DNA from: Nitratidesulfovibrio sp.
GTDB lineage: Bacteria; Desulfobacterota; Desulfovibrionia; Desulfovibrionales; Desulfovibrionaceae
NCBI RefSeq assembly: GCF_040373385.1
Contig: NZ_JBDXXH010000004.1
Span: 51,942 to 115,941, forward strand
DNA length: 64,000 nt
Direction: 5' to 3'
The position numbers were made by a program, and so were the translations under genes. Below the pieces are notes generated by a model. The model did no database searches and had not been told where the DNA came from. It worked only from the letters and a program-made list of their open reading frames with translations. How positions within the stretch are numbered: the first letter of the stretch is position 1; each line of letters starts with the position of its first letter. Shown piece after piece: positions 1-64,000 of this stretch.

Positions 1-366
1 GCCTGGCTGGCGGAATCGTTCGGCATGCCGCGCAAGCGCGCCACCATCCTCACCTCGGTGACGCTGGCCATCATCGGCATTCCGGCCACGCTGTCCATGT
101 CCACCATGGCCAACGTGAAGATCTTCGGCATGACCGTGTTCGACCTGTACGACTTCCTGTCGTCCAACGTGCTGTTGCCCGTGGGCGGCATCTTCATCTG
201 CCTGTTTGCGGGCTGGGTGTGGGGTGCGGCCAACGTGAAGACGGAACTGTCCAACCGGGGCCAACTGCTCAACGGACCCATCATCGCCGCGTTCCTGACC
301 GTGGTGCGCTGGGTGAGCCCGGTGCTGGTGCTGCTGGTTCTCCTCAAAGGCCTCAAGGTCTTCTAG
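1..366 (+). CDS. Sodium-dependent transporter, NSS/SNF family (C-terminal part)
   Basis: The reading frame is open from the first base, so this is the 3' end of a longer gene. The visible 121 residues hold three hydrophobic segments: a helix around TILTSVTLAIIGIPATL, a second around VLLPVGGIFICLFAGWVWG, and a C-terminal helix ending VLVLLVLLKGLKVF. The pattern and the short polar linkers resemble the last helices of bacterial neurotransmitter:sodium symporters, which import amino acids with Na+ across the inner membrane. The substrate cannot be told from this fragment. A long palindrome and a terminator follow the TAG stop. Confidence 0.72.
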   Translation, partial: AWLAESFGMPRKRATILTSVTLAIIGIPATLSMSTMANVKIFGMTVFDLYDFLSSNVLLPVGGIFICLFAGWVWGAANVKTELSNRGQLLNGPIIAAFLTVVRWVSPVLVLLVLLKGLKVF

Positions 367-375
367 CGCGCGTCG

Positions 376-502
376 AAAACGCGCAGTACGCGGGCAATGG
401 CGGCGTCAAACCGTTTTTTTGCTCCGGTCGAGTACGGGAAGAGTACACTCCCGTCGCAAAAAAACGGTTTTCCTTGTCCTTGCCGCACGTCCTGCGCGTT
501 TT
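376..502. repeat. Long imperfect palindrome, family P copy 1
   Basis: Two arms of about 45 nt (376-420 and 458-502) are imperfect reverse complements; the innermost 14 nt pair exactly and are rich in A/T. The 37-nt loop contains GGTCGAGTACGGGAAGAGTA, which matches the loop of the palindrome at 19538-19682 although the arms differ. It starts 10 nt after the symporter stop codon. It may act as a transcript-end structure or be a small non-autonomous mobile element. Confidence 0.7.
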
Positions 503-605
503 CGGAAAGCCGCTGAACCCGCGCGAAAGCCGGAAAACGGAAATACTGCCGCGCGCAGTCGGAAATGCCGGCAGGGTTTCGTGCGAACCCGCAAGCCATG
601 AATGC

Positions 606-632
606 AAAGGCCCCGCTTCGGCGGGGCCTTTT
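606..632 (+). terminator. Rho-independent terminator
   Basis: A GC stem AAGGCCCCGC with a TTCG tetraloop and the matching GCGGGGCCTT arm runs into TTTTGC. It would end + strand transcripts from the symporter gene, beyond the palindrome at 376-502. Nearly symmetrical A and T flanks mean it could also serve the nuclease-like gene transcribed from the other side. Confidence 0.75.
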
Positions 633-719
633 GCGTTGAATGAGCAGGGGGCTGGGACGCGCGGGAAGGGGAAGTGAGGAAAAGGCGAATGCGGGAAGGT
701 GCAGGCCAGCCCCGCACCC

Positions 720-1184
720 TCACCATTCCTTGCGGCCCCCCGCGTAGGGCTTGGCCAGCCCGTGTTCGATGAGCGCGGTGGCGATGTCGCCGTCGTCGGC
801 CTCCACATCGGCCAGCAGGCGAAAGTACTTGTCGCGGCGCAGGTTGCGCAGGGTCACCGTGCTGCCCGGCGCGGCCATGCGCAGGGTCAGCTCGCGGGCG
901 CGGCGCGAAAGTTCGCGCAGGTTGGCGCGCGGGTCGCGCTTTTCGGGCGTGTCGCACCCGGCGATGCGCACGCTGATGGCCCGGCCCGCCACGGGCGGAT
1001 AGCCGGGAATGTCCACCACCAAGGTGTCGCCATCGGGCACGCGCAGCACCACGGCCCGCGCACCGCCGAATGTTTCCCCGGCCTGGCAGGCAAGACCGCC
1101 CGTGTCCGCCAGAAGCGGCGGGAACAGCAGGGGCAGGGCCAGAAGCCCGGCGCGGAGCATGCGGGCAAGAAATGTGCGGCGCAT
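720..1184 (-). CDS. Exported thermonuclease (SNase-like) family protein
   Basis: A 154-residue protein with an N-terminal signal peptide (basic MRRTFLARMLR followed by a Leu/Pro-rich core up to about residue 27). The mature part carries the SNase signatures: VPDGDT (D51, D53), the RIAGCDTPE block with Arg, Asp and Glu ligands, and a later KYFRLLADV block supplying the third catalytic Arg position. Family members hydrolyse DNA or RNA with Ca2+, here probably in the periplasm. The ATG at 1184 keeps the basic n-region, but no clear Shine-Dalgarno precedes it; ATG at 1160 is an alternative. It is shorter than typical exported nucleases, and nuclease activity is inferred. Confidence 0.75.
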   Translation of the reverse strand: MRRTFLARMLRAGLLALPLLFPPLLADTGGLACQAGETFGGARAVVLRVPDGDTLVVDIPGYPPVAGRAISVRIAGCDTPEKRDPRANLRELSRRARELTLRMAAPGSTVTLRNLRRDKYFRLLADVEADDGDIATALIEHGLAKPYAGGRKEW

Positions 1185-1185
1185 G

Positions 1186-1214
1186 CATATATAAAAATCT
1201 ATATATAGAAAAAG
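1186..1214. promoter_or_regulatory. AT-rich block upstream of nuclease-like gene
   Basis: This stretch is almost entirely A/T and contains two TATATA runs, in an otherwise strongly GC-rich window. It sits immediately upstream of the nuclease-like start and is the natural place for a -10 region or a protein-binding site. No full promoter consensus can be assigned. Confidence 0.35.
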
Positions 1215-1389
1215 TGCAAGAGTGCCGCGCGGCGTGGGACGGAGTTGCCGGGGCGGCCCCGTGCTTCCGTGGCTGCGGTTCGCGGGGGCGAACGCCCGGC
1301 AAGACCCGGCATCCGTTGCCGCCGCAACCCTGTCGTAGCCCGAATGGCGCGAAAAGGAATGGAACTTGCTGTACTTTTGGCGGAAGGTG

Positions 1390-1422
1390 AAAAAAATGCC
1401 CCGGCGGCACTGCCACCGGGGC
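1390..1422 (-). terminator. Rho-independent terminator after MoaE-like gene
   Basis: On the minus strand a GCCCCGGTGGC...GCCGCCGGGGC stem is followed by a run of seven T residues. It lies about 40 nt beyond the stop codon of the MoaE-like gene and is a textbook intrinsic terminator for it. Confidence 0.85.
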
Positions 1423-1459
1423 GGAACGGAATGTGGCGCGGGACCCGGGCCCCGTGGCG

Positions 1460-1822
1460 TCAGCCGAAGATTTCTTCCTTGGTCACCGCTTCGGCCTTGA
1501 TGCGGTCGAGCAGTTCGGCGAACACGGCCTTGACGTTTTCGCGGATGTCGCCCGCCACCACCAGGAACAGCACGTCGTCGCCGGGGGCCAGTTCGCCTTC
1601 CACGGCGTCGGCAAGGATGCGGAAGATGCCCGGACGCGCCGACAGCTCTCGGCATATTTCATTGATGCGTTCGCGGTCGGGGGTTACCCTGATGGCGACC
1701 ACGTTGCTCTTGTCCTTGCGCGACCAGCCGCGCACCACGCCGTTGTGCACCAGCACCATGCCGACGTTGTCGGCGAAGCCCGGTTCCTTCTTCAGGTCCG
1801 CGAGGGCCTTGGTAACGTCCAT
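1460..1822 (-). CDS. MoaE-like molybdopterin synthase catalytic subunit homologue (short form)
   Basis: The 120-residue protein aligns with the core and C-terminus of MoaE, which with thiocarboxylated MoaD inserts dithiolene sulfurs into precursor Z to make molybdopterin. Visible matches are VGMVLVHNGVVR (the 'VVTFTGxVR' strand), the segment GELAPGDDVLFLVVAGDIRENV, and the C-terminal RIKAEAVTKEE, whose lysines (K109, K115) resemble the paired catalytic lysines of MoaE. It is about 30 residues shorter than E. coli MoaE and lacks the middle 'LEHYPGM' region, so it may be a divergent paralogue. ATG start with GGAG seven bases upstream. No other moa gene is nearby. It is divergent from the following membrane protein gene. 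Confidence 0.68.
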   Translation of the reverse strand: MDVTKALADLKKEPGFADNVGMVLVHNGVVRGWSRKDKSNVVAIRVTPDRERINEICRELSARPGIFRILADAVEGELAPGDDVLFLVVAGDIRENVKAVFAELLDRIKAEAVTKEEIFG

Positions 1823-1874
1823 TCGTCACTCCGTATCAGGGTTGTTCCCTGGTTAGCCGTATCCAGAGGTCCGG

Positions 1875-4499
1875 ATGCCCCAGTTGCAATCGTTGCTGCG
1901 CCGCCTGCCGGAGTTCCGCGAATCGCGCATGAGCGCCGCGGGGCTTGCCCTGTGGCTGAACTGGCAGGGCGACATCAATCCCGCCGTGCCGCAGACCTTG
2001 CAGGACTACGGCGGCATGACCATTTCCGTCGAGCGCGACCAGTCGCTGTGGTTCTTCTTCTCGGCGGACGTGTTCCTGGCGCTGGCGCGGCTGGAAATAT
2101 GGGGCAAGTTCAACCCGTTGCCCGTGGCCGGGCAGGTGCTGCCCGCACGCCTGCTGCTGGGCATCAAGCGCGAGATTTCCCTGTCGCTGGAAAACGTGCT
2201 GACCACGCAGGAACTCATCGCCCCGCAGGAATTCCAGGTGTGGGTGCACCCCCGCGCCCGCGAGATGGGCACCGGCGTGCCGGGCCTGTCCTTCGAGAAG
2301 GCGGCGGCCCTGCGCGGCATGGTGCCCGCCGAATGGACCATGCTGCGGGCCGATTCGCGCCTGCCGTACCAGTCCACCACCGGATGGTACTCGGTGCTGC
2401 GCCCCCTGGGCAACCCCCTGGACAAGGGATTTCAGGCGGGCTGGCGCGCCATGTTCGGCGAGATCGAGGAAATCCTCAAGCGCCACAAGTTCAAGTACAT
2501 CCTGCACGAATCCTTTCTCATCTTTCCGCTGGAGAACCTGCGCCTGTACCGGCAGTGGTGCCGCGACCTCTTGCAGCGCGTGCGCGAGGTGAAGGAACAG
2601 CGCCCCGACAGCTACTGGCCGTGCGTCAGCGCCATCGTGGACCGCAGGGGGCTGAACTTCAACAACGAGCTGCCTCGCAAGGTCGCCCTGGACTGGGACC
2701 AACTGGTGCCCGACTACCCGCACACCAGCTTTCGCAACGCCTACCTGCTGGGCGAGGGCTTCACCATCCACGAGGTGCGTTTTTCGGTCGAGCACAGCAG
2801 CATGGACGACTGGTGCAACGTGGGCCTTGCCGACGACGGGCAGGAGGCGGGCGCGCTGCCGGTGGTGGTTTCCACCCGCGCGGTGGCGGGCAACAACCCG
2901 TGCTGCTTCTACTGCGGCATGCGCAACCACGAGGTCACGGCCTGCCCCACCCGCAAGCTGGAGACGCTGACCCCCAGCGTGTGGCGCGACGTGGCCCTGC
3001 TGGACTTCGACACCCTGAATCAGGGCTTCCAGATTATAGACGCGCAACTGGCCGGTGACATTGGCGAAGGGGTTGCCGTGCTGCTGGCCTCGGAAGGGGC
3101 GGAAGGCATCATGACCCGCGCCATGTTCGACATCGGCGGCGCCGCGCAGCACCGCATGGTGCGCCGCATGTGGCTGGCACGGGGCAAGGACTACCCCAAG
3201 GGCCTCGACGAGATGGCCCCCAAGGACGACAACCCGGTGTGGGGCGTGCTGGAGTCGATCCGCCATGGCGAGCCCATGGCGCTGGAGCGCGAACTGGCCC
3301 AGATCCAGATCAAGAACCCGCGCGACTACCGCAACCGCACCATGCTGGGCTACGTGGCCTTGGAACGTGGCGACCTGTTGCGCGCCGCCTCATTGTGGAA
3401 GGAAGCGGAAACCCTGGCTCCCACGGCGTTGCAGCAGGGGTGGCACATCTTTCTCCAGGCGCGCCTGCACGAGGTGCAGGGCAAGTACCAGCCTGCCACC
3501 CAGCTCTACCGGCAGGTGGTGCGGATGTGCCCCCAGTGGACCGATGCCGAGTACCGCCAGGCGGTGTGCCATGTGAAGATGGGCTTCGTGGAGCAGGCCA
3601 CGGCGCAGTTGCTGGCCCTGATCGCCCAGGATCCCAACGTGTTCAACCGGGTGCTGCTGGACCCGGAACTGGAGCGCGGTCACCTGCACCTGCTTACGGC
3701 GCTGCATGTGCCGTGGAGCGAGGCCGAGAACCGCGTGGAAGAAGAGAAGCAGGGGCTGGCGCGTCTGCGGGCGGAACTGGGCACGTGGTTCAGCGAGGAA
3801 CATCCCTTTACCGTGCAGACCGACATGCGCGTGGCCAATCTGGTGCGCATGGCCGAAATACGCAACTTCGTGCCGTACCAGACGGTAATCAATGGCCGCT
3901 CGCAACTGGAAAAGGACATGCAGCTGCGTATCGGGCGCGAGGCCAAGGACCTGAAGACCCTGTTCAACGGGTTCATGACCCGGCTGATGCACATCCGCGA
4001 CGAGGCGGCCTGGTTCCCGTTCCCGCGCATTCTGGTGGAGTTCAACAAGAACTACAACCTGTGCGCCGCCAGCCTGAACTGGGCGCTGAAGACGAATTTG
4101 CAGGTGGCGGAAACCTTCAAGCGCGCCCATGCCGTGGCCGAGGCCGAGGAGGAACGGCTGAAGGACCTGGAATCGCGCCTGAAGTTCCTGCGGATGGTGC
4201 GCGATTCCACACTGTTCATGCTGCTGTTTTGGCGCAGCTTCCTGTGGATGGAGATCGTCGGGCTGCTGCTGATCCTGGTGGCGGCGCCGCTTGCCCTGTT
4301 CTACGGCGAACGCGCCGGGTCCACATGGGCCACGGGCCTTATCAGCACCCAGAAATGGCAGTTGCAGAAGGGGCTGATCCTCATCCTGTCCGTGGTGGCC
4401 CTGGGCCTTGCCGCGCTGCGCACCACCCTGGTCTTCGAAAAGAAGAAGGATAAGTTGTTCAGCGAGGCTCGCGAAAAGCGCACGAAGAAAAAGAAGTAG
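1875..4499 (+). CDS. Large membrane-anchored protein with TPR-like region and CCHC zinc knuckle
   Basis: This 874-residue protein has no family I can name. Its N-terminal half is a mixed globular region. Residues 344-357 form an exact zinc-knuckle spacing, C-x2-C-x4-H-x4-C (CFYCGMRNHEVTAC). Residues of roughly 440-600 look like TPR-type helical repeats (for example LERGDLLRAASLWKEAETLAPTAL cut as separate helices). A helical region, two C-terminal hydrophobic segments near residues 780-845 and a very basic tail (REKRTKKKK) follow. It is therefore probably an inner-membrane protein with a large soluble domain. Start ATG 1875 has AGAGGT just upstream. It is monocistronic and ends in a terminator at 4567. 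Role unknown. Confidence 0.8.
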   Translation: MPQLQSLLRRLPEFRESRMSAAGLALWLNWQGDINPAVPQTLQDYGGMTISVERDQSLWFFFSADVFLALARLEIWGKFNPLPVAGQVLPARLLLGIKREISLSLENVLTTQELIAPQEFQVWVHPRAREMGTGVPGLSFEKAAALRGMVPAEWTMLRADSRLPYQSTTGWYSVLRPLGNPLDKGFQAGWRAMFGEIEEILKRHKFKYILHESFLIFPLENLRLYRQWCRDLLQRVREVKEQRPDSYWPCVSAIVDRRGLNFNNELPRKVALDWDQLVPDYPHTSFRNAYLLGEGFTIHEVRFSVEHSSMDDWCNVGLADDGQEAGALPVVVSTRAVAGNNPCCFYCGMRNHEVTACPTRKLETLTPSVWRDVALLDFDTLNQGFQIIDAQLAGDIGEGVAVLLASEGAEGIMTRAMFDIGGAAQHRMVRRMWLARGKDYPKGLDEMAPKDDNPVWGVLESIRHGEPMALERELAQIQIKNPRDYRNRTMLGYVALERGDLLRAASLWKEAETLAPTALQQGWHIFLQARLHEVQGKYQPATQLYRQVVRMCPQWTDAEYRQAVCHVKMGFVEQATAQLLALIAQDPNVFNRVLLDPELERGHLHLLTALHVPWSEAENRVEEEKQGLARLRAELGTWFSEEHPFTVQTDMRVANLVRMAEIRNFVPYQTVINGRSQLEKDMQLRIGREAKDLKTLFNGFMTRLMHIRDEAAWFPFPRILVEFNKNYNLCAASLNWALKTNLQVAETFKRAHAVAEAEEERLKDLESRLKFLRMVRDSTLFMLLFWRSFLWMEIVGLLLILVAAPLALFYGERAGSTWATGLISTQKWQLQKGLILILSVVALGLAALRTTLVFEKKKDKLFSEAREKRTKKKK

Positions 4500-4566
4500 G
4501 GCGTCGTGGCGACTTGCCTGCCGCGTCCGGCGCGACGGCCAGACACGATGTGTTCGGGATACGAGG

Positions 4567-4603
4567 AAACCCCCGCGCGACGGTTGTTGCGCGGGGGTTT
4601 TGC
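4567..4603 (+). terminator. Strong bidirectional terminator
   Basis: An AAACCCCCGCGCG arm pairs with TGCGCGGGGGTTT, followed by TTGCTTT on the + strand and an A-rich flank that gives T residues on the minus strand. It separates the convergent zinc-knuckle gene and tex. Confidence 0.85.
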
Positions 4604-4684
4604 TTTCAGTCCGTGCTTCCCGTCTGTGCTTCCGCCGGTCTGGCCTCCTTGTCGGCCTGGTCGATGGCGGCGCGCCGCAGCGGG

Positions 4685-6919
4685 CTACTGCTGGTCCACG
4701 CCCTTCATGGCCAGGCTCACCCGGCCGCGCGCCCGGTCCACCTCCAGCACCCGCACCTGCACGGTGCGGCCAGGGGCCACCACCTCCGACGGGTCGCGCA
4801 CGAAGCGGTCGGACAGCTGGCTGACGTGCACCAGGCCGTCGCGGTGCACCCCGATGTCCACGAACGCCCCGAAGGCCGTGACGTTGGTGACGATGCCCGG
4901 CAGCACCATGCCCGGTTCCAGGTCGTCGGGCGAATGCACCCCCTCCGCGAAGCGGAACGGGGTGAAGGACGGGCGGGGGTCGCGCCCCGGCCTGGCCAGT
5001 TCTGCCAAAATGTCACCAAGCGTGGGCAGCCCCACCCCCTCGGAAACATACTGCTCGGGTCGGATGCGCCCGCGCAGGTCGTCGCGGCGCAGCAGGTCGG
5101 CCAGGGCGCAGCCAAGGTCCGCCGCCATGCGGGCCACCAGGGTGTAGCGTTCCGGGTGCACCGCGCTGGCATCCAGCGGGTTGTCGCCGCGCACCCGCAG
5201 AAAGCCTGCTGCCTGCTCGAAGGCCTTGGGGCCAAGGCGCGGCACCTTCAGCAGGTCCTTGCGGCTGCGAAAGGGGCCGTTCTCCGCCCGGTGGAGCACG
5301 ATGTTGCGGGCCAGCACCGGGCCGATGCCGGAAACATGGGCCAGCAGTTCCGGGCTTGCGGTGTTGGCGTCCACGCCCACGGCGTTGACGCACGAGGCCA
5401 CCACCTCGTCCAGGGCGCGGCGCAGGGCGGCCTGGTCCACGTCGTGCTGGTACTGGCCCACGCCCAGCGAGCGCGGGTCGATCTTGACCAGCTCGGCCAG
5501 CGGGTCCATGAGGCGCCGCCCGATGGAAACGGCCCCGCGCACGGTCAGGTCATGGTCGGGAAATTCGCGGCGGGCCACGTCGGACGCGGAGTACACCGAG
5601 GCCCCGGTTTCGTTCACCAGCACCACGTCCACCCCTGCGGGCAGGCCCGCCCCCCGCACGAAGGCCTCCGTCTCGCGTCCGGCGGTGCCGTTGCCCACGG
5701 ACACCACCTCGATGCCGTATTTCGCGCAGCAGTCGCGCAGGGTGCGCGCGGCGCGTTCCGCCCCGGCGTCGCCGGTCAGCGGATGAATGACCTCGTGGTG
5801 CAGCAGGGTACCCTGCGCATCCAGGCAGACCAGCTTGGACCCGGTGCGCCAGCCGGGGTCCAGCGCCAGCATCCGGCGACCGCCCAGGGGCGGGGCCATG
5901 ATCAGTTCCCGCAGGTTGGCGGCGAATACCCCGATGGCCTGGGCCTCCGCCCGCTCGCGCAGGGCCGTGCGCAGTTCGTTTTCCAGCGAGGGGGCCAGCA
6001 GCCGCTTCCAGGCGTCGGCAAGGGCCGCATCCACCTGCCCGGCGGCTGTTTCGGGCCGTGGGGCGGGGCCGTTGGCGGCGATGCCCGCCCGGCGGTGCAG
6101 GATGTCCAGCGCGTCGGCGTCGTCGGGGCGCACGGCCACGGACAGGAAGCCTTCGCGCTCGCCGCGCAGCATGGCCAGCAGCCGGTGCGAGGGCATGGCG
6201 GCGGCGCGTTCCTCGTGGCCGAACCAGTCGGCGTAGGTGGCGCCTTCCGCCTCCTTGCCGGGCACGGCCTTGGCGCGCAGCACGGCGCGGCGTACGAACA
6301 GGTCGCGCAACGTACCGCGCAGGGGGGCCGATTCCGCGTAATTTTCGGCCAGGATGTCGCGGGCACCGGCCAGGGCGGCCTGCACGTCGGGCACGGCCAG
6401 TTCCGGGTCGGTGTCTTTCGGCGTGACATGGGGCGCGGCCAGCGCAAGGGCGTCCGCCGTGGGCCGCGCGGTGCGCAAGGCCTCCGCCAGCGGGGCCAGT
6501 CCGCGCCGCCGGGCCTTTTCCGCGCGGGTAATGCGCTTTGGCCGGTAGGGCAGGTACACGTCCTCCAGCGCGGCAAGGGTGGCGGCCCCGGCCACGGCCC
6601 CGGCAAGTTGCGGGGTGAGCAGCCCGCGCTCCTCCAATGATGCCAGCACGGTCGCCCGTCGTTTATCCAGTTCGCGCGCCTTTTCAAGGGCATCGCGCAC
6701 GGCGGACACTTGTACTTCGTCCAGGCTGCCGGTGGCTTCCTTGCGGTAGCGGGCGATGAACGGAATGGTGGCCCCTTCGTCCAGCAGGGCCATGACGGCG
6801 GATACGCCGGACACCGGCAGGGACAGCGCGACGGCCAGGACTGCCGGGGCGGCGGAGATCGGCGCGGCTGCGGGAATGGCGGCGGGGGTGGGGCTGTTGG
6901 CCTGAAGTTCTGGCGTCAC
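4685..6919 (-). CDS. tex: Tex-family transcription accessory / RNA-binding protein
   Basis: The 744-residue protein has the Tex layout: an N-terminal helical region including IPFIARYRKEATGSLDE, a YqgF-like RNase H fold around residues 335-440 (MLALDPGWRTGSKL...), tandem helix-hairpin-helix motifs around 500-575 (HVSGIGPVLARNIV and LLKVPRLGPKAFEQA), and a C-terminal S1 domain (GMVLPGIVTNVTAFGAFVDIG...). Tex binds nucleic acids and affects transcription and stress tolerance; its exact job is still unclear. The start is GTG with AGGA seven bases before it. The first ~25 residues are Ala/Pro-rich and poorly conserved. Confidence 0.93.
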   Translation of the reverse strand: MTPELQANSPTPAAIPAAAPISAAPAVLAVALSLPVSGVSAVMALLDEGATIPFIARYRKEATGSLDEVQVSAVRDALEKARELDKRRATVLASLEERGLLTPQLAGAVAGAATLAALEDVYLPYRPKRITRAEKARRRGLAPLAEALRTARPTADALALAAPHVTPKDTDPELAVPDVQAALAGARDILAENYAESAPLRGTLRDLFVRRAVLRAKAVPGKEAEGATYADWFGHEERAAAMPSHRLLAMLRGEREGFLSVAVRPDDADALDILHRRAGIAANGPAPRPETAAGQVDAALADAWKRLLAPSLENELRTALRERAEAQAIGVFAANLRELIMAPPLGGRRMLALDPGWRTGSKLVCLDAQGTLLHHEVIHPLTGDAGAERAARTLRDCCAKYGIEVVSVGNGTAGRETEAFVRGAGLPAGVDVVLVNETGASVYSASDVARREFPDHDLTVRGAVSIGRRLMDPLAELVKIDPRSLGVGQYQHDVDQAALRRALDEVVASCVNAVGVDANTASPELLAHVSGIGPVLARNIVLHRAENGPFRSRKDLLKVPRLGPKAFEQAAGFLRVRGDNPLDASAVHPERYTLVARMAADLGCALADLLRRDDLRGRIRPEQYVSEGVGLPTLGDILAELARPGRDPRPSFTPFRFAEGVHSPDDLEPGMVLPGIVTNVTAFGAFVDIGVHRDGLVHVSQLSDRFVRDPSEVVAPGRTVQVRVLEVDRARGRVSLAMKGVDQQ

Positions 6920-7028
6920 GGGATATTCCTGTTGTTGTCCGGTGGCGGACGATGTAAGTATGTGATTACGTCAGTGGATTGGTATTCTGCCACAGTCCTG
7001 CCATCCGCAACCGAGAAGGAGGCCTGCC

Positions 7029-7265
7029 ATGAGCCATACCGAAGCCGATCTGCCCGCCGTCATCCACGAGGCGGAGTTCGTCATCCTGGCCGACGGAACC
7101 CAGGTGCGCTACGAGGAAAGCGGCGGCGCGCGCGACGTGTTCGTCAACGACGAATGGTCTGCCCGCTCCACGCTGTTTCCCGGTTCGGACTACTGTCTCG
7201 AAACCGGGGGCTGCACCTATCTGCTCACCGCCACCGATGACGGGCTCAAGGTCGAGAAGCAGTAG
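7029..7265 (+). CDS. Small uncharacterised acidic protein
   Basis: A 78-residue protein preceded by a strong AAGGAGG ribosome site. It is acidic, without membrane segment or signal peptide. It has a short beta-rich pattern (EFVILADGTQVRYEE, RDVFVNDEWSARSTLF) and two cysteines in YCLETGGCTYLL. No family is recognised. It is divergent from tex and followed by a GC hairpin at 7302-7321. Confidence 0.7.
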   Translation: MSHTEADLPAVIHEAEFVILADGTQVRYEESGGARDVFVNDEWSARSTLFPGSDYCLETGGCTYLLTATDDGLKVEKQ

Positions 7266-7301
7266 CCAGTCCGGAGCCCGGCGTGCGGCCGGAAAATTGC
7301 G

Positions 7302-7321
7302 GGGCCGCGCATGTGCGCGGC
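7302..7321. terminator. Perfect GC hairpin between convergent genes
   Basis: GGCCGCGC-ATGT-GCGCGGCC is a perfect 8-bp stem with a 4-nt loop between the 78-residue gene and the convergent gene ending at 7415. There is no convincing T-run, so terminator function is only likely from its position. Confidence 0.45.
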
Positions 7322-7414
7322 CCTTGGCGTTCGCGGTGCCGGATCATGCGGCGTTTGGCGCTGCCGTTCTGCAGGCACGGGCTTTGGCGGCTGCGTGCTG
7401 CCGGGACTGCCCTG

Positions 7415-7888
7415 TCAGTTGATCGGCCCCTGCCCGCGCGCGGTAAGCCGGGCACGCAGATACGCGCCCAGCAGCGCGCCCGAGTCGTCCGGGCCATTCT
7501 CGCCGCCCTGCGTGATGCCAAGGGCGTGCAGGTCTTCCGCCACCTGGCGCTCCATCTTTTCCGACTCCATGAACATCACGTAGACCAGGGCGATGGTGGC
7601 GTCGTTCTCTTCGCTGCCGTCGCACAGGGCCGCCACGTGTTCGTGGGGCACGGTTTCCTGCAGGCGGTCCACGAACAGGGAGGCCCACTTGCCGTACAGC
7701 GATTCGGGCAGTTGGGGCACCATGGCCGACAACGCCCGCGCACCCCGTTCGTCCATGTCGGGCAGGGTCACGGCCAGAAAGTCTTCCAGGGCCTCGGTGC
7801 GGCGCCCGGCGTCGCGCGACAGGTGGCGCAGCACCGTGGCGACAAGGTGGGCGCGGGTTTCGTCGGGGGTGAGAGGGGATGCGGACAT
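7415..7888 (-). CDS. Uncharacterised helical protein
   Basis: 157 residues from ATG 7888, which has AGGAG eight bases upstream; the longer reading frame to 7951 has no ribosome site. The protein is acidic and mostly helical (for example ETRAHLVATVLRHLSRDAG, NDATIALVYVMFMESEKME), with no signal peptide or membrane helix. No family is recognised; it probably is a lineage-restricted cytoplasmic protein. Confidence 0.65.
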   Translation of the reverse strand: MSASPLTPDETRAHLVATVLRHLSRDAGRRTEALEDFLAVTLPDMDERGARALSAMVPQLPESLYGKWASLFVDRLQETVPHEHVAALCDGSEENDATIALVYVMFMESEKMERQVAEDLHALGITQGGENGPDDSGALLGAYLRARLTARGQGPIN

Positions 7889-8086
7889 GCGGGCTGCTCC
7901 TGCGGCGGGGTGGTATCCGTCCGATGCTCCGCGCGGCAGCGTGCGGGGCATGACAAGGTGCGCAGCCTAGCTCAGGCAGAGCCGCCGCGCAAGGTTGGCG
8001 GGCCGTTTCGGACTGCCACTGCCCGTTCCTGATGGGCGCCGGGAGCGGCTGGCTGGCACGTGCGGGCAACAGGGAGGGCCTTGGAA

Positions 8087-8122
8087 CGACAATGCGGTTT
8101 CGCGTGGGCGAAACCGCATTGT
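8087..8122. terminator. Long perfect hairpin downstream of tpx
   Basis: GACAATGCGGTTTCG pairs with CGAAACCGCATTGTC around a 6-nt loop. On the + strand it is followed by ATTTTC. It lies about 120 nt beyond the tpx stop codon. It may end transcripts from either side or be a stable 3' structure. Confidence 0.55.
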
Positions 8123-8240
8123 CATTTTCGTAAAACAGCCGGTGTCGGCGGTGTCGGCGTCGTTCCGGCGCCCATTTCAGGGGGGCCGTGCGGCAGGTGC
8201 CGACCGGGCCGGACCATCTGCGGGTTTTCCGCTGCCGTCG

Positions 8241-8753
8241 TTACAGGACTGCCCGCACGGCGGCCAGGGCGGCCTCGTAGTTGGGTTCGTGGCTCACTTC
8301 GGGCACGATTTCGGTGTAGGTGACCGTGCCGGACCGGTCCACCACGAAGATGGCGCGGGTCAGCAGGCGCAATTCCTTGATCACCACGCCGTAGGCGTTG
8401 CCGAAGGCAAGGTCGCGGTGGTCGGACAGGGTTTCCAGCGCGTCCACCCCGGCGGCGCCGCACCAGCGGGCCTGGGCGAAGGGCAGGTCGCAGCTGATGG
8501 TCAGGATGCGCACGTCCGCGCCAAGGCGGGTGGCTTCCTGGTTGAAGCGCCGGGTTTCCATGTCGCACACGCCGGTATCCAGCGAGGGCACGGCGGAGAT
8601 GAGCAGAACCTTGCCCGCGTAATCGGCCAGGGTGCGCGGGGACAGGTCGTTGGCCAGGGCGGAGAAGCCGGGGGCCTTGTCGCCCTTGGCCACCGGGGTG
8701 CCGCCGAGGGTGAGGGGCGTGCCCCTGAAGGTGATGATGCCGGTACGGTCCAT
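8241..8753 (-). CDS. tpx: Thiol peroxidase (Tpx, atypical 2-Cys peroxiredoxin)
   Basis: The 170-residue protein matches Tpx along its length. The peroxidatic cysteine is C63 in PSLDTGVCDMETRRFN, and the resolving cysteine is C98 in LPFAQARWCGAAG, the spacing expected for an intramolecular disulfide. It reduces H2O2 and alkyl hydroperoxides using thioredoxin, in the cytoplasm here as no signal peptide is seen. An AGGAGG site precedes the ATG. It is divergent from the ammonium-transport operon. In an anaerobe it fits a role in surviving oxygen exposure (inference). Confidence 0.95.
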   Translation of the reverse strand: MDRTGIITFRGTPLTLGGTPVAKGDKAPGFSALANDLSPRTLADYAGKVLLISAVPSLDTGVCDMETRRFNQEATRLGADVRILTISCDLPFAQARWCGAAGVDALETLSDHRDLAFGNAYGVVIKELRLLTRAIFVVDRSGTVTYTEIVPEVSHEPNYEAALAAVRAVL

Positions 8754-9087
8754 GGGTATCCGCCTCCTGCGGAAGGGGGTTCAAAGGGTCCGCCTCGTGT
8801 GGGAACGAGGAGCCCTGGCGGGGCCCGCGCCCCGGTGGGGGGCGCGTCGGTTCCGTGTCCTGGTCGCCTGCGGCAGGCGGTGGGCACGGTGGTTCGACAA
8901 GCCATACCACAATGGCGCAGGCATGCAAACCGGAGCGGCGTACTTTTTCCGGAGCTTGCTGCAAAAGTGTCGGTTTTTACAAAATAGGTATTGAGTCGCC
9001 TTGCTGTGTTACCAAAATGGAAAAAATGAATGTTGCCTGGTTTGCGCAATGGGGCGAATTCATTGGAACCGACCATTTTGTAGCAAA

Positions 9088-9103
9088 TGGCACGCTCCTT
9101 GCC
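9088..9103 (+). promoter_or_regulatory. Sigma-54 (RpoN) promoter of amtB-glnK
   Basis: TGGCAC-N5-TTGC matches the -24/-12 consensus, with the conserved GG and GC exactly spaced. It lies about 80 nt before the amtB start. Upstream, CCAAAATGG (9013-9021) and CCATTTTG (9073-9080) form an inverted pair that could be part of an activator site. Nitrogen-limitation control through an NtrC-type activator is inferred from the gene content. Confidence 0.85.
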
Positions 9104-9183
9104 TTTACCATGGCATCGTTCGGGTTTGCCCCTGTCCGTTCGGTCCGGCAGGGGATGTACGTCAACATTTCGAGGAGGTTCAC

Positions 9184-10392
9184 ATGAACGCGGCGGATAC
9201 CGCCTTCATCCTGGTCTGCTCCGCTCTGGTCATGTTCATGACCCCGGGGCTTGCCCTGTTCTACGGGGGGCTCGTGCGTGCGCGCAACGTGCTGTCCACC
9301 ACCATGCACAGCTTCATTCTTGTGGGCGTGGCCAGCATCGTTTGGGCGGTCATCGGCTATACGCTGGCGTTCGGCCCCGACATCGGCGGGGTCATCGGCG
9401 GGCTTGATTTCGCGTTCCTGAACGGCGTGGGCATGGAGCCCAGCGAAACGGTCACCAACATCCCGCACCTGCTGTTCATGGTGTTCCAGTGCATGTTCGC
9501 GGTGATCACCCCGGCCCTCATTTCCGGCGCCTACGCCGAACGCATCCGCTTCCGCGCCATGCTGCTGTTCTCGGTGCTGTGGCTGGTGGTGGTGTACGCC
9601 CCCATGGCCCACTGGGTGTGGGGTGGCGGCTGGATGTTCGGCATTGGCGCGCTTGACTTCGCCGGTGGCGCCGTGGTGCACATGAGCTCCGCCGCCGCCG
9701 CCCTGGCCGCCGCCCACGTGCTGGGCCGCCGCCACGGTCATGGCCGCGAGCCCTTCGTGCCGCACAACCTTCCCATGACCGTGCTTGGCGCGGGCATCCT
9801 GTGGTTCGGCTGGTTCGGCTTCAACGCGGGCAGCGCCCTGGCCGCCAACGGCCTGGCCGCCAACGCCTTCGTCACCACCCACCTGTGCGCCGCCGCCGCC
9901 TCCATCAGCTGGATGGCCGCCGAATGGCTGCACAGCGGCAAGCCCACCACCCTGGGCGCCGCCTCCGGCGCCGTGGCCGGCCTTGTGGTCATCACGCCTG
10001 CCGCCGGGTTCGTTGCCCCCATGCCCGCCATCATCATGGGCCTCATCGGCGGCGCCCTGTGCTACGGCGGCGTGCTGATGAAGCATGTCTTCAAGTACGA
10101 CGACGCCCTGGACGTGGTGGGCGTGCACGGCGTGGGCGGCACCTTCGGCGCCCTGGCTACCGGCGTCTTTGCCACCACTGCCGTGAACACCGCCACCGGC
10201 CTGCTCTACGGCAACCCCTCGCAGCTCTGGATCCAGTTCATCTCCGTGGTCGCCACCTGGTTGTTCTGCTACGTGGCCAGCCGCATCCTGTTCCATGTGG
10301 TTGACGCCCTCGTCGGCCTGCGCGCGGATACGGAGTCGGAGGTCGCGGGCCTCGACGTCAGCGAGCACAACGAAGCGGGTTATCAGCTCTAA
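9184..10392 (+). CDS. amtB: Ammonium transporter AmtB
   Basis: A 402-residue inner-membrane protein with about eleven hydrophobic helices. It carries the family's pore histidines in GGAVVHMSS and GVHGVGGTFGAL and the family segment MTPGLALFYGGLVR near the N-terminus. It conducts NH4+/NH3 when external ammonium is scarce. The start at 9184 is fixed by GAGGAGG six bases upstream. A sigma-54 promoter precedes it and glnK follows, the usual pairing in which GlnK blocks the channel when ammonium is plentiful. Confidence 0.96.
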   Translation: MNAADTAFILVCSALVMFMTPGLALFYGGLVRARNVLSTTMHSFILVGVASIVWAVIGYTLAFGPDIGGVIGGLDFAFLNGVGMEPSETVTNIPHLLFMVFQCMFAVITPALISGAYAERIRFRAMLLFSVLWLVVVYAPMAHWVWGGGWMFGIGALDFAGGAVVHMSSAAAALAAAHVLGRRHGHGREPFVPHNLPMTVLGAGILWFGWFGFNAGSALAANGLAANAFVTTHLCAAAASISWMAAEWLHSGKPTTLGAASGAVAGLVVITPAAGFVAPMPAIIMGLIGGALCYGGVLMKHVFKYDDALDVVGVHGVGGTFGALATGVFATTAVNTATGLLYGNPSQLWIQFISVVATWLFCYVASRILFHVVDALVGLRADTESEVAGLDVSEHNEAGYQL

Positions 10393-10815
<423 letters not shown>

Positions 10816-10903
10816 CCGCAACATACCGCAATCCATGGGCGGCGCCTCGGCAGCGATCGGGGCGCCGCCCGTCCATACCCACCTTCCACCCCCCACACCC
10901 TAC

Positions 10904-13810
10904 ATGACGCAGGCACACGGGCCATCTTCCTCCGCTCCCGCCGGTACTCCCGGCATGCCGCGCGATGCCGCCACGGTGCTGCGCGAAGGGCGCGCCGCGC
11001 TGCTCGAACGCCTGGACGCAACCCTTTCCCCCGCCAATGCGGCACCGCAGGAGAACGCCTGCGCCACCCGGCCCGACGCTCATTGCCGCGACACCGCGCC
11101 CGCGTCCACGACCATGGGCGCACCGCGTTTCGAGCGGGCCTACAGCCGCCTGCTGGACGACTATTTTCGCCTTCGCTTCGCCGAGCTGCGCGGCGGTCAC
11201 GACAAGGTGGCCCTGGTGGCCGTGGGCGGCTACGGCCGCGAGGAACTGTGCCTGGGATCGGACATCGACATCCTGATCCTGTGCGGCCGCTCCATCCCGC
11301 CGCAGGCCATCGACCTGGCCCAGCCGCTGTTTCTGCCGCTGTGGGACGCGGGCTACACCCTGGGGCACGGGTTCCGCACCATCGGCGACTGCGTGAAGCT
11401 GGCCGCCAAGGACCACAAGGTGCTGGCCAGCCTGCTGGACGCGCGGTTGATCACCGGCAACGAGGCCCTGTTCCGCGAGATGGTGGATCGCCTGAACGAC
11501 AAGGTGCTGCCGCGCCGGGGCGCCTCGTTCCTGTCATGGAACGACGAGGAACACGAGCGCAGGCGCGCCGCGCACGGCGACGGTGCCGTGCTGCTGGAAC
11601 CCAACCTGAAGGAAGGCCTGGGCGGCCTGCGCGACTACCACCGCATCCTGTGGCTGGGGCGCATCCGCAACGAGGCGGGCACCGTGGAGGAAATCCTGGC
11701 CCAGGCCGGGTTCTCCGCGTCCGATGCCGCCCTGTTGCGCGAAAGCGTGGGCTTTCTGCACGACGTGCGCAACCTGCTGCACCATCTTTCGCGCCGCAAG
11801 AACGACCAACTGTTTCTGGACCTGCAACCGGAAATCGCCGCCCGCCTCGGCTTTCACGAATGCGGCAACCTGCTGGCCGTGGAATGCTTTCTGGGCCGCC
11901 TGCACCGCTGCATGTCGCACATCAAGGCGCTGTCCGCCGCCTTCCGGGGTACCCCCGGCGGCCCGGTGCACCCCGACCAGCCCTGCCCCGAGGTGGAAGG
12001 CCCCGTGGTCATGGCGGGCGGCACGCTGCACATCTGCCTGCCCGATCCGGTCGCCGTCACCCCCGGCCTGGCCCTTTCCGCCTTCGTGCGGGCCGCCGAA
12101 TGGCCCGGCCCCAACGCCCCCGCCCCCGACTGGAATACCCGCAAGGCCATGGAGCAGGCCCTGCAACTGGCCCTGTCCGGTGCGGACGGTGCCCTTTCCA
12201 GCGCAGAGGTGGGCGCGGCGCTGATGCGCATCCTGGGGTCCGGCAAGGCGTTTCCGGTGCTTGGACACATGGACGAGACGGGCCTTTTGCCCGCCATCCT
12301 GCCCGCCTATGCCGAAGCGCGCGACCGGGTGCAGTTCGACGGGTTCCATACCTACCCGGTGGGCATGCACACCCTGTTCGTGATCCGCCAGTTGGAATCG
12401 CTGGCCAGCGAAGATGTCGAGCCGTTTTCCGGCTTCTGGCGCGGCGGCTGCCTGAGCGTGCCGGGCGGGCTGGCTGATACGGGCGAAAGCGCCGCCGCCC
12501 GCTTGCCCGCGTACCCGTCCGGGCAGGACGCGGATGCCGCGCGTGACAGGCTGTGCCTGCTGCTGGCCGCGCTGCTGCACGACCTTGGCAAGGGCGGGGC
12601 CGACGCCTCGCACCATTCCGAGGTGGGGGCCGAAATGGCCATGCGCCTGCTGGCAGAGTGGGGTGCGCCGCCTGAAGTCATCGACGACGTGGTCTTTCTG
12701 GTGCTGCACCACCTGCTGCTCATCCGCACCGCCCAGCGCCGCGACCTCAACGACGAGTCGGTGGTGGCCCAGTGCGCGGGCACCGTGGGCAGCCTGCGCC
12801 GCCTGAACATGCTCTACCTGCTCACCCATGCCGATTCCATGGCCACCGGCCACAAGGCGTGGAACCGCTGGACCGCCAGCCTGTTGTACGAACTGCACGG
12901 CAAGGTGGCCAACATGCTGCGCGACGGGCAGCTTGCGGGCACCCAGACCGCGCAGGCCATAGTGCGCACGCGCGACATGGTGCGGGCGCTGGTGCGCGAG
13001 CGCCAGTCGGCGCTGCACTACACGCAGGAAACGGCGGGGCTGTATCTGGACGCCATGCCCTCGCGCTACCTGCTGGCCATGCCGCCGGAAGACATCGTGC
13101 GGCACATGTCGCTGGTCTACCAACTGAACCGCGACGTGGCCGAATCGCGCCGCCGCCTGCCCGAGGACAGGGCCGAGCGGGGCGTGGTGGTGCTGGAGGG
13201 CAGGCCGCTGCACGGCGGGCGCGACAGCGAGCTGTGGGAAGTGCTGGTGGCCGCGCGCGACCAGTCCGGGCTGTTCGCCACCATTGCGGGCGTGCTTTCG
13301 CTGCACGGGCTGAACGTGTTCGGGGCCGATGCCTACGTGTGGAGCGACGGCACCGTGCTGGACATCTTTCACGTTACCGCGCCGCCCGACCCGCTGTACG
13401 CCAAGGATTTCTGGGGCAAGGTGCGCGGGGCCATCCACTTCGCGCTGACGGGCAAGCTGTCGCTGGACTACCGGCTGGAGCAGGCCCGGACCTCCAACGC
13501 GCTGAAGCACAAGGTGCCCACGGTGCTGCTGGATGCGGTGCGCCGCCCGCCGGAGGTGCGCATCGACAACGAGTTGTCGGACTTCCACACCGTGGTCGAG
13601 GTGTTCGCGCCGGATCGGCCCGCGCTGCTGTATGACGTCGCGCGGGTGTTGCAGACGTTGCAACTGGACATCCTGTTCGCCAAGATCGCCACGCTGGGCA
13701 ACCGCACCTCGGACAGCTTTTCGGTGCGTACGGTGTACGGCCAGAAGATCACCGACGAGCAGCAGATGGACGAGGTGCGCGCGGCCCTGCTGCACGTGGT
13801 GTCGCAGTAG
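10904..13810 (+). CDS. glnD: [Protein-PII] uridylyltransferase / uridylyl-removing enzyme
   Basis: About 968 residues. The nucleotidyltransferase domain has GGYGREE at 108-114 followed by GSDIDILIL. The HD hydrolase domain has H559-D560 (LLHDLGKGGADASHH). Two ACT domains follow near residues 775-850 (LWEVLVAARDQSGLFATIAG) and 890-960 (HTVVEVFAPDRPALLYDVAR). GlnD adds UMP to PII when glutamine is low and removes it when glutamine is high. It follows its substrate gene by 88 nt. The start is uncertain: ATG 10904 has no good ribosome site and gives an unconserved N-terminus, and ATG 10955 is possible. Confidence 0.93.
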   Translation: MTQAHGPSSSAPAGTPGMPRDAATVLREGRAALLERLDATLSPANAAPQENACATRPDAHCRDTAPASTTMGAPRFERAYSRLLDDYFRLRFAELRGGHDKVALVAVGGYGREELCLGSDIDILILCGRSIPPQAIDLAQPLFLPLWDAGYTLGHGFRTIGDCVKLAAKDHKVLASLLDARLITGNEALFREMVDRLNDKVLPRRGASFLSWNDEEHERRRAAHGDGAVLLEPNLKEGLGGLRDYHRILWLGRIRNEAGTVEEILAQAGFSASDAALLRESVGFLHDVRNLLHHLSRRKNDQLFLDLQPEIAARLGFHECGNLLAVECFLGRLHRCMSHIKALSAAFRGTPGGPVHPDQPCPEVEGPVVMAGGTLHICLPDPVAVTPGLALSAFVRAAEWPGPNAPAPDWNTRKAMEQALQLALSGADGALSSAEVGAALMRILGSGKAFPVLGHMDETGLLPAILPAYAEARDRVQFDGFHTYPVGMHTLFVIRQLESLASEDVEPFSGFWRGGCLSVPGGLADTGESAAARLPAYPSGQDADAARDRLCLLLAALLHDLGKGGADASHHSEVGAEMAMRLLAEWGAPPEVIDDVVFLVLHHLLLIRTAQRRDLNDESVVAQCAGTVGSLRRLNMLYLLTHADSMATGHKAWNRWTASLLYELHGKVANMLRDGQLAGTQTAQAIVRTRDMVRALVRERQSALHYTQETAGLYLDAMPSRYLLAMPPEDIVRHMSLVYQLNRDVAESRRRLPEDRAERGVVVLEGRPLHGGRDSELWEVLVAARDQSGLFATIAGVLSLHGLNVFGADAYVWSDGTVLDIFHVTAPPDPLYAKDFWGKVRGAIHFALTGKLSLDYRLEQARTSNALKHKVPTVLLDAVRRPPEVRIDNELSDFHTVVEVFAPDRPALLYDVARVLQTLQLDILFAKIATLGNRTSDSFSVRTVYGQKITDEQQMDEVRAALLHVVSQ

Positions 13811-13870
13811 GGCTGCGGTTCTTCCTGCGGCGTGGCCGCTTGGGTGAACGCTGGTCCCCTTCGTTTTTTG

Positions 13871-13917
13871 CAAGCCTCCGGCGGGCAGGGGCCTTGCACC
13901 CTGCCCCCCCTTTTTTC
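13871..13917 (+). terminator. Terminator of glnD carrying a GCCGGAGGC-type repeat
   Basis: GGGCAGGGG-CCTTGCA-CCCTGCCCC with following C and T runs (six T) is a strong intrinsic terminator for amtB-glnK-glnD. Read on the minus strand, the hairpin is followed by GCCGGAGGC, the signature shared with the hairpins at 14935 and 55639. Confidence 0.8.
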
Positions 13918-14093
13918 GTGCGTTCCGGATGCCGGTGCATCCCTTGGGGACGCACGTTTTTTTTGCTATCCACCTTGGGCGGCGCGATGAGGTGGGGCAG
14001 GGCGAAGGTGCAATGTCCCACGGACCGGCCTGCGCGGTGGTCGCGCTGAGGGCGCCGCGCTTGTGGGCGAGTTTTTCGGTATACGGAGGCAGC

Positions 14094-14750
14094 ATGTTCG
14101 AGCGGTATGCCGCGCGGGTGGACGAGTGGCGCGACATTCATTCCGGGGTGGATTTCATCAACAGCCGCAAGCAGGGCGAGGCCGAGGCGCGCGCGCTGCT
14201 GGACGCTGCCTTCGGGCAGGACGGCAGCGGGGCCATGTCCGCCGCCGACTTTCGGGCCCTGTGCATGGCCGTGAACCGTGAATGCATTGAGGGCAGCGTG
14301 CCCAAGCGCATCACCTGCACCCGTTTCGGGGCGGGCTACCCCTCGCTGCTAAGCCGTGCCGCAAACATGGCGGATGTCTTGCCTTGGCTGGCTGCCCTGT
14401 GGGCGCTGCCGCCCGGCCCAGATCTGCACGAAGCTTTTCGTTTGCATGATGCGCACCGCCCGTCAGGGGTAGGAATTTTCGGGCTGTCGCTGCTCCTGTA
14501 CTTGAAGTCCGGTTCGGTTGCCGACGCGGATGATGCTTCTTTCTGCCTGCCCTGTACCCCGGCCCTGTGGCGTGGGCTGGGCTTCCTGAAAGGGGATTCG
14601 GTCAAAAAGTCCGCCACACCGCGTGGCTGTGCTAACTACCGGATGTTTCTGCTCCACGCCCACGCCCTGCGCGAGCGGTTCTGTCTGCTGCCGTTGGAGG
14701 TGGACTATATCCTGTCGCAAGGGGAGAGGTTGCGCATCTTCACGAGCTGA
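14094..14750 (+). CDS. Uncharacterised 218-residue protein
   Basis: Start ATG 14094 has GGAGG six bases upstream; the longer frame from 13929 runs back through the glnD terminator and is unlikely. The protein has no signal peptide and no continuous membrane helix. It contains many cysteines and a C-terminal segment rich in aromatic and basic residues (CANYRMFLLHAHALRERFC). No family is recognised. Its last third is less GC-biased than neighbouring genes, which may mean acquisition from outside. Confidence 0.6.
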   Translation: MFERYAARVDEWRDIHSGVDFINSRKQGEAEARALLDAAFGQDGSGAMSAADFRALCMAVNRECIEGSVPKRITCTRFGAGYPSLLSRAANMADVLPWLAALWALPPGPDLHEAFRLHDAHRPSGVGIFGLSLLLYLKSGSVADADDASFCLPCTPALWRGLGFLKGDSVKKSATPRGCANYRMFLLHAHALRERFCLLPLEVDYILSQGERLRIFTS

Positions 14751-14934
14751 ACTCACTCAGGCAGAGAGTTCGGAACATGCCGTCTGGCTAAGTGTCTGCT
14801 TCTGCCCGGCGGTATGTTTTGGTATGCGGGGGATTTTCCATGTAGCGGCGCAGTATTTCTGATCGGAACGTGGAAGCTGTCTTTTCCTGAATTTGTGATG
14901 CAGATGGGGTCCCTAGGAATATTAGGAAAGGGGT

Positions 14935-14966
14935 CCAGGGGGCGTGCCCCCTGGCCGCCGGAGGCA
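14935..14966 (+). repeat. Hairpin repeat with GCCGCCGGAGGC tail
   Basis: CCAGGGGGCGTGCCCCCTGG is a perfect hairpin followed by CCGCCGGAGGCAT. Related hairpin-plus-GCCGGAGGC units occur at 13871 (inverted) and 55639 in this window. It looks like a dispersed genomic repeat lying between a + strand orphan gene and a minus-strand ABC operon. Confidence 0.65.
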
Positions 14967-14984
14967 TCCTTTTACCCCACACGC

Positions 14985-15020
14985 AAAAGCGGGCCGCCCC
15001 TTGCGGAGCGGCCCGTTCGT
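14985..15020 (-). terminator. Terminator of amino-acid ABC operon
   Basis: On the minus strand CGGGCCGC...GCGGCCCG is followed by CTTTTG. It lies about 35 nt beyond the ATPase stop codon. Confidence 0.75.
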
Positions 15021-15053
15021 ATTCGTCCCGTGGTCTGCGGCGCGGCAGGCGCG

Positions 15054-15800
15054 CTACAGGATCTGGTTCAGGAACTTCTGGAGGCGCGGATGCTTGGGCG
15101 CGCCAAAGAATTCCTGCGGCGCGTTTTCTTCCAGCACCTGGCCGTGGTCCATGAAGATGATGCGGTCGGCCACTTCACGGGCAAAGCCCATTTCGTGGGT
15201 CACGCAGACCATGGTCATGCCTTCGCGGGCCAGGGTGACCATGACGTCCAGCACTTCGCCGATCATTTCCGGGTCCAGCGCGCTGGTGGGTTCGTCGAAC
15301 AGCATGATCTTGGGGTTCATGGCCAGGGCGCGGGCAATGGCCACGCGCTGCTGCTGCCCGCCCGAAAGCATGGCAGGGAAGACGTTGGCCTTGTCGCTGA
15401 TGCCCACCTTCTTCAGCAGTTCCAGCGCCCGGCTTTCCGCCTCGGCGCGCGGGGTCTTGCGCAGCCGCATGGGGGCCATGGTCAGGTTCTGCAACACGGT
15501 CTTGTGCGGAAAGAGGTTGAAGCTCTGGAAGACCATGCCCAGTTCCTGGCGGATCTTGTTGATGTCGTTGTCGGGCGAGTTCACGTCCTGCCCGTCCACG
15601 ATGATGCTGCCCTTGTCCACCGTTTCCAGCCGGTTGATGGAGCGCAGCAGGGTGGACTTGCCCGAGCCGGACGGCCCGCAGATGACCACCTTTTCGCCGG
15701 GCATCACGTCAAGGCTGACGTCGTTGAGGGCCGTCAGCTCGCCGAAGAACTTCCACGCGTGGCTGATGCGGATGATGGGTTCGACGCTATCGGCGGTCAT
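15054..15800 (-). CDS. Polar amino-acid ABC transporter, ATP-binding protein (GlnQ/HisP type)
   Basis: A 248-residue ATPase with Walker [10 protein letters not shown], signature [15 protein letters not shown], Walker [15 protein letters not shown] and the switch histidine in [13 protein letters not shown]. It powers uptake with the adjacent permease and binding protein. Its start overlaps the permease 3' end by 14 nt, so the two are translationally coupled. It is the last gene of the operon. The family is certain, but the amino acid carried is not shown by the sequence. Confidence 0.93.
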
Positions 15801-16578
15801 AGTAGTTCAACCTCGATTCCATGATGCTGACGCCCTTGGACAGGAACAGCGTGATCAACAGGTAGATGAGGGCGACCATGGTGTACGTCTCGAAGTACAG
15901 GAAGCTCTCCGAGGCGAATTCGCGCCCGCGCCGCAGGATGTCGGCAACGGCGATGATGGACACCAGCGAGGTGTCCTTCAGCATGGCGATGAATTCGTTG
16001 CCCACCGGCGGCAGGATGGTGCGCCACGCCTGCGGCAGGATGACCATGAACATGGTCTCCGCCCGGTTGAAGCCCAGCGAGCGGGCGGCTTCGGTCTGGC
16101 CCTTGGAGATGGAGTCGATGCCCGCGCGGAACACCTCGCCCATGTAGGCGCCATAGCACACGCTGAGCGCGATGATGGCGGCCAGGAGGTCCGGCACCTT
16201 CAGGAACCGGCCAAGGGCGTAGTAGATGTAGAAAAGCTGCACCAGCAGGGGAATGCCCCGCACCACCTCCACGTAGGTGGAGGCCACGAGGTTGATCAGC
16301 CGGTTGCGCGACAGGCGGCCCAGCCCGGTGATGAGACCGATGGGGATGGAGCACAGGATGGACAGCACGGTCACCTTGAAGGTGACGGCAATGCCGTCCG
16401 GCAGAAATTGCAGTAACCGCCAGTAGGGCTCGGGCCGGCTCGCGCACAGGTAGACGAGCGCGCCCAGCGCGCCCACGAAGGAGATGGACCACGCGGTTAC
16501 GATCCGCCGTTCCTTCGGGTCCGGTATGATCGCGCCGTCGGTGATGACGATGCGGACGTTCTGGGGTTCGTTGGTCAT
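15787..16578 (-). CDS. Polar amino-acid ABC transporter, permease (GlnP/HisM type)
   Basis: The 263-residue membrane protein has an N-terminal cytoplasmic tail and several hydrophobic helices. It has the family's EAA loop ([29 protein letters not shown], with the conserved EAA and G). The single permease gene suggests a homodimeric channel. It lies between the binding-protein gene and the ATPase gene, with a stable intercistronic hairpin upstream. Confidence 0.92.
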
Positions 16579-16608
16579 GGCGTCTCTGAGGCTTTGACGT
16601 TGAAAAAC

Positions 16609-16638
16609 GGGGGACCGGCGTAATACCGCCAGTCCCCC
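16609..16638 (-). promoter_or_regulatory. Intercistronic hairpin between binding-protein and permease genes
   Basis: GGGGGACCGGCG pairs with CGCCAGTCCCCC (one mismatch) around a short AT-rich loop. A hairpin here commonly protects the upstream message or limits read-through, so more binding protein than permease is made. That role is inferred from position. Confidence 0.55.
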
Positions 16639-16667
16639 ATGGTGCGCAAGTATCTAGCCGGGCACGG

Positions 16668-17408
16668 CTAGCGGCCGATCCACTTTTCGCGGAGCTGCTT
16701 GTCGATGCCCTTGGCCTTCACGGCGGCGATGCCCTTGTTCAGAAGGTCCAGGACTTCCTTGTTCCCCTTCTTCACGGCGATGCCGTAGAATTCCTTTTCC
16801 TGGGTTTCGATGACGAAGGCGATCTTCATCTTGGCGGCGTACTGTTCCTGCTGCAGGGCGTAGCTGGCGGCAACGGGGTCGTCGCACACCACGCCGTCGA
16901 TGCGGCCGTTGAACAGGTCTTCCATGGCCAGGCCGATTTCATCGTACGACTTGGCGGTGACGCCGGCGGTCTTCTTGATGGTGAAGTAGCCGGTGGTGCT
17001 GATCTGGCCGCCAAGGGTCTTGCCCTTCATTTCGTCCAGCTTGGTGACGTTGGTGGTCTTGGGCACCACGAGGGCCTGGCGCACTTCGTAGTAGGGCGTG
17101 GTGAAGTCCATGGCGTTCTTGCGTTCATCGGTGATGGACACCGAGGACACGATGGCGTCATAGCTGCCGGATTCGAGCCCGGCGAAGATGCCGTCCCAGG
17201 CCACGTTCTTGTGCACGATCTTGAAGCCGGCTTCCTTGGCCATGGCGTCGGTGTAATCGACGGAGAAGCCGACAAGGTTCTTGCTCGCGTCAACGAACTC
17301 CATGGGCGGCCAGGTGGCGTCCTGGGCAACGACGATGGTCTTCTCGGCAAAGGCCACGTTGGCGGTGACCAGCAGGGCCGCAAGGGTGAGGACGATCTTC
17401 TTCAGCAT
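16668..17408 (-). CDS. Periplasmic amino-acid-binding protein (SBP family 3)
   Basis: 246 residues from ATG 17408, which has AGAGGAG upstream. A signal peptide (MLKKIVLTLAALLVTANVAFA) ends at an AFA-E site. The mature part has the SBP_bac_3 features: WPPMEFVD near the start, the signature-like GFSVDYTDAMAKEAGFK, and a DAIVSSVSITDERK segment that normally contacts the ligand. It captures an amino acid for the permease and ATPase downstream. The ligand is not evident. Confidence 0.93.
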   Translation of the reverse strand: MLKKIVLTLAALLVTANVAFAEKTIVVAQDATWPPMEFVDASKNLVGFSVDYTDAMAKEAGFKIVHKNVAWDGIFAGLESGSYDAIVSSVSITDERKNAMDFTTPYYEVRQALVVPKTTNVTKLDEMKGKTLGGQISTTGYFTIKKTAGVTAKSYDEIGLAMEDLFNGRIDGVVCDDPVAASYALQQEQYAAKMKIAFVIETQEKEFYGIAVKKGNKEVLDLLNKGIAAVKAKGIDKQLREKWIGR

Positions 17409-17713
17409 CCCGGATTCTCCTCTGGACATGTGGTTGGTGTGACGGACGGACTCCCTTTTCTGGAGCATAAGTGAGCAGATTGTCAATGAATGAGTGAGAG
17501 AACGCCAGACTCCGGCGGCATGATTGACACATTTGTCACCACTTCGCCGGTCATGGCCGGGGAGGCTGGGCTGCCGGAAGGAAACCGGGCGCAGGAGCAC
17601 CGGGCCAGGGGAATGCCCCGGCCAGGCATGCCGGGCAACCTTGCGGGCCAATCATGCCGGGCAGCCGCGAGGCATGCCGACAGGGGAGGGGGCGTGTGCT
17701 GCGGGCGCGCGCC
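17409..17713. other. Intergenic region with small dyad
   Basis: This 305-nt gap lies between the binding-protein start and the end of the split lysO pair, both on the minus strand. It contains the dyad TGACA-CATT-TGTCA (17525-17538), a candidate operator about 120 nt upstream of the binding-protein gene. It also has several CATGCCGG-type short repeats toward 17640. I see no gene. Confidence 0.4.
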
Positions 17714-18319
17714 CTACATCCAGGTGAAGATGGCCGTCACCAGGATGGGCACGGCCACGGTCAGCACCATGCCGCTGAATACGGCGATGATGCCGTAGCG
17801 CTCCCCGGCGTAGCGGGCGATGACGGGCAGGCTGGTGTCCATGCTGGTGGCCCCGCCCGCCATGACCGGGGCCAGCCCGCCGAACAGGCGCACCAGCAGC
17901 GGCGCGGACAGCAGGGTGACCAGTTCGCGCGAGATGTTGGCGATGAGCGCCATGGAACCCAGGGCCGCATCGCCCATTTTCGTGATCATGATGCTGGACA
18001 GGCTGTAGTAGCCAAAGCCCGCGCCCACGCCCAGCACGTCGCGCAGGGGCATGTCGCCCAGCAGCGCCCACGCCGCCAGCGAACCGCCAAGGGTGCCGAT
18101 GCCCACGAACAGCGGCACCAGCGCCACCTTCACGTGCAGTTCGCGCAGGATGCGGAACGAGCGGGTATCGAACCCGATGCCCATGCCCACCACGAACAGC
18201 AGCATGTACAGCGCCCACGAGGCCAGGTCGCCCGCCTGGTCGGCCTGGGGGATGATGTCCAGCCTGCCCAGCAGCACGCCGGACAGGAAGAAGCCGAGAA
18301 TGATCAGGCTGCCTTTCAT
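17714..18319 (-). CDS. LysO-type lysine exporter, C-terminal half as separate protein
   Basis: A 201-residue membrane protein with about six hydrophobic helices. It has the family segment GAGFGYYSLSSIMITKMG and the later GGATSMDTSLPVIARY, which match the C-terminal core of LysO/YbjE. LysO exports lysine and its toxic analogue across the inner membrane. Its ATG overlaps the stop codon of the preceding gene (ATGA), so both halves are made together. In E. coli both halves are one ~300-residue chain. Confidence 0.82.
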   Translation of the reverse strand: MKGSLIILGFFLSGVLLGRLDIIPQADQAGDLASWALYMLLFVVGMGIGFDTRSFRILRELHVKVALVPLFVGIGTLGGSLAAWALLGDMPLRDVLGVGAGFGYYSLSSIMITKMGDAALGSMALIANISRELVTLLSAPLLVRLFGGLAPVMAGGATSMDTSLPVIARYAGERYGIIAVFSGMVLTVAVPILVTAIFTWM

Positions 18320-18723
18320 GCCCGGTCTCCCGCGTGGTTTGCCGCACGGTCCCCCGCCCGGTCGCCCTGGTGGCCCCCCGCATGGCCTGGGGGCGAAGGC
18401 ATGGCGGCGTTCGTGCCCTGCATGGCCGGGCGCACGGTGCCGGGGCCGTCCAGCGCGCCGCGCAGCAGCACGTGTTGCAGCAGCCACCCGGCGGCAACGC
18501 TGCCCGCCAGCGACGCCATGCTGATGACCACGGCCCGCAGGCCGATGTCGCCTGCCTTGGCCACCAGCGCGTCATCCGACCCCAGCGACAGGCCCAGCAG
18601 GAAGAGCAGCGCGTATATGGACCAGGTGGTCAGCCGGTCCACGGCGCCGACCACGGCGGGGCGCGTGCGCAGCAGGTAGCCCGCAGGCACGCCCACGGCG
18701 ATGCAGCCAATTTCGACGATCAT
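18316..18723 (-). CDS. LysO-type exporter, N-terminal half (DUF340-like)
   Basis: 135 residues from ATG 18723 (AGGA upstream). Three or four hydrophobic helices (MIVEIGCIAVGVPAGYLL, TTWSIYALLFLLGLSLG, VVISMASLAGSVAAGWLL) match the N-terminal part of LysO. A hydrophilic, Gly/His/Arg-rich tail follows before the stop, which overlaps the next start by four bases. Both halves together have roughly the length of intact LysO. This looks like a stable split gene rather than a recent frameshift, because start and stop are arranged for coupling. Confidence 0.78.
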   Translation of the reverse strand: MIVEIGCIAVGVPAGYLLRTRPAVVGAVDRLTTWSIYALLFLLGLSLGSDDALVAKAGDIGLRAVVISMASLAGSVAAGWLLQHVLLRGALDGPGTVRPAMQGTNAAMPSPPGHAGGHQGDRAGDRAANHAGDRA

Positions 18724-18910
18724 GAAAACTGTCCTTGCGCGGCGCTGCTTGGGCACGCCGCCATGATGCGCGGCAACGGGCCGCCGATTCAGGGAAAGGC
18801 CAGCGGTAGCCTGCCCGTACCGGGCTGTCAACCCGGCAGCCGGTGGCTAGGGACGAATAAGGGGCGGGTAGGGCGAGATGGGGCGAACTGGGCGGGAGAG
18901 GTGGAAGATA

Positions 18911-18982
18911 CGGGCTTGCCGAACTGGCCGGGCTTGCCGAACTGGCCGGGCTTGCCGAACTGGCCGGGCTTGCCGAACTGGA
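18911..18982. repeat. 18-bp tandem array, 4 copies
   Basis: CGGGCTTGCCGAACTGGC is repeated four times without gaps; the last copy differs at its end. The surrounding 60 nt are degenerate versions. It is intergenic, between the divergent lysO pair and the cupin gene. Confidence 0.9.
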
Positions 18983-19068
18983 GGGACTGGCCGGATTGGG
19001 CAGGCCTTGGCCGGGGGGGCTGTCCGCCGGGGCGCATCGCAAAATAAATCGAAAAAGCCCCCCCGCCC

Positions 19069-19082
19069 GTGATGCGCGTCAC
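19069..19082. promoter_or_regulatory. CRP/FNR-family-like operator
   Basis: GTGA-TGCGCG-TCAC is a perfect dyad with the half-site and spacing used by CRP/FNR-type regulators (including HcpR in sulfate reducers). It lies about 140 nt upstream of the cupin start. No regulator can be named from the site alone. Confidence 0.45.
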
Positions 19083-19220
19083 GCATGCCCCGCCCGGAGA
19101 GCCTATCTTGTGGGCGAGGACGGAGGAAACGCCTCCGCCCCGTGACAGGACCACACCGGGCAGGCTCTGCCGCCCGCAACACCCACGACGACAATGAACC
19201 AAGACGCCAAGGAGACCACC

Positions 19221-19538
19221 ATGCGCCACATTCGCCTCGACGACATGCGCACCTTCAAGGACGCCGGGTTTGCCATGAACCTGGTGCACGACTCGGAAAA
19301 CTTCAAGATCATCAACTTCAACTTCAAGGCCGGACAGGAACTGCCCGTGCACAGCCACGACATCGACGGTGAACTGGCCATCACCGTCATCGAGGGCGAG
19401 GGCGAATTCCTGGGCGCGGACGGCGCGGCCATTCCCGCGAAGCAGGGTGACATGCTGGTCTCGGAAATCCGCGTACCCCACGGAGTGCGGGCAAAGACCG
19501 AGATGCGGGTAGTTGTCGTTATCGCCCCTCCCATCTAG
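19221..19538 (+). CDS. Small cupin-domain protein
   Basis: 105 residues from ATG 19221, chosen because AAGGAG lies six bases upstream; the longer frame from 19194 has no site. The single cupin barrel has the metal-binding pattern HSH-x(6)-E (PVHSHDIDGELAITVIEGEGEF) and a later His in RVPHGVRA. Such proteins bind a metal and serve as small enzymes or sensors. Substrate unknown. A CRP/FNR-like site lies upstream, and the palindrome at 19538 starts on the last base of its stop codon. Confidence 0.82.
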   Translation: MRHIRLDDMRTFKDAGFAMNLVHDSENFKIINFNFKAGQELPVHSHDIDGELAITVIEGEGEFLGADGAAIPAKQGDMLVSEIRVPHGVRAKTEMRVVVVIAPPI

Positions 19539-19682
19539 GGGCCGTTTCTAAATTGTCTTTTCGCCCGTTGGCTTCGTCAAACTTCGCCTGCCATGTCGGT
19601 CAAATACGATAAGAGTATATTCCCTCATGGCAGGCTCGTTTTCCTCGCCAACGAACGAAAATCCTAATTTAGAAACAGCCCC
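19538..19682. repeat. Long palindrome, family P copy 2
   Basis: Arms of about 57 nt (19538-19595 and 19626-19682) pair with few mismatches, from outer TAGGGGC/GCCCCTA to inner CCTGCCATG/CATGGCAGG. The 30-nt loop has GGTCAAATACGATAAGAGTA, matching copy 1. The left end coincides with the TAG stop of the cupin gene. Segments such as GGAAAACGAG and GGCGAAGTTTGA recur in copy 3 at 32.1 kb. Confidence 0.85.
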
Positions 19683-19728
19683 TATGGGCAAACAGCACAC
19701 TGCTGGTCGGACAGCACCCCCCGACGAT

Positions 19729-19758
19729 AAAAGGGAGGCCCCGTGGGGCCTCCCTTTG
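19729..19758 (-). terminator. Terminator of the mla operon
   Basis: AAAGGGAGGCCCC-GT-GGGGCCTCCCTTT is a perfect 13-bp stem; on the minus strand it runs into TTTTATC. It lies about 30 nt beyond the mlaA stop codon. Confidence 0.88.
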
Positions 19759-19789
19759 TCGTTCGCGGATTGAATTGGCGTCTGCCTGG

Positions 19790-20569
19790 CTACTTGGCCA
19801 CCTTGGCGCGGCGCATCTGGATGTAGGCGTTGCGCACCGAGGTGTACGGCTCCACCGCGCTCTTGGTCACGGCTTCGTACCCGGCGATGGTCTCGTCCGC
19901 CTTGTTGAATTCTCCGTAGGCCCGACCGCCCATGTAGAGCCATTCGTCGTCCATCATGTAGGGGATCGGGTCGGCGAAATAGTCACCCGCAAGGCCCACG
20001 CTGTCGCGCAGGGTGCTGGGGCCTATCAGCGGCCAGACGATGTAGAAGCCTTCACCCGCGCCCCATGCGCCAAGGGTCTGGCCAAAGTCTTCCTTGTCCG
20101 GTTCCACGATGGGCTTGTCTTTCTTGGCCACGTCGATGAACCCGGCCATGCCCACGGTGGAATTGATGATGAACCGGCCCATCTCCACCCCGGCCTCCCT
20201 GGGTTTGCCCTGCAACAGGCAGTTCAGGAAGCGGAGGGGAAAGGCAAGGTTGTGGAAGAAATTGTTCACGCCGCTGCGCAGTTCGTCCGGGGTGACGGCC
20301 ACATACCCTTGGTGCACCGGCTTGATGACCTTCAGCAGCAGCACGTCGTTGACGGCGAACCACATGCGGTTCCAGCCTTCCAGCGGGTCGGCCACCATGT
20401 CCTCGTTGCTGGTGTCGTAGTCGTCAAGGTCTGCGGACAGCGTGGGCGGTGCATGCGGTGCCCCTTCGGCGGGCATGTCGGCACGCGCGGCCGCCGGGGT
20501 CAGCAGCAGGGCACAGGCAAGGCACGCCGTACACAGCGCGATGTTGATGCGGAACGAACCTGCGGCCAT
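19790..20569 (-). CDS. mlaA: MlaA-family outer-membrane phospholipid-transport protein
   Basis: 259 residues from ATG 20569, the second ATG, which has proper spacing from GGAGG (the first is too close). A signal peptide ends near ARA-DMP; no clear lipobox cysteine is seen, unlike E. coli MlaA, so it may not be lipidated. The MlaA signatures DPLEGWNRMWFAVND, NNFFHNLAFPLRFLN and the C-terminal GPSTLRDSVG are present. MlaA removes misplaced phospholipid from the outer leaflet and passes it to MlaC. It is the last gene of the mla operon. Confidence 0.9.
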   Translation of the reverse strand: MAAGSFRINIALCTACLACALLLTPAAARADMPAEGAPHAPPTLSADLDDYDTSNEDMVADPLEGWNRMWFAVNDVLLLKVIKPVHQGYVAVTPDELRSGVNNFFHNLAFPLRFLNCLLQGKPREAGVEMGRFIINSTVGMAGFIDVAKKDKPIVEPDKEDFGQTLGAWGAGEGFYIVWPLIGPSTLRDSVGLAGDYFADPIPYMMDDEWLYMGGRAYGEFNKADETIAGYEAVTKSAVEPYTSVRNAYIQMRRAKVAK

Positions 20570-20605
20570 GGGCATTCCTCCGAAGGCGGGTTCATGTTCG
20601 TGCGG

Positions 20606-21310
20606 CTAGTTGCCGGACAGGCCAGCCTGGCCCGCCGGGGCGGGCTGCTTGCGCACTTCGTCGGCCTTGGCCCGCACCCGTTCGATGAGCTGGTCGGGGG
20701 TGCCCTTTTCCAGCAGGTCCTGGAACTGGGTACGGTAGTTCTTCACCATGCTCACGCCTTCGATGAGGACATCGTACACCACCCAGCGCTGCTGGCGGTT
20801 CTGGAGCATGCGGTAGGCCACGGGCACCTGCTTGTCCTTGATCACCACGGTGGTCTGCACCTCTACCTTGTCGCCCTTGCCGCTGACCAGTTCTCCGGTG
20901 AACAGCACCTGCTGGCCGGTGTAGCCGTCGAACTTTTCAAGGTAGGTGGCCCGCAGCAGCGAGGCGAACGATTCGGCGAAGCGGTCCTGCTGGTCGGGGG
21001 TGAACGAGGGCCAGTTCATGCCCACGGTGCGGGCCGAGAACTCGCGAAAATCGAAGATGATGCGAATTTCGTTCTCCACCTGATCCATGAGCGCGGGGCG
21101 CTGCGCGGGGTCGGTGTAGCCCGGCTGCTTCACGATGTCGAGGATGCGGTCCACGGAGGCCTTCAGGGCGGCGCGGGCGGCACCCGCATTGTCCGAGGCG
21201 GCAAGGGCCGGGCCGGACCAGCCAAGCAGGACGCAGAGCAGGGCGCAGGACAGGGTCTTGAAGAGCGGCGCGGCAAGGGGGGCGCCGCGTCGGAATGCGG
21301 GGATGAACAT
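20606..21310 (-). CDS. mlaC: MlaC-type periplasmic phospholipid-binding protein
   Basis: 234 residues with a signal peptide ending near ALA-AS. The Tol-Tol-Ttg2 domain follows, with FREFSARTVGMNWPSFTPDQ, FAESFASLLRATYLEKFDGY and VVYDVLIEGVSMVKNYRTQF. It ferries lipid between MlaA and the MlaFED complex. It lies 2 nt after mlaD and 36 nt before mlaA. The C-terminal tail is Gly/Pro-rich. Confidence 0.92.
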   Translation of the reverse strand: MFIPAFRRGAPLAAPLFKTLSCALLCVLLGWSGPALAASDNAGAARAALKASVDRILDIVKQPGYTDPAQRPALMDQVENEIRIIFDFREFSARTVGMNWPSFTPDQQDRFAESFASLLRATYLEKFDGYTGQQVLFTGELVSGKGDKVEVQTTVVIKDKQVPVAYRMLQNRQQRWVVYDVLIEGVSMVKNYRTQFQDLLEKGTPDQLIERVRAKADEVRKQPAPAGQAGLSGN

Positions 21311-21312
21311 GC

Positions 21313-21759
21313 CTAGACTCCTCCGAACACGTACTTGCTGATCAGCGATTCGATGTCGATGGCCGATTCGGTTTCCGTGATTTCGTCGCCTTCGCCAAGC
21401 TGTTCCGGAGAACCGCCGGGCGAAAGCTTGATGTACTTGTCGCCAATGAGGCCGCTGGTCTTCACCGAGGCGATGACATCATCGGTCAGGTGCACGCCTT
21501 CCTTCATGCGCAGGCTGACCACCGCCACCGGCTTGTCCGGCGCAAGGGTGATGCCCGCCACGCGGCCCACGGGCACGCCCGCGATTTCCACCTCGGCCCC
21601 TATGCGCAGGCCGGTGATGGAGCCGAACCGGGCGTGCACGGTATAGCCCTTGTCGGACAGCAGTTCCATGCGCCCCAGCTTTATGGTGAGGTAGCCGACG
21701 CACAGCAGCCCGATAAGGACGAAGATGCCGACCGATGTTTCTCGCGAATATTTTTTCAT
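21313..21759 (-). CDS. mlaD: MlaD-type MCE-domain protein
   Basis: 148 residues with one N-terminal membrane helix (VGIFVLIGLLCVGYLTIKLG) and a single MCE domain (GYTVHARFGSITGLRIGAEVEIAGVPVG cut after the first conserved glycines, then GLIGDKYIKLSPGGS). MlaD forms a hexameric lipid channel on MlaE. It is separated from mlaF by a 19-bp tandem array. Confidence 0.93.
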   Translation of the reverse strand: MKKYSRETSVGIFVLIGLLCVGYLTIKLGRMELLSDKGYTVHARFGSITGLRIGAEVEIAGVPVGRVAGITLAPDKPVAVVSLRMKEGVHLTDDVIASVKTSGLIGDKYIKLSPGGSPEQLGEGDEITETESAIDIESLISKYVFGGV

Positions 21760-21838
21760 GCTGCCCTTCCCGTATCCGTTGGGGGCTTTGGTTGACAGTA
21801 TTTGTCCCGCCTGCCGTCAGGCATCTGGCGTCAGCCTG

Positions 21839-22008
21839 TCCGGCCAGACGTCTGAAGTCCGGCCAGACGTCGGAAGTCCGGTCAAACGTTGGAAGTCCGG
21901 CCAGCCGTCAGCGGTCAGCCAGGCGTCAGTGATCCAGCCAGGCGTCAGCGGTCCAGCCAAGCGTCAGTGGTCCAGCCAGGCGTCAGCGATCCAGCCAGGC
22001 GTCAAGGG
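21839..22008. repeat. 19-bp tandem array overlapping the end of mlaF
   Basis: Nine units of TCCAGCCAGGCGTCAGCGG type (eight of 19 nt, one of 18), the outer ones diverged to TCCGGCCAGACGTCTGAAG. On the minus strand the first unit encodes the last residues of MlaF and the second contains its TGA stop. The array therefore repeats the terminal codons and stop of the gene downstream of itself. Confidence 0.9.
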
Positions 22009-22804
22009 CCTGCTGCACCTCCGGCGCCAGCGACACCTCCGCCCGCTCGCCTTCTTCAACCCGCCGGTCCAGAAAGCTGCGCACGTACGGGTCGCTCGAT
22101 GCGCGCAGCGCATCCACCGGACCCGCGAAGGCCGCCGTGCCGTCGTGCAGCATGAGCACATAGTCGGCGATGGCATCCAGGCTGCGCAGGTCGTGGCTGA
22201 CCACCACCATGGTCATGCCGGGAAAATTGGCCCGCATGTCCAGCAGCAGGTGGTCCATGCGCGCGGCGTTGACCGGGTCGAGGCCCGATGTGGGCTCGTC
22301 GCACAGCAGGATGGGCGGGTCCATGACGATGGCCCGCGCGAGGCCCGCGCGCTTGCGCATGCCGCCGGAAAGCTGGTTGGGGTAGTAGTCGGCGTAGTCG
22401 GCCAGGCCCACCAAGGCCAGCTTGTGCAGCACGATCTGGCGGATGGTGGCCTTGGGCAGCCCGGTGTGCTCGCGCAGGGGCAGGGCCACGTTGTCGCCGA
22501 GGCTCAGCGAGCCCAGCAGCGCCCCGTCCTGGAACAGCACGCCCATGCGCCGCCGTACCTTGCGGAAATCACGGCCGCCAAGGGCGAACAGGTCGCGCCC
22601 GCCCACAGAAAGGGTGCCCGCCATGGGCCGTTGCAGGCCCAGCACGTGGCGCAGCAGGGTGGACTTGCCGCAGCCGGAGCCGCCGATGATCAGGGAAATT
22701 TTGCCGGCGGGCAGCAGCGCGTTCACGTCGTGCAGTACCACGTGGTCGCCGTAGCCCACCGTAAGGCCGTCAAATCGTATGTCCCATCCGGAAGTCGCGC
22801 GCAT
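21983..22804 (-). CDS. mlaF: MlaF-type ABC transporter ATPase
   Basis: 273 residues with Walker A GGSGCGKST, signature LSGGMRKRAGLARAI, Walker B ILLCDEPTSGLDP and switch VVSHDL. The Q-loop lies in VLFQDGALLGSL, typical of the MlaF/Ttg2A group. It drives lipid transport through MlaE. Compared with family members it has a C-terminal extension (EVQQALDAWLDR) whose end is encoded by the tandem array. mlaE lies 12 nt upstream. Confidence 0.93.
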   Translation of the reverse strand: MRATSGWDIRFDGLTVGYGDHVVLHDVNALLPAGKISLIIGGSGCGKSTLLRHVLGLQRPMAGTLSVGGRDLFALGGRDFRKVRRRMGVLFQDGALLGSLSLGDNVALPLREHTGLPKATIRQIVLHKLALVGLADYADYYPNQLSGGMRKRAGLARAIVMDPPILLCDEPTSGLDPVNAARMDHLLLDMRANFPGMTMVVVSHDLRSLDAIADYVLMLHDGTAAFAGPVDALRASSDPYVRSFLDRRVEEGERAEVSLAPEVQQALDAWLDR

Positions 22805-22816
22805 GGCCGTGGTCTC

Positions 22817-23620
22817 TTACAGCAGGAACGAGGTCAGCGCGTAGTCGGCCACAAGCACGAACACGCACGAAAGGACCACGGCGGAGGTGGTGGAATTGCT
22901 GACGCCCTCGGGCCCCACGCCGTCGCGGCGCATGTGGGTGAAATAGCCCTGGTAGCAGCTTACCGTGGCCACGATGACCGCGAACAGCAACGATTTCATG
23001 AAGCCGCCGGTGATGTCGGCCATCTCGACGCTGGACTGGATGCGATAGAAGTACACGCCCTCGTTGATGCCCAGCAGGGTGACGCCGGTGACGTAGCCGC
23101 CAAGGATGCCCACCACGTCGAACACCGCCGTCAGCAACGGGAACGAGATCAGCGATGCGGCAATGCGCGGGGCCACCAGGTAGGCCATGGGGTTGATGTC
23201 CATGACGTCCAGCGCGTCGATCTGGTCGGTGATGCGCATGACCCCGATCTCGGCGGCCATGGACGACCCGGCCCGGCCGGTGACCATGATGGCCGTCAGC
23301 ACCGGACCCAGCTCACGGATCAGCGAAAGGGCCACGGCGGCGCCCAGCAGTCCTTCGGAGCCGAACTTGACCAGCGTGTAGTAGCCCTGCAAGCCCAGCA
23401 CCATGCCGGTGAATACCCCGATGAGCAGGATGACGAACAGCGACTTGGAGCCGATGACGAACACCTGGTTCAGGATCTTGGGAATCTGCTTGGGCGAGGC
23501 GAAGATGAGGCGCAGGCCGTCCGCCAGGAACAGGAACATGGCCCCCATCTCGCCCAGCAGGCGCAGGGTTGCCGCGCCAAGGGCGGTGACGGGGGCGAGT
23601 ATGCCGGGGCCTGTGCTCAT
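22817..23620 (-). CDS. mlaE: MlaE-type lipid ABC transporter permease
   Basis: A 267-residue membrane protein with five or six helices. It has the MlaE/permease signature ELGPVLTAIMVTGRAGSSMAAEIG and the segment QIDALDVMDINPMAYLVAPR. It is the first gene of mlaE-F-D-C-A; no mlaB STAS-domain gene is present. SPOR-protein, argS and fabD genes precede it on the same strand. Confidence 0.94.
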   Translation of the reverse strand: MSTGPGILAPVTALGAATLRLLGEMGAMFLFLADGLRLIFASPKQIPKILNQVFVIGSKSLFVILLIGVFTGMVLGLQGYYTLVKFGSEGLLGAAVALSLIRELGPVLTAIMVTGRAGSSMAAEIGVMRITDQIDALDVMDINPMAYLVAPRIAASLISFPLLTAVFDVVGILGGYVTGVTLLGINEGVYFYRIQSSVEMADITGGFMKSLLFAVIVATVSCYQGYFTHMRRDGVGPEGVSNSTTSAVVLSCVFVLVADYALTSFLL

Positions 23621-23781
23621 GCTGTCCTCTTCCGGTGCGCGGCGGTTTCCGCGCTGGTGTCCGCGTGGTGTGCGGGCGGTTTGGACGTTCCGGACAAGGG
23701 GAGGACGGTGGGTGCCGCCCGTTCCCGACGCCTTTACATCATTGCAAGGTAGTCCCGTCGCAACATGCCGTCAAGGCAGCC

Positions 23782-24684
23782 CTATCGGGAAACAGGTGTC
23801 TTGCTGCGCAGGATCACCTTGTCGATGCCGTGCCTGGCAAGTGCCGCGCGCAACTGGCGCGTGTCCTCCGGCGTGCCCCGGAACAGCGCGTTCAGCCGGT
23901 ACCACGACACGCCGCTTTCCACCGAGGAATCCAGGCGCACCTTGATGCCGGAGGCCTCCAGCTTGGCCTTCAGGGCATTGGCGGGGTCCGCCGCCTTGTA
24001 GGCCGCCACCTGATACACGTAATCGAAACGTTCGCCGTCGGCGGGTTTGGCCTCCGCCGCCTTGGTGTCTTTGGCATCCTTTGATGCGGCGGCGGGGGCC
24101 GATGCCTTCTTGTCGTCCTTCTTGGCGTCGGGCCTGGCCTCGGCCTTCTGGGCGGTTTTGGCGTCCGTCTTGGCGTCCGTCTTGGCATCGGGCTTGGAAT
24201 CCGCCTTGGTATCGGCCTTGGCGGTTTTGGTGTCCTTTTTGGCGTCCGCTTTCGTGTCCGTCTTGGGGTCGGGCTTCTGATCCTTCTTGCCGTTTTTGGT
24301 CACGATTTCCGAAGCGTTCACCGCCACCCCGGCGTTGCCGGAAACCGGAGCGGGCTTGGCGCGCAGGGAATCCATGAACTGGAGGTCTTCCGGCTTGATG
24401 ACCCCGCCGGGCATGGGGGTGGGTTGCGATGCGTTGACGGCGGGCTTGGGCATGATGCGTTCGATGCCCAGGCGTTCTTCCGGGTTGTAGCCGCGCCCCA
24501 CGATGACGCCGAGCACGAACACCCAGCCGAAGCCGATGACGGCCACGATGCCCGCCGAAATGAGCGAGGGCAGGGTGACGTTGATGGTGTAGACGCCTTT
24601 CTTGCGCCCGCCATCCTTCGTCCCCTGGCCGCCACGCCCGTTCTGCGCGTTCGGTCCGGACTGCCCTTGTCTGGGTGCTGCCAT
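23782..24684 (-). CDS. SPOR-domain membrane protein with Lys/Asp/Thr-rich linker
   Basis: 300 residues. A short cytoplasmic N-terminus is followed by one helix (residues ~38-62, LPSLISAGIVAVIGFGWVFV) and a long linker of degenerate KADTK/DAKTD repeats (~130-215). The C-terminal SPOR domain follows (DYVYQVAAYKAADPANALKAKL...). SPOR domains bind denuded septal peptidoglycan, so this is probably a division-site or cell-wall protein. It lies 24 nt after argS on the same strand and is probably cotranscribed. Confidence 0.88.
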   Translation of the reverse strand: MAAPRQGQSGPNAQNGRGGQGTKDGGRKKGVYTINVTLPSLISAGIVAVIGFGWVFVLGVIVGRGYNPEERLGIERIMPKPAVNASQPTPMPGGVIKPEDLQFMDSLRAKPAPVSGNAGVAVNASEIVTKNGKKDQKPDPKTDTKADAKKDTKTAKADTKADSKPDAKTDAKTDAKTAQKAEARPDAKKDDKKASAPAAASKDAKDTKAAEAKPADGERFDYVYQVAAYKAADPANALKAKLEASGIKVRLDSSVESGVSWYRLNALFRGTPEDTRQLRAALARHGIDKVILRSKTPVSR

Positions 24685-24708
24685 GCCTGGTTCCCGCGCC
24701 GTGGCGCG

Positions 24709-26364
24709 CTACATGGCCTCGGGCGCGTCAACGCCAAGCAGGTTCAGGCCGTTGGCCACGGCCCTGCCCACGGTGCGCAGCAGGGCAAGGCGGGCCACGA
24801 TGGTTTCCGCGTCGGCGGCGTTCAGCACCGGCACCTTGGCGTAGTAGCTGTGCAGGGCGCCCGCCACTTCCATCAGGTAGAAGCTGACGTGGTGCGGGGC
24901 CAGCCCTTCGGCGGCGGCGGAAAGGGTATCGGGCATGCGGTCCACAAGGCGCAGCAGGTCCAGTTCCTCGGGCAGGGTCAGCGGGGCCAGCGCCGCCGCA
25001 TCCAGCCGGTCGGGCAGGACGATGGAACGTTCGGCGGCCTTGCGCAGCACGGCGCACACGCGGGCGTGGGCGTACTGCACGTAGTACACCGGGTTGTCCA
25101 TGGAGCGCTGCTTCACCAGTTCCAGGTCGAAGTCGAGGTGGCTGTCGCTCTTGCGCGAAAGGAACATGAACCGCGCGGCGTCGGCGCCCACTTCCTTGAC
25201 CACGTCGTGCAGGGTCTCGAACTGCCCGGCGCGGGTGGACATGGCGATCTGCTCGCCGCCCTGCAAGAGGTTGACGAGCTGCACCAGGATCACGTCGAAC
25301 TGTTCGGGCCGCTTGCCCAGCGCGGCCACGGCGGCGCGCATGCGCGGCACGTAGCCGTGGTGGTCGGCGCCCCAGATGTCCACGACAAGGTCGAAGCCCC
25401 GGTCGTACTTGTTGTCATGGTAGGCGATGTCCGAGGCGAAGTAGGTCAGCGTGCCGTCGGACTTGCGCAGCACGCGGTCCTTGTCGTCGCCAAGGGTGGT
25501 GGTGCGGAACCACAGCGCGCCGTCCTGCTCGAAGGCGAGGCCCGCTTCCTTCAGCCGTTCGAAGGTCTTTTCCACCGCGCCCTCGCGCACCAGCGAAAGC
25601 TCGGAGAACCACACCTGGTGCTCCACGCGGAAGTCGGCAAGATCCTGCTTGATGCCGTCCATGATGGAACTCATGGCGTATTCGAAGCAGCGGGCCTGGC
25701 CTTCGGCTTCGGGCAGGTCCACCAGGCCGGGGTCTTTCGCCAGCATTTCCGCGGCAATGCCCTTGATGTAGTCGCCGCGATAAAAGTCTTCGGGCAGGGT
25801 GAACGGGCGGCCGGTAAGCTCCAGCGCGCGCAGCCAGACGGAAAGGCCCAGCAGGCGCATCTGCCGTCCGGCGTCGTTGATGTAATATTCGGTGGTCACG
25901 TCGTACCCGGCAAAGCGCAGCACCCGCGCCAGGCAGTCGCCAAGGGCAGCGCCGCGCCCGTGGCCGATGTGCAGGGGGCCGGTGGGGTTGGCGGACACGT
26001 ACTCCACCTGGGCCTTGCGGCCTGCGCCCACGTTGGTGGCGCCGTAGCGCTCGCCCGCTGCTTCCACGTGCAGCACGGTTTCGCGCCAGAAATCGGGCGA
26101 GTAGGTGACGTTCAGGAAGCCCGGCCCGGCAATGTCCACCGAGGCGATGTCCGGGTCGGAGTCGCGCAGGGCACCGGCAAGGCGCGAGGCCAGTTCGCGC
26201 GGGGCCACGCCCGCATCCTTCGAGAGCACCAGGGCGATGTTGGCGGCAAGGTCGCCGAACGATTTGTCGCGGGGGGGCTCAAGGGTGGCCTTTTCGGGCC
26301 AGGAAAGCCCCATGTCCTTCACGATGGCCTGAAGGGAGGCCAGCAACTGCTGACGTGCGCGCAT
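24709..26364 (-). CDS. argS: Arginyl-tRNA synthetase
   Basis: A 551-residue class I synthetase with the HIGH-type motif in [16 protein letters not shown], an N-terminal Add-1 domain, and a C-terminal DALR anticodon-binding domain ([20 protein letters not shown]). The MSTRAG segment sits at the KMSKS position, as in many ArgRS. It charges tRNA-Arg in the cytoplasm. The ATG at 26364 gives the normal N-terminus. Confidence 0.97.
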
Positions 26365-26420
26365 GGATGTATGATGTCCTGTTTGCTTGTGGGATGTGAT
26401 GTCTGCGTGGGCGGCGGCTG

Positions 26421-26470
26421 GTCACGGTCGACCCCGGTCGGTCACGGTCGGTCACGGTCGGCCACGGTCG
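26421..26470. repeat. 10-bp tandem array, 5 units
   Basis: Five consecutive 10-mers of the form GTCACGGTCG (units two and five diverged) lie about 60 nt upstream of argS. The 10-bp period equals one helical turn, as in the arrays at 27991 and 52195. Confidence 0.85.
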
Positions 26471-26763
26471 ACCGGGCACCGTGCGGAATACCTCCGGCCC
26501 CCGCGCGGCGCGGGAACGCCCGGCCCGCGATGGTCCGTACCGGCCCGCCAATGGCTGGCAACGCCGGGGGAGCGGGTACGGTGCCGCAGGGGCGGGGGCT
26601 TGTCCGAAGAGGGTCGTGTACCAGAAAACGGCGCGACTGCAAAGTCGTCGGGGCGCACGGTACCGGCGGGCCAGCGCGGTGGAGCGGCACCGGGACGAAA
26701 GGCGCGAGGCGCGGTGCGTCTGCCCGACGGGACCAGGACATCGCGCCACCAAAGGGCGTCGTG

Positions 26764-26804
26764 CACGGGAAGGGCCGGGTGCGCATGCGCACACCCGGCC
26801 CGTG
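26764..26804 (-). terminator. Hairpin after fabD
   Basis: GGGCCGGGTGCGC and GCGCACACCCGGCCC form a long GC stem 40 nt after the fabD stop codon. There is no T-run, so it may be a weak or factor-assisted terminator or a 3' protecting structure. Confidence 0.5.
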
Positions 26805-26843
26805 AACTGTCCGCCGTGGCGGGATGACGCGGAACCGGACCGT

Positions 26844-27806
26844 CTAGCACACCAGCGCGTCGGCCTGTTCCATGCTGCCAGCGCCCTCGGCGGTCCAGCC
26901 GCCTTCCTCTGCGGCGGGCACGCCCGACGCGGCAAGTATGGGCCCCACCATCTTGGTCAGCACGCCCTTGGGGCCAACTTCCACCCAGCGGCGCACCCCG
27001 GCGTTCCACTGGTTGGTCACGGTGGCTATCCACTGCACGGAAGACGTCATCTGCCGGGTCATGACCTCGTGCAGCGATTCGCCGTCGGTTACGGCCTGGC
27101 CGGTCACGTTGCAGTACACGGCAAAGCGCGGGCGCAACCATGTTGCCGTGCGCATGGCCTTGGCCAGTTCCCTGGCCGCCTCGTCCATGAGCGGGCTGTG
27201 GAAGGCCCCGCTGACGGGCAGGACAAGCGCGCGGCCCTTGCGGTCCTTGACCCTGGCGGCGGCGTCGGCAATGGCGTCGCGCGTGCCGGACAGCACCAGT
27301 TGCCCTGGCGTGTTGTAGTTGGCGATGCGGATCATCTGGCCGGTGGCCTCGGCGGATTCGCGCACCACGGCGTCCACGTCGGCCTGCGAAAGCTTGAGCA
27401 CGGCGGCCATGGACCCCTTGCCTTCGGGGTCGGCCTCGGCCATCAGGCGGCCACGCAGGGCCACCAGTTCCAGCGTGCTGTCCACGGAAAGCGCCCCGCA
27501 GGCGGCGGCAGCCGCGTATTCGCCCAGGCTGTGCCCGGCGGCGCAGGTCGGGGTGACGCGTCCGGCAAGGCGCAGCCACAGGGACAGGTTGACGACGGTC
27601 AGCGCGGGTTGCAGGTTGCGGGTATCGGCCATGGCCTTGTCGTCGCCGCCGTCCCAGTAGATTTCGCGCAGGGGCAGGCCGCTTGCGCGTTCGGCCTTCT
27701 TCCACAGGTCCATGGCCTCGGGCATGGCGTCGGCCACGTCGCGGCCCATGCCGGGTTCCTGCGAGCCCTGGCCGGGGAACAGGATGGCGAGGTCGGTACG
27801 GTTCAT
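26844..27806 (-). CDS. fabD: Malonyl-CoA:ACP acyltransferase
   Basis: 320 residues from ATG 27806 (GGAG upstream); the longer frame from 27965 lacks a ribosome site. Active-site serine S93 lies in GHSLGEY, with N-terminal FPGQGSQ, the SGAFHSPLM histidine motif and the NVTGQ segment. It transfers malonyl groups to acyl carrier protein to start fatty-acid elongation. It heads a minus-strand run that continues with argS and the mla genes. Biotin carboxylase and AccA-AccD, which would make malonyl-CoA, are at the other end of the window. Confidence 0.95.
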   Translation of the reverse strand: MNRTDLAILFPGQGSQEPGMGRDVADAMPEAMDLWKKAERASGLPLREIYWDGGDDKAMADTRNLQPALTVVNLSLWLRLAGRVTPTCAAGHSLGEYAAAAACGALSVDSTLELVALRGRLMAEADPEGKGSMAAVLKLSQADVDAVVRESAEATGQMIRIANYNTPGQLVLSGTRDAIADAAARVKDRKGRALVLPVSGAFHSPLMDEAARELAKAMRTATWLRPRFAVYCNVTGQAVTDGESLHEVMTRQMTSSVQWIATVTNQWNAGVRRWVEVGPKGVLTKMVGPILAASGVPAAEEGGWTAEGAGSMEQADALVC

Positions 27807-27990
27807 TCGGTGTCGCTCCAGACGTAGGAATGGTGCCGGGCATGTTCCGGCGGTGGATGTGCGGTATCGTGCGCGGTTGCCGTCCCCCTCAGGACGGTGC
27901 CCGGCGATGCCGGGCGTGGGCGCGTCGCCCGTTCGCTGCATAGTCAAACACGCGCGCGGACGCAAGTGGTGCTGCCGTTTTCGCCCGCGC

Positions 27991-28080
27991 GGCCCGATGC
28001 GGCCCGATGCGGCCCGATGCGGCCCGATGCGGCCCGATGCGGCCTGATGCGGCCCGATGCGGTCCGATGCGGCCCGATGC
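27991..28080. repeat. 10-bp tandem array, 9 units
   Basis: GGCCCGATGC is repeated nine times with only two single-base changes (units six and eight). It lies in the divergent spacer between fabD and rsmG. The near-identity of units suggests recent expansion and length variability between strains. Confidence 0.95.
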
Positions 28081-28245
28081 GGGCGGACATGGACGGCCGG
28101 GGGAACGGCCTGCCGCCTGTCGCCATCCCTTGCCGCCGTCCCCTGTCACCATCCGTTGTCGCTTGCCACCGCCCGCCGGTACGGCTACAAGGCCGCCAAC
28201 TCCCGTATCCGGCGCATGTCGGCGGGTTCATCACCAGGAGACGCC

Positions 28246-29016
28246 ATGCCCCCCGCAGATGTCCACGTATCGTTGAAAGAATTGTCCCGGCTGTGCGCCG
28301 AGGCCGGGTTCGGCCCCGACAGCGTGCCCGCAGCCGCGCAGATGGCCCTGGCGGGCTATCTGGAACTGCTGATGAAGTGGAACCGGGTCATGAACCTGGT
28401 GGGCACGCGCACCTGGCAGGCCACGTTCCGCACCCTGATCGTGGACAGCCTGCACCTGGCGCGCTTCCTTCGTGCGTTGCCCTTGCCCGAGGCGCCGGAA
28501 ACGTGGGACCTTGGCGCGGGGGCGGGGCTGCCGGGCATTCCCCTGCGCGCAATGTGGCAGGCGGGCACCTACCATCTTGTTGATGCGCGCGAGAAGCGCA
28601 CCCTGTTCCTGTCCAATGTGCTGGCCCGCCACCCCCTGCCGGGCACCGTGGTCTTCCGGGGCAGGGTGGAGGAGTTCATGCCCACGCGGCCCAAGGCCGA
28701 TTGCGTGGTGAGCCGCGCCTTTCTGCCCTGGCCGGAGGTGCTGGAACTGGTGCACGGTCACGTGGCCCCCGGCGGCATGGTGGTGTTTCTGGCCAACGAA
28801 GGCACGCCCGCAAGCCTGCCCTCCGGATGGAGGGTGGCGGCGCGGGCGGAATACGAGGTGCAGGCGCCTCCGCCACACGGCGCGGGCGGAGCACCCCTGC
28901 GGGGGGGACAGGGCGGACGGGGGGGACAGGGCGGACAGGGCGGACAGGGCGGGCGAAACCGTGGCGCGGAGCCCTCGACCACCGTGCGCCACCTGTGGGC
29001 ACTGGCCCTGGCCTGA
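28246..29016 (+). CDS. rsmG: 16S rRNA (guanine-527-N7)-methyltransferase RsmG with Gly-rich insert
   Basis: 256 residues from ATG 28246 (AGGAG five bases upstream); a longer frame would translate the upstream minisatellite. The SAM-binding fold is clear: TWDLGAGAGLPGIPL, YHLVDAREKRTLFL, VVSRAFLPW and GGMVVFLANEG. It methylates G527 of 16S rRNA. Residues 221-235 are (GQG/GRG) repeats encoded by five 9-bp units. They fall just before the final strand (TTVRHLWALALA), so the insert is probably an exposed loop. RsmG loss is known to affect streptomycin sensitivity. Confidence 0.9.
   Translation: MPPADVHVSLKELSRLCAEAGFGPDSVPAAAQMALAGYLELLMKWNRVMNLVGTRTWQATFRTLIVDSLHLARFLRALPLPEAPETWDLGAGAGLPGIPLRAMWQAGTYHLVDAREKRTLFLSNVLARHPLPGTVVFRGRVEEFMPTRPKADCVVSRAFLPWPEVLELVHGHVAPGGMVVFLANEGTPASLPSGWRVAARAEYEVQAPPPHGAGGAPLRGGQGGRGGQGGQGGQGGRNRGAEPSTTVRHLWALALA
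28906..28950 (+). repeat. 9-bp in-frame array inside rsmG
   Basis: Five GGACAGGGC-type units in frame with rsmG encode Gly-Gln-Gly (one Gly-Arg-Gly). Unit gain or loss would leave the frame unchanged. Confidence 0.88.
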
Positions 29017-29133
29017 CGTTGGTCCGGCCAGCAGTTGGTCCGGACAGCCGTTGGGGCTGGCCAGCCGTTGGGGCCGGGACGCAGGGTAGCGACCCGGCGC
29101 ATGCTCCCTGGCCGGTGGAGCGACGGCGTGGCG

Positions 29134-29352
29134 CTATTTCTCGGGGGGGGTGCCTATCAGCGCGCCCAACTGCGACTTGCGGAAGATCAGTCGGGTGGCG
29201 GCGGCGTCGGCCTTGTCCGCCACATCCATGAGGCGTTCGAGGAATTCGAGGATTTCGTGGCGTCGTTCCTCGGGCGAATATTCAAATTCGTCATCCAGGC
29301 GTTCCGACGACAGGTATTCCTCGAGTTCGTCGAGATACTTCATGTTCAGCAT
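29134..29352 (-). CDS. Small acidic helical protein
   Basis: 72 residues from ATG 29352, which has GGAGA eight bases upstream. It is strongly acidic in its first half (YLDELEEYLSSERLDDEFEY), then basic-mixed, and predicted to be all-helical. No membrane segment and no known family. It is convergent with rsmG and divergent from the oligosaccharyltransferase gene. Confidence 0.6.
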   Translation of the reverse strand: MLNMKYLDELEEYLSSERLDDEFEYSPEERRHEILEFLERLMDVADKADAAATRLIFRKSQLGALIGTPPEK

Positions 29353-29697
29353 GGCGGCGTCTCCATGGCTGGCGGGGTGACCCGCCGGTGCGGTGTGGTG
29401 GCGGCGCGCGGCCCGGCGCATGGGCGTCACCGTGAGCGGGGTGACGCGCCCGTGCAGCGGGTCTGGCGGTTTGGTCCGGGGCGCGGCCCGCGCGCGGCGC
29501 GGTGGCCGTTGCGTGGGGGCGCGCGGATGTTCGGTTCGCGCAGTCTCTAACGCATTTCGCGGCGCAGGTGAAGCGGTTGACCGCACCGTTGCCGCACCGG
29601 CCCAAAGCCCCCGGCCCCGCTGGCGATGCGCCACCGTTTCGCGTATATCCCCCCTGCGCGGTCCACGGGCCGCAGCCCTTTTTCACGGCAGGAAGCC
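29353..29697. other. Divergent spacer upstream of oligosaccharyltransferase gene
   Basis: These 345 nt separate the small acidic gene from the STT3 gene and must carry both promoters. I could not assign -35/-10 or sigma-54 elements, repeats or stable hairpins. Confidence 0.5.
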
Positions 29698-32061
29698 ATG
29701 AGCGTGCACACGCCCGATACATCTCCCCTCGCCGCCTCCTACACCGGGCATCCGGAATCCGGGGGCAACGGCGAATCCTCCACCCTGCCGGATGGCGGGC
29801 AGCGCCCCCCGGCGGGGCGGTCCCCGCGAACCCCGCAAGCTGGGCTGCGCGCCGCCGCCGTGGCGCTGTGTTCGCCGGGCGGGCGCGCCGTGGTGCTGGC
29901 CCTGCTGGCCTTTGGCGTGGCCTTTGCCATGCGCATGCTGGAGTACCCGGCCTGGCAGACCCCGGAATACCAGTTGGACGGCGAATACCTGCTGGCCACG
30001 CATGACGCCTATCACTGGACGGCGGGTGCCGACGGCTTCGAGTTCGGCGCGGGGCACCCCATGTCCGAACTGGTGCGCTACGTGGCCCTGCTGACCCACT
30101 CCACGTCCGGGGCGGTGGGCTTCTGGCTGCCGCTGGTCATGGGCAGCCTGCTGGCGGTGGCGGTGTTCGCCTGGGCAGCAGCGCTGGGCGGCATGGAGGC
30201 CGGGCTGTGCGCCGGGGTGCTGGCCTCGCTGGCGCCCGGTTTTCTGGCCCGCACCCTGCTGGGCTACTGCGATACCGATCTGGTGACCCTGCTGTTCGCC
30301 CTGGTGGCCGCGCTGGGACCGGGGCTGTGGCTGGCCCCGCGCCTGCGCACCCTGCCGGAAATGGCCGTGGCCCTGTACCGGCGGCTGCGGCACGGGCGCG
30401 TGCCTGCCGCCGCCACGGTTTCCGACGCCGCTGCGGAGACGGATCTGGCGGACTGTACGTCGGGCGGCACATCGGGCAGTGCATCGGGCGATGACATCCT
30501 TGCCCCACGCTGGATGGCGGTGCTGCTGTGCAGCGGCCTGCTGGGCTGGTGGTCGCAGGAATGGCATTCCATGTTTCCGTATCTGGTGCGCTACTACGCG
30601 CTGCTGGTGCCCGGCCTGGTCGTGGTGTTCGGCAGGCGGGGCAGCCGGGCCGACCTGCTGGTGGGCGGGCTGCTGTACGCCCTGCCCGTGCTGGGCGGCT
30701 GGCCGGGCTTTGCCGGGGCGGCACTGCTGGCGGTGGGGCTGCGCGGGCCGTGGCCCTTTCTGCGGGCGCTGGCCGAGCGGCGGGTGTTGCATGTGGCGCT
30801 ATGGCTGGTGGTGCTGTGGCTGGTGGCCGATGCCGAAGTGTTCCGGACCATGCTGAACTCTGCCCAAAGCTATATCAAGCGGGCGGGCGATGCCGTGGCC
30901 CAGCCCGACGGCGACGTGCTGGTCTACCCGTCGGTGGCCCAGAGCATCATCGAGGTGCAGGACCTTTCGGTGGCGGAAGTGTTGGCCTACTTCCATCCGT
31001 GGATGCCCGCGGCCCTGGCGGGGCTGGCCGGGTTCGGCATCGCGCTGGTGGCGCGCCCGGCGGCGCTGTTTCACCTGCCGCTGGCGGTGCTGGCCTTCCT
31101 GTCCATCAAGCTGGGCGGGCGCATGGTCATGTTCGGGGCGCCGGTGATGGCCCTTGGCATCTGCATGCCGGTGCACTGGCTGGCGGGCCTTGTGCTGCGC
31201 GACAACTTCTACCGCACCGCCGGGCGCCTGCTGGTTTCCGTCGTGCTGCTGGTGGTTCTGGGCGCGCCGTACCTTGAAGTCATTCCGGCCATGACCCAGG
31301 GGCCCATCATCAACAGGCGGCATGCGGCAGCGCTGAAGTTTCTGCGCACCAACACGCCGGAAGAGTCCATGATCTGGAACTGGTGGGACTGGGGCTATTC
31401 CACCCACCACTTCGCGCACCGCTCGACCATCGCCGACGGCGCGAGCCACGGCGGGCCTTCGCTGTTCGTGCCCGCCGCCGTCTACGCCTCGGACAATCCG
31501 CGCTTTGCCCGGCAGCTCATCAAGTATGCGGCCAGCAAGGGCAATATTCCCGGCAATGTCTTCGAGGGCATGAACAATCACGACGCCGACGACCTGATGC
31601 GCAGGCTGGCCGCCCGAAAGGAGCCGCTGGTCGCCACGCAGGGCAGGCAGTATCTGGTGGTCAGCTTCGACATGCTGCGTCTGGGCTTCTGGATAACCAC
31701 CTATGGCCGCTGGGACTTCCAGGCCAGGGAAGGGCGCGGCTACCAGATAGCCTCCATCAGCAAGCCGCTGCAATTCAGCATGGAAAACGGCGTGGTGCTG
31801 GTGCAGAACATGGACCCGGTGTACGCGGAATCCATCGACGTGCTTGACGATACCGGCTTGCAACGCCAGATGTACTTCCGGTTCAACGGGCGGCATTTCA
31901 TTTTCAACCGCACCACCGGCGACAAGCTGGTCATCGACGACGACATGTACAATACGCTGATGGTGCAGCTGCTGCTGTCGTCACCGGAAGACCCGCGTTT
32001 CACGCCGTACTTCAAGCTGGTGTTCGACAATGTGCATACGCGTGTCTATGAGGTGCTGTAA
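29698..32061 (+). CDS. pglB: STT3/PglB-family oligosaccharyltransferase
   Basis: 787 residues with an Ala/Pro-rich cytoplasmic N-terminus, about 11-13 membrane helices and a C-terminal periplasmic domain. Catalytic features of STT3 are visible: the first acidic motif LDGEY (D94), a TIxE-like SIIE at 416-419 before EVQ, and the WWDxG acceptor-binding motif as WWDWGY at 562-567. It transfers a lipid-linked glycan to asparagine in exported proteins. The related Desulfovibrio desulfuricans PglB is known to be active. ATG 29698 has AGGA upstream. It stands alone, with no glycan-assembly cluster around it except a lone GT9 gene 2 kb away. Confidence 0.9.
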   Translation: MSVHTPDTSPLAASYTGHPESGGNGESSTLPDGGQRPPAGRSPRTPQAGLRAAAVALCSPGGRAVVLALLAFGVAFAMRMLEYPAWQTPEYQLDGEYLLATHDAYHWTAGADGFEFGAGHPMSELVRYVALLTHSTSGAVGFWLPLVMGSLLAVAVFAWAAALGGMEAGLCAGVLASLAPGFLARTLLGYCDTDLVTLLFALVAALGPGLWLAPRLRTLPEMAVALYRRLRHGRVPAAATVSDAAAETDLADCTSGGTSGSASGDDILAPRWMAVLLCSGLLGWWSQEWHSMFPYLVRYYALLVPGLVVVFGRRGSRADLLVGGLLYALPVLGGWPGFAGAALLAVGLRGPWPFLRALAERRVLHVALWLVVLWLVADAEVFRTMLNSAQSYIKRAGDAVAQPDGDVLVYPSVAQSIIEVQDLSVAEVLAYFHPWMPAALAGLAGFGIALVARPAALFHLPLAVLAFLSIKLGGRMVMFGAPVMALGICMPVHWLAGLVLRDNFYRTAGRLLVSVVLLVVLGAPYLEVIPAMTQGPIINRRHAAALKFLRTNTPEESMIWNWWDWGYSTHHFAHRSTIADGASHGGPSLFVPAAVYASDNPRFARQLIKYAASKGNIPGNVFEGMNNHDADDLMRRLAARKEPLVATQGRQYLVVSFDMLRLGFWITTYGRWDFQAREGRGYQIASISKPLQFSMENGVVLVQNMDPVYAESIDVLDDTGLQRQMYFRFNGRHFIFNRTTGDKLVIDDDMYNTLMVQLLLSSPEDPRFTPYFKLVFDNVHTRVYEVL

Positions 32062-32161
32062 GTCGCCCGGATGCTGTTTGCGGTAATGCTTTTGGATTCC
32101 GCGAAGAGTGATTTCGTTCGCTGGCTAGGAAAACGAGTCCGGCATGAGGGAGTATGCCTCA

Positions 32162-32199
32162 GCCGTTAGGTGAGTGAAGCGAACCTTACGGATGAGGAC
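32162..32199. repeat. REP-like hairpin module, copy a
   Basis: GCCGTTAGGTGAGTG..GCGAACCTTACGG forms a hairpin and is followed by ATGAGGAC and then CGCAACGCG. The same module recurs at 32235 and, inverted and expanded, at 45613-45695. Confidence 0.82.
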
Positions 32200-32234
32200 C
32201 GCAACGCGCTCTTGTTGTATTCGACCGAGCCTTA

Positions 32235-32271
32235 GCCGTTAGGTGAGCTTGCGAACCTTACGGATGAGGAC
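32235..32271. repeat. REP-like hairpin module, copy b
   Basis: GCCGTTAGGTGAGCTT followed by GCGAACCTTACGG and ATGAGGAC; nearly identical to copy a, differing in the loop. Confidence 0.82.
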
Positions 32272-32399
32272 AGCAGAGCTATGGCGGGCGAAGTTTGACC
32301 ACGTTGCGCTCGATGCCCGTAAAGCTCGCAAGCTCGCGTAACGGGCACGCTTCGCGCCCTTCGGGTCGGTCAGCCAGCGGGCGAAAGCACCCTTCGCCG

Positions 32400-32867
32400 C
32401 TAGTGATGATACGGGGAACCACGCAGGATGCAGTCCGCGCGGTACAACTGCTCCAGCAGCACCACGCGGGCCATCTCGTGGGGGAAGGTCATGGGGCCAA
32501 GGCAGACGCGCAGGGCGGCCCGTTGCAGCACGGCATCGTCCAGGCCGTAGGCGCCGCCAATGACGAAGCACGGCACCGCCGTGGCGTTTTCCGTCAGCCG
32601 GTCCAGCAGTGCGGCGAACTCGCGCGAGGTGTGGGACTTGCCGCGCTCGTCCATACAGACCACGATGTCGGCGGGGCCAAGAGCCGCCAGCAGGCGCGCG
32701 CCTTCGTCGGCGTTGCGTTTGGCGGGCGGCAGGGCAGCGTCGCCATCGCGGACCAGGGTTTCGGTCACGCGCCAGGTATGGCGCAGCCGTTCCAGGTAAT
32801 GCGCGGCGGCCTGCTGCCAGAACGGCGTCTTCAGCTTGCCCACCGCCAGCAGGCGCAGTGATTTCAC
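32400..32867 (-). CDS. rlmH: 23S rRNA (pseudouridine-1915-N3)-methyltransferase RlmH
   Basis: 155 residues, the family's normal length, from a GTG start at 32867 with GGAGG upstream. The SPOUT-fold knot is visible as FVIGGAYGLDDAV and LGPMTFPHEMARVVLLEQLYRADCILRGSPYHH, the typical C-terminus. It methylates pseudouridine 1915 in helix 69 of 23S rRNA on the 70S ribosome. It is divergent from the YrdC-family gene. Confidence 0.95.
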   Translation of the reverse strand: MKSLRLLAVGKLKTPFWQQAAAHYLERLRHTWRVTETLVRDGDAALPPAKRNADEGARLLAALGPADIVVCMDERGKSHTSREFAALLDRLTENATAVPCFVIGGAYGLDDAVLQRAALRVCLGPMTFPHEMARVVLLEQLYRADCILRGSPYHH

Positions 32868-33003
32868 GAAACCTCCGGATGCGTGCGTTCCCGGGCCATG
32901 GTCTATCCCGGCGCGGGGCGGGCGGCAAGCCGTATGGCGCGGCACGGCATTCGGCCAGATTCCCGCTTTTCCTGTCACGCCTGACCCAACAACGGATTGC
33001 CAG

Positions 33004-33666
33004 ATGCTGGATTACCAGATGCTGAACATGGACGATGCCGCCGCGCTGCTGCGCGCGGGACGGGTGGTGGTGTTTCCCACCGAGACCTTTTTCGGGGTGG
33101 GGTGCCTGGCCATCCATGCCGGAGCCGTTGACGAGGTGTACCGGGTGAAGCGTCGCGCCCACCGTCTGGCCCTGCCGATCCTCGTCGGCCATGTGGACCA
33201 GTTGCCGCAGGTGGCCGCCCCCATGGGCCCGGTGGCGGAAGACCTGGCCCGGCGGTTCTGGCCGGGGCCGCTGTCCATCCTGCTGCCTGCCGCACCCGGC
33301 GTGCCCGTGCCGCTTACCGGCGGCACCGGTCGCGTGGCCGTGCGCCTGACCCCGCACCCCGTGGCCCGCGAGTTGTGCCTGCGGGCCGGTGGGCCGTTGG
33401 TGGCCAGCAGTGCCAACATCAGCGGGCGCCCTGCCGTGACCCGTGCCGTGGACCTTGATGCGGAACTGTTGGCCGAGGTCGCCGGGGTGCTGGACCTGCC
33501 CCCCGCACCGCCCGGCGGGTTGCCCTCCACCCTGGTGGAAGTGCTGGATGGGGGCGGCGGCGGGGCCGGTAACGTTGTTGGCGGTGGTGTGCCGCGCCTG
33601 CGGGTGTTGCGGGCCGGGGCCGTTTCGGCGCAGGTCTTGTGCGATGCCGGGTATGCGCTTGCGTGA
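33004..33666 (+). CDS. L-threonylcarbamoyladenylate synthase (YrdC/Sua5 family)
   Basis: 220 residues with the YrdC fold: FPTETFFGVGC near the N-terminus, the K-R...S-x-N signature (VKRRAHRLALPILV and ASSANISGRPA), and FWPGPLSILL. The enzyme makes threonylcarbamoyl-AMP for t6A37 in tRNAs that read ANN codons. Residues 175-195 contain a Gly-rich stretch (VLDGGGGGAGNVVGGG) absent from most relatives. ATG 33004 is the first of three close ATGs, and none has a strong ribosome site. Whether it is TsaC or a YciO-type paralogue is not certain. Confidence 0.85.
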   Translation: MLDYQMLNMDDAAALLRAGRVVVFPTETFFGVGCLAIHAGAVDEVYRVKRRAHRLALPILVGHVDQLPQVAAPMGPVAEDLARRFWPGPLSILLPAAPGVPVPLTGGTGRVAVRLTPHPVARELCLRAGGPLVASSANISGRPAVTRAVDLDAELLAEVAGVLDLPPAPPGGLPSTLVEVLDGGGGGAGNVVGGGVPRLRVLRAGAVSAQVLCDAGYALA

Positions 33667-33912
33667 GCAGGTGGGGACAACCCTACCGGGAGTACAAAAA
33701 ATTTTTGCGGGACCGTGGCATGAAAATGGCCGCAAAACCGTACGGAACGGGCGCTGCACGACGGTGGCAAAGCGTCTGGCAAAAAAGTTGAACTGATTGC
33801 GCAAACGGCTCGTGCTGGCGTTTGATCGGGTGTTTGGGAAAAGTGTTGGAAAATCGGTAAAATACGTACACGGCGGAAGGCGGGATTGCATGGGGGCAGC
33901 CGTTGCCGGGCG
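33667..33912. other. Gene-free region upstream of orphan sigma-54 promoter
   Basis: This region contains AT-rich stretches unlike its surroundings. It has an inverted pair TTTTGCGG/CCGCAAAA (33704-33739) and a direct repeat GTGTTTGGGAAAA / GTGTTGGAAAA (33830-33853). These lie 60-210 nt upstream of the sigma-54 site, the usual range for enhancer-binding activators. No reading frame is supported. Confidence 0.5.
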
Positions 33913-33913
33913 T

Positions 33914-33930
33914 TGGCACACCGCTTGCTA
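33914..33930 (+). promoter_or_regulatory. Sigma-54 (RpoN) promoter with no coding gene downstream
   Basis: TGGCAC-N5-TTGCTA matches the -24/-12 consensus with exact spacing. Transcription would start near 33940. An intrinsic terminator follows at 33961, and the next gene is on the other strand, so this promoter appears to serve a short RNA. Confidence 0.75.
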
Positions 33931-33939
33931 CACCCTGAT

Positions 33940-33997
33940 CACCTTCCTTTCTTTGCAGAGAACCGGTCCTACAGGGGTGTGGGACCGGTTTTTCTTT
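33940..33997 (+). ncRNA. Candidate sigma-54-dependent small RNA (~58 nt)
   Basis: Between the predicted start point and the terminator T-run lies a short transcript. Its 5' end is pyrimidine-rich (ACCTTCCTTTCTTTG), able to pair with purine-rich ribosome-binding sites, and it ends in a terminator stem AACCGGTCC/GGACCGGTT. No start codon with a reading frame fits. The RNA itself is an inference from promoter and terminator positions. Confidence 0.5.
33961..33997 (+). terminator. Strong intrinsic terminator
   Basis: AACCGGTCC pairs with GGACCGGTT, with extra ACA/TGT pairs inside, followed by TTTCTTTT. It is about 300 nt after the YrdC-family stop codon and 20 nt after the sigma-54 start point. 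Confidence 0.9.
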
Positions 33998-34092
33998 TGT
34001 GCCATGTCTGCCGTCGTCGTGTACGGGCAGCGGTTTCCGTGACCCGGTGACCGTGTCCGGCCTTTCGCACGCAGGCACCCGGCCCGTTGTGT

Positions 34093-35274
34093 CTATTCAG
34101 CAATTTTCCCTGATATTCCGAGTAATTTCCACGTCATGTCCAGCACCGCCTGCACGGTGATGGCGGTCATGCACGGGGCCGTTGCGGCGTGCCCGGCGGT
34201 GCTGGCAGCCCCTTGTTCGCCGTGGATTTTTCCGTTGCCTTGCCCCCAACCGCAGGCAAGTTCGCGCAGGGTGGCGGAACAGGGGGCGCAGGCAAGCGGG
34301 CTGGCGAGCGGGGTGGCGCCGTGCGGGCACCATGACCCGGCGGGGGCCGGGCCGAACAGGGCGAGAACCGGCACGCCGTGCAGCGCGGCAAGGTGCAGCG
34401 GCCCGGAATCGTTGCCGATCACCAGCCGTGCGTGGCGCAGCAACTGCGCCAGTTCGTCGTGGTCGGCGGGGGCGACCACGGGCACTTCGCATCCCTTCGG
34501 CATCAGGTCGGCCCGGTCAAGGCCGCGCTCCAGTTCCGCCGGGCCGAGCACGTACAACGGATTGTACCCGGCCCGCGCCAGCGCCCCGGCCACTTCTGCG
34601 AACCGTCGGGGCGGCCACTGCTTGGCCCGGTGCCCCGCGCCCGGCACCAGCACCACGGTGCGCGAATCCGCGCCCTTCCAGCCGCCGAACAGCGTTTGCC
34701 ACGTGTCCTGCCAGCCCGCGTCCCAGCGGGGCGGCCAGGGCAGGGCGGCGGGACATGCCCGCGCAAGATGCTTCCGCAGTACCTCGGTGACGTGGCAGAT
34801 GCGCATGGCGGGTTCGGCTGCCCGATCACCCGTGCCTGCATCCCTGTCCGACATGCCCGCTCCGGCCATCAGGCAGGGCAGGGGCACCACGCGCGGGTGG
34901 GCGGCCACCGGCGCGCGGTCGAGGCAGAACCACGCCACCGTGGCTCCGGCCAGGGCGTCCGGCCAGACGGGTGCATCGGATTTGCCGTACAGTCCGTCCA
35001 GCGCCCGGCGCATGGCCGGGGGGCAGGGGGCGTAGCCCAGTGGGGCCAGCCAGCGCATGCGTTCCATGTTGCCCGCGAACAGCAGGCGCGGGGAGGCGCT
35101 TTCCTCTCCGCCTTGCGCCGCCGCGTGCTCTGGCGCTGTACTGTCCGGCCCCGTGCCGACCGGCCCGATACCCGGCGAACCCGCACCCCGCGCCAGCGCC
35201 AGCAGGGCGGGCCAGGCACACAGGAAGTCGCCCAGCGCGCCGTTGTGCACGGCTATCAACTTGTCACTTTTCAT
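34093..35274 (-). CDS. Glycosyltransferase family 9 (heptosyltransferase-like)
   Basis: 393 residues, beginning [22 protein letters not shown], the GT9 N-terminal strand and loop. The C-terminal nucleotide-sugar domain has [33 protein letters not shown] and [27 protein letters not shown]. Such enzymes usually add heptose to the LPS core on the cytoplasmic side of the inner membrane. It carries Gly/Ala-rich inserts between the two lobes (near residues 35-60 and 130-150) that are probably loops. It is not in an LPS gene cluster here, so the acceptor is unknown. Confidence 0.85.
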
Positions 35275-35429
35275 CTCTGCGCGTACTCTGTGAAAGTGGT
35301 GTCGTATCCTCGCCGCCTACCGGGACAGCCTGTTCCGGCCTGCGGCGGCGGGAGGAGGTTCGGGGCAGCCCGCCCGCAGCTTCCTCGCATCAACCTCGTC
35401 CACAACCGGCAAGAACGGATTCGCCCGTC

Positions 35430-35960
35430 ATGGAACATCGCGTCCCCTGCCCGCACTGCGGCGGCCCCGTGGTCATGTACCGCAACCCCGCGCCCACCGT
35501 CGATATCCTCATTCACGATCCGGGGCGGGGCATCGTGCTCATCCGGCGGCGGAACGAGCCGCCCGGCTGGGCGCTGCCCGGCGGATTCATCGACTACGGC
35601 GAATCGGCGGAGGCGGCGGCGGTGCGCGAGGCCCGCGAGGAAACCGGGCTGGACGTGGAACTGACCGGCCTTGTCGGGGTGTATTCCGACCCAGGCCGCG
35701 ACCCGCGCCACCACACCCTCAGCGTGGTCTATGCCGCGCGGGTGCGCGGCGGTGGCGTTGCCGGATCTGCGACAGGGGATGCTGCTTCAACGGTGGCCGA
35801 TCCCGTTGCCGCCCCCATCGCAGGTGACGACGCGGCGGACGCCCGGTTCTTTGCGCCGGACGACCTGCCGCAACCCATGGCCTTTGACCACGCGAAAATC
35901 ATAGCCGACTGGCTGCGCGACCGTGGCCGCTGCCCGGAGCGCACGGGGGAAGGGGCCTGA
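35430..35960 (+). CDS. Nudix hydrolase
   Basis: 176 residues from ATG 35430. The Nudix box GGFIDYGES-x7-REAREETGL is complete (G-x5-E-x7-REVxEExGx). An N-terminal CPHCGG pair suggests a half zinc-binding knuckle. Members hydrolyse nucleoside diphosphates linked to other groups; with this domain layout ADP-ribose pyrophosphatase-like activity is possible but not shown. An Ala-rich insert (residues ~112-135) follows the catalytic region. It lies 157 nt upstream of glgA on the same strand. Confidence 0.88.
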
Positions 35961-36117
35961 AGCGGCCGCGCGACGGTGGGCGCAACGAGCCCCGCCGTTT
36001 TGCGGGGCGATGGTTCCGCCGGGGTCACCGCCCCGGCACGATCGGGACGCATGCGCCAGGTGGCGCGCAACGCGTCGCGCGGAAACGCCGCGCGCGCAAG
36101 GGGAGGAACGCGCGATC

Positions 36118-37584
36118 ATGCGACGTGAGGTCGTTTTCGTCACCTCGGAAATGTATCCCTTTTCCAAAAGCGGGGGCCTTGGCGACGTGCTGGGCGCGCA
36201 GCCCCTGGCCCTGCACCGCATGGGCGTGCCCACCTCGGTGATCACGCCGTTCTACGGTCGTCTGCGCACGGCGGACTACGGCATCCACCTGACCATTTCC
36301 GACTGCCACGTGGGCTACCCGTGGGACCCCATCACCTGCGACGTCTACGAGGCCGACTACCATGGCATGAAGGTGTACTTCGTGCACCGTGGCGAATATT
36401 TCGACCGCCGCTACTACTACAACGACCACAAGGGCGATTATTTCGACAACTGCGAGCGGTTCATCTTCTTCTGCCGCGCCGTCATGGCGCTGCTGCGCCG
36501 CCTGGGCACGCCGCCCGCCGTGCTGCACGCCAACGACTGGCAGAGCGGGCTGGTGCCCGCCTATCTGCACTTCTGGCGGCAGACGGACCCGTTCTGGGCA
36601 GACACGCGCAGCGTCATGACCATCCACAACCTGGCCTTCCAGGGGCGGTTCGCCTCGCGGCTGTTCACCGGCTGCGGTCTGCCGCCGCAGGCATGGACCA
36701 TGGGCGGCGTGGAATTCTGGGGCGACTTCAACCTGCTGAAGGCGGGCATCGCCTATGCCGACATGGTCACCACGGTCAGCCCCAGCTACGCCCGGGAAAT
36801 CCTGGGACCCGCCTACGGCTGCGGGCTGGAGGGCATTCTGCTGGCCCGCCAGCACGCGCTGCACGGCATCCTGAACGGGGCGGATTACGGTATCTGGAAT
36901 CCGGCGCAGGACAAGTTTCTGCCGTGCCGCTACGGGCCTGACGATCCGCAGGGCTTTGCGGGCAAGCAGCGCTGCAAGACGGCCCTGCTGGACGAACTGG
37001 GCCTTGCGCCGGAACTGGCCCACCGGCCGGTGCTGGGTTTCATCGGGCGGCTGCGCGGGCAGAAGGGCATAGACCTGCTGCTGGACATCGTGCCCCGGCT
37101 CATGGAGCGTAACGTGGGCGTGATCATTCTGGGCGAGGGTAACCTTGCGCACGAGGCGCGGGCGCTGGACCTGATGGAAACCTACCGGGGCAGGGTGTGC
37201 GCCATCGTGGGCTACACCGAAGACCTTGCCCACCGCATCCAGGCGGGCAGCGACATCTTTCTCATGCCCTCGCGCTACGAGCCGTGCGGCCTGACCCAGA
37301 TGTACGCCCTGCGCTACGGCACCCCGCCCGTGGCCACCGCCGTGGGCGGCCTGCGCGACACCATCATCCCGTGGCCGTCGCCCGAGGCCACCGGCTTCAC
37401 CTTCGGGCGTTCCGACCCGCAACTGTTCCTCGAAGCCATCCTGGACGCCGTGCACTACTGGGAACACGACACCGAAGGCTGGCGCGCCATGATGATCCGC
37501 GCCATGCGCCAGGATTTTTCGTGGGAACGGGCCGGGCGCAGCTATGTGAACCTGTACCGGCAACTGGGGTTCGACTTTTCCTGA
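36118..37584 (+). CDS. glgA: Glycogen synthase (ADP-glucose type)
   Basis: A 488-residue GT5 enzyme. The N-terminal KSGGLGD motif (K17) binds ADP-glucose, followed by [15 protein letters not shown] and [11 protein letters not shown]. The C-terminal lobe has [15 protein letters not shown] and the E-x7-E region [22 protein letters not shown]. It extends alpha-1,4-glucan in the cytoplasm. ATG 36118 has GGAGG about ten bases upstream. glgB follows after 75 nt, so the two probably form a glycogen operon. glgC is not in the window. Confidence 0.95.
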
Positions 37585-37659
37585 TTCCGGCCTGCCGCCG
37601 CCGCAACCCGCCCGTCTCCTTCCGAACCGGTTGACCCCAAGCCACTGGACGAACACGCC

Positions 37660-39591
37660 ATGCAGCTTACCCACCCCGCCTTCATCGAGCCCTTCGACCT
37701 GTACATGTTCGGCAAGGGCGAACACTGGGACCTTTACCGGGTGCTCGGCGCGCATTCCATGGCGCAGGACGGCGCGGAAGGCTACCGGGTGGCCGTGTGG
37801 GCGCCGTCGGCCCGCGAGGTGCATCTGGTGGGCGATTTCAACGACTGGCGCTGGGGCGAATATCCGCTGTACCCGGTGGGCGTTTCCGGCGTGTGGGCGG
37901 CCTTTGTGCCGGGCATGCGCAAGGGGGCGCTGTACAAGTTCGGCATCCGCACGGGCGATGCGGGCGACGGGCGCATCGTCTACAAGACCGACCCCTTCGC
38001 CCTGTATGCCGAAATGCGGCCCGGCGTGGCCGCCGTGGCCTGGGACATCGACAATCACCAGTGGGCCGACGACGACTGGATGCAGCGCCGCGCAGAGGCG
38101 GGGCCGCCGCTGCGGCAGGCCGTGTCCGTCTACGAGGTGCACGCGGGCTCGTGGCAGCGCAAGACCGACGGCACGGGCGTGGGGGGGCATCCCTTCCTGT
38201 CGTGGGACGAACTGGGCGACGGGCTGATTCCGCACGTGCGCGATCTTGGCTTCACCCACATCGAACTGCTGCCCGTGGCGGAACATCCGCTGGACCAGTC
38301 GTGGGGCTACCAGACCGGGCACTATTACGCGCCCACGTCGCGCCACGGCAGGCCCGAGGACTTCAAGCGCTTCGTTGATCGCTGCCATCAGGCGGGCATA
38401 GGGGTCATCCTGGACTGGGTGCCCGCGCACTTTCCCAAGGACGACTGGAGCCTTGGCCGTTTCGACGGCACGGCCCTGTTCGAGCATCTGGACCCCCGCC
38501 GGGGCGAGCACCCGGACTGGGGCACCTTCATCTTCAACTACGGTCGGCACGAGGTGCGCAACTTCCTGCTGGCCAACGCCCTGTACTGGCTGCGCGAATT
38601 CCACATCGACGGCCTGCGCATGGACGCCGTGGCCTCCATGCTCTACCTCGACTACTCGCGCGAGGGCGGCGACTGGCTGCCCAACGAGCACGGCGGGCGA
38701 GAGAACCTGGACGCCGTGGAGTTCCTGCGCCAGTTGAACGTGGTGGTGCACGGGCAGTTCCCCGGTGCCATGACCATAGCGGAAGAATCCACGGCCTGGC
38801 CGGGGGTGTCGCGCCCGGTGTACACGGGCGGCCTTGGCTTCACCTTCAAGTGGAACATGGGCTGGATGCACGACACGCTGGACTACTTCCGGCACGAGCC
38901 GGTGCACCGCGCCTACCACCACAACGCGCTCACCTTTTCGCTGCTGTACGCCTTCACCGAGAATTTCGTGCTGCCGATCTCGCACGACGAGGTGGTGCAC
39001 GGCAAGGGCGCGCTGCTTTCCAAGATGCCCGGCGATGCATGGCAGCAGCAGGCCAGCCTGCGCGCGCTGTATGCCTACATGTGGGCGCATCCGGGAAAGA
39101 AGCTGCTGTTCATGGGGTGCGAGTTCGGCCAGTGGAACGAATGGGACGAAAGCCGCGCGCTGGACTGGTGCCTGTACCAGTTCCCCGCGCATGGGGGCAT
39201 TCATGCCCTGCTGCGCGACCTGAACGGGGTCCTGCGGCGCGAACCGGCCATGCATGCGCACGACCACGACTGGACGGGCTTTCGCTGGATGGACTTTTCC
39301 GACTGGGGTGGCTCGGTGATCAGCTTCGTGCGGCAGTGCCCCGATGGGGAAGGCTCCCCTCCCGTGCTGTGGGTGTTCAACTTCACCCCGGTGGTGCGCG
39401 AATACTACCGGGTGCCCGCGCCCAGGGGCGGTACCTGGCGCGAGGTGCTGAACACCGACAGCGAGTACTACGGCGGATCCAACGTGGGCAACGGCGGCGA
39501 ATTGCAGGCCCGCACCGACGAGTGGAGCGGTGGGCATCACCTTGTGCTGACCCTGCCGCCGCTGGCGGGGGTGGCCCTGATGCCGGGTTAG
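37660..39591 (+). CDS. glgB: 1,4-alpha-glucan branching enzyme
   Basis: A 643-residue GH13 enzyme with a CBM48-type N-terminal module (VAVWAPSAREVHLVGDFNDW) and an alpha-amylase barrel. The nucleophile D322 lies in GLRMDAVASMLYLDYSR and the acid/base E375 in MTIAEESTAWPGVSRP. The last conserved motif is ISHDEVVHGKG. It creates alpha-1,6 branches in glycogen. It is shorter than E. coli GlgB because the extra N1 module is absent, a common form. It follows glgA. Confidence 0.96.
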   Translation: MQLTHPAFIEPFDLYMFGKGEHWDLYRVLGAHSMAQDGAEGYRVAVWAPSAREVHLVGDFNDWRWGEYPLYPVGVSGVWAAFVPGMRKGALYKFGIRTGDAGDGRIVYKTDPFALYAEMRPGVAAVAWDIDNHQWADDDWMQRRAEAGPPLRQAVSVYEVHAGSWQRKTDGTGVGGHPFLSWDELGDGLIPHVRDLGFTHIELLPVAEHPLDQSWGYQTGHYYAPTSRHGRPEDFKRFVDRCHQAGIGVILDWVPAHFPKDDWSLGRFDGTALFEHLDPRRGEHPDWGTFIFNYGRHEVRNFLLANALYWLREFHIDGLRMDAVASMLYLDYSREGGDWLPNEHGGRENLDAVEFLRQLNVVVHGQFPGAMTIAEESTAWPGVSRPVYTGGLGFTFKWNMGWMHDTLDYFRHEPVHRAYHHNALTFSLLYAFTENFVLPISHDEVVHGKGALLSKMPGDAWQQQASLRALYAYMWAHPGKKLLFMGCEFGQWNEWDESRALDWCLYQFPAHGGIHALLRDLNGVLRREPAMHAHDHDWTGFRWMDFSDWGGSVISFVRQCPDGEGSPPVLWVFNFTPVVREYYRVPAPRGGTWREVLNTDSEYYGGSNVGNGGELQARTDEWSGGHHLVLTLPPLAGVALMPG

Positions 39592-39801
39592 TCCGAACGC
39601 AGCGCCGGAGGCACGACGATCCGCGCGGTATGCAGAGAAGGCCGTATCTCCCCGACATGCCCGCGCGGCATGCGCTCCCTTCCGTTCTTTCCCCCGCCTT
39701 TCCCCTTCACCTTCGGGCCGCAATTGCGTAGATTCCGCCCCGTCCTCGCTGCGTGCATGAGGCACGCCGCGCGGGCGCATTCCGGAACCGCAGAGACACA
39801 C

Positions 39802-40800
39802 ATGACCGAACCGAGAATCATCGTGCACGGCGGCGCGTGGACCATCCCCGCCGACCGGCAGAAGGCCCACATCGACGGGTGCCGCGCGGCGGTGGACGCC
39901 GTGTGGGGCGAGATGCAACGCGGCATGCCCGCGCTGGAGGCCGTGCGTCTGGCCGTCAACGTGCTGGAGGCCGACCCCACCTACGACGCAGGGCGCGGGG
40001 CCGTGCTGAACGCCGACGGCCAGATAGAACTGGACGCCGCCATCATGGACGGGGCCACCCTGAATTTCGGGGCCGTGGCGGCGGTGCGCGGCTTTCTGCA
40101 CCCCGTGGACATCGCCCGCAAGGTCATGGACACCGAATTCTGCTTCCTGGTGGGTGAAGGGGCGGAGCGCTTCGCGCGCGAGGCGGGTATTGCCGCCATC
40201 GACCCCGCCGAACTGGTGGTGGAGCGGGAAGTGCGCCTGTTCAACGAACTGCGCGCCCGCGCGGGCTTTTCCACCCACGACGCCTTCCGGCCCCATTCCG
40301 GGGTGACCGGGGCTGCCGGGGAAACCACCGCAACGGATGGCGCACCGTGCCACTGCCCGGTGGGGCCGGAACCGGCCATGCCCAAGGGCACCGTGGGCGC
40401 CGTGGCGCTGGACGCGGCGGGCAACATCGCCGCCGCCACCTCCACCGGCGGCACCCCCATGAAGCGGCCCGGCCGGGTGGGCGATTCGCCCTTGTGCGGC
40501 GCGGGCACCTACGCGGACAACGAAACCGGCGGGGCTTCCGCCACTGGCTTCGGCGAAGGCATCATCCGGGTGCTGATGACCCGTTCCGCCTGCGATTTCC
40601 TGCGCGATGGCGGCGCATCCCCTGCTGACGCCGCCCGCAAGGCCATAGACCTGCTGCATCGCCGGGTGTCGGGCCACGCCGGGCTGATCATGCTGGACCG
40701 GCAGGGGCGCTACGGCGTGCACTGCAACACCGAGCACATCGCCCATGCCTATGCCCTGCCGGGCGGCGGCATCCATGCGGATGTGGAATTGCGGCGCTGA
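39802..40800 (+). CDS. Isoaspartyl peptidase / L-asparaginase (Ntn hydrolase)
   Basis: 332 residues, starting MTEPRIIVHGGAW, the typical family N-terminus. The self-cleavage and nucleophile threonine is T197 in PKGTVGAVALDAAGNIAAATSTGG, and SGH-type C-terminal residues are present. The proenzyme cleaves itself before T197 to give two subunits that hydrolyse beta-aspartyl peptides and asparagine. About 25 residues just before the cleavage site (TGAAGETTATDGAPCHCPVG) form the variable linker. Start ATG 39802 is the only one that keeps the conserved N-terminus. Confidence 0.92.
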   Translation: MTEPRIIVHGGAWTIPADRQKAHIDGCRAAVDAVWGEMQRGMPALEAVRLAVNVLEADPTYDAGRGAVLNADGQIELDAAIMDGATLNFGAVAAVRGFLHPVDIARKVMDTEFCFLVGEGAERFAREAGIAAIDPAELVVEREVRLFNELRARAGFSTHDAFRPHSGVTGAAGETTATDGAPCHCPVGPEPAMPKGTVGAVALDAAGNIAAATSTGGTPMKRPGRVGDSPLCGAGTYADNETGGASATGFGEGIIRVLMTRSACDFLRDGGASPADAARKAIDLLHRRVSGHAGLIMLDRQGRYGVHCNTEHIAHAYALPGGGIHADVELRR

Positions 40801-40828
40801 CGCAGGTGCGGCTTCGGGAAACATGCAT

Positions 40829-40862
40829 GGCGGCGGCAGGCTTCGGTTTGTTGCCGCCTTTC
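40829..40862 (+). terminator. Terminator after isoaspartyl peptidase gene
   Basis: GGCGGCAGG and TTGCCGCC pair around a 12-nt loop and are followed by TTTCG, 30 nt after the stop codon. It would separate this gene from the pdxA operon. Confidence 0.55.
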
Positions 40863-40965
40863 GCATGTGACTCCAACCTGCTCACCGCGCACGGCCCATG
40901 CACCATGCGCACGGGCATCCATAGGCATATGGACAGCCCGCGCGAATGCGCATAGCCTGTGCGGC

Positions 40966-42012
40966 ATGCGTGCGGAACCGTTGCTGATAACCCTTGGCGA
41001 TGCCAACGGCCTCGGGCCGGAACTGGCGTGCCGCCTGTTGTCCGGCCATCTGCCTTTTCATCTGGCAAACCGGGTGTTGCTGCTGCTGGGGGCGGAAGCT
41101 TCCCTGCGGGGGCATCTTTCCTTCGCGGGGGGCACCCCCTTCTGGACGCGGGTGGACGACCCGGCGCGGGCGCTGGCGGCAGACGCCGCCCCCGGCGTGT
41201 TCCTGTACGAGCCGCCGGGGCTTGCCGACATCCGCGTGCAGGTGGGGCAGGCCACCCCGGACGGCGGCAGGGCGGCGGGCGTGGCCCTTGCCACGGCCTG
41301 CGACCTGCTGTTGGCCCCTGCGTCCGCAGGCGCTCCTTTCCCGCGCCGTCCTCGTGGTCCGCGCGGACTCGTCACCCTGCCGCTGCACAAGGCCATGCTG
41401 CACGCCGCAGGCTACGACGTGCCCGGCCATACCGAATATCTTGCCCGGCGCGCGGGACTTGGCGACGACGAGGTGTGCATGCACCTTGGCGGCGACGTGC
41501 TGCGCGTCAGCCTGGTGACCACCCACCCGCCACTGCGCGACGTGCCCGGACTGGTCACCCGCCAGCGGGTGCTGCACTGCCTGCGCCTGACGGCGGCCCA
41601 CGCACGGGCCATTGGTGCCGTGGGGCCTGTTGCCGTGTGCGGGCTGAACCCCCACGCCGGGGAATCGGGCCGCATCGGCGGCGAGGAAATCGAGGTCATC
41701 GCCCCGGCGGTGGCCGACGCTGTGGCCGAGGGGCTGGACGTGATCGGGCCGCTGCCCGCCGACACGCTGTTCGTCAAGGCGGCACGTGGGGCCTACGCCG
41801 CCGTGCTGGCCATGTACCACGACCAGGGGCTGGCCCCCCTGAAGATGCTGCATTTCTCCGACGCAGTGAACGTGACCCTGGGGTTGCCCTTCGTGCGCAC
41901 CTCGGTGGATCACGGCACGGGCTTCGACATCGCCGGAACCGGCACGGCGGACACCGGCAGTTTCGCCGCCGCGCTGCGCCTTGCCTGCACCCTTTGCGAC
42001 GGGAAGGACTGA
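40966..42012 (+). CDS. pdxA: 4-hydroxythreonine-4-phosphate dehydrogenase family protein (PdxA)
   Basis: 348 residues with the PdxA signatures: GDANGLGPE (the family's GDPxGIGPE), the metal histidines in GHTEYLA, VTTHPPL and MYHDQGLAPLK, and GLNPHAGESGRIGGEE. The family makes the pyridoxal-phosphate precursor 3-amino-1-hydroxyacetone phosphate. Some paralogues (PdxA2 types) act in unrelated sugar-acid pathways. The ATG at 40966 lacks a good ribosome site. It is tightly followed (3 nt) by a hydantoinase A-like gene, an unusual partner, so the role in B6 synthesis is not certain. Confidence 0.88.
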   Translation: MRAEPLLITLGDANGLGPELACRLLSGHLPFHLANRVLLLLGAEASLRGHLSFAGGTPFWTRVDDPARALAADAAPGVFLYEPPGLADIRVQVGQATPDGGRAAGVALATACDLLLAPASAGAPFPRRPRGPRGLVTLPLHKAMLHAAGYDVPGHTEYLARRAGLGDDEVCMHLGGDVLRVSLVTTHPPLRDVPGLVTRQRVLHCLRLTAAHARAIGAVGPVAVCGLNPHAGESGRIGGEEIEVIAPAVADAVAEGLDVIGPLPADTLFVKAARGAYAAVLAMYHDQGLAPLKMLHFSDAVNVTLGLPFVRTSVDHGTGFDIAGTGTADTGSFAAALRLACTLCDGKD

Positions 42013-42015
42013 GCC

Positions 42016-43785
42016 ATGTACCTGGGAATCGACGTCGGCGGCACGCATACCGATGCCGTGGTCATGGATGGCCGCACCATCGCGGCCAGCGCCAAGGTGC
42101 CCACGGACCATCACGACCTGCTGGCCTCGGTGCGCGCGGCCATGCAGGGGCTGTTGCAGCCCCATGGGGGAGTGGAACCGGGGCGCATCACCCGCATGAA
42201 CCTCAGCACCACGCTGTCCACCAACGCCATCGTGGAAGGCAAGACCGAGGACGTGGCGGTGGTGGTGTCCGCCGGGCCGGGCATCGACCCGGAACACTTC
42301 CGCGTGGGGCGGTTCTACTTTCCGGTAAGCGGGTCCATCGACCACCGGGGCGAGGAGATTGCCCCGCTCGACCCGGCGGAGATGGCGCGGGTGTCCACCG
42401 CCTGCTGCGAGGCGGGGGTGCGCCTGTTCGCGGCGGTGGGCAAGTTTTCCACCCGCAATCCCGCGCACGAGACGGCCATGGGCGAGGCGCTCGGCGCGCG
42501 CGGCGGCGGCAGCCCCGCAAGCTGCGGCTGCGGCGACTTCGTCTCGCTGGGGCACCGCCTGTCGGGCCAGCTGAACTTTCCGCGCCGGGTGGCCACGGCC
42601 TACTACAACTCGGCGGTGTGGCGGGTGTACAACCGCTTTGCCGACGCCATAGAGCAGTCGGCCCGCGAATTCGGCATCACCGCGCCCATCCACATATTGA
42701 AGGCCGACGGCGGCACCATGCCGCTGGCCGTGTCGCGCGAACTGCCGGTGGAATCCATCCTGTCCGGCCCGGCGGCCAGCGTCATGGGCATCATCGCCCT
42801 GTGCGACATCCGCGAAGACTGCGTGATCCTGGACATCGGCGGCACCACCACGGACATCGCCGTGTTCGCTTGCGGTTCGCCGGTCATCGAGAAGGACGGC
42901 ATAGAGGTGGGCAGTTACCCCACGCTGGTGCGCGCCCTGAAAACGCGGTCCATCGGCGTGGGGGGCGATTCGCGCCTGCACGTGGCCGCAGGCGCGGTGC
43001 GCGTGGGGCCAGAACGGGCCGGGGCCAGCATGGCCATGGGCGGCACGCGGCCCACGCTCATCGACGCGCTGAACTACCGGGAGCACGCCGCCGTGGGCGA
43101 TGTGGCGGCTTCGGCGCGGGGCATCCGCGAACTGGCCGGGCTGTGGGACCTGTATCCGGAACGGCTGGCCGACGACGCCATTGCCGAGGCCGTGGCGCGC
43201 ATCCGCGCCGCCGTCACCGACCTGGTGGACGAGGTCAACGCCCGCCCGGTGTACACCATCATGGAACTGTTGCAGGGCAGGGCGGTGGAGCCCGCCGCCG
43301 TGTACCTGATGGGCGGCCCGGCGAAAGTCATGCAGCCGTTGCTGGCACCGGCGCTGGGCAAGCGGGTGGAGGTGCCGGACGAGTTTGCCGTGGCCAACGC
43401 CATCGGTGCGGCGCTGACCCGCACCACGGCGGAACTGGAGCTGTTCGCGGACACTGAAAAGGGCGTGCTGTTCATCCCGACCCTGGGCGTGGAACGCAAG
43501 ACTGTACGGGGCTTCGACCTGGAACGGGCCAAGGCGGATGCCCGGCAGGCCCTGCTGGAACACCTCGCGAGCCTTGGCGTTACCGGCGGCGAGGCGGCGG
43601 TGGAAGTGGTGGAAGCCTCGTCGTTCAACATGGTGGGCGACTACGGCACCGTGGGCCGCAACATCCGCGTGAAGTGCCAGGTGCGCCCCGGCATCATGGG
43701 TGAGCAGGCCCGGTCAGGCCAGCAGGGGAACGGGGGCAGGAACGCCTGCGGCTGCAAGCCCTGCGCGGACGAGGCCGGAGCGTGA
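42016..43785 (+). CDS. Hydantoinase/oxoprolinase A-like ATPase
   Basis: 589 residues. It begins with the Hydant_A_N pattern YLGIDVGGTHTDAVV and contains the actin-fold phosphate loops (NLSTTLSTNAIVEGK and VILDIGGTTTDIAVF) and SILSGPAASVMG. Relatives hydrolyse ATP to open 5-oxoproline or hydantoin rings, or to carboxylate acetone or acetophenone, usually with a B subunit. No hyuB-like gene is adjacent. The C-terminal tail is Cys-rich (NACGCKPCADE), a possible metal site not usual for the family. The start has GGGAAGGA upstream. The stop overlaps the next gene by four bases. The substrate is unknown. Confidence 0.85.
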   Translation: MYLGIDVGGTHTDAVVMDGRTIAASAKVPTDHHDLLASVRAAMQGLLQPHGGVEPGRITRMNLSTTLSTNAIVEGKTEDVAVVVSAGPGIDPEHFRVGRFYFPVSGSIDHRGEEIAPLDPAEMARVSTACCEAGVRLFAAVGKFSTRNPAHETAMGEALGARGGGSPASCGCGDFVSLGHRLSGQLNFPRRVATAYYNSAVWRVYNRFADAIEQSAREFGITAPIHILKADGGTMPLAVSRELPVESILSGPAASVMGIIALCDIREDCVILDIGGTTTDIAVFACGSPVIEKDGIEVGSYPTLVRALKTRSIGVGGDSRLHVAAGAVRVGPERAGASMAMGGTRPTLIDALNYREHAAVGDVAASARGIRELAGLWDLYPERLADDAIAEAVARIRAAVTDLVDEVNARPVYTIMELLQGRAVEPAAVYLMGGPAKVMQPLLAPALGKRVEVPDEFAVANAIGAALTRTTAELELFADTEKGVLFIPTLGVERKTVRGFDLERAKADARQALLEHLASLGVTGGEAAVEVVEASSFNMVGDYGTVGRNIRVKCQVRPGIMGEQARSGQQGNGGRNACGCKPCADEAGA

Positions 43786-45527
43786 AGGAAAAATTCTTGA
43801 GGCGCGCGGTGGGGACGACATGCCTGCGGCGCGCCCGTGTGCTGCTGTGTGCCGGGGCGATCCTGCTGGCGTGTGCCGTGCTGCCGGACGGCGTGGGTGG
43901 TGGCGCTGGTTTTTCCGGAGGTCTCGTGGCGTCCGGGGCCATGGCGGCCACGGGTAACGCCACGGTGACCGGGCTCAAGGCTCCCGTGGTCCCAGGACCC
44001 AAAGTGACCGCCCCCAAAAGTCCGTCCGCTCCGGGCGTGCCTGCTCCTGCCAACACGGCAGCTCCCAGGGGGGCGGCGGCACGGTCCGCGTCCGCTCCGG
44101 GAAAGGGGCAGGGCACGGCAGCGGTCCACGGCGAACCCTCCCTTTCCGACATGATCGGCCAGATGCTCATGGTGGGCTTTCGCGGGGCAGAGGCGCAGGC
44201 CGTTGCCGCGCGCGCGGGCGATGTGCTGGGCCTGGGCGGCCTGATGCAGTCGGTCTTTCCCGCAGCGGCCAACGCGACGAAGGCGGGCGCTGCCAAGCCC
44301 GCTGCACCAGGCTCCTCCGCGTCCGTCACATCGGGCACATCGGGCACATCCGGCACATCGGGCACATCGGGCACCGCGGGCACATCCCCCACGTCCGGAA
44401 CCTACGGCGTGAACGAGGTGCTGGACGACATCCGGGTCGGGCACGTGGGCGGGGTCATCCTGTTCGACCGCGACGTGACCACCGGCAGCCCGGAACGCAA
44501 CATCATTTCCCCCAAACAGGTGCGCGGGTTGTCCGCCGCGTTGCAGGCCGCCGCCGGGGCATCCCCCGCCGGGCTGCCGCTGTTCGTGGCCGTGGACCAG
44601 GAAGGCGGGCGGGTGCAGCGCCTGAAGCCGGAACGCGGCTTCACCCAGTTCCCTCCGGCGCGGCAACTGGGGCAGGGCAGCACGGATGAAACCCGGCTGC
44701 GTGCCGTTGCCATGGGCCGCGAACTGGCCGACGTGGGGGTGAACCTGAACTTCGCGCCGGTGGTGGACGTGGACGTGAACCCGGACAGCCCGGCCATCGG
44801 CAGACTGGGGCGGTCCTACGGGCGCGACCCGCGCAAGGTGGCGGCCCACGCGGCGGCGTTCATCAACGGCATGGCCCAGACGGGCGTTGTGTCGTGCCTC
44901 AAGCATTTTCCCGGCCACGGCAGCGCCCGCACCGATTCGCACCTGGGCGTCACCGACGTGTCCGCCACCCGCAGGCCCGAGGAACTGTGGCCCTACCGCA
45001 CCCTGTTGCGCCCGGCGGGCAACGCCTGGGCCGATGGCTGGGGCGGCATGGTCATGGTGGGGCACCTGTACGACAACCGGCTGGACGCGGCACATCCGGC
45101 CACGCTGTCGCGCCCGACCATCGACGGGCTGCTGCGCCGCGACATGGGCTGGCGGGGCGTGGTCATCACCGACGACCTGCAAATGGGCGCCATCACCGAG
45201 CGCTACCCGCTGGAAGACGTGGTGTTCCGTGCCGTGGACGCCGGGGCGGACATCCTGCTGTTCGGCAACAACCTGCGCTGGCAGCCGGACCTGACCGCAC
45301 GGGTGCATGCGACGCTGACCGCCCTCGTGCAGTCGGGGCGCATCTCCGAAGACCGCATCCGCCAGTCGTACCAGCGCATTGCCCGGCTGAAGGGACTGCT
45401 GCGCGCGGGCGATGCCACGCTGGGCGGCAGCGGACTTGGCCTGCCCGATTTGCCGGATGTTGAGGGAGTTACCGGGGCAAAGATGCTGGACTCTGATGGC
45501 AATGTAGGCGTTATTCAGCAAAATTGA
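43782..45527 (+). CDS. Exported GH3 beta-N-acetylhexosaminidase (NagZ-like)
   Basis: 581 residues from a GTG that overlaps the upstream stop (GTGA). A signal peptide/anchor (CAGAILLACAVLPDGVGGG region) precedes an Ala/Pro-rich linker. The GH3 barrel has VAVDQEGGRVQRL, GVNLNFAPVVDVDVN, the NagZ loop KHFPGHGSARTDSHLGV, and the nucleophile region VITDDLQMGAI (D464). NagZ removes GlcNAc from peptidoglycan fragments; E. coli NagZ is cytoplasmic, while this one looks exported. A 9-bp repeat encodes a Thr-Ser-Gly tract at residues 183-203, inserted inside the first barrel unit. The catalytic family is clear, the substrate inferred. Confidence 0.88.
   Translation: MKEKFLRRAVGTTCLRRARVLLCAGAILLACAVLPDGVGGGAGFSGGLVASGAMAATGNATVTGLKAPVVPGPKVTAPKSPSAPGVPAPANTAAPRGAAARSASAPGKGQGTAAVHGEPSLSDMIGQMLMVGFRGAEAQAVAARAGDVLGLGGLMQSVFPAAANATKAGAAKPAAPGSSASVTSGTSGTSGTSGTSGTAGTSPTSGTYGVNEVLDDIRVGHVGGVILFDRDVTTGSPERNIISPKQVRGLSAALQAAAGASPAGLPLFVAVDQEGGRVQRLKPERGFTQFPPARQLGQGSTDETRLRAVAMGRELADVGVNLNFAPVVDVDVNPDSPAIGRLGRSYGRDPRKVAAHAAAFINGMAQTGVVSCLKHFPGHGSARTDSHLGVTDVSATRRPEELWPYRTLLRPAGNAWADGWGGMVMVGHLYDNRLDAAHPATLSRPTIDGLLRRDMGWRGVVITDDLQMGAITERYPLEDVVFRAVDAGADILLFGNNLRWQPDLTARVHATLTALVQSGRISEDRIRQSYQRIARLKGLLRAGDATLGGSGLGLPDLPDVEGVTGAKMLDSDGNVGVIQQN
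44328..44390 (+). repeat. 9-bp in-frame array inside the GH3 gene
   Basis: Seven units of ACATCGGGC type in frame encode Thr-Ser-Gly repeats. Unit number can change without shifting the frame. Confidence 0.9.
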
Positions 45528-45575
45528 TAACTAGCTGAGCGTGGCCAATTTTACTCCCCCCACCCTTTGAAAAGT

Positions 45576-45720
45576 TTGGGAGGATGGGGGTCCGGGGGAA
45601 GGAACCTTTTCGCGTTGCGGTCGCCATCCGTAAGGTTCGCATGCAATTGTTGCCAGTCGTTGGCACAGAGGACTCATTGCATGCTCACCTAACGGCTGCC
45701 GCAAAAGGTTCCTTCCCCCG
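45576..45720. repeat. Long palindrome containing the REP-like module
   Basis: Outer arms GGGGGAAGGAACCTTTT and AAAAGGTTCCTTCCCCC are perfect complements. Inside, CCGTAAGGTTCGCATGCAA pairs with TTGCATGCTCACCTAACGG. The segment CGCGTTGCGGTCGCCATCC is the inverse of the flank of the module at 32162. It separates the GH3 gene from trmL and could end transcription. Confidence 0.85.
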
Positions 45721-45750
45721 GTATGGTCTTTTCAACATACAAGGCGTTAC

Positions 45751-46209
45751 ATGCACATCGTTCTGTATCATCCGGAAATTCCGCCCAACACGGGCAATGT
45801 GGCGCGGCTGTGCGCGGCCACGCGCACCGCGCTGCACCTCATCGAGCCGCTGGGCTTCAGCCTGGACGACCGCTACCTGAAGCGGGCCGGGCTGGACTAC
45901 TGGCCGCACGTGAACCTTTCCGTGTGGCCGGACTGGCAGGCCTACCTTGACGGGCCGGGGCGCGAGCGCCGCCTGGTCATGACCAGCGCCCGCGCGGGCG
46001 CTGCCGTGCACCGCTTCGACTTCACGGCGCGCGACGCCCTTGTGTTCGGGCCGGAGACCACCGGCCTGCCCGCCGAGGTGCTGGACGCCACGCCGCACCA
46101 TGTGCGCATCCCCATCTGGGGCGAGGTGCGCAGCCTGAACCTGTCCACGGCCACGGGCATCGTGCTGTACCAGGCACTGGCGCATACCGGGGCGCTGGAA
46201 GGCCGCTGA
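45751..46209 (+). CDS. trmL: tRNA (cytidine/uridine-34-2'-O)-methyltransferase TrmL
   Basis: A 152-residue SPOUT methyltransferase covering the whole TrmL family: MHIVLYHPEIPPNTGNVARLCAAT at the N-terminus, FGPETTGLP in the knot and the C-terminal SLNLSTATGIVLYQAL. It methylates the wobble base ribose of tRNA-Leu isoacceptors. Its TGA stop shares one base with the ATG of the cobalamin gene (TGATG), so the two are translationally coupled. Confidence 0.95.
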   Translation: MHIVLYHPEIPPNTGNVARLCAATRTALHLIEPLGFSLDDRYLKRAGLDYWPHVNLSVWPDWQAYLDGPGRERRLVMTSARAGAAVHRFDFTARDALVFGPETTGLPAEVLDATPHHVRIPIWGEVRSLNLSTATGIVLYQALAHTGALEGR

Positions 46210-47363
46210 TGGATGCCCTGTGGGGCGCGTGGGGGCCGTGGGGCCTGCTGACCGTGCCGCCGCTGGCCCTGTTGCTGGACCTGTGGCTGGGCGACCCGCG
46301 CGGCCTGCCGCACCCGGTGTGCGGTGTGGGCCGCATGCTGCGCCGGGCAGAGGCCATGGCCCGCCGCCATGCGGACGGCCTGCCGGAAGGGGAACGCCCC
46401 GCCGCGCTGCGCCGGGCGGGGGTGCTTGCCGTTGTGGCCGTGGCGGGTGGTGTTGCGCTTGCGGTGTGGGGGCTGGTCAGCCTTCCCGTGCTGTCCCAGT
46501 GGCTTCCCGTGCTGTCCCCGTGGCTGGGCGCGCTGATGGCCGTGTATTTCGCCTGGGCCGGGCTGGCCCTGGGCAGCCTGCTGCGCGAGGGACAGCGCAC
46601 CCTGCACGCCATCGAGCACGGCACGCTGGACGAGGCCCGCGCGGCGGTATCCATGCTGGTCAGCCGCGACACGGCGCAACTGGACCGCCCGGACCTGTGC
46701 CGCGCGCTGGCGGAAACGCTGGCCGAGAATTTCAACGATGGCTTCGTGGCTCCGTTCTTCTGGCTGCTGCTGGGCGGTCCCGCCGGTTTGTGGGGCTACA
46801 AGGCGGTGAGCACCATGGATTCCATGTGGGGCTACCGCACGGACCGGTGGTGCGACCTGGGCCGGGCCTGCGCCCGGCTGGACGATGTGCTGGCGTGGCT
46901 GCCCGCGCGGTTGGCCGCCTTTTTCCTGTGGCTGTCAGCGCCGCTGGTGCTGACGGACAAAGGGAGGGGAGGGGGGAGGGGCGGGGGCACGGGCATGGGG
47001 CCGGGCGTGGGACGCGGCTGGCAGGGCTTCGGCCCCATGGCCCGCGATGCGCGCAGCATGGAATCGCCCAACGCGGGCTGGCCCATGAGCGCTGCCGCGT
47101 GGCTGCATGGCGCGCCCATGGGCGGACCTACCCCCTATTTCGGAGTGGTGAAGCACAAGCCGGTGCTGGGGCCGCGACCAGAAGTGAACGAGGGTGGTGC
47201 GAAAGGGACGGACGGTGATGGCGGCGCGGCATCCGCCCCCGCATCCCCCTCCGTCTGGGACACCGAGCGGTTGTACCGGCTGTTGCGCCACCTGCGCGTG
47301 GCCGGGCTGGTGGCGGCGGGTTGCCTGTGGGGCGGGGCGCTGCTGCTGTTGCTGCTGGCGTAA
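46209..47363 (+). CDS. cbiB: Adenosylcobinamide-phosphate synthase (CbiB/CobD)
   Basis: A 384-residue membrane protein with the family's LLLDLWLGDPRGLPHPVCGVG, SRDTAQLDRPDLCRALAETLAENFNDGFVAP and GYKAVSTMDSMWGY. It attaches the aminopropanol arm to adenosylcobyric acid in the inner membrane during B12 synthesis. Between the sixth helix and the conserved ESPNAGWPMSA segment is a Gly/Arg-rich insert (KGRGGGRGGGTGMGPG), and another Gly/Ala-rich insert lies before the last helix. Both are outside the conserved motifs. No other B12 gene or riboswitch is nearby. Confidence 0.93.
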   Translation: MDALWGAWGPWGLLTVPPLALLLDLWLGDPRGLPHPVCGVGRMLRRAEAMARRHADGLPEGERPAALRRAGVLAVVAVAGGVALAVWGLVSLPVLSQWLPVLSPWLGALMAVYFAWAGLALGSLLREGQRTLHAIEHGTLDEARAAVSMLVSRDTAQLDRPDLCRALAETLAENFNDGFVAPFFWLLLGGPAGLWGYKAVSTMDSMWGYRTDRWCDLGRACARLDDVLAWLPARLAAFFLWLSAPLVLTDKGRGGGRGGGTGMGPGVGRGWQGFGPMARDARSMESPNAGWPMSAAAWLHGAPMGGPTPYFGVVKHKPVLGPRPEVNEGGAKGTDGDGGAASAPASPSVWDTERLYRLLRHLRVAGLVAAGCLWGGALLLLLLA

Positions 47364-47422
47364 CGGGCAGGGTGACGCAGGGTTGCCGGACGAACGCACA
47401 TCGCCCGGAAAGAGGAAAGACA

Positions 47423-47459
47423 AAGGGAGGCGCTTCGCAAAGCTCCTCCCTTCCTTTTG
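47423..47459. terminator. Bidirectional terminator
   Basis: AAGGGAGGCGCTT and AAAGCTCCTCCCTT form a stem with a 3-nt loop, followed by CCTTTT on the + strand and TTTGTCTTT on the minus strand. It serves cbiB and the convergent DksA-like gene. Confidence 0.8.
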
Positions 47460-47490
47460 GCGTCGCGTGCCGGGTTGCGGGCGTGTCCTG

Positions 47491-47757
47491 TCAGCGCAAC
47501 TGGCTGTCCTTGCTGCCCTTGCGGTTGTACAGCGAAACCGCTTGGCGGTCCCGGTCGGCCTCCTGCTGGCACTGCACGCACAGACGCACACCGGGCAGGG
47601 CCTTGCGCCGGGCTTCCGGTATGGGGTCTCCGCATTCCTCGCAGAAGTTCAGCCCAGGCCCTTTGGGCAGGCTGTCGCGCGCCCGCTGCACTTCGTCGGC
47701 GATGGAATCTCGTATCTGGTCGTTGACGGCGTTGTCGCCCGCCCATCCAGTGGCCAT
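47491..47757 (-). CDS. DksA/TraR-family C4 zinc-finger protein (short form)
   Basis: 88 residues from ATG 47757 (GGGGAG upstream). It has a short helical N-terminus and the zinc finger FCEECGDPIPEARRKALPGVRLCVQCQ (C-x2-C-x17-C-x2-C), then a basic tail. Short members such as YbiI/TraR bind the RNA polymerase secondary channel and modulate initiation. It lacks the full DksA coiled coil, so its effect on polymerase is uncertain. Confidence 0.88.
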   Translation of the reverse strand: MATGWAGDNAVNDQIRDSIADEVQRARDSLPKGPGLNFCEECGDPIPEARRKALPGVRLCVQCQQEADRDRQAVSLYNRKGSKDSQLR

Positions 47758-47931
47758 GGTATCTCCCCGCGCGCGGCGGTTTGCCCGCGCATGGATAATC
47801 TGTAAGGCATGCGCCCGCGCTGGCAAGGGCTGGGGGCGCTGGACAGGCGAACGAGCCGCGCGGATGCGCACACGGATCGCACGGACCCGCAAGAGACGGC
47901 ATGGACTGCGCACGGGTGGGCAGACCGCTTT

Positions 47932-49290
47932 TTACGGTGCGTCGTCGCCCACGTCATCCGCGCGGTCGGGGTCCGGGGTTACCAGCACCCGGTCGATGCG
48001 TCGGCCATCCATGTCCACGATCTCGAAGCGGTGACCGCGCCAGCGCAGGGCATCGCCCATGGCGGGCATGCGCCCCAGCCGGTGCAGCATGAATCCGGCC
48101 AGGGTCTCGTACGAGCCGGGCCGGTCATCGGGTTCCTCCGCTGCGCCCAGCCCCGCCAGCGAGCACATTTCGTCGAAGGGCATCAGTCCGTCCAGCAGCC
48201 AGCTGCCGTCCTCGCGCCGCACGGCCGCCGGGTCGGGGTCGCCGCTTTCGTCGGGCAACTCGCCCACCACGGCTTCCAGCACGTCGTTGGGGGTGACCAC
48301 CCCCTGCACCTCGCCGTATTCGTCCACCACCAGGGCGAAGGGCAGCCCTTCGGAGTGGCGGAACATGTCCAGCAGGGTCAGGGCGCGGGCCGTCTCGGGG
48401 ATGTACAGGGGCTGCCGGATGAAGTCGTCCACGGGAATGTCCGGGGTGGCCAGCCGCGCGGCCAGGAAGTCGCGCGCCTTCAGCACCCCGGTGGCGGCGG
48501 CGATGTCGCCCCGCGCCACGGGAAAGCAGGAATGGGACGACTGCGCGATGCGCAGCATGTTTTCCTCGTCGGGCATGTCCAGGTCCAGCCATTCCACCTG
48601 CGAACGGTGGGTCATCAGCGAGCCCGCCCGCCGGTCACCCAGCCGGAAGATGCGTTCCAGCATGTCGCGCTCGGCGTGTTCCACCACGCCCGATGCCGCC
48701 CCCTCGCCTATGAGTCCCCGGATTTCCTCTTCCGTCACGGCCCTGTCGCCGCCCTCCGGCAGGCGCAGCAGGCGCGATGCCGCGCGCGACGAGGCGCTGA
48801 GCAGACGCACCAGCGGCAGGGCCAGACGCAACAGCAGCGCCATGAACGGCGCGGTGCGGCGGGCGCAGGCCTCCGGGTTGCCGAAGGCCATGCGCTTGGG
48901 CACCAGTTCGCCAAGGATCAGGGTGAAATAGGTGATGCCAAGGATCACCAGACCGAAGCCCAGCGGGCCGCTGTAGGGGCGCAGCACGTCCACGCGGGCC
49001 AGCGCGGCGGAAAGATGCTCGGCCAGCGCGGCCCCGCCGTAGGCACCGGTCAGAATGCCCACCAGGGTGATGCCGATCTGTACGGTGGAAAACAGCCGGT
49101 CCGGCTCGCGCAGCAGGCGCAGGGCCGTGGCCGCGCCCTTCACGCCGCGTTCGGCGTCCTTGCGCAGGCGCACCTTGCGCGAGGCCACCAGCGACATTTC
49201 CGCCAGCGAAAAGAACCCGTTGATCAGGATGAGCAGGAGGATGACGCCTGCCTCGAAGTAGATGGAGCCGGATGTGCCTGTGTCGTCCAT
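47932..49290 (-). CDS. CNNM/CorC-type membrane protein (DUF21-CBS-CBS-CorC_HlyC)
   Basis: 452 residues. The DUF21 membrane domain (residues ~10-190, with NGFFSLAEMSLV and LGELVPKRMAF) is followed by a CBS pair (LMTHRSQVEWLD..., FALVVDEYGEVQGVVTPNDVLEAVVGE) and a C-terminal CorC_HlyC domain (DGLMPFDEM...AGFMLHRLGRMPAMG). Family members take part in Mg2+ export or homeostasis; the old 'hemolysin' name is misleading. It ends 174 nt before the DksA-like start on the same strand. Ion specificity is not shown. Confidence 0.92.
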   Translation of the reverse strand: MDDTGTSGSIYFEAGVILLLILINGFFSLAEMSLVASRKVRLRKDAERGVKGAATALRLLREPDRLFSTVQIGITLVGILTGAYGGAALAEHLSAALARVDVLRPYSGPLGFGLVILGITYFTLILGELVPKRMAFGNPEACARRTAPFMALLLRLALPLVRLLSASSRAASRLLRLPEGGDRAVTEEEIRGLIGEGAASGVVEHAERDMLERIFRLGDRRAGSLMTHRSQVEWLDLDMPDEENMLRIAQSSHSCFPVARGDIAAATGVLKARDFLAARLATPDIPVDDFIRQPLYIPETARALTLLDMFRHSEGLPFALVVDEYGEVQGVVTPNDVLEAVVGELPDESGDPDPAAVRREDGSWLLDGLMPFDEMCSLAGLGAAEEPDDRPGSYETLAGFMLHRLGRMPAMGDALRWRGHRFEIVDMDGRRIDRVLVTPDPDRADDVGDDAP

Positions 49291-49524
49291 GGGGGGTACT
49301 GCGGGCGCGGGGTACGGGGTGTTGCCCCGGACTGTGGGCGCGCGGATCTTGGCCGCCGTATGGGCCGGTGAACGGAATGCGCGGCATTAGTCCGGTCTTC
49401 ATGGCCGGGCCGCGTTCGTGTCATTCCGTGATGTTAGGGCGCGCATGGCCCACAGGCAAGGGCACAGGGGAAAATTCGTGGAAACGCCACGCAAGGTGGC
49501 CGTGCGGAGGGGCGGCGGTGAATC

Positions 49525-50790
49525 TTATGCGACCTCGCCCGCGGCCTTGCCGCTGGCCCATGCCCAGTGCAGGTTGTACCCGCCAAGCTGCCCGGTGACG
49601 TCCAGCACCTCTCCGGTAAGGAACAGGCCGGGGCGCAGCGCGCTTTCCATGCTGCGCGAGGAAATCTGGTCAACGCGCACGCCGCCCGTGGCGGCTTCCG
49701 CCTTGCGCATGCCCTCCGTGCCCGTGGGCACGGCGGCGTGAGCGTGCACGGCCCCGTGCAGGGCGGCACGGGCGGACCTGGACAGTTCGGCGATCTTGCG
49801 CCCCGCCAGATCGGGCGGAACCAGCCGTTCCGCCAGCCGGTCGGGAAACAGGCGGCCCAGCAGGGTGCGCACCAGCAGCTTGCCGTGTTCCGGGGCGCGC
49901 AGCAGGTCGTCCAGGTTTGCGCCGGGCAGGAAGTCTATCTCCACCGGCTCGCCGGGCTGCCAGTAGCAGGATGCCTGCAAGGCCGCCGGGCCGCTGATGC
50001 CCCGGTGGGTGAACAGCAGGGGCAGCGTGAACGATGTCCCCCCCGTGGTCACGCGGGCGGGCAGGGCTATGCCCGCAAGGCCGTGCAGGGGCCATTGCGG
50101 GTCCATGACCAGCGGCACCAGCACCGGGCGCGACGGTGCCACGGCGTGCCCGAATTGCCGGGCGATGCGGTGGCCGATGTCGGTGGCCCCGATCTGCGGC
50201 CAGGCCGCGCTGCCCGTGGCCACCACCAGCGCTGCGGCGCGCAGCCGGATGGTCTTGGGGGATGCACCCTCCGTGCCCGCGTGCGTCCCGCTGTTCGCGC
50301 TGGCGTACGCACCGCCATCGGCATCACCACCGGCAGCCTGCGCGGGGGCCACGGTGACCACGAAGGCCTCGCCGTCGTGCTCCACCCCTTCCACCCGCTG
50401 CCCCAGCAGAAAGCGGCAGTCCGCCGCGCGGCAGCGTGCCTCCAGCAGGTCGGCCACGTCGTCGGCGGAGCGCAGGCAGAACAGCTGCCCGTGCTCACGC
50501 TCTTCCCAGGCGATGGCGTGCTCGGAGAGCAGGCTGACCATGTCCCACGGGGTGAACCGGGCCAGGGCGGACTTTGGGAAGTGGGGGTTGCCGCCCACGT
50601 AGTGGCGGGCGTGCATCTCCAGATTGGTGAAGTTGCACTTGCCGCCTCCGGCAATGCGCACCTTGCGGCCGGTGGCGCGGGCGTGGTCCACCAGCGTCAC
50701 GCGGCGGCCCCGCGCGGCGGCGGTCATGGCGCAGAACAGGCCGGAGGCTCCGGCCCCCAGAATCAGCACATCGGTATCGGTGCGGGTCAC
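49525..50790 (-). CDS. BaiN/HI0933-family flavoprotein
   Basis: 421 residues with an N-terminal FAD-binding Rossmann motif (VLILGAGASGLFCAM) and the family signature ATGRKVRIAGGGKCNFTN. A second glycine motif (ALVVATGSAAWPQIGATDIGHRIA) and the C-terminal TGGVRVDQISSRSME...PGLFLTGEVLDVTGQLGGYNLHWAWASG complete the family pattern. Related BaiN reduces bile-acid intermediates, but most members have no known substrate. Residues ~160-180 are a Gly/Ala/Thr-rich insert. Monocistronic. Confidence 0.9.
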   Translation of the reverse strand: MTRTDTDVLILGAGASGLFCAMTAAARGRRVTLVDHARATGRKVRIAGGGKCNFTNLEMHARHYVGGNPHFPKSALARFTPWDMVSLLSEHAIAWEEREHGQLFCLRSADDVADLLEARCRAADCRFLLGQRVEGVEHDGEAFVVTVAPAQAAGGDADGGAYASANSGTHAGTEGASPKTIRLRAAALVVATGSAAWPQIGATDIGHRIARQFGHAVAPSRPVLVPLVMDPQWPLHGLAGIALPARVTTGGTSFTLPLLFTHRGISGPAALQASCYWQPGEPVEIDFLPGANLDDLLRAPEHGKLLVRTLLGRLFPDRLAERLVPPDLAGRKIAELSRSARAALHGAVHAHAAVPTGTEGMRKAEAATGGVRVDQISSRSMESALRPGLFLTGEVLDVTGQLGGYNLHWAWASGKAAGEVA

Positions 50791-50940
50791 GTGGTGTGGT
50801 GTGCCGGGATGCGCCCGGCGCTGCCAAAAGGTTGGAGAATGGCGCGGAATGCGCCCGTGGCGGCACTCCTACCCGAGGCCGCGCCGCTTGTCACCCTGCG
50901 CGGTGGCGGGGCGGGGAGTGGGGCATATCCCTCACAGTCC

Positions 50941-51010
50941 CGCCAGGTCCGTCAGGTCCGCCAGATTTGGCAGACCTGCCAGACCTGCCAGATCTGGCAG
51001 GCCCGCCGGG
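50941..51010. repeat. 9-bp tandem array with internal dyads
   Basis: About seven 9-bp units (CGCCAGGTC drifting to TGCCAGACC and TGGCAGGCC) lie in the divergent spacer between the BaiN-like and YheT-like genes. CCTGCCAGA and TCTGGCAGG inside it can pair, so it can also form a hairpin. The remaining 370-nt spacer (50791-51160) shows no gene. Confidence 0.8.
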
Positions 51011-51160
51011 TGCGCAACCGCCCATCGACAGCCGGGGGGCCGGTACCGTATGGTCGCGCTCCGCGTTCTCGCGTGTTCGGCCACTGCGAGAGCCAGCCAG
51101 CATTTCCGGGCCATTCCCCCGATAATACTCCCCATCGCAAGCCCTCAAGGACCGCCGCCC

Positions 51161-52153
51161 ATGCCCGTCTCCTTCGCCTCCAGCTATCGCGCGCCGTTCT
51201 TTTTGCGCAACGGGCACGCGCAGACCATCTTTCCCGTGCTGTTCCGCCCCCGCCCGGAGGTGGAGCAGCGCCGCGAACGACTGAACCTGCCCGACGATTT
51301 CATCGACCTCGACCTGACCCCCGCCGATCCCTTTGCCCCGTTCCGGGGGGTGGTCGTCGTGTCCCACGGGCTGGAAGGCAATTCGCGCCGCCGCTACGTG
51401 CAGGGCATGGCCAGCGCCCTTGCCGCCACCGGCTGGGACGTGGTGGCCCGCAACTTCCGGGGCTGCGGCGGCGAAACCAACCGCCAGCCGCACATGTACC
51501 ACAGCGGTGAGACGGAAGACCTGCACGCCACCGTGCAATTCTGCCTGGCCCGGGGCTACCGGCGCATCGCGCTGGTGGGCTTCAGCATGGGGGGCAACCA
51601 GACCCTGAAGTACCTGGGCGAGAACCCGGACCGGGTGCCCCCGGAGGTGGTGGGCGCGGCGGTCTTTTCCGTGCCGTGCGATCTGGTGGGGGCGGCGGCG
51701 GTGCTGGACCGGCCTGCCAACCGCATCTATATGGAATATTTCCTGCGGTCGCTGCGGGTGAAGATGCGCGAAAAGGCGGCCCTGTTCCCCGGCCAGTTCG
51801 ACCTGACCGGGCTGGACGCCATGCGCACCTTTGCCGAGTTCGACGAGCGGTTCACCGCGCCGCTGCATGGCTTTGCCTCGGCCATGGACTACTGGACGCG
51901 CAGCGGCTGCCTGCCGGTGCTGCACGCCATCCGGGTGCCCACCCTGCTGGTCAACGCCTGCGACGACCCCTTCCTGTCGCAGGGCTGCTTCCCCGAGGCG
52001 GAGGCGGCGCGCAACCCGGCGCTGCACCTGGAAATGCCGCGCGACGGCGGCCACGTGGGCTTCGTGACCCTGAATGGCGGCAACCGTTACTGGTCCGAAG
52101 CGCGGGCGGCGGACTTTCTGGCGGGGCTGGGCGCGGAGCAGACCGGGCACTGA
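51161..52153 (+). CDS. Alpha/beta hydrolase, YheT family
   Basis: 330 residues from ATG 51161. The YheT group is recognised by the N-terminal RNGHAQTIFPVLFR, the oxyanion region VVSHGLEGNSRRRYVQG, the nucleophile elbow GFSMGGNQTLKYLGE, the acid in NACDDPFLS and the histidine in RDGGHVGFV. Such proteins are esterases or lipases of unknown physiological substrate; no signal peptide is seen. The start has AAGGA ten bases upstream. Confidence 0.9.
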   Translation: MPVSFASSYRAPFFLRNGHAQTIFPVLFRPRPEVEQRRERLNLPDDFIDLDLTPADPFAPFRGVVVVSHGLEGNSRRRYVQGMASALAATGWDVVARNFRGCGGETNRQPHMYHSGETEDLHATVQFCLARGYRRIALVGFSMGGNQTLKYLGENPDRVPPEVVGAAVFSVPCDLVGAAAVLDRPANRIYMEYFLRSLRVKMREKAALFPGQFDLTGLDAMRTFAEFDERFTAPLHGFASAMDYWTRSGCLPVLHAIRVPTLLVNACDDPFLSQGCFPEAEAARNPALHLEMPRDGGHVGFVTLNGGNRYWSEARAADFLAGLGAEQTGH

Positions 52154-52194
52154 TCCGGTCAGGCTGGGGTACGGCCAGGCCGCACCTTGTTCCG

Positions 52195-52260
52195 AACCAT
52201 GGCGTACCATGGCGAACCGTGGCGACTGGGGCAGGCCGGGGCAGGCCGGGGCAGGCCGGG
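52195..52260. repeat. 10-bp tandem arrays after YheT-like gene
   Basis: Three AACCATGGCG-type units (52195-52224) are followed by three exact GCAGGCCGGG units (52231-52260). Both have a 10-bp period, as in the arrays near argS and rsmG. Confidence 0.85.
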
Positions 52261-52436
52261 TGCCGCCGAACATCTTCGCCCTTTGGTCCGCCTTTCCCCG
52301 AAAACGACGCGACGACGGGACGATGCCTGCGCATCGCTCCGTCGTCGTTGCGTTCCGGGCGGAAGCGGAAAAGTCGATGGGGGGACGCCGACGCAGGACA
52401 GCCCGCCAGTTCGCCCGCGAACCGCCAGTCGATCCG

Positions 52437-52802
52437 CTAATTGAGCCGCTTGTTGTGCTCGGGCATGACCGCCAGCAGGGTGTCCTTGTCCAGCGCCTCG
52501 GAGCGGGCCAGCAGGCTCTGGCCGCGCAGGGCGGAAGCTCCGATGCGCCGCATCACCGACTGGTAGGCGGGGTGGGCCCGGTTGGGCAGGGTGTCCAGAA
52601 AGCCGTGCCGGTTCAGCAGGGTCAGCAGGCTGCGCACGGATTCGGCCATTTCGGCCATCTCGGCGCACAGGTCAGCGCGCAGGTCCATGTCCAGCGCGGG
52701 CTTGGTGCCGTCGGTACGGGTGGCCTCGCCAAGGCGGCGGAGCATGTCGCGGTCTTCGGTGGTCAGGTTTTCGGCGGCCTGGCGCATGATGTTCTGTTTC
52801 AC
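52437..52802 (-). CDS. Uncharacterised helical protein
   Basis: 121 residues from a GTG at 52802, which has AAGGAGG seven bases upstream; the longer frame from 52874 is unsupported. The protein is hydrophilic and mostly helical, with heptad-like LCAEMAEMAESVRSLLTLL, no signal peptide and no known domain. It is downstream of typA/bipA on the same strand but separated by 361 nt and a terminator, so it is probably its own unit. Confidence 0.62.
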   Translation of the reverse strand: MKQNIMRQAAENLTTEDRDMLRRLGEATRTDGTKPALDMDLRADLCAEMAEMAESVRSLLTLLNRHGFLDTLPNRAHPAYQSVMRRIGASALRGQSLLARSEALDKDTLLAVMPEHNKRLN

Positions 52803-53163
52803 GAGTGTGCCTCCTTGGGCTTGCCGTCGTGAAAGCAGAAAGTGTGCCGTTCTTGTAACATGGCATAATTGCACGGCTTCCCCGCGATGCGCCGGAAATC
52901 GGACGCGCCGCGCATGCCTGCGTGGCCGAAAGGCTGACGGTCTGGCCGGTGTCCGCCATCCGATGGTCCGACCCGTCGGCGCACCGCCAGGGACCGGTGC
53001 GCCTTCGCCTCGCCGCCCGTCCTGCCCTCCGGCATGGCCGTCCGCGCGCGCTGCCGTGTCACCAACGCAAAGGCGGCCGGAACCCTTTCGGATTCCGGCC
53101 GCCGTGCGTTTTCGATGCGGCGTGCCTTTCGGCTGCCAGCGTTCGTCTTGCCGCCGTTCTTCG
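52803..53163. other. Gap between bipA terminator and the 121-residue gene
   Basis: The gap contains the bipA terminator (53071-53107). Upstream of the small gene is a stretch with TTCTTGTAACATGGCATAATT, cut here to its AT-rich core, which could hold a -10 region on the minus strand. No reading frame is supported. Confidence 0.4.
53071..53107 (-). terminator. Terminator of typA/bipA
   Basis: On the minus strand GGCGGCCGGAATCC pairs with GGGTTCCGGCCGCC around a short loop, followed by TTTG. It lies about 60 nt after the bipA stop codon. Confidence 0.7.
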
Positions 53164-55002
53164 CTACTTGGACTTCTTCTTGGCGGCTTCCATCTGGTAG
53201 CGCTTCTGGGCGGTGAGCACCGACTTGCGCAGGCGGATGGACAGGGGGGTGACTTCCACCATTTCGTCCTCGCGCACGAAGTGCAGGGCGCGCTCCAGGG
53301 TCATGGGCCGCACGGGGGTAAGGATGACGTTCTCGTCCTTGCCCGAGGCGCGCATGTTGGTGAGCTTCTTTTCCTTGGTGGGGTTCACGTCGATGTCGTT
53401 TTCGCGGTTGTGTTCACCGCAGATCAGCCCTTCGTACACCGGGTCGCCGGGCACGCAGAACATTTCGCCGCGCGGCTCCAGGTTGAACAGGGCGTACGCC
53501 ACGGCATTGCCCGAACGGTCAGACACCAGCGAACCGGTGAACCGGGTGGGGAAGTCGCCGCGATACGGCTCGTACCCTTCCAGGTACGAGTTCATGATGC
53601 CGGTGCCCTTGGTGTCGGTAAGGAATTCGTCGCGGTAGCCGATGAGCCCGCGCGAGGGCACGGAAAACTCCAGCCGCACGCGGCCTGTGCCGTTGTTGGC
53701 GCAGTTGGTCATGCGGCCCTTGCGGATGGACAGCTTTTCGGTGACCACGCCCATGAACGTTTCGTCGCAGTCCACGTACAGGTGCTCGATGGGTTCCAGC
53801 CGTTCGCCGTTCTGCTCGCGCATGATGACTTCCGGTCGGCCCACGCACAGTTCGAAGCCTTCGCGGCGCATGGTTTCGATGAGAATGGCCATCTGGAATT
53901 CGCCACGGCCCTTCACGATGAAGCTGTCGCGCTCTTCCGAGTCCTCGACGCGGATGGCCACGTTGGACAGGACTTCGCGCATCAGGCGTTCGCGGATCTT
54001 GCTCGACTGCACCAGCTTGCCTTCGCGCCCGGCCAGCGGAGAGGTATTGATGGTGAAGCGCATGGCCACGGTGGGTTCGTCCACGCGGATGCGGGGCAGG
54101 GCGCGGGGGGCTTCTCGGGTGCAGATGGTGTCGCCGATCTTCACGTCCTCGATGCCCGCCACCACCACGATGTCGCCGGGGTCGGCCTCGTCGGCATCGC
54201 GCAGTTGCAGCCCTTCGTAGACTTGCAGGCGGGTGACGCGCAGGGGGTTTTCCTTGCCGGCCTCGTCAATGCAGACAAGGCTGTCCTTGGCCTTGACCGA
54301 GCCGTGGAACACGCGGCCCACGGCCATGCGGCCCAGGTAATCGGAGTAGGCAAGGTCGGCCACCAGCATCTGGAAGGGTTCCGCCGGATCGTACATCGGT
54401 CCGGGCATTTCCTTGACGATGGTTTCGAACAGCGGGCCAAGGTCCACCTGTTCGTCCTCAAGGCCGTGCATGGCCACGCCCTCGCGGCCGATGGCGTACA
54501 GCACGGGAAATTCCAGTTGCTGTTCGTTGGCGTCAAGGTCGATGAACAGGTCGTAGATTTCGTTCAGCACTTCCTGCGGGCGGGCGTCCTTGCGGTCGAT
54601 CTTGTTGACCACGACGATCACCTTCAGGCCTGCTTCCAGCGTCTTGCGCAGCACGAAGCGGGTCTGGGGCAGCGGCCCTTCCGAGGCGTCCACCAGCAGG
54701 ATGGCGCCGCTGGCCATGGACAGGGCGCGCTCCACCTCGCCGCCGAAGTCGGCGTGGCCGGGAGTGTCGATGATGTTGATTTTTACGCCCTGCCACGACA
54801 CGGCGCAGTTCTTGGCGGCGATGGTGATGCCGCGCTCGCGTTCCAGGTCCATGCGGTCCATGACGCGGTCGTCCATCTGCTGGTCGGCGCGGAAAACGCC
54901 GCTCTGACGGAACATGGCGTCCACGAGGGTGGTCTTGCCGTGGTCAACGTGGGCGATGATGGCGACGTTGCGCAACCTGTCGTTGTGCACTGCGGTGCTC
55001 AA
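53164..55002 (-). CDS. typA: Translational GTPase TypA/BipA
   Basis: 612 residues, close to the E. coli length, if translation starts at TTG 55002, which has AGGAG eight bases upstream; a GTG five codons inside is the alternative. The G domain has AHVDHGKTT (G1), the ERERGITI switch I segment, [11 protein letters not shown] (G3) and NKIDR (G4). Domains II, III, V and the TypA-specific C-terminus ([17 protein letters not shown]..., [17 protein letters not shown]) follow. It binds the ribosome and is needed for stress or low-temperature ribosome assembly. Confidence 0.95.
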
Positions 55003-55763
55003 GGGAAATTCTCCTGGCGGGATGGGCTTCGGCCACGGGCGGGGCAGGGCCTCTGGCCCGGCGCGGCTGGTGGCTTGTGGGGGAAGACGCGTTCCCGCAT
55101 GCGGCGGGGAGGCGGGGCGGGGCAACAACGCGACAACCGTGAGGCGGCCCGGCGAGGGGCCGTGCGATGCCGGTTGCGGCGTGTCGCGGACGGCATCCAT
55201 ACACCTACGCGGGCCGAGTGGCAAGCGTGTGTCGGCGGGTCGGAATGATAAAGGAAATGTCGCTGATGGGTCAGATAGTTGTGCTGGGCCGGGTATGGGG
55301 GATGTGTAGGCTTGCTTGTGGCGGCAACGAACCGTGCGGCAGGGGTTGTTTCGTTGTTGCAGAACAACCCGTGCGGACTGCGCCCGCCGCCGGAGATCGC
55401 CGCCGGAGGGCTTGTGACGGCGGAAGCTCCGGCGCAGCGGGTGCACCGCAAACTGACCGGCGGTAAAAGCACGCCCCGGACATTTGCCGGGGCGACGAGA
55501 GCCATGCGCGCATGCGCATTCCGCCGGGCAGATCGCCCGAGGCGCGCCAGCGCCGCAGGGAAGCTGCGCGGCGTAGGAATGCGGCGCATGAAAACGTGGG
55601 GGGACCAGGGGGGCGGAGCCCACCGGAGCGCGGGGGTGCAGGGGGCTCTCGCTCAAGAGCCCCCTGCCCACGCCGGAGGCGGCCCAAACTACTGGTTGGC
55701 AACCCTCATGATACTATGTGAGGCCTCTGGGTTAGCAGAAGCGGAACGCATTTTCCTCCCCCC
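55003..55763. other. Long gene-free region between typA/bipA and punA
   Basis: These 761 nt hold no supported gene. I see a hairpin GGGTTGTT/AACAACCC (55343-55370), a second perfect hairpin GCCCCGG/CCGGGGC (55473-55493) followed on the minus strand by GTGCTTTT, and the dispersed hairpin repeat at 55639. The second hairpin could be a distal terminator for punA. The bipA promoter must lie here. Confidence 0.55.
55639..55680 (+). repeat. Hairpin repeat with CGCCGGAGGC tail
   Basis: CAGGGGGCTCTCG and AGAGCCCCCTG form a perfect stem, followed by CCCACGCCGGAGGC. It shares the layout (GGGGGC stem, then GCCGGAGGC) with the units at 13871 and 14935. Confidence 0.65.
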
Positions 55764-56609
55764 CTACACCCTCTCCACCACCGCCGCCACCAGCCGGGTC
55801 AGCCTGTCGCCAGCCTCGCCCGCCACGCGGATCACTTCCTCCAGCGGGGCTTCCTTCATGCAGTCGGGCAGGTTCTTGTTGGTCAGGCACGAAATGCCCA
55901 GCACCCGCAGGTCCATGTGCCGCGCCGCGATTACTTCCAGCACCGTGGACATGCCCACGGCGTCGGCGCCCAGTTGGCGGTACATGCGGGTTTCCGCCGG
56001 GGTTTCCATCTGCGGGCCGGGCACGCCCACGTACACGCCGCGCTCCAGCCGCACGCCAAGGTGCGCCGCCTCTTGCAGGGCGATGCGGCCCAGCGCCACG
56101 TCGTAGGGGGCGCTCATGTCGGGAAAGCGCGGTCCCCAGGCGTCGTGGTTGGGGCCGGTCAGGGGAGTGCGCCCGGTGAAGTTGATGTGGTCGGTGATCA
56201 GCATCAGGTCGCCCGCGTCCCAGCGCGGGTTCAGCGCGCCAGCCGCGTTGGTGATGACCAGCACCTCCACGCCCAGCGTGGCCATGACCCGCACGCCCAT
56301 GCACACGTCTTCGGGCGCGTAGCCTTCGTACAGGTGGCAGCGCCCCTGTTGCAGCACCACGTCCACCGTGCCGATGCGCCCGAACAGAAACCGCCCCTCG
56401 TGCGAGGCTACGGTGGACTGCGGAAAGCCCGGCACCTGCGAGTAGGGCAGGGGGCGGGGATTGATCAGTGCGTCGGCCAGGCCGCCAAGACCGGTGCCGC
56501 AGACCACGCCCACGCGGGGCCGGGGGGCGTGTCCGGCCTGTTCGGACATCCCGGACAGGCCGGAAGTGATAACGGATGCCGCATTCTGGACATTTTCCGG
56601 GTTTTGCAT
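55764..56609 (-). CDS. punA: Purine-nucleoside phosphorylase
   Basis: 281 residues from ATG 56609 (GGTGA upstream). The PNP family motifs are present: VVCGTGLGGLAD, the phosphate-binding HEGRFLFG and GRCHLYEGY, VLVITNAAGALN, the purine-site GPQMETPAE and the AVGMSTVLEVIAARH segment. It cleaves guanosine and inosine types to base plus ribose-1-phosphate for salvage. The first 23 residues are not conserved. It is divergent from motA. Confidence 0.94.
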   Translation of the reverse strand: MQNPENVQNAASVITSGLSGMSEQAGHAPRPRVGVVCGTGLGGLADALINPRPLPYSQVPGFPQSTVASHEGRFLFGRIGTVDVVLQQGRCHLYEGYAPEDVCMGVRVMATLGVEVLVITNAAGALNPRWDAGDLMLITDHINFTGRTPLTGPNHDAWGPRFPDMSAPYDVALGRIALQEAAHLGVRLERGVYVGVPGPQMETPAETRMYRQLGADAVGMSTVLEVIAARHMDLRVLGISCLTNKNLPDCMKEAPLEEVIRVAGEAGDRLTRLVAAVVERV

Positions 56610-56746
56610 AAGATCACCGACATTATTGATTGTGCGTGAACGGTGGGGGGCCACCAGACCGGTTGGTCCGGTCCGCACTGCCCGCGCCCATAAGGGGGAA
56701 CTTGGGGGCGCAGCACCGCGAACAGGCAGGATATTAGGCCGAACCT

Positions 56747-57502
56747 ATGGATATAGCAACTTTTTTCGGCGTGCTCACGGGCTTCGGCCTAGTCATCAGC
56801 GCCATTCTCATGGGGCCAGAGCCGGGGAAATTCTTTGACATCCCCAGCGTGATGATCGTGTTCGGGGGTACTGCGGCGTCCATTCTGGTTACCTTTCCCC
56901 TTGAAGAGGTGATGCAGGCGGTGCGGGGCGGCTGCAAGGCCTTCGGTTCCAAGCGGGTGCAGGCCCAGGACGTGGTGAACACCATGGTCCGCATCGCCGA
57001 GATCAGCCGCCGCGAAGGGCTCATCGCCCTCGAGAACGTGCAGACCGAAAACGCCCTGATCAAGAAGGCCTGCCAGCTCATCGCCGACAATGCCGACCCC
57101 GGCCTGATCCGGGGTACCGTGGCCATCGAAATCGCCTCCATGAAGCGGCGGCACAACGTGTCCATCGGCGTGTTCAACCGGTTGGCGGGGTATTCCCCGG
57201 CCTACGGCATGATCGGCACGCTCATCGGCCTCGTGCAGATGCTGGCCACCCTCAACGATCCCTCTTCCATTGGTCCGGCCATGGCCGTGGCCATCATCAC
57301 CACCTTCTACGGGGCGCTTCTGTCCAACCTGCTGTTCCTGCCCATCGCAGGCAAGCTGAAGGCGCGCAGCATGCAGGAGGAATTGCACCTGCTGGTCATC
57401 TTCGAGGGGGCGAAATGCATCCTCGAAAACAACAACCCCAGGCTGGTGTACGAGAAGCTTTCCTCGTTCCTGCCTCCCAAGGAGCGCAAGGATGGCAGAT
57501 GA
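56747..57502 (+). CDS. motA: Flagellar motor stator protein MotA
   Basis: 251 residues with four membrane helices, two at the N-terminus and two after the cytoplasmic loop (YGMIGTLIGLVQMLATL and AVAIITTFYGALLSNLLFLPIAGKL). The loop has charged residues that contact FliG, and the conserved prolines flanking the third helix region are present. It forms the ion channel with MotB. Its 3' end overlaps motB by 11 nt. Confidence 0.94.
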   Translation: MDIATFFGVLTGFGLVISAILMGPEPGKFFDIPSVMIVFGGTAASILVTFPLEEVMQAVRGGCKAFGSKRVQAQDVVNTMVRIAEISRREGLIALENVQTENALIKKACQLIADNADPGLIRGTVAIEIASMKRRHNVSIGVFNRLAGYSPAYGMIGTLIGLVQMLATLNDPSSIGPAMAVAIITTFYGALLSNLLFLPIAGKLKARSMQEELHLLVIFEGAKCILENNNPRLVYEKLSSFLPPKERKDGR

Positions 57503-58226
57503 CGACGATCTGGACATGGAATCCGAAGCCGACGAGCCGCCTCAGGAATGGCTGGCCACCCTTGCCGACGTTTCCATGCTGTTGCTGTGCTTCTTCATTT
57601 TGCTCTTTGCCCTGTCCACCATCGACAAGACCAAGGTGACCGAAACGTTCGACGCCGTGCGCACGGTGTTTGGCGGCAAGGACAAGGAACTGTCCACATC
57701 CGCCGTGCGCAGCGACGAATCGAGCGCCCTGCTGGAATCGGTGCGGCTGCAACGCCAGATCATCGAAGCCCAGCGCAACACCTATTCGGAAATGCGCACC
57801 TACTTCAACAAGACGGGGGTAGAGGGCGTCATCGGGTCCGTATTCGACGAAGGCGTCATAACCCTGCGTATTCCCGCGGAAGTCATGTTTGCCCCCGGCG
57901 AGACGGATTTGAGCCCCCAGGCCGAGCGGTACCTGAAGCCCCTGGCCGACCTGTTCGTGCGCAAGAAGGATCAGTCCATTAATATCCGGGGGTTTACGGA
58001 CGACTCGCAACCAGGCTCAACGTCAAGATTCCGGGATAATTGGGAACTTTCTTCGTTGCGCGCGGTGAGCGTATTACGCTATTTCCTGAAAGCGGGCATC
58101 GACTCCAAGCGGTTGACAGCCACCGGGCTTGGTGAGTTAGACCCCCTCTTCCCGAACACCACGGAAGAAAACCGGGCGCGCAACCGGCGTGTGGAATTCA
58201 TGCTGGAACGCCGGGTGACCAAGTGA
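57492..58226 (+). CDS. motB: Flagellar motor stator protein MotB
   Basis: 244 residues. One helix carries the essential acidic residue D26 (TLADVSMLLLCFFILLFALS), which binds the coupling ion. After the plug/linker region, an OmpA-like peptidoglycan-binding domain follows (NIRGFTDDSQPGSTSRFRDNWELSSLRAVSVLRY cut at the conserved D and R, then GLGELDPLFPNTTEENRARNRRVEF). It anchors the stator to the cell wall. The terminal VTK-stop codons form the first unit of an 18-bp tandem array. Confidence 0.94.
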   Translation: MADDDDLDMESEADEPPQEWLATLADVSMLLLCFFILLFALSTIDKTKVTETFDAVRTVFGGKDKELSTSAVRSDESSALLESVRLQRQIIEAQRNTYSEMRTYFNKTGVEGVIGSVFDEGVITLRIPAEVMFAPGETDLSPQAERYLKPLADLFVRKKDQSINIRGFTDDSQPGSTSRFRDNWELSSLRAVSVLRYFLKAGIDSKRLTATGLGELDPLFPNTTEENRARNRRVEFMLERRVTK

Positions 58227-58286
58227 CGCCGAGTCACCAAGTGACACCGAGTCACCAAGTGACACCGAGTCTCCAAATGACGCGGG
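58215..58286. repeat. 18-bp tandem array formed from the end of motB
   Basis: Four units of GTCACCAAGTGACACCGA type; the first is the last three codons plus stop of motB. Each middle unit contains the dyad GTCAC-CAA-GTGAC. The last unit is degenerate. It fills the spacer between motB and the PilZ gene. Confidence 0.92.
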
Positions 58287-58308
58287 GGGGCCTGCACACA
58301 ACCGGGGG

Positions 58309-58857
58309 GTGTCGGGGATGGCGATGACGACGACACACGACGAATTCGACGATTTCGATTTCACGCTGCCCTCGGATGTCGAGGGCGAACGCCGGGCCTA
58401 CCGCACGTCGGTGCCCGGTCTTGCAGCCAGCGTGGCGGGGAAGGACGGCACATTCCCCGTGGAAAACGTGAGCGCGGTGGGCATTGCCATGCAGGCCCCC
58501 GGCCACGCCTTTGCGGAAGGGGAGGACCTTCGGGTCGACCTGCTGATCCAGGGCAGGCCCTACATCACCGCGCTGCCCGCCAAGGTGGTGCGGCTGGGTG
58601 AGGGGGGCCTCGTCGGGTGCGAATTCGCCTCGCCGGACTTCTGGCAGGAAGCGCGCCTGGACAAGCTGGTGCTTGAGGTTCAGAAGCGGATGATCGCCCA
58701 GCGCAAGGCGGAATCCGAAAAACGTGATGCGCAGGCCGCAGGGCAGCACCGCGACGGCGGGGCTGCTTCCGATGCGTCTTCCGACGCGCCCGCAGGCGCG
58801 GGCGGTTCCACCACGTTCACGGTGGACAGCGTCGCCGGGACGGAACTGGACGTCTGA
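58309..58857 (+). CDS. PilZ-domain protein (c-di-GMP binding)
   Basis: About 182 residues. The PilZ signature is visible as ERRAYR (RxxxR) and, about 25 residues on, ENVSAVGIAM (the D/N-x-S-x2-G motif), followed by the beta-barrel strands up to VGCEFASPDFWQ. The C-terminal third is Ala/Gly/Asp-rich and probably disordered. PilZ proteins bind cyclic di-GMP and often brake or tune the flagellar motor, which fits its place after motAB. The start is uncertain: GTG 58309, ATG 58318 or ATG 58324. Confidence 0.85.
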   Translation: MSGMAMTTTHDEFDDFDFTLPSDVEGERRAYRTSVPGLAASVAGKDGTFPVENVSAVGIAMQAPGHAFAEGEDLRVDLLIQGRPYITALPAKVVRLGEGGLVGCEFASPDFWQEARLDKLVLEVQKRMIAQRKAESEKRDAQAAGQHRDGGAASDASSDAPAGAGGSTTFTVDSVAGTELDV

Positions 58858-58965
58858 CGGCCACGCGCGGGCATGAGGGTGCCCGTGTGGTGGCCGACGA
58901 TGGTCCGGCGTCGCGGTGGCGTCGTGCGGCCTATGAAAATGTAACAACCATATCGAGGGACATTG

Positions 58966-60384
58966 GTGCAGACGAAAGACCATAAGGTGCTGGTGGCGAA
59001 CAGAGGGGAAATCGCCATTCGCATCGTTCAGGCCTGCCGCAAGCTGGGCCTGGCTTTCACGTGCGTGTACACGGCGGAGGACGCCGCGTCGGGCCATGTG
59101 CGCATTGCCCGAGAACTGGGTGGCGACAAGAGCCTCTGCCGCGTCTCCTCCTATCATGATGCCAACGAGCTCATGGCCGTTGCCGACGATGCGGGCGCCA
59201 CCGCCGTGCATCCGGGCTACGGCTTTTTCGCCGAAGACTACCGCTTTGCCCGTCGCGTTTCCCAGCGCGATCGCAAGCTCATCTTCATCGGCCCTTCGTG
59301 GCGGGTAATCCGCGAACTGGGCGACAAGATCAATACCAAGCGCCTCGCGCGCAGCCTGGGCGTGCCCACCGTGCCCGGTTCCGACCGGCCCATCTACGAC
59401 GAGATGGAAGCGGAAAAGGTGGCCCAGAGCCTGTTCGAATTCCAGGAACAGCAGGGCATCCGCAAGCCGCTGGTGCTGGTCAAGGCATCGGCGGGCGGCG
59501 GCGGCATGGGCATCGAAGAGGTGTACGACATCGACCTCTTCCGCTCCGTGTACCGGCGCATCCGCAACTACGCCCTGCGCCAGTTCAAGGACGAGGGCGT
59601 GCTCATCGAGCAGCGCATCCGCGACTTCAACCACCTGGAAGTGCAGGTGGTGTCCGACCGCAGCGGGCGCAACCCCGTGCATTTCGGCACCCGCAACTGC
59701 TCCATCCAGTCCACCGGCCTTCAGAAGCGCATCGAGATCGCCCCCGGTTTCGATCCTTCGTCCATCGAATACGGTTTCGACGCCGCCCAGGTGCTGCGCG
59801 ACATCACCCAGCACTCGCTGGCCATGGCCCGCAAGGTGGGCTACGACAACGTGGGTACCTGGGAATGGATCGTCACCCGCGACGGTCGCCCCTTCCTGAT
59901 GGAAGTGAACACCCGCATCCAGGTGGAAAACGGCGTGTCGGCCACCATCGCCCGCGTGCGCGGGCAGAAGGGCGTGGACCTGATCGCCGAGCAGATCCGC
60001 ATCGGCCTTGGCGAGCCGCTGGGCTACGGGCAGGAGGACATCACCTTCGACGGCGTGGGCATCGAATACCGCCTCATCGCCGAAGACCCGGACAACCGCT
60101 TCACCCCGTGGGTGGGCCGCGTGGACGGCTTCGGCTGGCCCGAACGCCCCTGGCTGGCCATGCACACCCACGTGCCCAGCGACGACCCCTACGACATTCC
60201 CACCGAGTTCGACCCCAACCTGGCGCTGGCCATCATCTGGGGCAAGGACCTTGCGGAAGCAAGGGAACGCGGCGTCGAATTCCTCGACACGCTGGTGCTG
60301 GAAGGCGCCAACAACGCGGGCGAGCCGCTGCGTTCCAACGTCCGGTTCCTGCGGGACAACACCGGGCGCATCCTCAAGTTCTAG
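58966..60384 (+). CDS. Biotin carboxylase subunit (AccC/PycA type)
   Basis: 472 residues from GTG 58966, seven bases after GAGG; TTG 58963 is a poorer choice. The N-terminal VLVANRGEIAIRIVQACR, the ATP-grasp glycine loop KASAGGGGMGIEEV, FGTRNCSIQSTGLQKRIE and the catalytic FLMEVNTRIQVENGVSA are family hallmarks. It carboxylates biotin on a carrier with ATP and bicarbonate. The usual RDCS-x-QRR-x-QK is altered to TRNCS-x-QST-x-LQK, a divergent form also seen in related clades. It heads a carboxylase operon with AccA-AccD and a biotinyl-like protein. The TAG stop begins a palindrome. Confidence 0.9.
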   Translation: MQTKDHKVLVANRGEIAIRIVQACRKLGLAFTCVYTAEDAASGHVRIARELGGDKSLCRVSSYHDANELMAVADDAGATAVHPGYGFFAEDYRFARRVSQRDRKLIFIGPSWRVIRELGDKINTKRLARSLGVPTVPGSDRPIYDEMEAEKVAQSLFEFQEQQGIRKPLVLVKASAGGGGMGIEEVYDIDLFRSVYRRIRNYALRQFKDEGVLIEQRIRDFNHLEVQVVSDRSGRNPVHFGTRNCSIQSTGLQKRIEIAPGFDPSSIEYGFDAAQVLRDITQHSLAMARKVGYDNVGTWEWIVTRDGRPFLMEVNTRIQVENGVSATIARVRGQKGVDLIAEQIRIGLGEPLGYGQEDITFDGVGIEYRLIAEDPDNRFTPWVGRVDGFGWPERPWLAMHTHVPSDDPYDIPTEFDPNLALAIIWGKDLAEARERGVEFLDTLVLEGANNAGEPLRSNVRFLRDNTGRILKF

Positions 60385-60460
60385 GGGCAGTTTCCGGATG
60401 GTCCTTTCGTCCGTTGGCATCGTGGCCGACGAGCGAAAGTCCTGCCTCGGAAGCAGCCCC
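60384..60460. repeat. Short palindrome, family P copy 4 (no loop core)
   Basis: Outer GGGGCAGTTTCCG pairs with CGGAAGCAGCCCC. Inner CTTTCGTCCGTTGGC and GCCGACGAGCGAAAG also pair; these are variants of the outer arms of copy 2 at 19538. The loop core found in copies 1-3 is missing. It begins on the last base of the biotin carboxylase stop codon. Confidence 0.8.
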
Positions 60461-60588
60461 CGGCCATCGCCGTCCGCCATCCCCTACCGGCGGACACGCG
60501 GCAGCCTTCGTCCGCCACGGCACCGGCGCGCGAATACCCGCCGCCAAGCATGCTACCCGAACCCGCCGGAACTGCGGGGAAGCGACAT

Positions 60589-62853
60589 ATGGATACCGAA
60601 AAGAGAACGCAGCACCTCGCCGAACGTCTGGGCTACATCCGCGACGTGTTCGGCGGAAAGCACAACGAGAACATCGCGCTCCTCGAGTCCAAGTTGCAGG
60701 AATTCAACCTGCGCCTGTCCGAGGGCTCCATCAGCGACGAAAACGCCGCGCTGACAACCCTTGAAGACCTGTTCGACTTCGTGGAGCGCAAGCTGGAAGC
60801 CGAACTGACGCCCATGGACAAGGTGCGCATCGTGCGGCACCCGCAGCGCATCTGCCTGCGCGACATCCTGGAAAACGTCTACGACAACTACACCGAAATC
60901 GGCGGCAAGGACGAACACTCCATTGACCCGTCCATGCTCATCGCCCGCGCCTACATTACCCGGCGCAACGGCAAGAAGACCATCAACCAGCCGGTTCTGG
61001 TCATCGGGCAGGAAAAGGGCCACGGAGAGGAATTCCGCAACGGCGGTTCGGTGAAGCCGTGGGGCAACGCCAAGGCCCTTCAGTACATGAAGGTTGCCGA
61101 AACCGAAGGCATCCCCATCCACACCTACGTCTTCACGCCCGGCTCGTACCCTGTCGAGGACTACCCCGGCGCGGCCCAGCAGATTGCCCGCAACCTGTAC
61201 GAAATGGCGGGGCTGCGCGTGCCGGTCATTGCCGTGTTCTCGGAAGGCGGCTCTGGCGGGGCCGAGGCCATCGGGCTTTCCGACCGCCGCCTGATGCTCT
61301 CGCACGGGTATTATTCGGTCATTTCGCCCGAAGGGGCGGCGGCCATCGAAGGCCGCCTGCGCCATGGGCAGCGCGCCACGCCCGAACTGATCGAAAAATG
61401 CGCCCAGCAACTGCGCATCACGGCGGAAGACAACCTGCGCATGGGCTATATCGACCACGTGGTGACGGAACCGCCGCTGGGCGCGCGCCCGTACCACTAC
61501 GACTTCTTCCGGGGCCTGCGGCAGGAAATCATCCGCGCCACGGACGAGGTGATCCTGAACGTGAAGGGCTTTGCCCCGTTCCGGGCCATGGTGCTGCGCC
61601 GCCGTCGCGGCAAGGCCGAAACCATGGACCTCGACAACATGTACGTGCGCTGGAGCCTGTCGTCGTCCGCCAAGGACCGGCTGGTGGCCCGCCGCCATCG
61701 CAAGTTCAACCGCCTTGCCCGCAATGCCGCGCGCGACCGGCGCCCCGTGCTGCGCAAGCTGTCCAACATGGGCTGGGACGCCTGGTGGGACATCTACTCG
61801 TACTTCAAGTACGACCTGCTGCGTAAGCACCAGCAGAAGATCGCCTACCTCATGGAAGAGGTGGAGGCCGAAGCACAGGTGCTCGTGGAAAAGGTGGCCG
61901 CCCCGTGGCGCAAGATCACCTGCGCGCTGCCCGGCGGCGCGTGCCAGAGCAGCGAGCAGACCGAACGCGAACTGACCACCCTGTCCGACTGGGACGAAGA
62001 GGGGCAGCGCAACGGCAACTGGAGCTATGTCAGCCCCCGCGCCAAGGAAGACCGCGCCATCACCTGCCCCAACGCGGGCAGCCACGGCTGCCTCGACCTG
62101 TGGGCCCCCGACCTGTTCGGCGAATTCGCCGGGGTGTGCACCTACTGCGGGCACCACTTTCCCATGGAATACCAGTGGTACCTGCACAACGTGTTCGATG
62201 AAGGCTCCATCTTCGAGTTCAACACGGAAATCGAGGCGGGCAACCCCCTCGGGTTCGAAGGGTTCGACGTCAAGCTGGAGCAGGCCAAGAAGCAGACCGG
62301 CCTGAAGAGCGGCTGCGTCACCTTCGAGGCGCGCATCGACAACGTGAAGCTGGTGGTTGCCATGCTGGTGGCCCCGTTCCGGGGCGGCTCCGTGGGTGCG
62401 GCAGAGGGCGAAAAGTTCGTCCAGGCCGCCGAGCGCGCCAAGAAGAAGCGCTATCCCTTCCTGGCCTACGTGCACGGCACCGCCGGCATCCGCATTCAGG
62501 AAGGCACCAACGGCGTCATCCAGATGCCCCGCTGCACCATGGCCGTGCGCCGTTACATAGAGGCCGGGGGCCTGTACCTTGTGCTGTACGACACCAACTC
62601 GTACGCCGGGCCGCTGGCCAGCTTCCTGGGCTGCTCGCCCTACCAGTTCTCCATCCGTTCGGCCAACATCGGCTTCGCCGGGCCGGGCGTCATCAAGGAG
62701 ACCACGGGCGTGGACATTCCGCCGGACTACCACAGGGCCTACCGCGCCCTGTCGCGCGGGCACATCCAGGGCATCTGGGACCGCCGCGACGCGCGCATGA
62801 ACCTGAAGCAGGCCCTTCTGACCATGGGCGGCCGCAACCTCTACTACCGGTAG
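60589..62853 (+). CDS. Acetyl-CoA carboxylase carboxyltransferase, AccA-AccD fusion
   Basis: 754 residues from ATG 60589 (GGGGAAG upstream). The first half is AccA-like (EKGHGEEFRNGGSVKPWG, the GSGG loop FSEGGSGGAEAIGLSDRR, VISPEGAAAI). The second half is AccD-like (LFGEFAGVCTYCGHHFPMEYQ, FEGFDVKLEQAKKQTG, GTAGIRIQEGTNGVIQMPR). Only one CxxC pair is obvious at the AccD zinc ribbon, the other ligand set being CPNAGSHGC. The order alpha-beta is the reverse of beta-alpha fusions in some actinobacteria. It transfers the carboxyl group from biotin to the acyl-CoA. About 200 nt separate it from the biotin carboxylase gene. Confidence 0.92.
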   Translation: MDTEKRTQHLAERLGYIRDVFGGKHNENIALLESKLQEFNLRLSEGSISDENAALTTLEDLFDFVERKLEAELTPMDKVRIVRHPQRICLRDILENVYDNYTEIGGKDEHSIDPSMLIARAYITRRNGKKTINQPVLVIGQEKGHGEEFRNGGSVKPWGNAKALQYMKVAETEGIPIHTYVFTPGSYPVEDYPGAAQQIARNLYEMAGLRVPVIAVFSEGGSGGAEAIGLSDRRLMLSHGYYSVISPEGAAAIEGRLRHGQRATPELIEKCAQQLRITAEDNLRMGYIDHVVTEPPLGARPYHYDFFRGLRQEIIRATDEVILNVKGFAPFRAMVLRRRRGKAETMDLDNMYVRWSLSSSAKDRLVARRHRKFNRLARNAARDRRPVLRKLSNMGWDAWWDIYSYFKYDLLRKHQQKIAYLMEEVEAEAQVLVEKVAAPWRKITCALPGGACQSSEQTERELTTLSDWDEEGQRNGNWSYVSPRAKEDRAITCPNAGSHGCLDLWAPDLFGEFAGVCTYCGHHFPMEYQWYLHNVFDEGSIFEFNTEIEAGNPLGFEGFDVKLEQAKKQTGLKSGCVTFEARIDNVKLVVAMLVAPFRGGSVGAAEGEKFVQAAERAKKKRYPFLAYVHGTAGIRIQEGTNGVIQMPRCTMAVRRYIEAGGLYLVLYDTNSYAGPLASFLGCSPYQFSIRSANIGFAGPGVIKETTGVDIPPDYHRAYRALSRGHIQGIWDRRDARMNLKQALLTMGGRNLYYR

Positions 62854-62885
62854 GGGAAGGCCCCAACGCAGGATAGGTGACATCC

Positions 62886-63536
62886 GTGTTCGACATCACG
62901 CAATTGCTGGATGAAATAAAGGCGTCTCCATACGAGGAGATCGTCGTCGCCGCGCCGCATACCGGCGTGGTCACGTTCGCCGACGTGCGCGAAGGCACCC
63001 GGGTCATCGGGCCTTCCGGCACGTGGAAGGAAAAGAAGGGCACGCTGCTCGCCACCATAGAGCGCGAGCGCAACCCAAAGCCCATCCACGCCGTGGAAAA
63101 GGGCGAGGTCAAGGAAGTGCTGCGCCACCTGGAAGGCACCTTCGTCGAGGCGGGCACCCCCCTCGTGCGGTTGCGCCACTTCCTGTCCAAGGACGAGGTG
63201 CTGGCCATCATCCTCAAGAAGGCCCTGCACCTCTTTGTCGCGCCGGAGCGCGCCAAGTACTACTTCGCGCCCGACGTGGACAAGAAGGTCAAGGCTTCCG
63301 GCGCCAGTTCCGTCTCGCTGCACGAGGGCATGGACCTGTTCATCATGTCGCGCATGAAGCGCGAGGCCTCGCTGGCCTATTCCGGCCCCAGCGGCGTCAT
63401 CTACGCCGTGTACTTCCAGCACAACGAAAACGTGGATGCGGGCCAGCCCCTCATCGGCGTGTGCCCGCCGGACCAGCTCTCGCTCATCGAGGACGTGGTG
63501 GCTCGCGTGCAGACCGAGTGGGAAGAGCGGGAGTAA
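62886..63536 (+). CDS. Biotinyl/lipoyl-domain protein of carboxylase operon
   Basis: 216 residues from GTG 62886 (AGGTGA five bases upstream); GTG 62877 is possible. Two barrel-like segments are present. The first (HTGVVTFADVREGTRVIGP) lacks a lysine site. The second has SLHEGMDLFIMSRMKREASLAYSG, cut here, then PSGVIYAVYFQHNENVDAGQPLIGV, which aligns with the biotin carrier half-barrel. In it the canonical AMKM becomes RMKR, with K158 at the biotin position. It is probably the biotin carrier for the neighbouring carboxylase, but the motif is non-canonical. Confidence 0.75.
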   Translation: MFDITQLLDEIKASPYEEIVVAAPHTGVVTFADVREGTRVIGPSGTWKEKKGTLLATIERERNPKPIHAVEKGEVKEVLRHLEGTFVEAGTPLVRLRHFLSKDEVLAIILKKALHLFVAPERAKYYFAPDVDKKVKASGASSVSLHEGMDLFIMSRMKREASLAYSGPSGVIYAVYFQHNENVDAGQPLIGVCPPDQLSLIEDVVARVQTEWEERE

Positions 63537-63539
63537 GCC

Positions 63540-63914
63540 ATGGGCAAGGTGTTGCAGGTGCGCGTGTGGGCTTCTACCTACCGCGACGAGGATGTGGAAA
63601 AGGCCTGGCCGCTGCTTGTGGCCCTTGTCTGGCCCGAACCTTTCATCCGGCCCGTGGCCGGACAGGTGCTGGGCCCCGCAGACCGGCGCGGCGTGCTGGA
63701 ACTGGTGCAGGCCCTTGACGACGGGCTGCGCTTTGCCGGGTGGGATGCCCCCGTGCGCGACGCCCTGGCCGACCGCGTGCCCGCCATCGTGGCCCTGCGC
63801 GACAAGCTGGACGCCGCCCTTGCCGAATGGGACGCCCGCACCGCCAACCGCATCACCGACGAACTGGAAGAAGCCCTGGACCAGGCCGAAAAGGCGCTGG
63901 TGAAGGCGAAGTAG
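63540..63914 (+). CDS. Small uncharacterised protein of carboxylase operon
   Basis: 124 residues starting 3 nt after the biotinyl-like gene, with GGGAG upstream. The N-terminal half has a mixed fold (VLQVRVWASTYRDEDVEKAW), and the C-terminal half is a long acidic helix or coiled coil (ITDELEEALDQAEKALVKAK). No family is recognised. Tight linkage suggests a structural or regulatory partner of the carboxylase (inference). A terminator follows. Confidence 0.72.
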   Translation: MGKVLQVRVWASTYRDEDVEKAWPLLVALVWPEPFIRPVAGQVLGPADRRGVLELVQALDDGLRFAGWDAPVRDALADRVPAIVALRDKLDAALAEWDARTANRITDELEEALDQAEKALVKAK

Positions 63915-63966
63915 AGATAAAGCCGATTCCTTTTTAAGAGGGAAAGGCAGGAAAGATAACGGGGGG

Positions 63967-64000
63967 AAGGGGAGGACACTTTGAAAAGTGTCCTCCCCTT
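63967..64000 (+). terminator. Terminator of carboxylase operon (runs to window end)
   Basis: AAGGGGAGGACACTT and AAGTGTCCTCCCCTT form a perfect 15-bp stem with a 4-nt loop. The window ends on the last T pair, so the expected T-run cannot be seen. Confidence 0.75.

Follow-up and report, generated by a model that had tools for sequence, protein, structure and literature searches.

The window analysed here, a stretch of 64,000 nucleotides from Nitratidesulfovibrio sp., contains a sigma-54 promoter box followed closely by a strong stem-loop, and the question it raises is what such a promoter would transcribe and on what the product would act. The sequence-only reading had described the layout of a trans-acting regulatory RNA, and its account of the gene content is correct, with a glycosyltransferase gene antisense at 34093-35274 and the next plus-strand gene after the RNA (NUDIX) near 35430. 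The features needed for the argument are as follows.

33004 to 33666, plus strand: Sua5/YciO/YrdC gene (PF01300), the upstream neighbour, found in that place at all six orthologous loci.
33690 to 33706, plus strand: distal enhancer-like near-palindrome GAGTACAAAAAATTTTT, score 22.7, conserved in type A orthologs.
33776 to 33792, plus strand: proximal enhancer-like site CTGGCAAAAAAGTTGAA, score 14.1, weaker than the distal site.
33914 to 33930, plus strand: sigma-54 box, TGGCAC (-24), N5, TTGC (-12), an exact match with 14 of 16 columns invariant in 6 genomes.
33941 to 33998, plus strand: predicted sRNA of about 58 nt; conservation begins and ends with it.
33941 to 33957, plus strand: single-stranded seed ACCUUCCUUUCUUUGCA, unpaired in the predicted fold and complementary to porin ribosome-binding sites.
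33958 to 33998, plus strand: intrinsic terminator (hairpin 33958-33993 and T-rich tail), recognised from stem-loop, fold and conservation.
34093 to 35274, minus strand: glycosyltransferase family 9 (GT9) gene (PF01075), the antisense downstream neighbour, present in 6 of 6 orthologous loci, partial at contig ends.

The box at 33914-33930, TGGCACACCGCTTGCTA, has the TGGCAY-N5-TTGC pattern with the GG/GC spacing of sigma-54 promoters, and the pattern is conserved. No other site in the window comes within one mismatch of this string; when two mismatches are allowed, two matches are present compared with 4.28 expected, so that only the exact match is telling. TGGCACN5TTGCW occurs ten times in the whole genome, and the reversed-pattern control does not occur. 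Placing the start of the RNA 12-13 nt after the -12 C gives a transcript whose predicted fold leaves exactly the 17 nt of the 5' end unpaired, followed by a stem-loop (33958-33993) of 16 pairs with a 4-nt loop that runs into TTTTTCTTTT. The strong stem-loop with a T-rich tail noted earlier is present, starting at 33958 rather than at 33961. A terminator scan of the window finds 4 sites compared with 3.9 expected in shuffles, and the hairpin is thus telling through its strength and conservation rather than through the scan. No part of the window matches an Rfam family at gathering score, the best local match reaching 18.4 bits with 50 needed. Elsewhere in the window, at about 27950-28070, there is a short tandem repeat which in one frame translates into successive PDAARCGPMR units.

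A search with positions 33820-34010 gave matches in 8 of 8 same-genus genomes, and the orthologous locus was found in six of these, with Sua5 upstream and GT9 downstream in all six; the two assemblies without a located ortholog are each in more than 800 contigs. Across the six genomes, 14 of 16 columns are invariant for the box, 5 of 11 for the spacer between box and RNA, 17 of 17 for the RNA 5' end (the count starting 3 nt past the box spacer), and 39 of 42 for the hairpin and T-run, compared with 3 of 60 in the adjoining upstream flank and 2 of 54 in the adjoining downstream flank. The comparison among relatives that the sequence-only reading had proposed thus finds promoter, 5' end and terminator nearly invariant between diverged flanks, and it bears out both the sigma-54 promoter and the short RNA with its intrinsic terminator. 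From this arrangement we infer that the locus is transcribed, that transcription depends on RpoN, and that it starts at or close to 33941.

The promoter had been called an orphan, a description that overlooks two things: the locus is one of three paralogs in this genome, and the family extends into other families of the order. The paralogs, type A (the window locus), type B (contig C15) and type C (contig C7), have the box and 5' end in common and differ in hairpin and neighbours. The type C paralog (L089:3360-3406) has a degenerate -12 element, CATGCA for TTGCT, and an intact seed, and a copy with its 15-mer is also found in G003, G004, G006, and G007. The box followed by CTTTCTT was matched in 62 of 297 Desulfovibrionales genomes, a count that includes at least 8 places judged by eye to be off-family (L016, L017, and L039, for example), and the reversed control gave one match. 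When 84,980 species were scanned, 40 stretches were returned, of which 32 come from Desulfovibrionaceae or delta-proteobacterial records (titles naming Desulfovibrio, Nitratidesulfovibrio, Halodesulfovibrio, Desulfovibrionaceae or delta-proteobacteria); the other eight are from unrelated taxa and were taken as chance. The box followed by CTTTTGC adds, among the matches listed, the genus g13, also g19, g26, g35, and g36, and the families f3 and f5. Two to three copies are present in 13 of the 14 member-bearing g13 genomes, mostly a few hundred bp apart among the matches listed. Clustered copies are seen in G120, G132, G154, G226, and others (L378, L379, L380, L383, L385), each with its own pair of enhancer-like sites, and their seeds now match the porin sites poorly. 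The family's neighbours vary by clade and include seryl-tRNA synthetase, PilZ, NifX-like, HDOD, arginase-family with panB, aroE, and glycosyltransferase genes; these differences between clades mean that the RNA is no leader of a single gene.

Two copies of a near-palindrome, GTWMAAAAAATTTWWAC, are positioned upstream of family members (49 distinct), most commonly 142 and 89 bp before the box and 53 bp apart, the spacing at the window locus being wider. The scoring matrix was fitted on the 49 family upstream regions, the window locus included, and the same regions were then scored against a threshold of 13.15, set at the 99th percentile of the best scores obtained from shuffles; in this fitted set, 46 of 49 regions have two sites above the threshold. 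Among clades that did not enter the fit, 13 of 13 copies from g13 and 3 of 3 from f5 have two passing sites, and none of three copies from g6 does. Within the window, 33690-33706 and 33776-33792 are the only two sites scoring at least 13.15. The block GGCAAAAAAGTTGAACTG of the proximal site is kept in five of the six orthologs, with GACAAAAAAGTTGAACTG in its place in G003. The activator sites expected upstream of a sigma-54 promoter are present, by sequence only, as these paired near-palindromes. A direct repeat, GTGTTTGGGAAAA/GTGTTGGAAAA, had been pointed out as upstream of the promoter, and it does lie at 33830-33853, but it is lost in the ortholog alignment and its enhancer role falls with it; the two near-palindromes, not the direct repeat, are likely the enhancer sites. 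Another candidate, GTACGAAAAGTTCAA, is a second recurrent site (one mismatch) in four of four genus genomes and scored below 13 in three of them. The sequence ATTCAAAAAATTCTA, recurrent in four of four genus genomes, is the second type B site (G000, G004, G006, G007).

The genome contains 46 strong matches to the sigma-54 activator domain, and the surroundings of 19 family loci (two of which are cut by a contig end or start) showed no enhancer-binding-protein gene out to about 8 kb. An activator gene adjoining the sRNA was considered and set aside, as such genes occur in the first locus set only at two query loci, L062, where the gene is about 5 kb from its sRNA, and L017, which is not a family member. 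An enhancer-binding-type response regulator (L096:373-1968) lies about 4.6 kb from the porin of the genome studied here, and no link between it and the site was found. Nor did the analysis yield any pointer to nitrogen as a signal controlling the sRNA.

The exposed 5' end had been described as complementary to ribosome-binding sites, and the porins of this genome fit that description. The ribosome-binding site GCAAAGGAAGGAAGG, 7 nt before the ATG of an own porin, forms 15 bp with the sRNA 5' end, one of them a G-U pair, and the duplex energies for the three own porins found (-26.2, -24.5, and -21.5 kcal/mol) are all stronger than any among 42 window genes used for comparison (best -20.2, median -11.3 kcal/mol). 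The sequence-only reading had suggested a search for pairing between seed and ribosome-binding sites; taken by itself, a G-U-tolerant 15-mer search in this genome is barely above its control (18 compared with 17). In five genomes the same search gives 127 places compared with 88 in the reversed control, ten of them the sRNAs themselves; the A-rich porin site recurs in all five genomes, and three other sites recur too.

A blind test used a 16-mer complementary to the Desulfovibrio seed, with one mismatch allowed, in 50 Desulfovibrio genomes, and gave 64 matches compared with 10 in the reversed control, 30 of the 64 being the sRNA itself. The remaining 34 include 22 at the start of a porin gene (one of these, L226, consists of 30 residues where a contig ends and was assigned by eye), and 21 of the 22 are positioned as the ribosome-binding site. 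Exact non-self matches are porin ribosome-binding sites in 13 of 14 instances, the other preceding an unrelated 97-residue ORF. Of the 36 Desulfovibrio genomes that have the sRNA, 21 have a porin site within one mismatch, and of the 14 that lack it none has (p 8.9e-5), following reclassification of G192, G161, and G224 as sRNA carriers; before this the counts were 19 of 33 and 2 of 17 (p 0.0023). Common descent of the genomes makes these p values optimistic. The 15 of 36 sRNA-bearing genomes without such a site count against the porin reading. Porins in g9, g2, and g10 carry GCAAAAG-type sites though neither pattern found an sRNA there, reflecting either missed sRNAs or sites that exist without one. 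Targets were screened with these patterns and among the 42 window genes, and weaker additional targets are likely, since the seed resembles any anti-Shine-Dalgarno sequence. The locus has the properties of a trans-encoded sRNA, with its own promoter and terminator in an intergenic position (33914-33998) and the porin target on another contig (C3), and those of a base-pairing sRNA, with a conserved, accessible seed complementary to the target ribosome-binding site, the complementarity being poor in g13.

If the seed acts on porin mRNA, changes in one would be mirrored in the other. The g6 seed has one C fewer (ACCUUC-UUUCUU), and a porin site has one G fewer (AAAGAAAGAAGG) in six of the eight sRNA-bearing g6 genomes. 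For the clades with the box and CTTTTGC, predictions of the porin sites were written down before looking. They proved true in two clades: all six f5 genomes have 14 to 16 nt of the predicted GCAAAAGGAGGAAGG(T), and both g36 genomes have GCAAAAGCAATAGGA, its CAAT insertion included. They were partly true in four: GCAGAAGGAGGAAG is present in the one of three f3 genomes with a porin match, g19 has an unpredicted 10-nt match, and g26 and g35 fit in part. The prediction failed in g13, where porin sites show CAGCAAAAG or less and the cognate seed ranks 8 to 13 of 14.

The co-variation was also measured on a set of 66 porin starts from 35 genomes, a part of all porins from which those found by the 16-mer search were excluded against circularity, together with 15 clade seeds, one per clade (g1 being represented by type A and g6 by one Halodesulfovibrio member). 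At the clade level the centred energy of cognate pairs is -4.05, compared with 0.03 (sd 0.61) when permuted, and none of 20,000 permutations reaches it, p values of this kind being optimistic because the genomes share ancestry. The result depends on the centring of the energies: by raw energy the cognate seed is often outdone by a stronger foreign one, coming first of 14 in 16 of 35 genomes and second of 14 in the genome studied here. Of 200 shuffled seeds, at most two reach the cognate energy in 30 of the 35 genomes.

These patterns bear on a broader interpretation, that the RNA is a general translational damper whose 5' end mimics the anti-Shine-Dalgarno tail of 16S rRNA, the porins being merely its most visible targets. 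Such a role would suit an anti-Shine-Dalgarno-like seed that forms duplexes of up to -20.2 kcal/mol with ordinary ribosome-binding sites of the window, as well as the second CU-rich tract, CCTCCTCC, in the Desulfovibrio versions. However, the match reaches past any Shine-Dalgarno sequence (GCAAAAG...), 13 of the 14 exact non-self 16-mer matches are porins, and clade-specific changes recur in the porin site, CAAT in g36 among them, and we think a general damper unlikely.

The enhancer-like site is not confined to the sRNA loci. In four genus genomes the site pattern has one further exact place in all four, upstream of an outer-membrane porin (NCBIfam DESULF_POR1, 608 bits), the one whose ribosome-binding site is GCAAAGGAAGGAAGG. 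A site scoring at least 13.15 is present in 67 of 105 porin upstream regions, compared with 76 of 2100 shuffles, and in 39 of these 67 regions the site is 110-170 bp ahead of the ATG. In this genome there is such a site upstream of one of the three porins, beside what appears by eye to be a sigma-70-like TTGCCA-N17-TAATTT. Because the near-palindrome lies upstream of many porins, the same protein that would act at the sRNA may act on the porin gene also. A second class of g6 porins (L260, L262, L264, L266, L268-L271, L274, L275) has the near-palindrome about 55-65 bp before the ATG, a position which suggests repression rather than activation.

The presence of this site upstream of both sRNA and porin genes, together with co-variation of the seed with porin sites, also argues against a main target elsewhere, either another mRNA or a protein, with the porin match a by-product of shared purine-rich sites. 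The screen extended to patterns and 42 window genes rather than to a full transcriptome, and the g13 porins match poorly, both of which leave some room for this explanation; we judge it quite improbable. That the hairpin is simply the Sua5 terminator or a leader element of a neighbouring gene, with an incidental box, would agree with Sua5 lying upstream on the same strand and with the sRNA directly preceding an arginase-family gene in many Desulfovibrio, but it deserves hardly any credence when the box and the 17-nt 5' end, useless to a terminator, are nearly invariant, the box-plus-RNA unit recurs beside unrelated genes, and the downstream gene here is antisense.

The interpretation that we favour, and in which we have good confidence, is that type A is a sigma-54-driven, trans-acting, Hfq-independent sRNA whose 5' end pairs with the porin Shine-Dalgarno sequence and represses the porin. 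An enhancer-binding protein would bind the two upstream near-palindromes and, once bound, drive RpoN-dependent transcription of the RNA of about 58 nt. Its free 17-nt 5' end would then pair with the Shine-Dalgarno region of the DESULF_POR1 porin mRNA (GCAAAGGAAGGAAGG in this genome), keeping ribosomes off and lowering porin synthesis, with the remainder of the RNA serving as terminator hairpin and Hfq not used. What the DNA itself shows is a conserved promoter and terminator, paralogs, paired upstream sites, and a complementarity that co-varies clade by clade with the porin site; from these we infer pairing in the cell and repression as the sign of its effect. The trans-acting layout proposed earlier is thereby strengthened by comparison and acquires in the porin a best-supported target, none having been named before. 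The proposal of a chaperone-binding 3' end, in the Hfq sense, fares less well, as no Hfq was found in this genome (0 matches to PF17209, with 5 of 14 control genomes matching). We put forward more tentatively, at somewhat less than an even chance, that the arrangement is a Desulfovibrionales-wide, Hfq-independent circuit in which one sigma-54 activator acts both on porin genes, many of them with the near-palindrome upstream, and on a family of anti-Shine-Dalgarno sRNAs that shut off porin translation, seed and porin site co-evolving by clade; if true, this would be the order's counterpart of the enterobacterial sRNA porin switches, built independently on sigma-54.

The accessible text of one report describes four sigma-54-dependent ncRNAs in D. 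vulgaris Hildenborough (PMC4641369), Dv_sRNA2 downstream of DVU0679 and the others at DVU0653, DVU2357, and DVU3282, and the function of one sigma-54 ncRNA of D. vulgaris is called unknown in the available part of another (PMC3333781). As described in these portions, they are likewise sigma-54-driven non-coding RNAs in a relative, with no function stated for them; two of them lie downstream of their own regulator gene, whereas no enhancer-binding-protein gene was found near the window family. One of them may be a member of the window family, the comparison being by description only. In a separate element (L086:3470-3680, from G000:C3:383969 on) a further exact sigma-54 box comes directly after a response-regulator gene and is followed by a C-rich stretch with repeated CCCCCC runs, beyond which an FMN riboswitch precedes a DHBP-synthase gene; the element resembles the D. 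vulgaris ncRNAs downstream of sigma-54 response regulators, unlike the window family.

The probable target is itself prominent. DVU0799 is described in the accessible portion of one paper as the major porin of D. vulgaris Hildenborough and one of the most abundant proteins of its outer membrane, probably essential and with a perhaps important part in sulfate uptake (PMC5686591), and it had the highest mutation score of the genes in evolved mutualism lines according to the part available of another (PMC8319347). Our literature search, with subscription papers mostly outside its reach, found no porin-directed sRNA in these bacteria and no post-transcriptional control of DVU0799. If a sigma-54 sRNA family follows the porin ribosome-binding site from genus to genus, these bacteria would have a way of repressing porins that needs no Hfq, the sigma-54 RNAs listed to date with no function would have a candidate one, and there would be a handle on outer-membrane permeability in organisms relevant to corrosion and souring.

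Among known systems, the enterobacterial sRNAs MicF, MicC, MicA, RybB, and OmrA/B repress porins, and the likeness is that of an sRNA over the ribosome-binding region of an outer-membrane porin mRNA; the window family differs in its predicted sigma-54 control, in a genome where no Hfq was found, and in the porin family concerned; the resemblance is one of mode of action. The Qrr RNAs of Vibrio are sigma-54-dependent and present in several copies per genome, and the family shares the sigma-54 dependence (predicted here) and the multiple copies, close together in g13 among the matches listed; the targets and the RNA are different, and the window is without a match at Rfam gathering score. CU-rich anti-Shine-Dalgarno sRNAs in other bacteria similarly have a pyrimidine-rich stretch able to bind ribosome-binding sites, whereas the motif described here also takes in porin-specific bases and varies together with the porin site.
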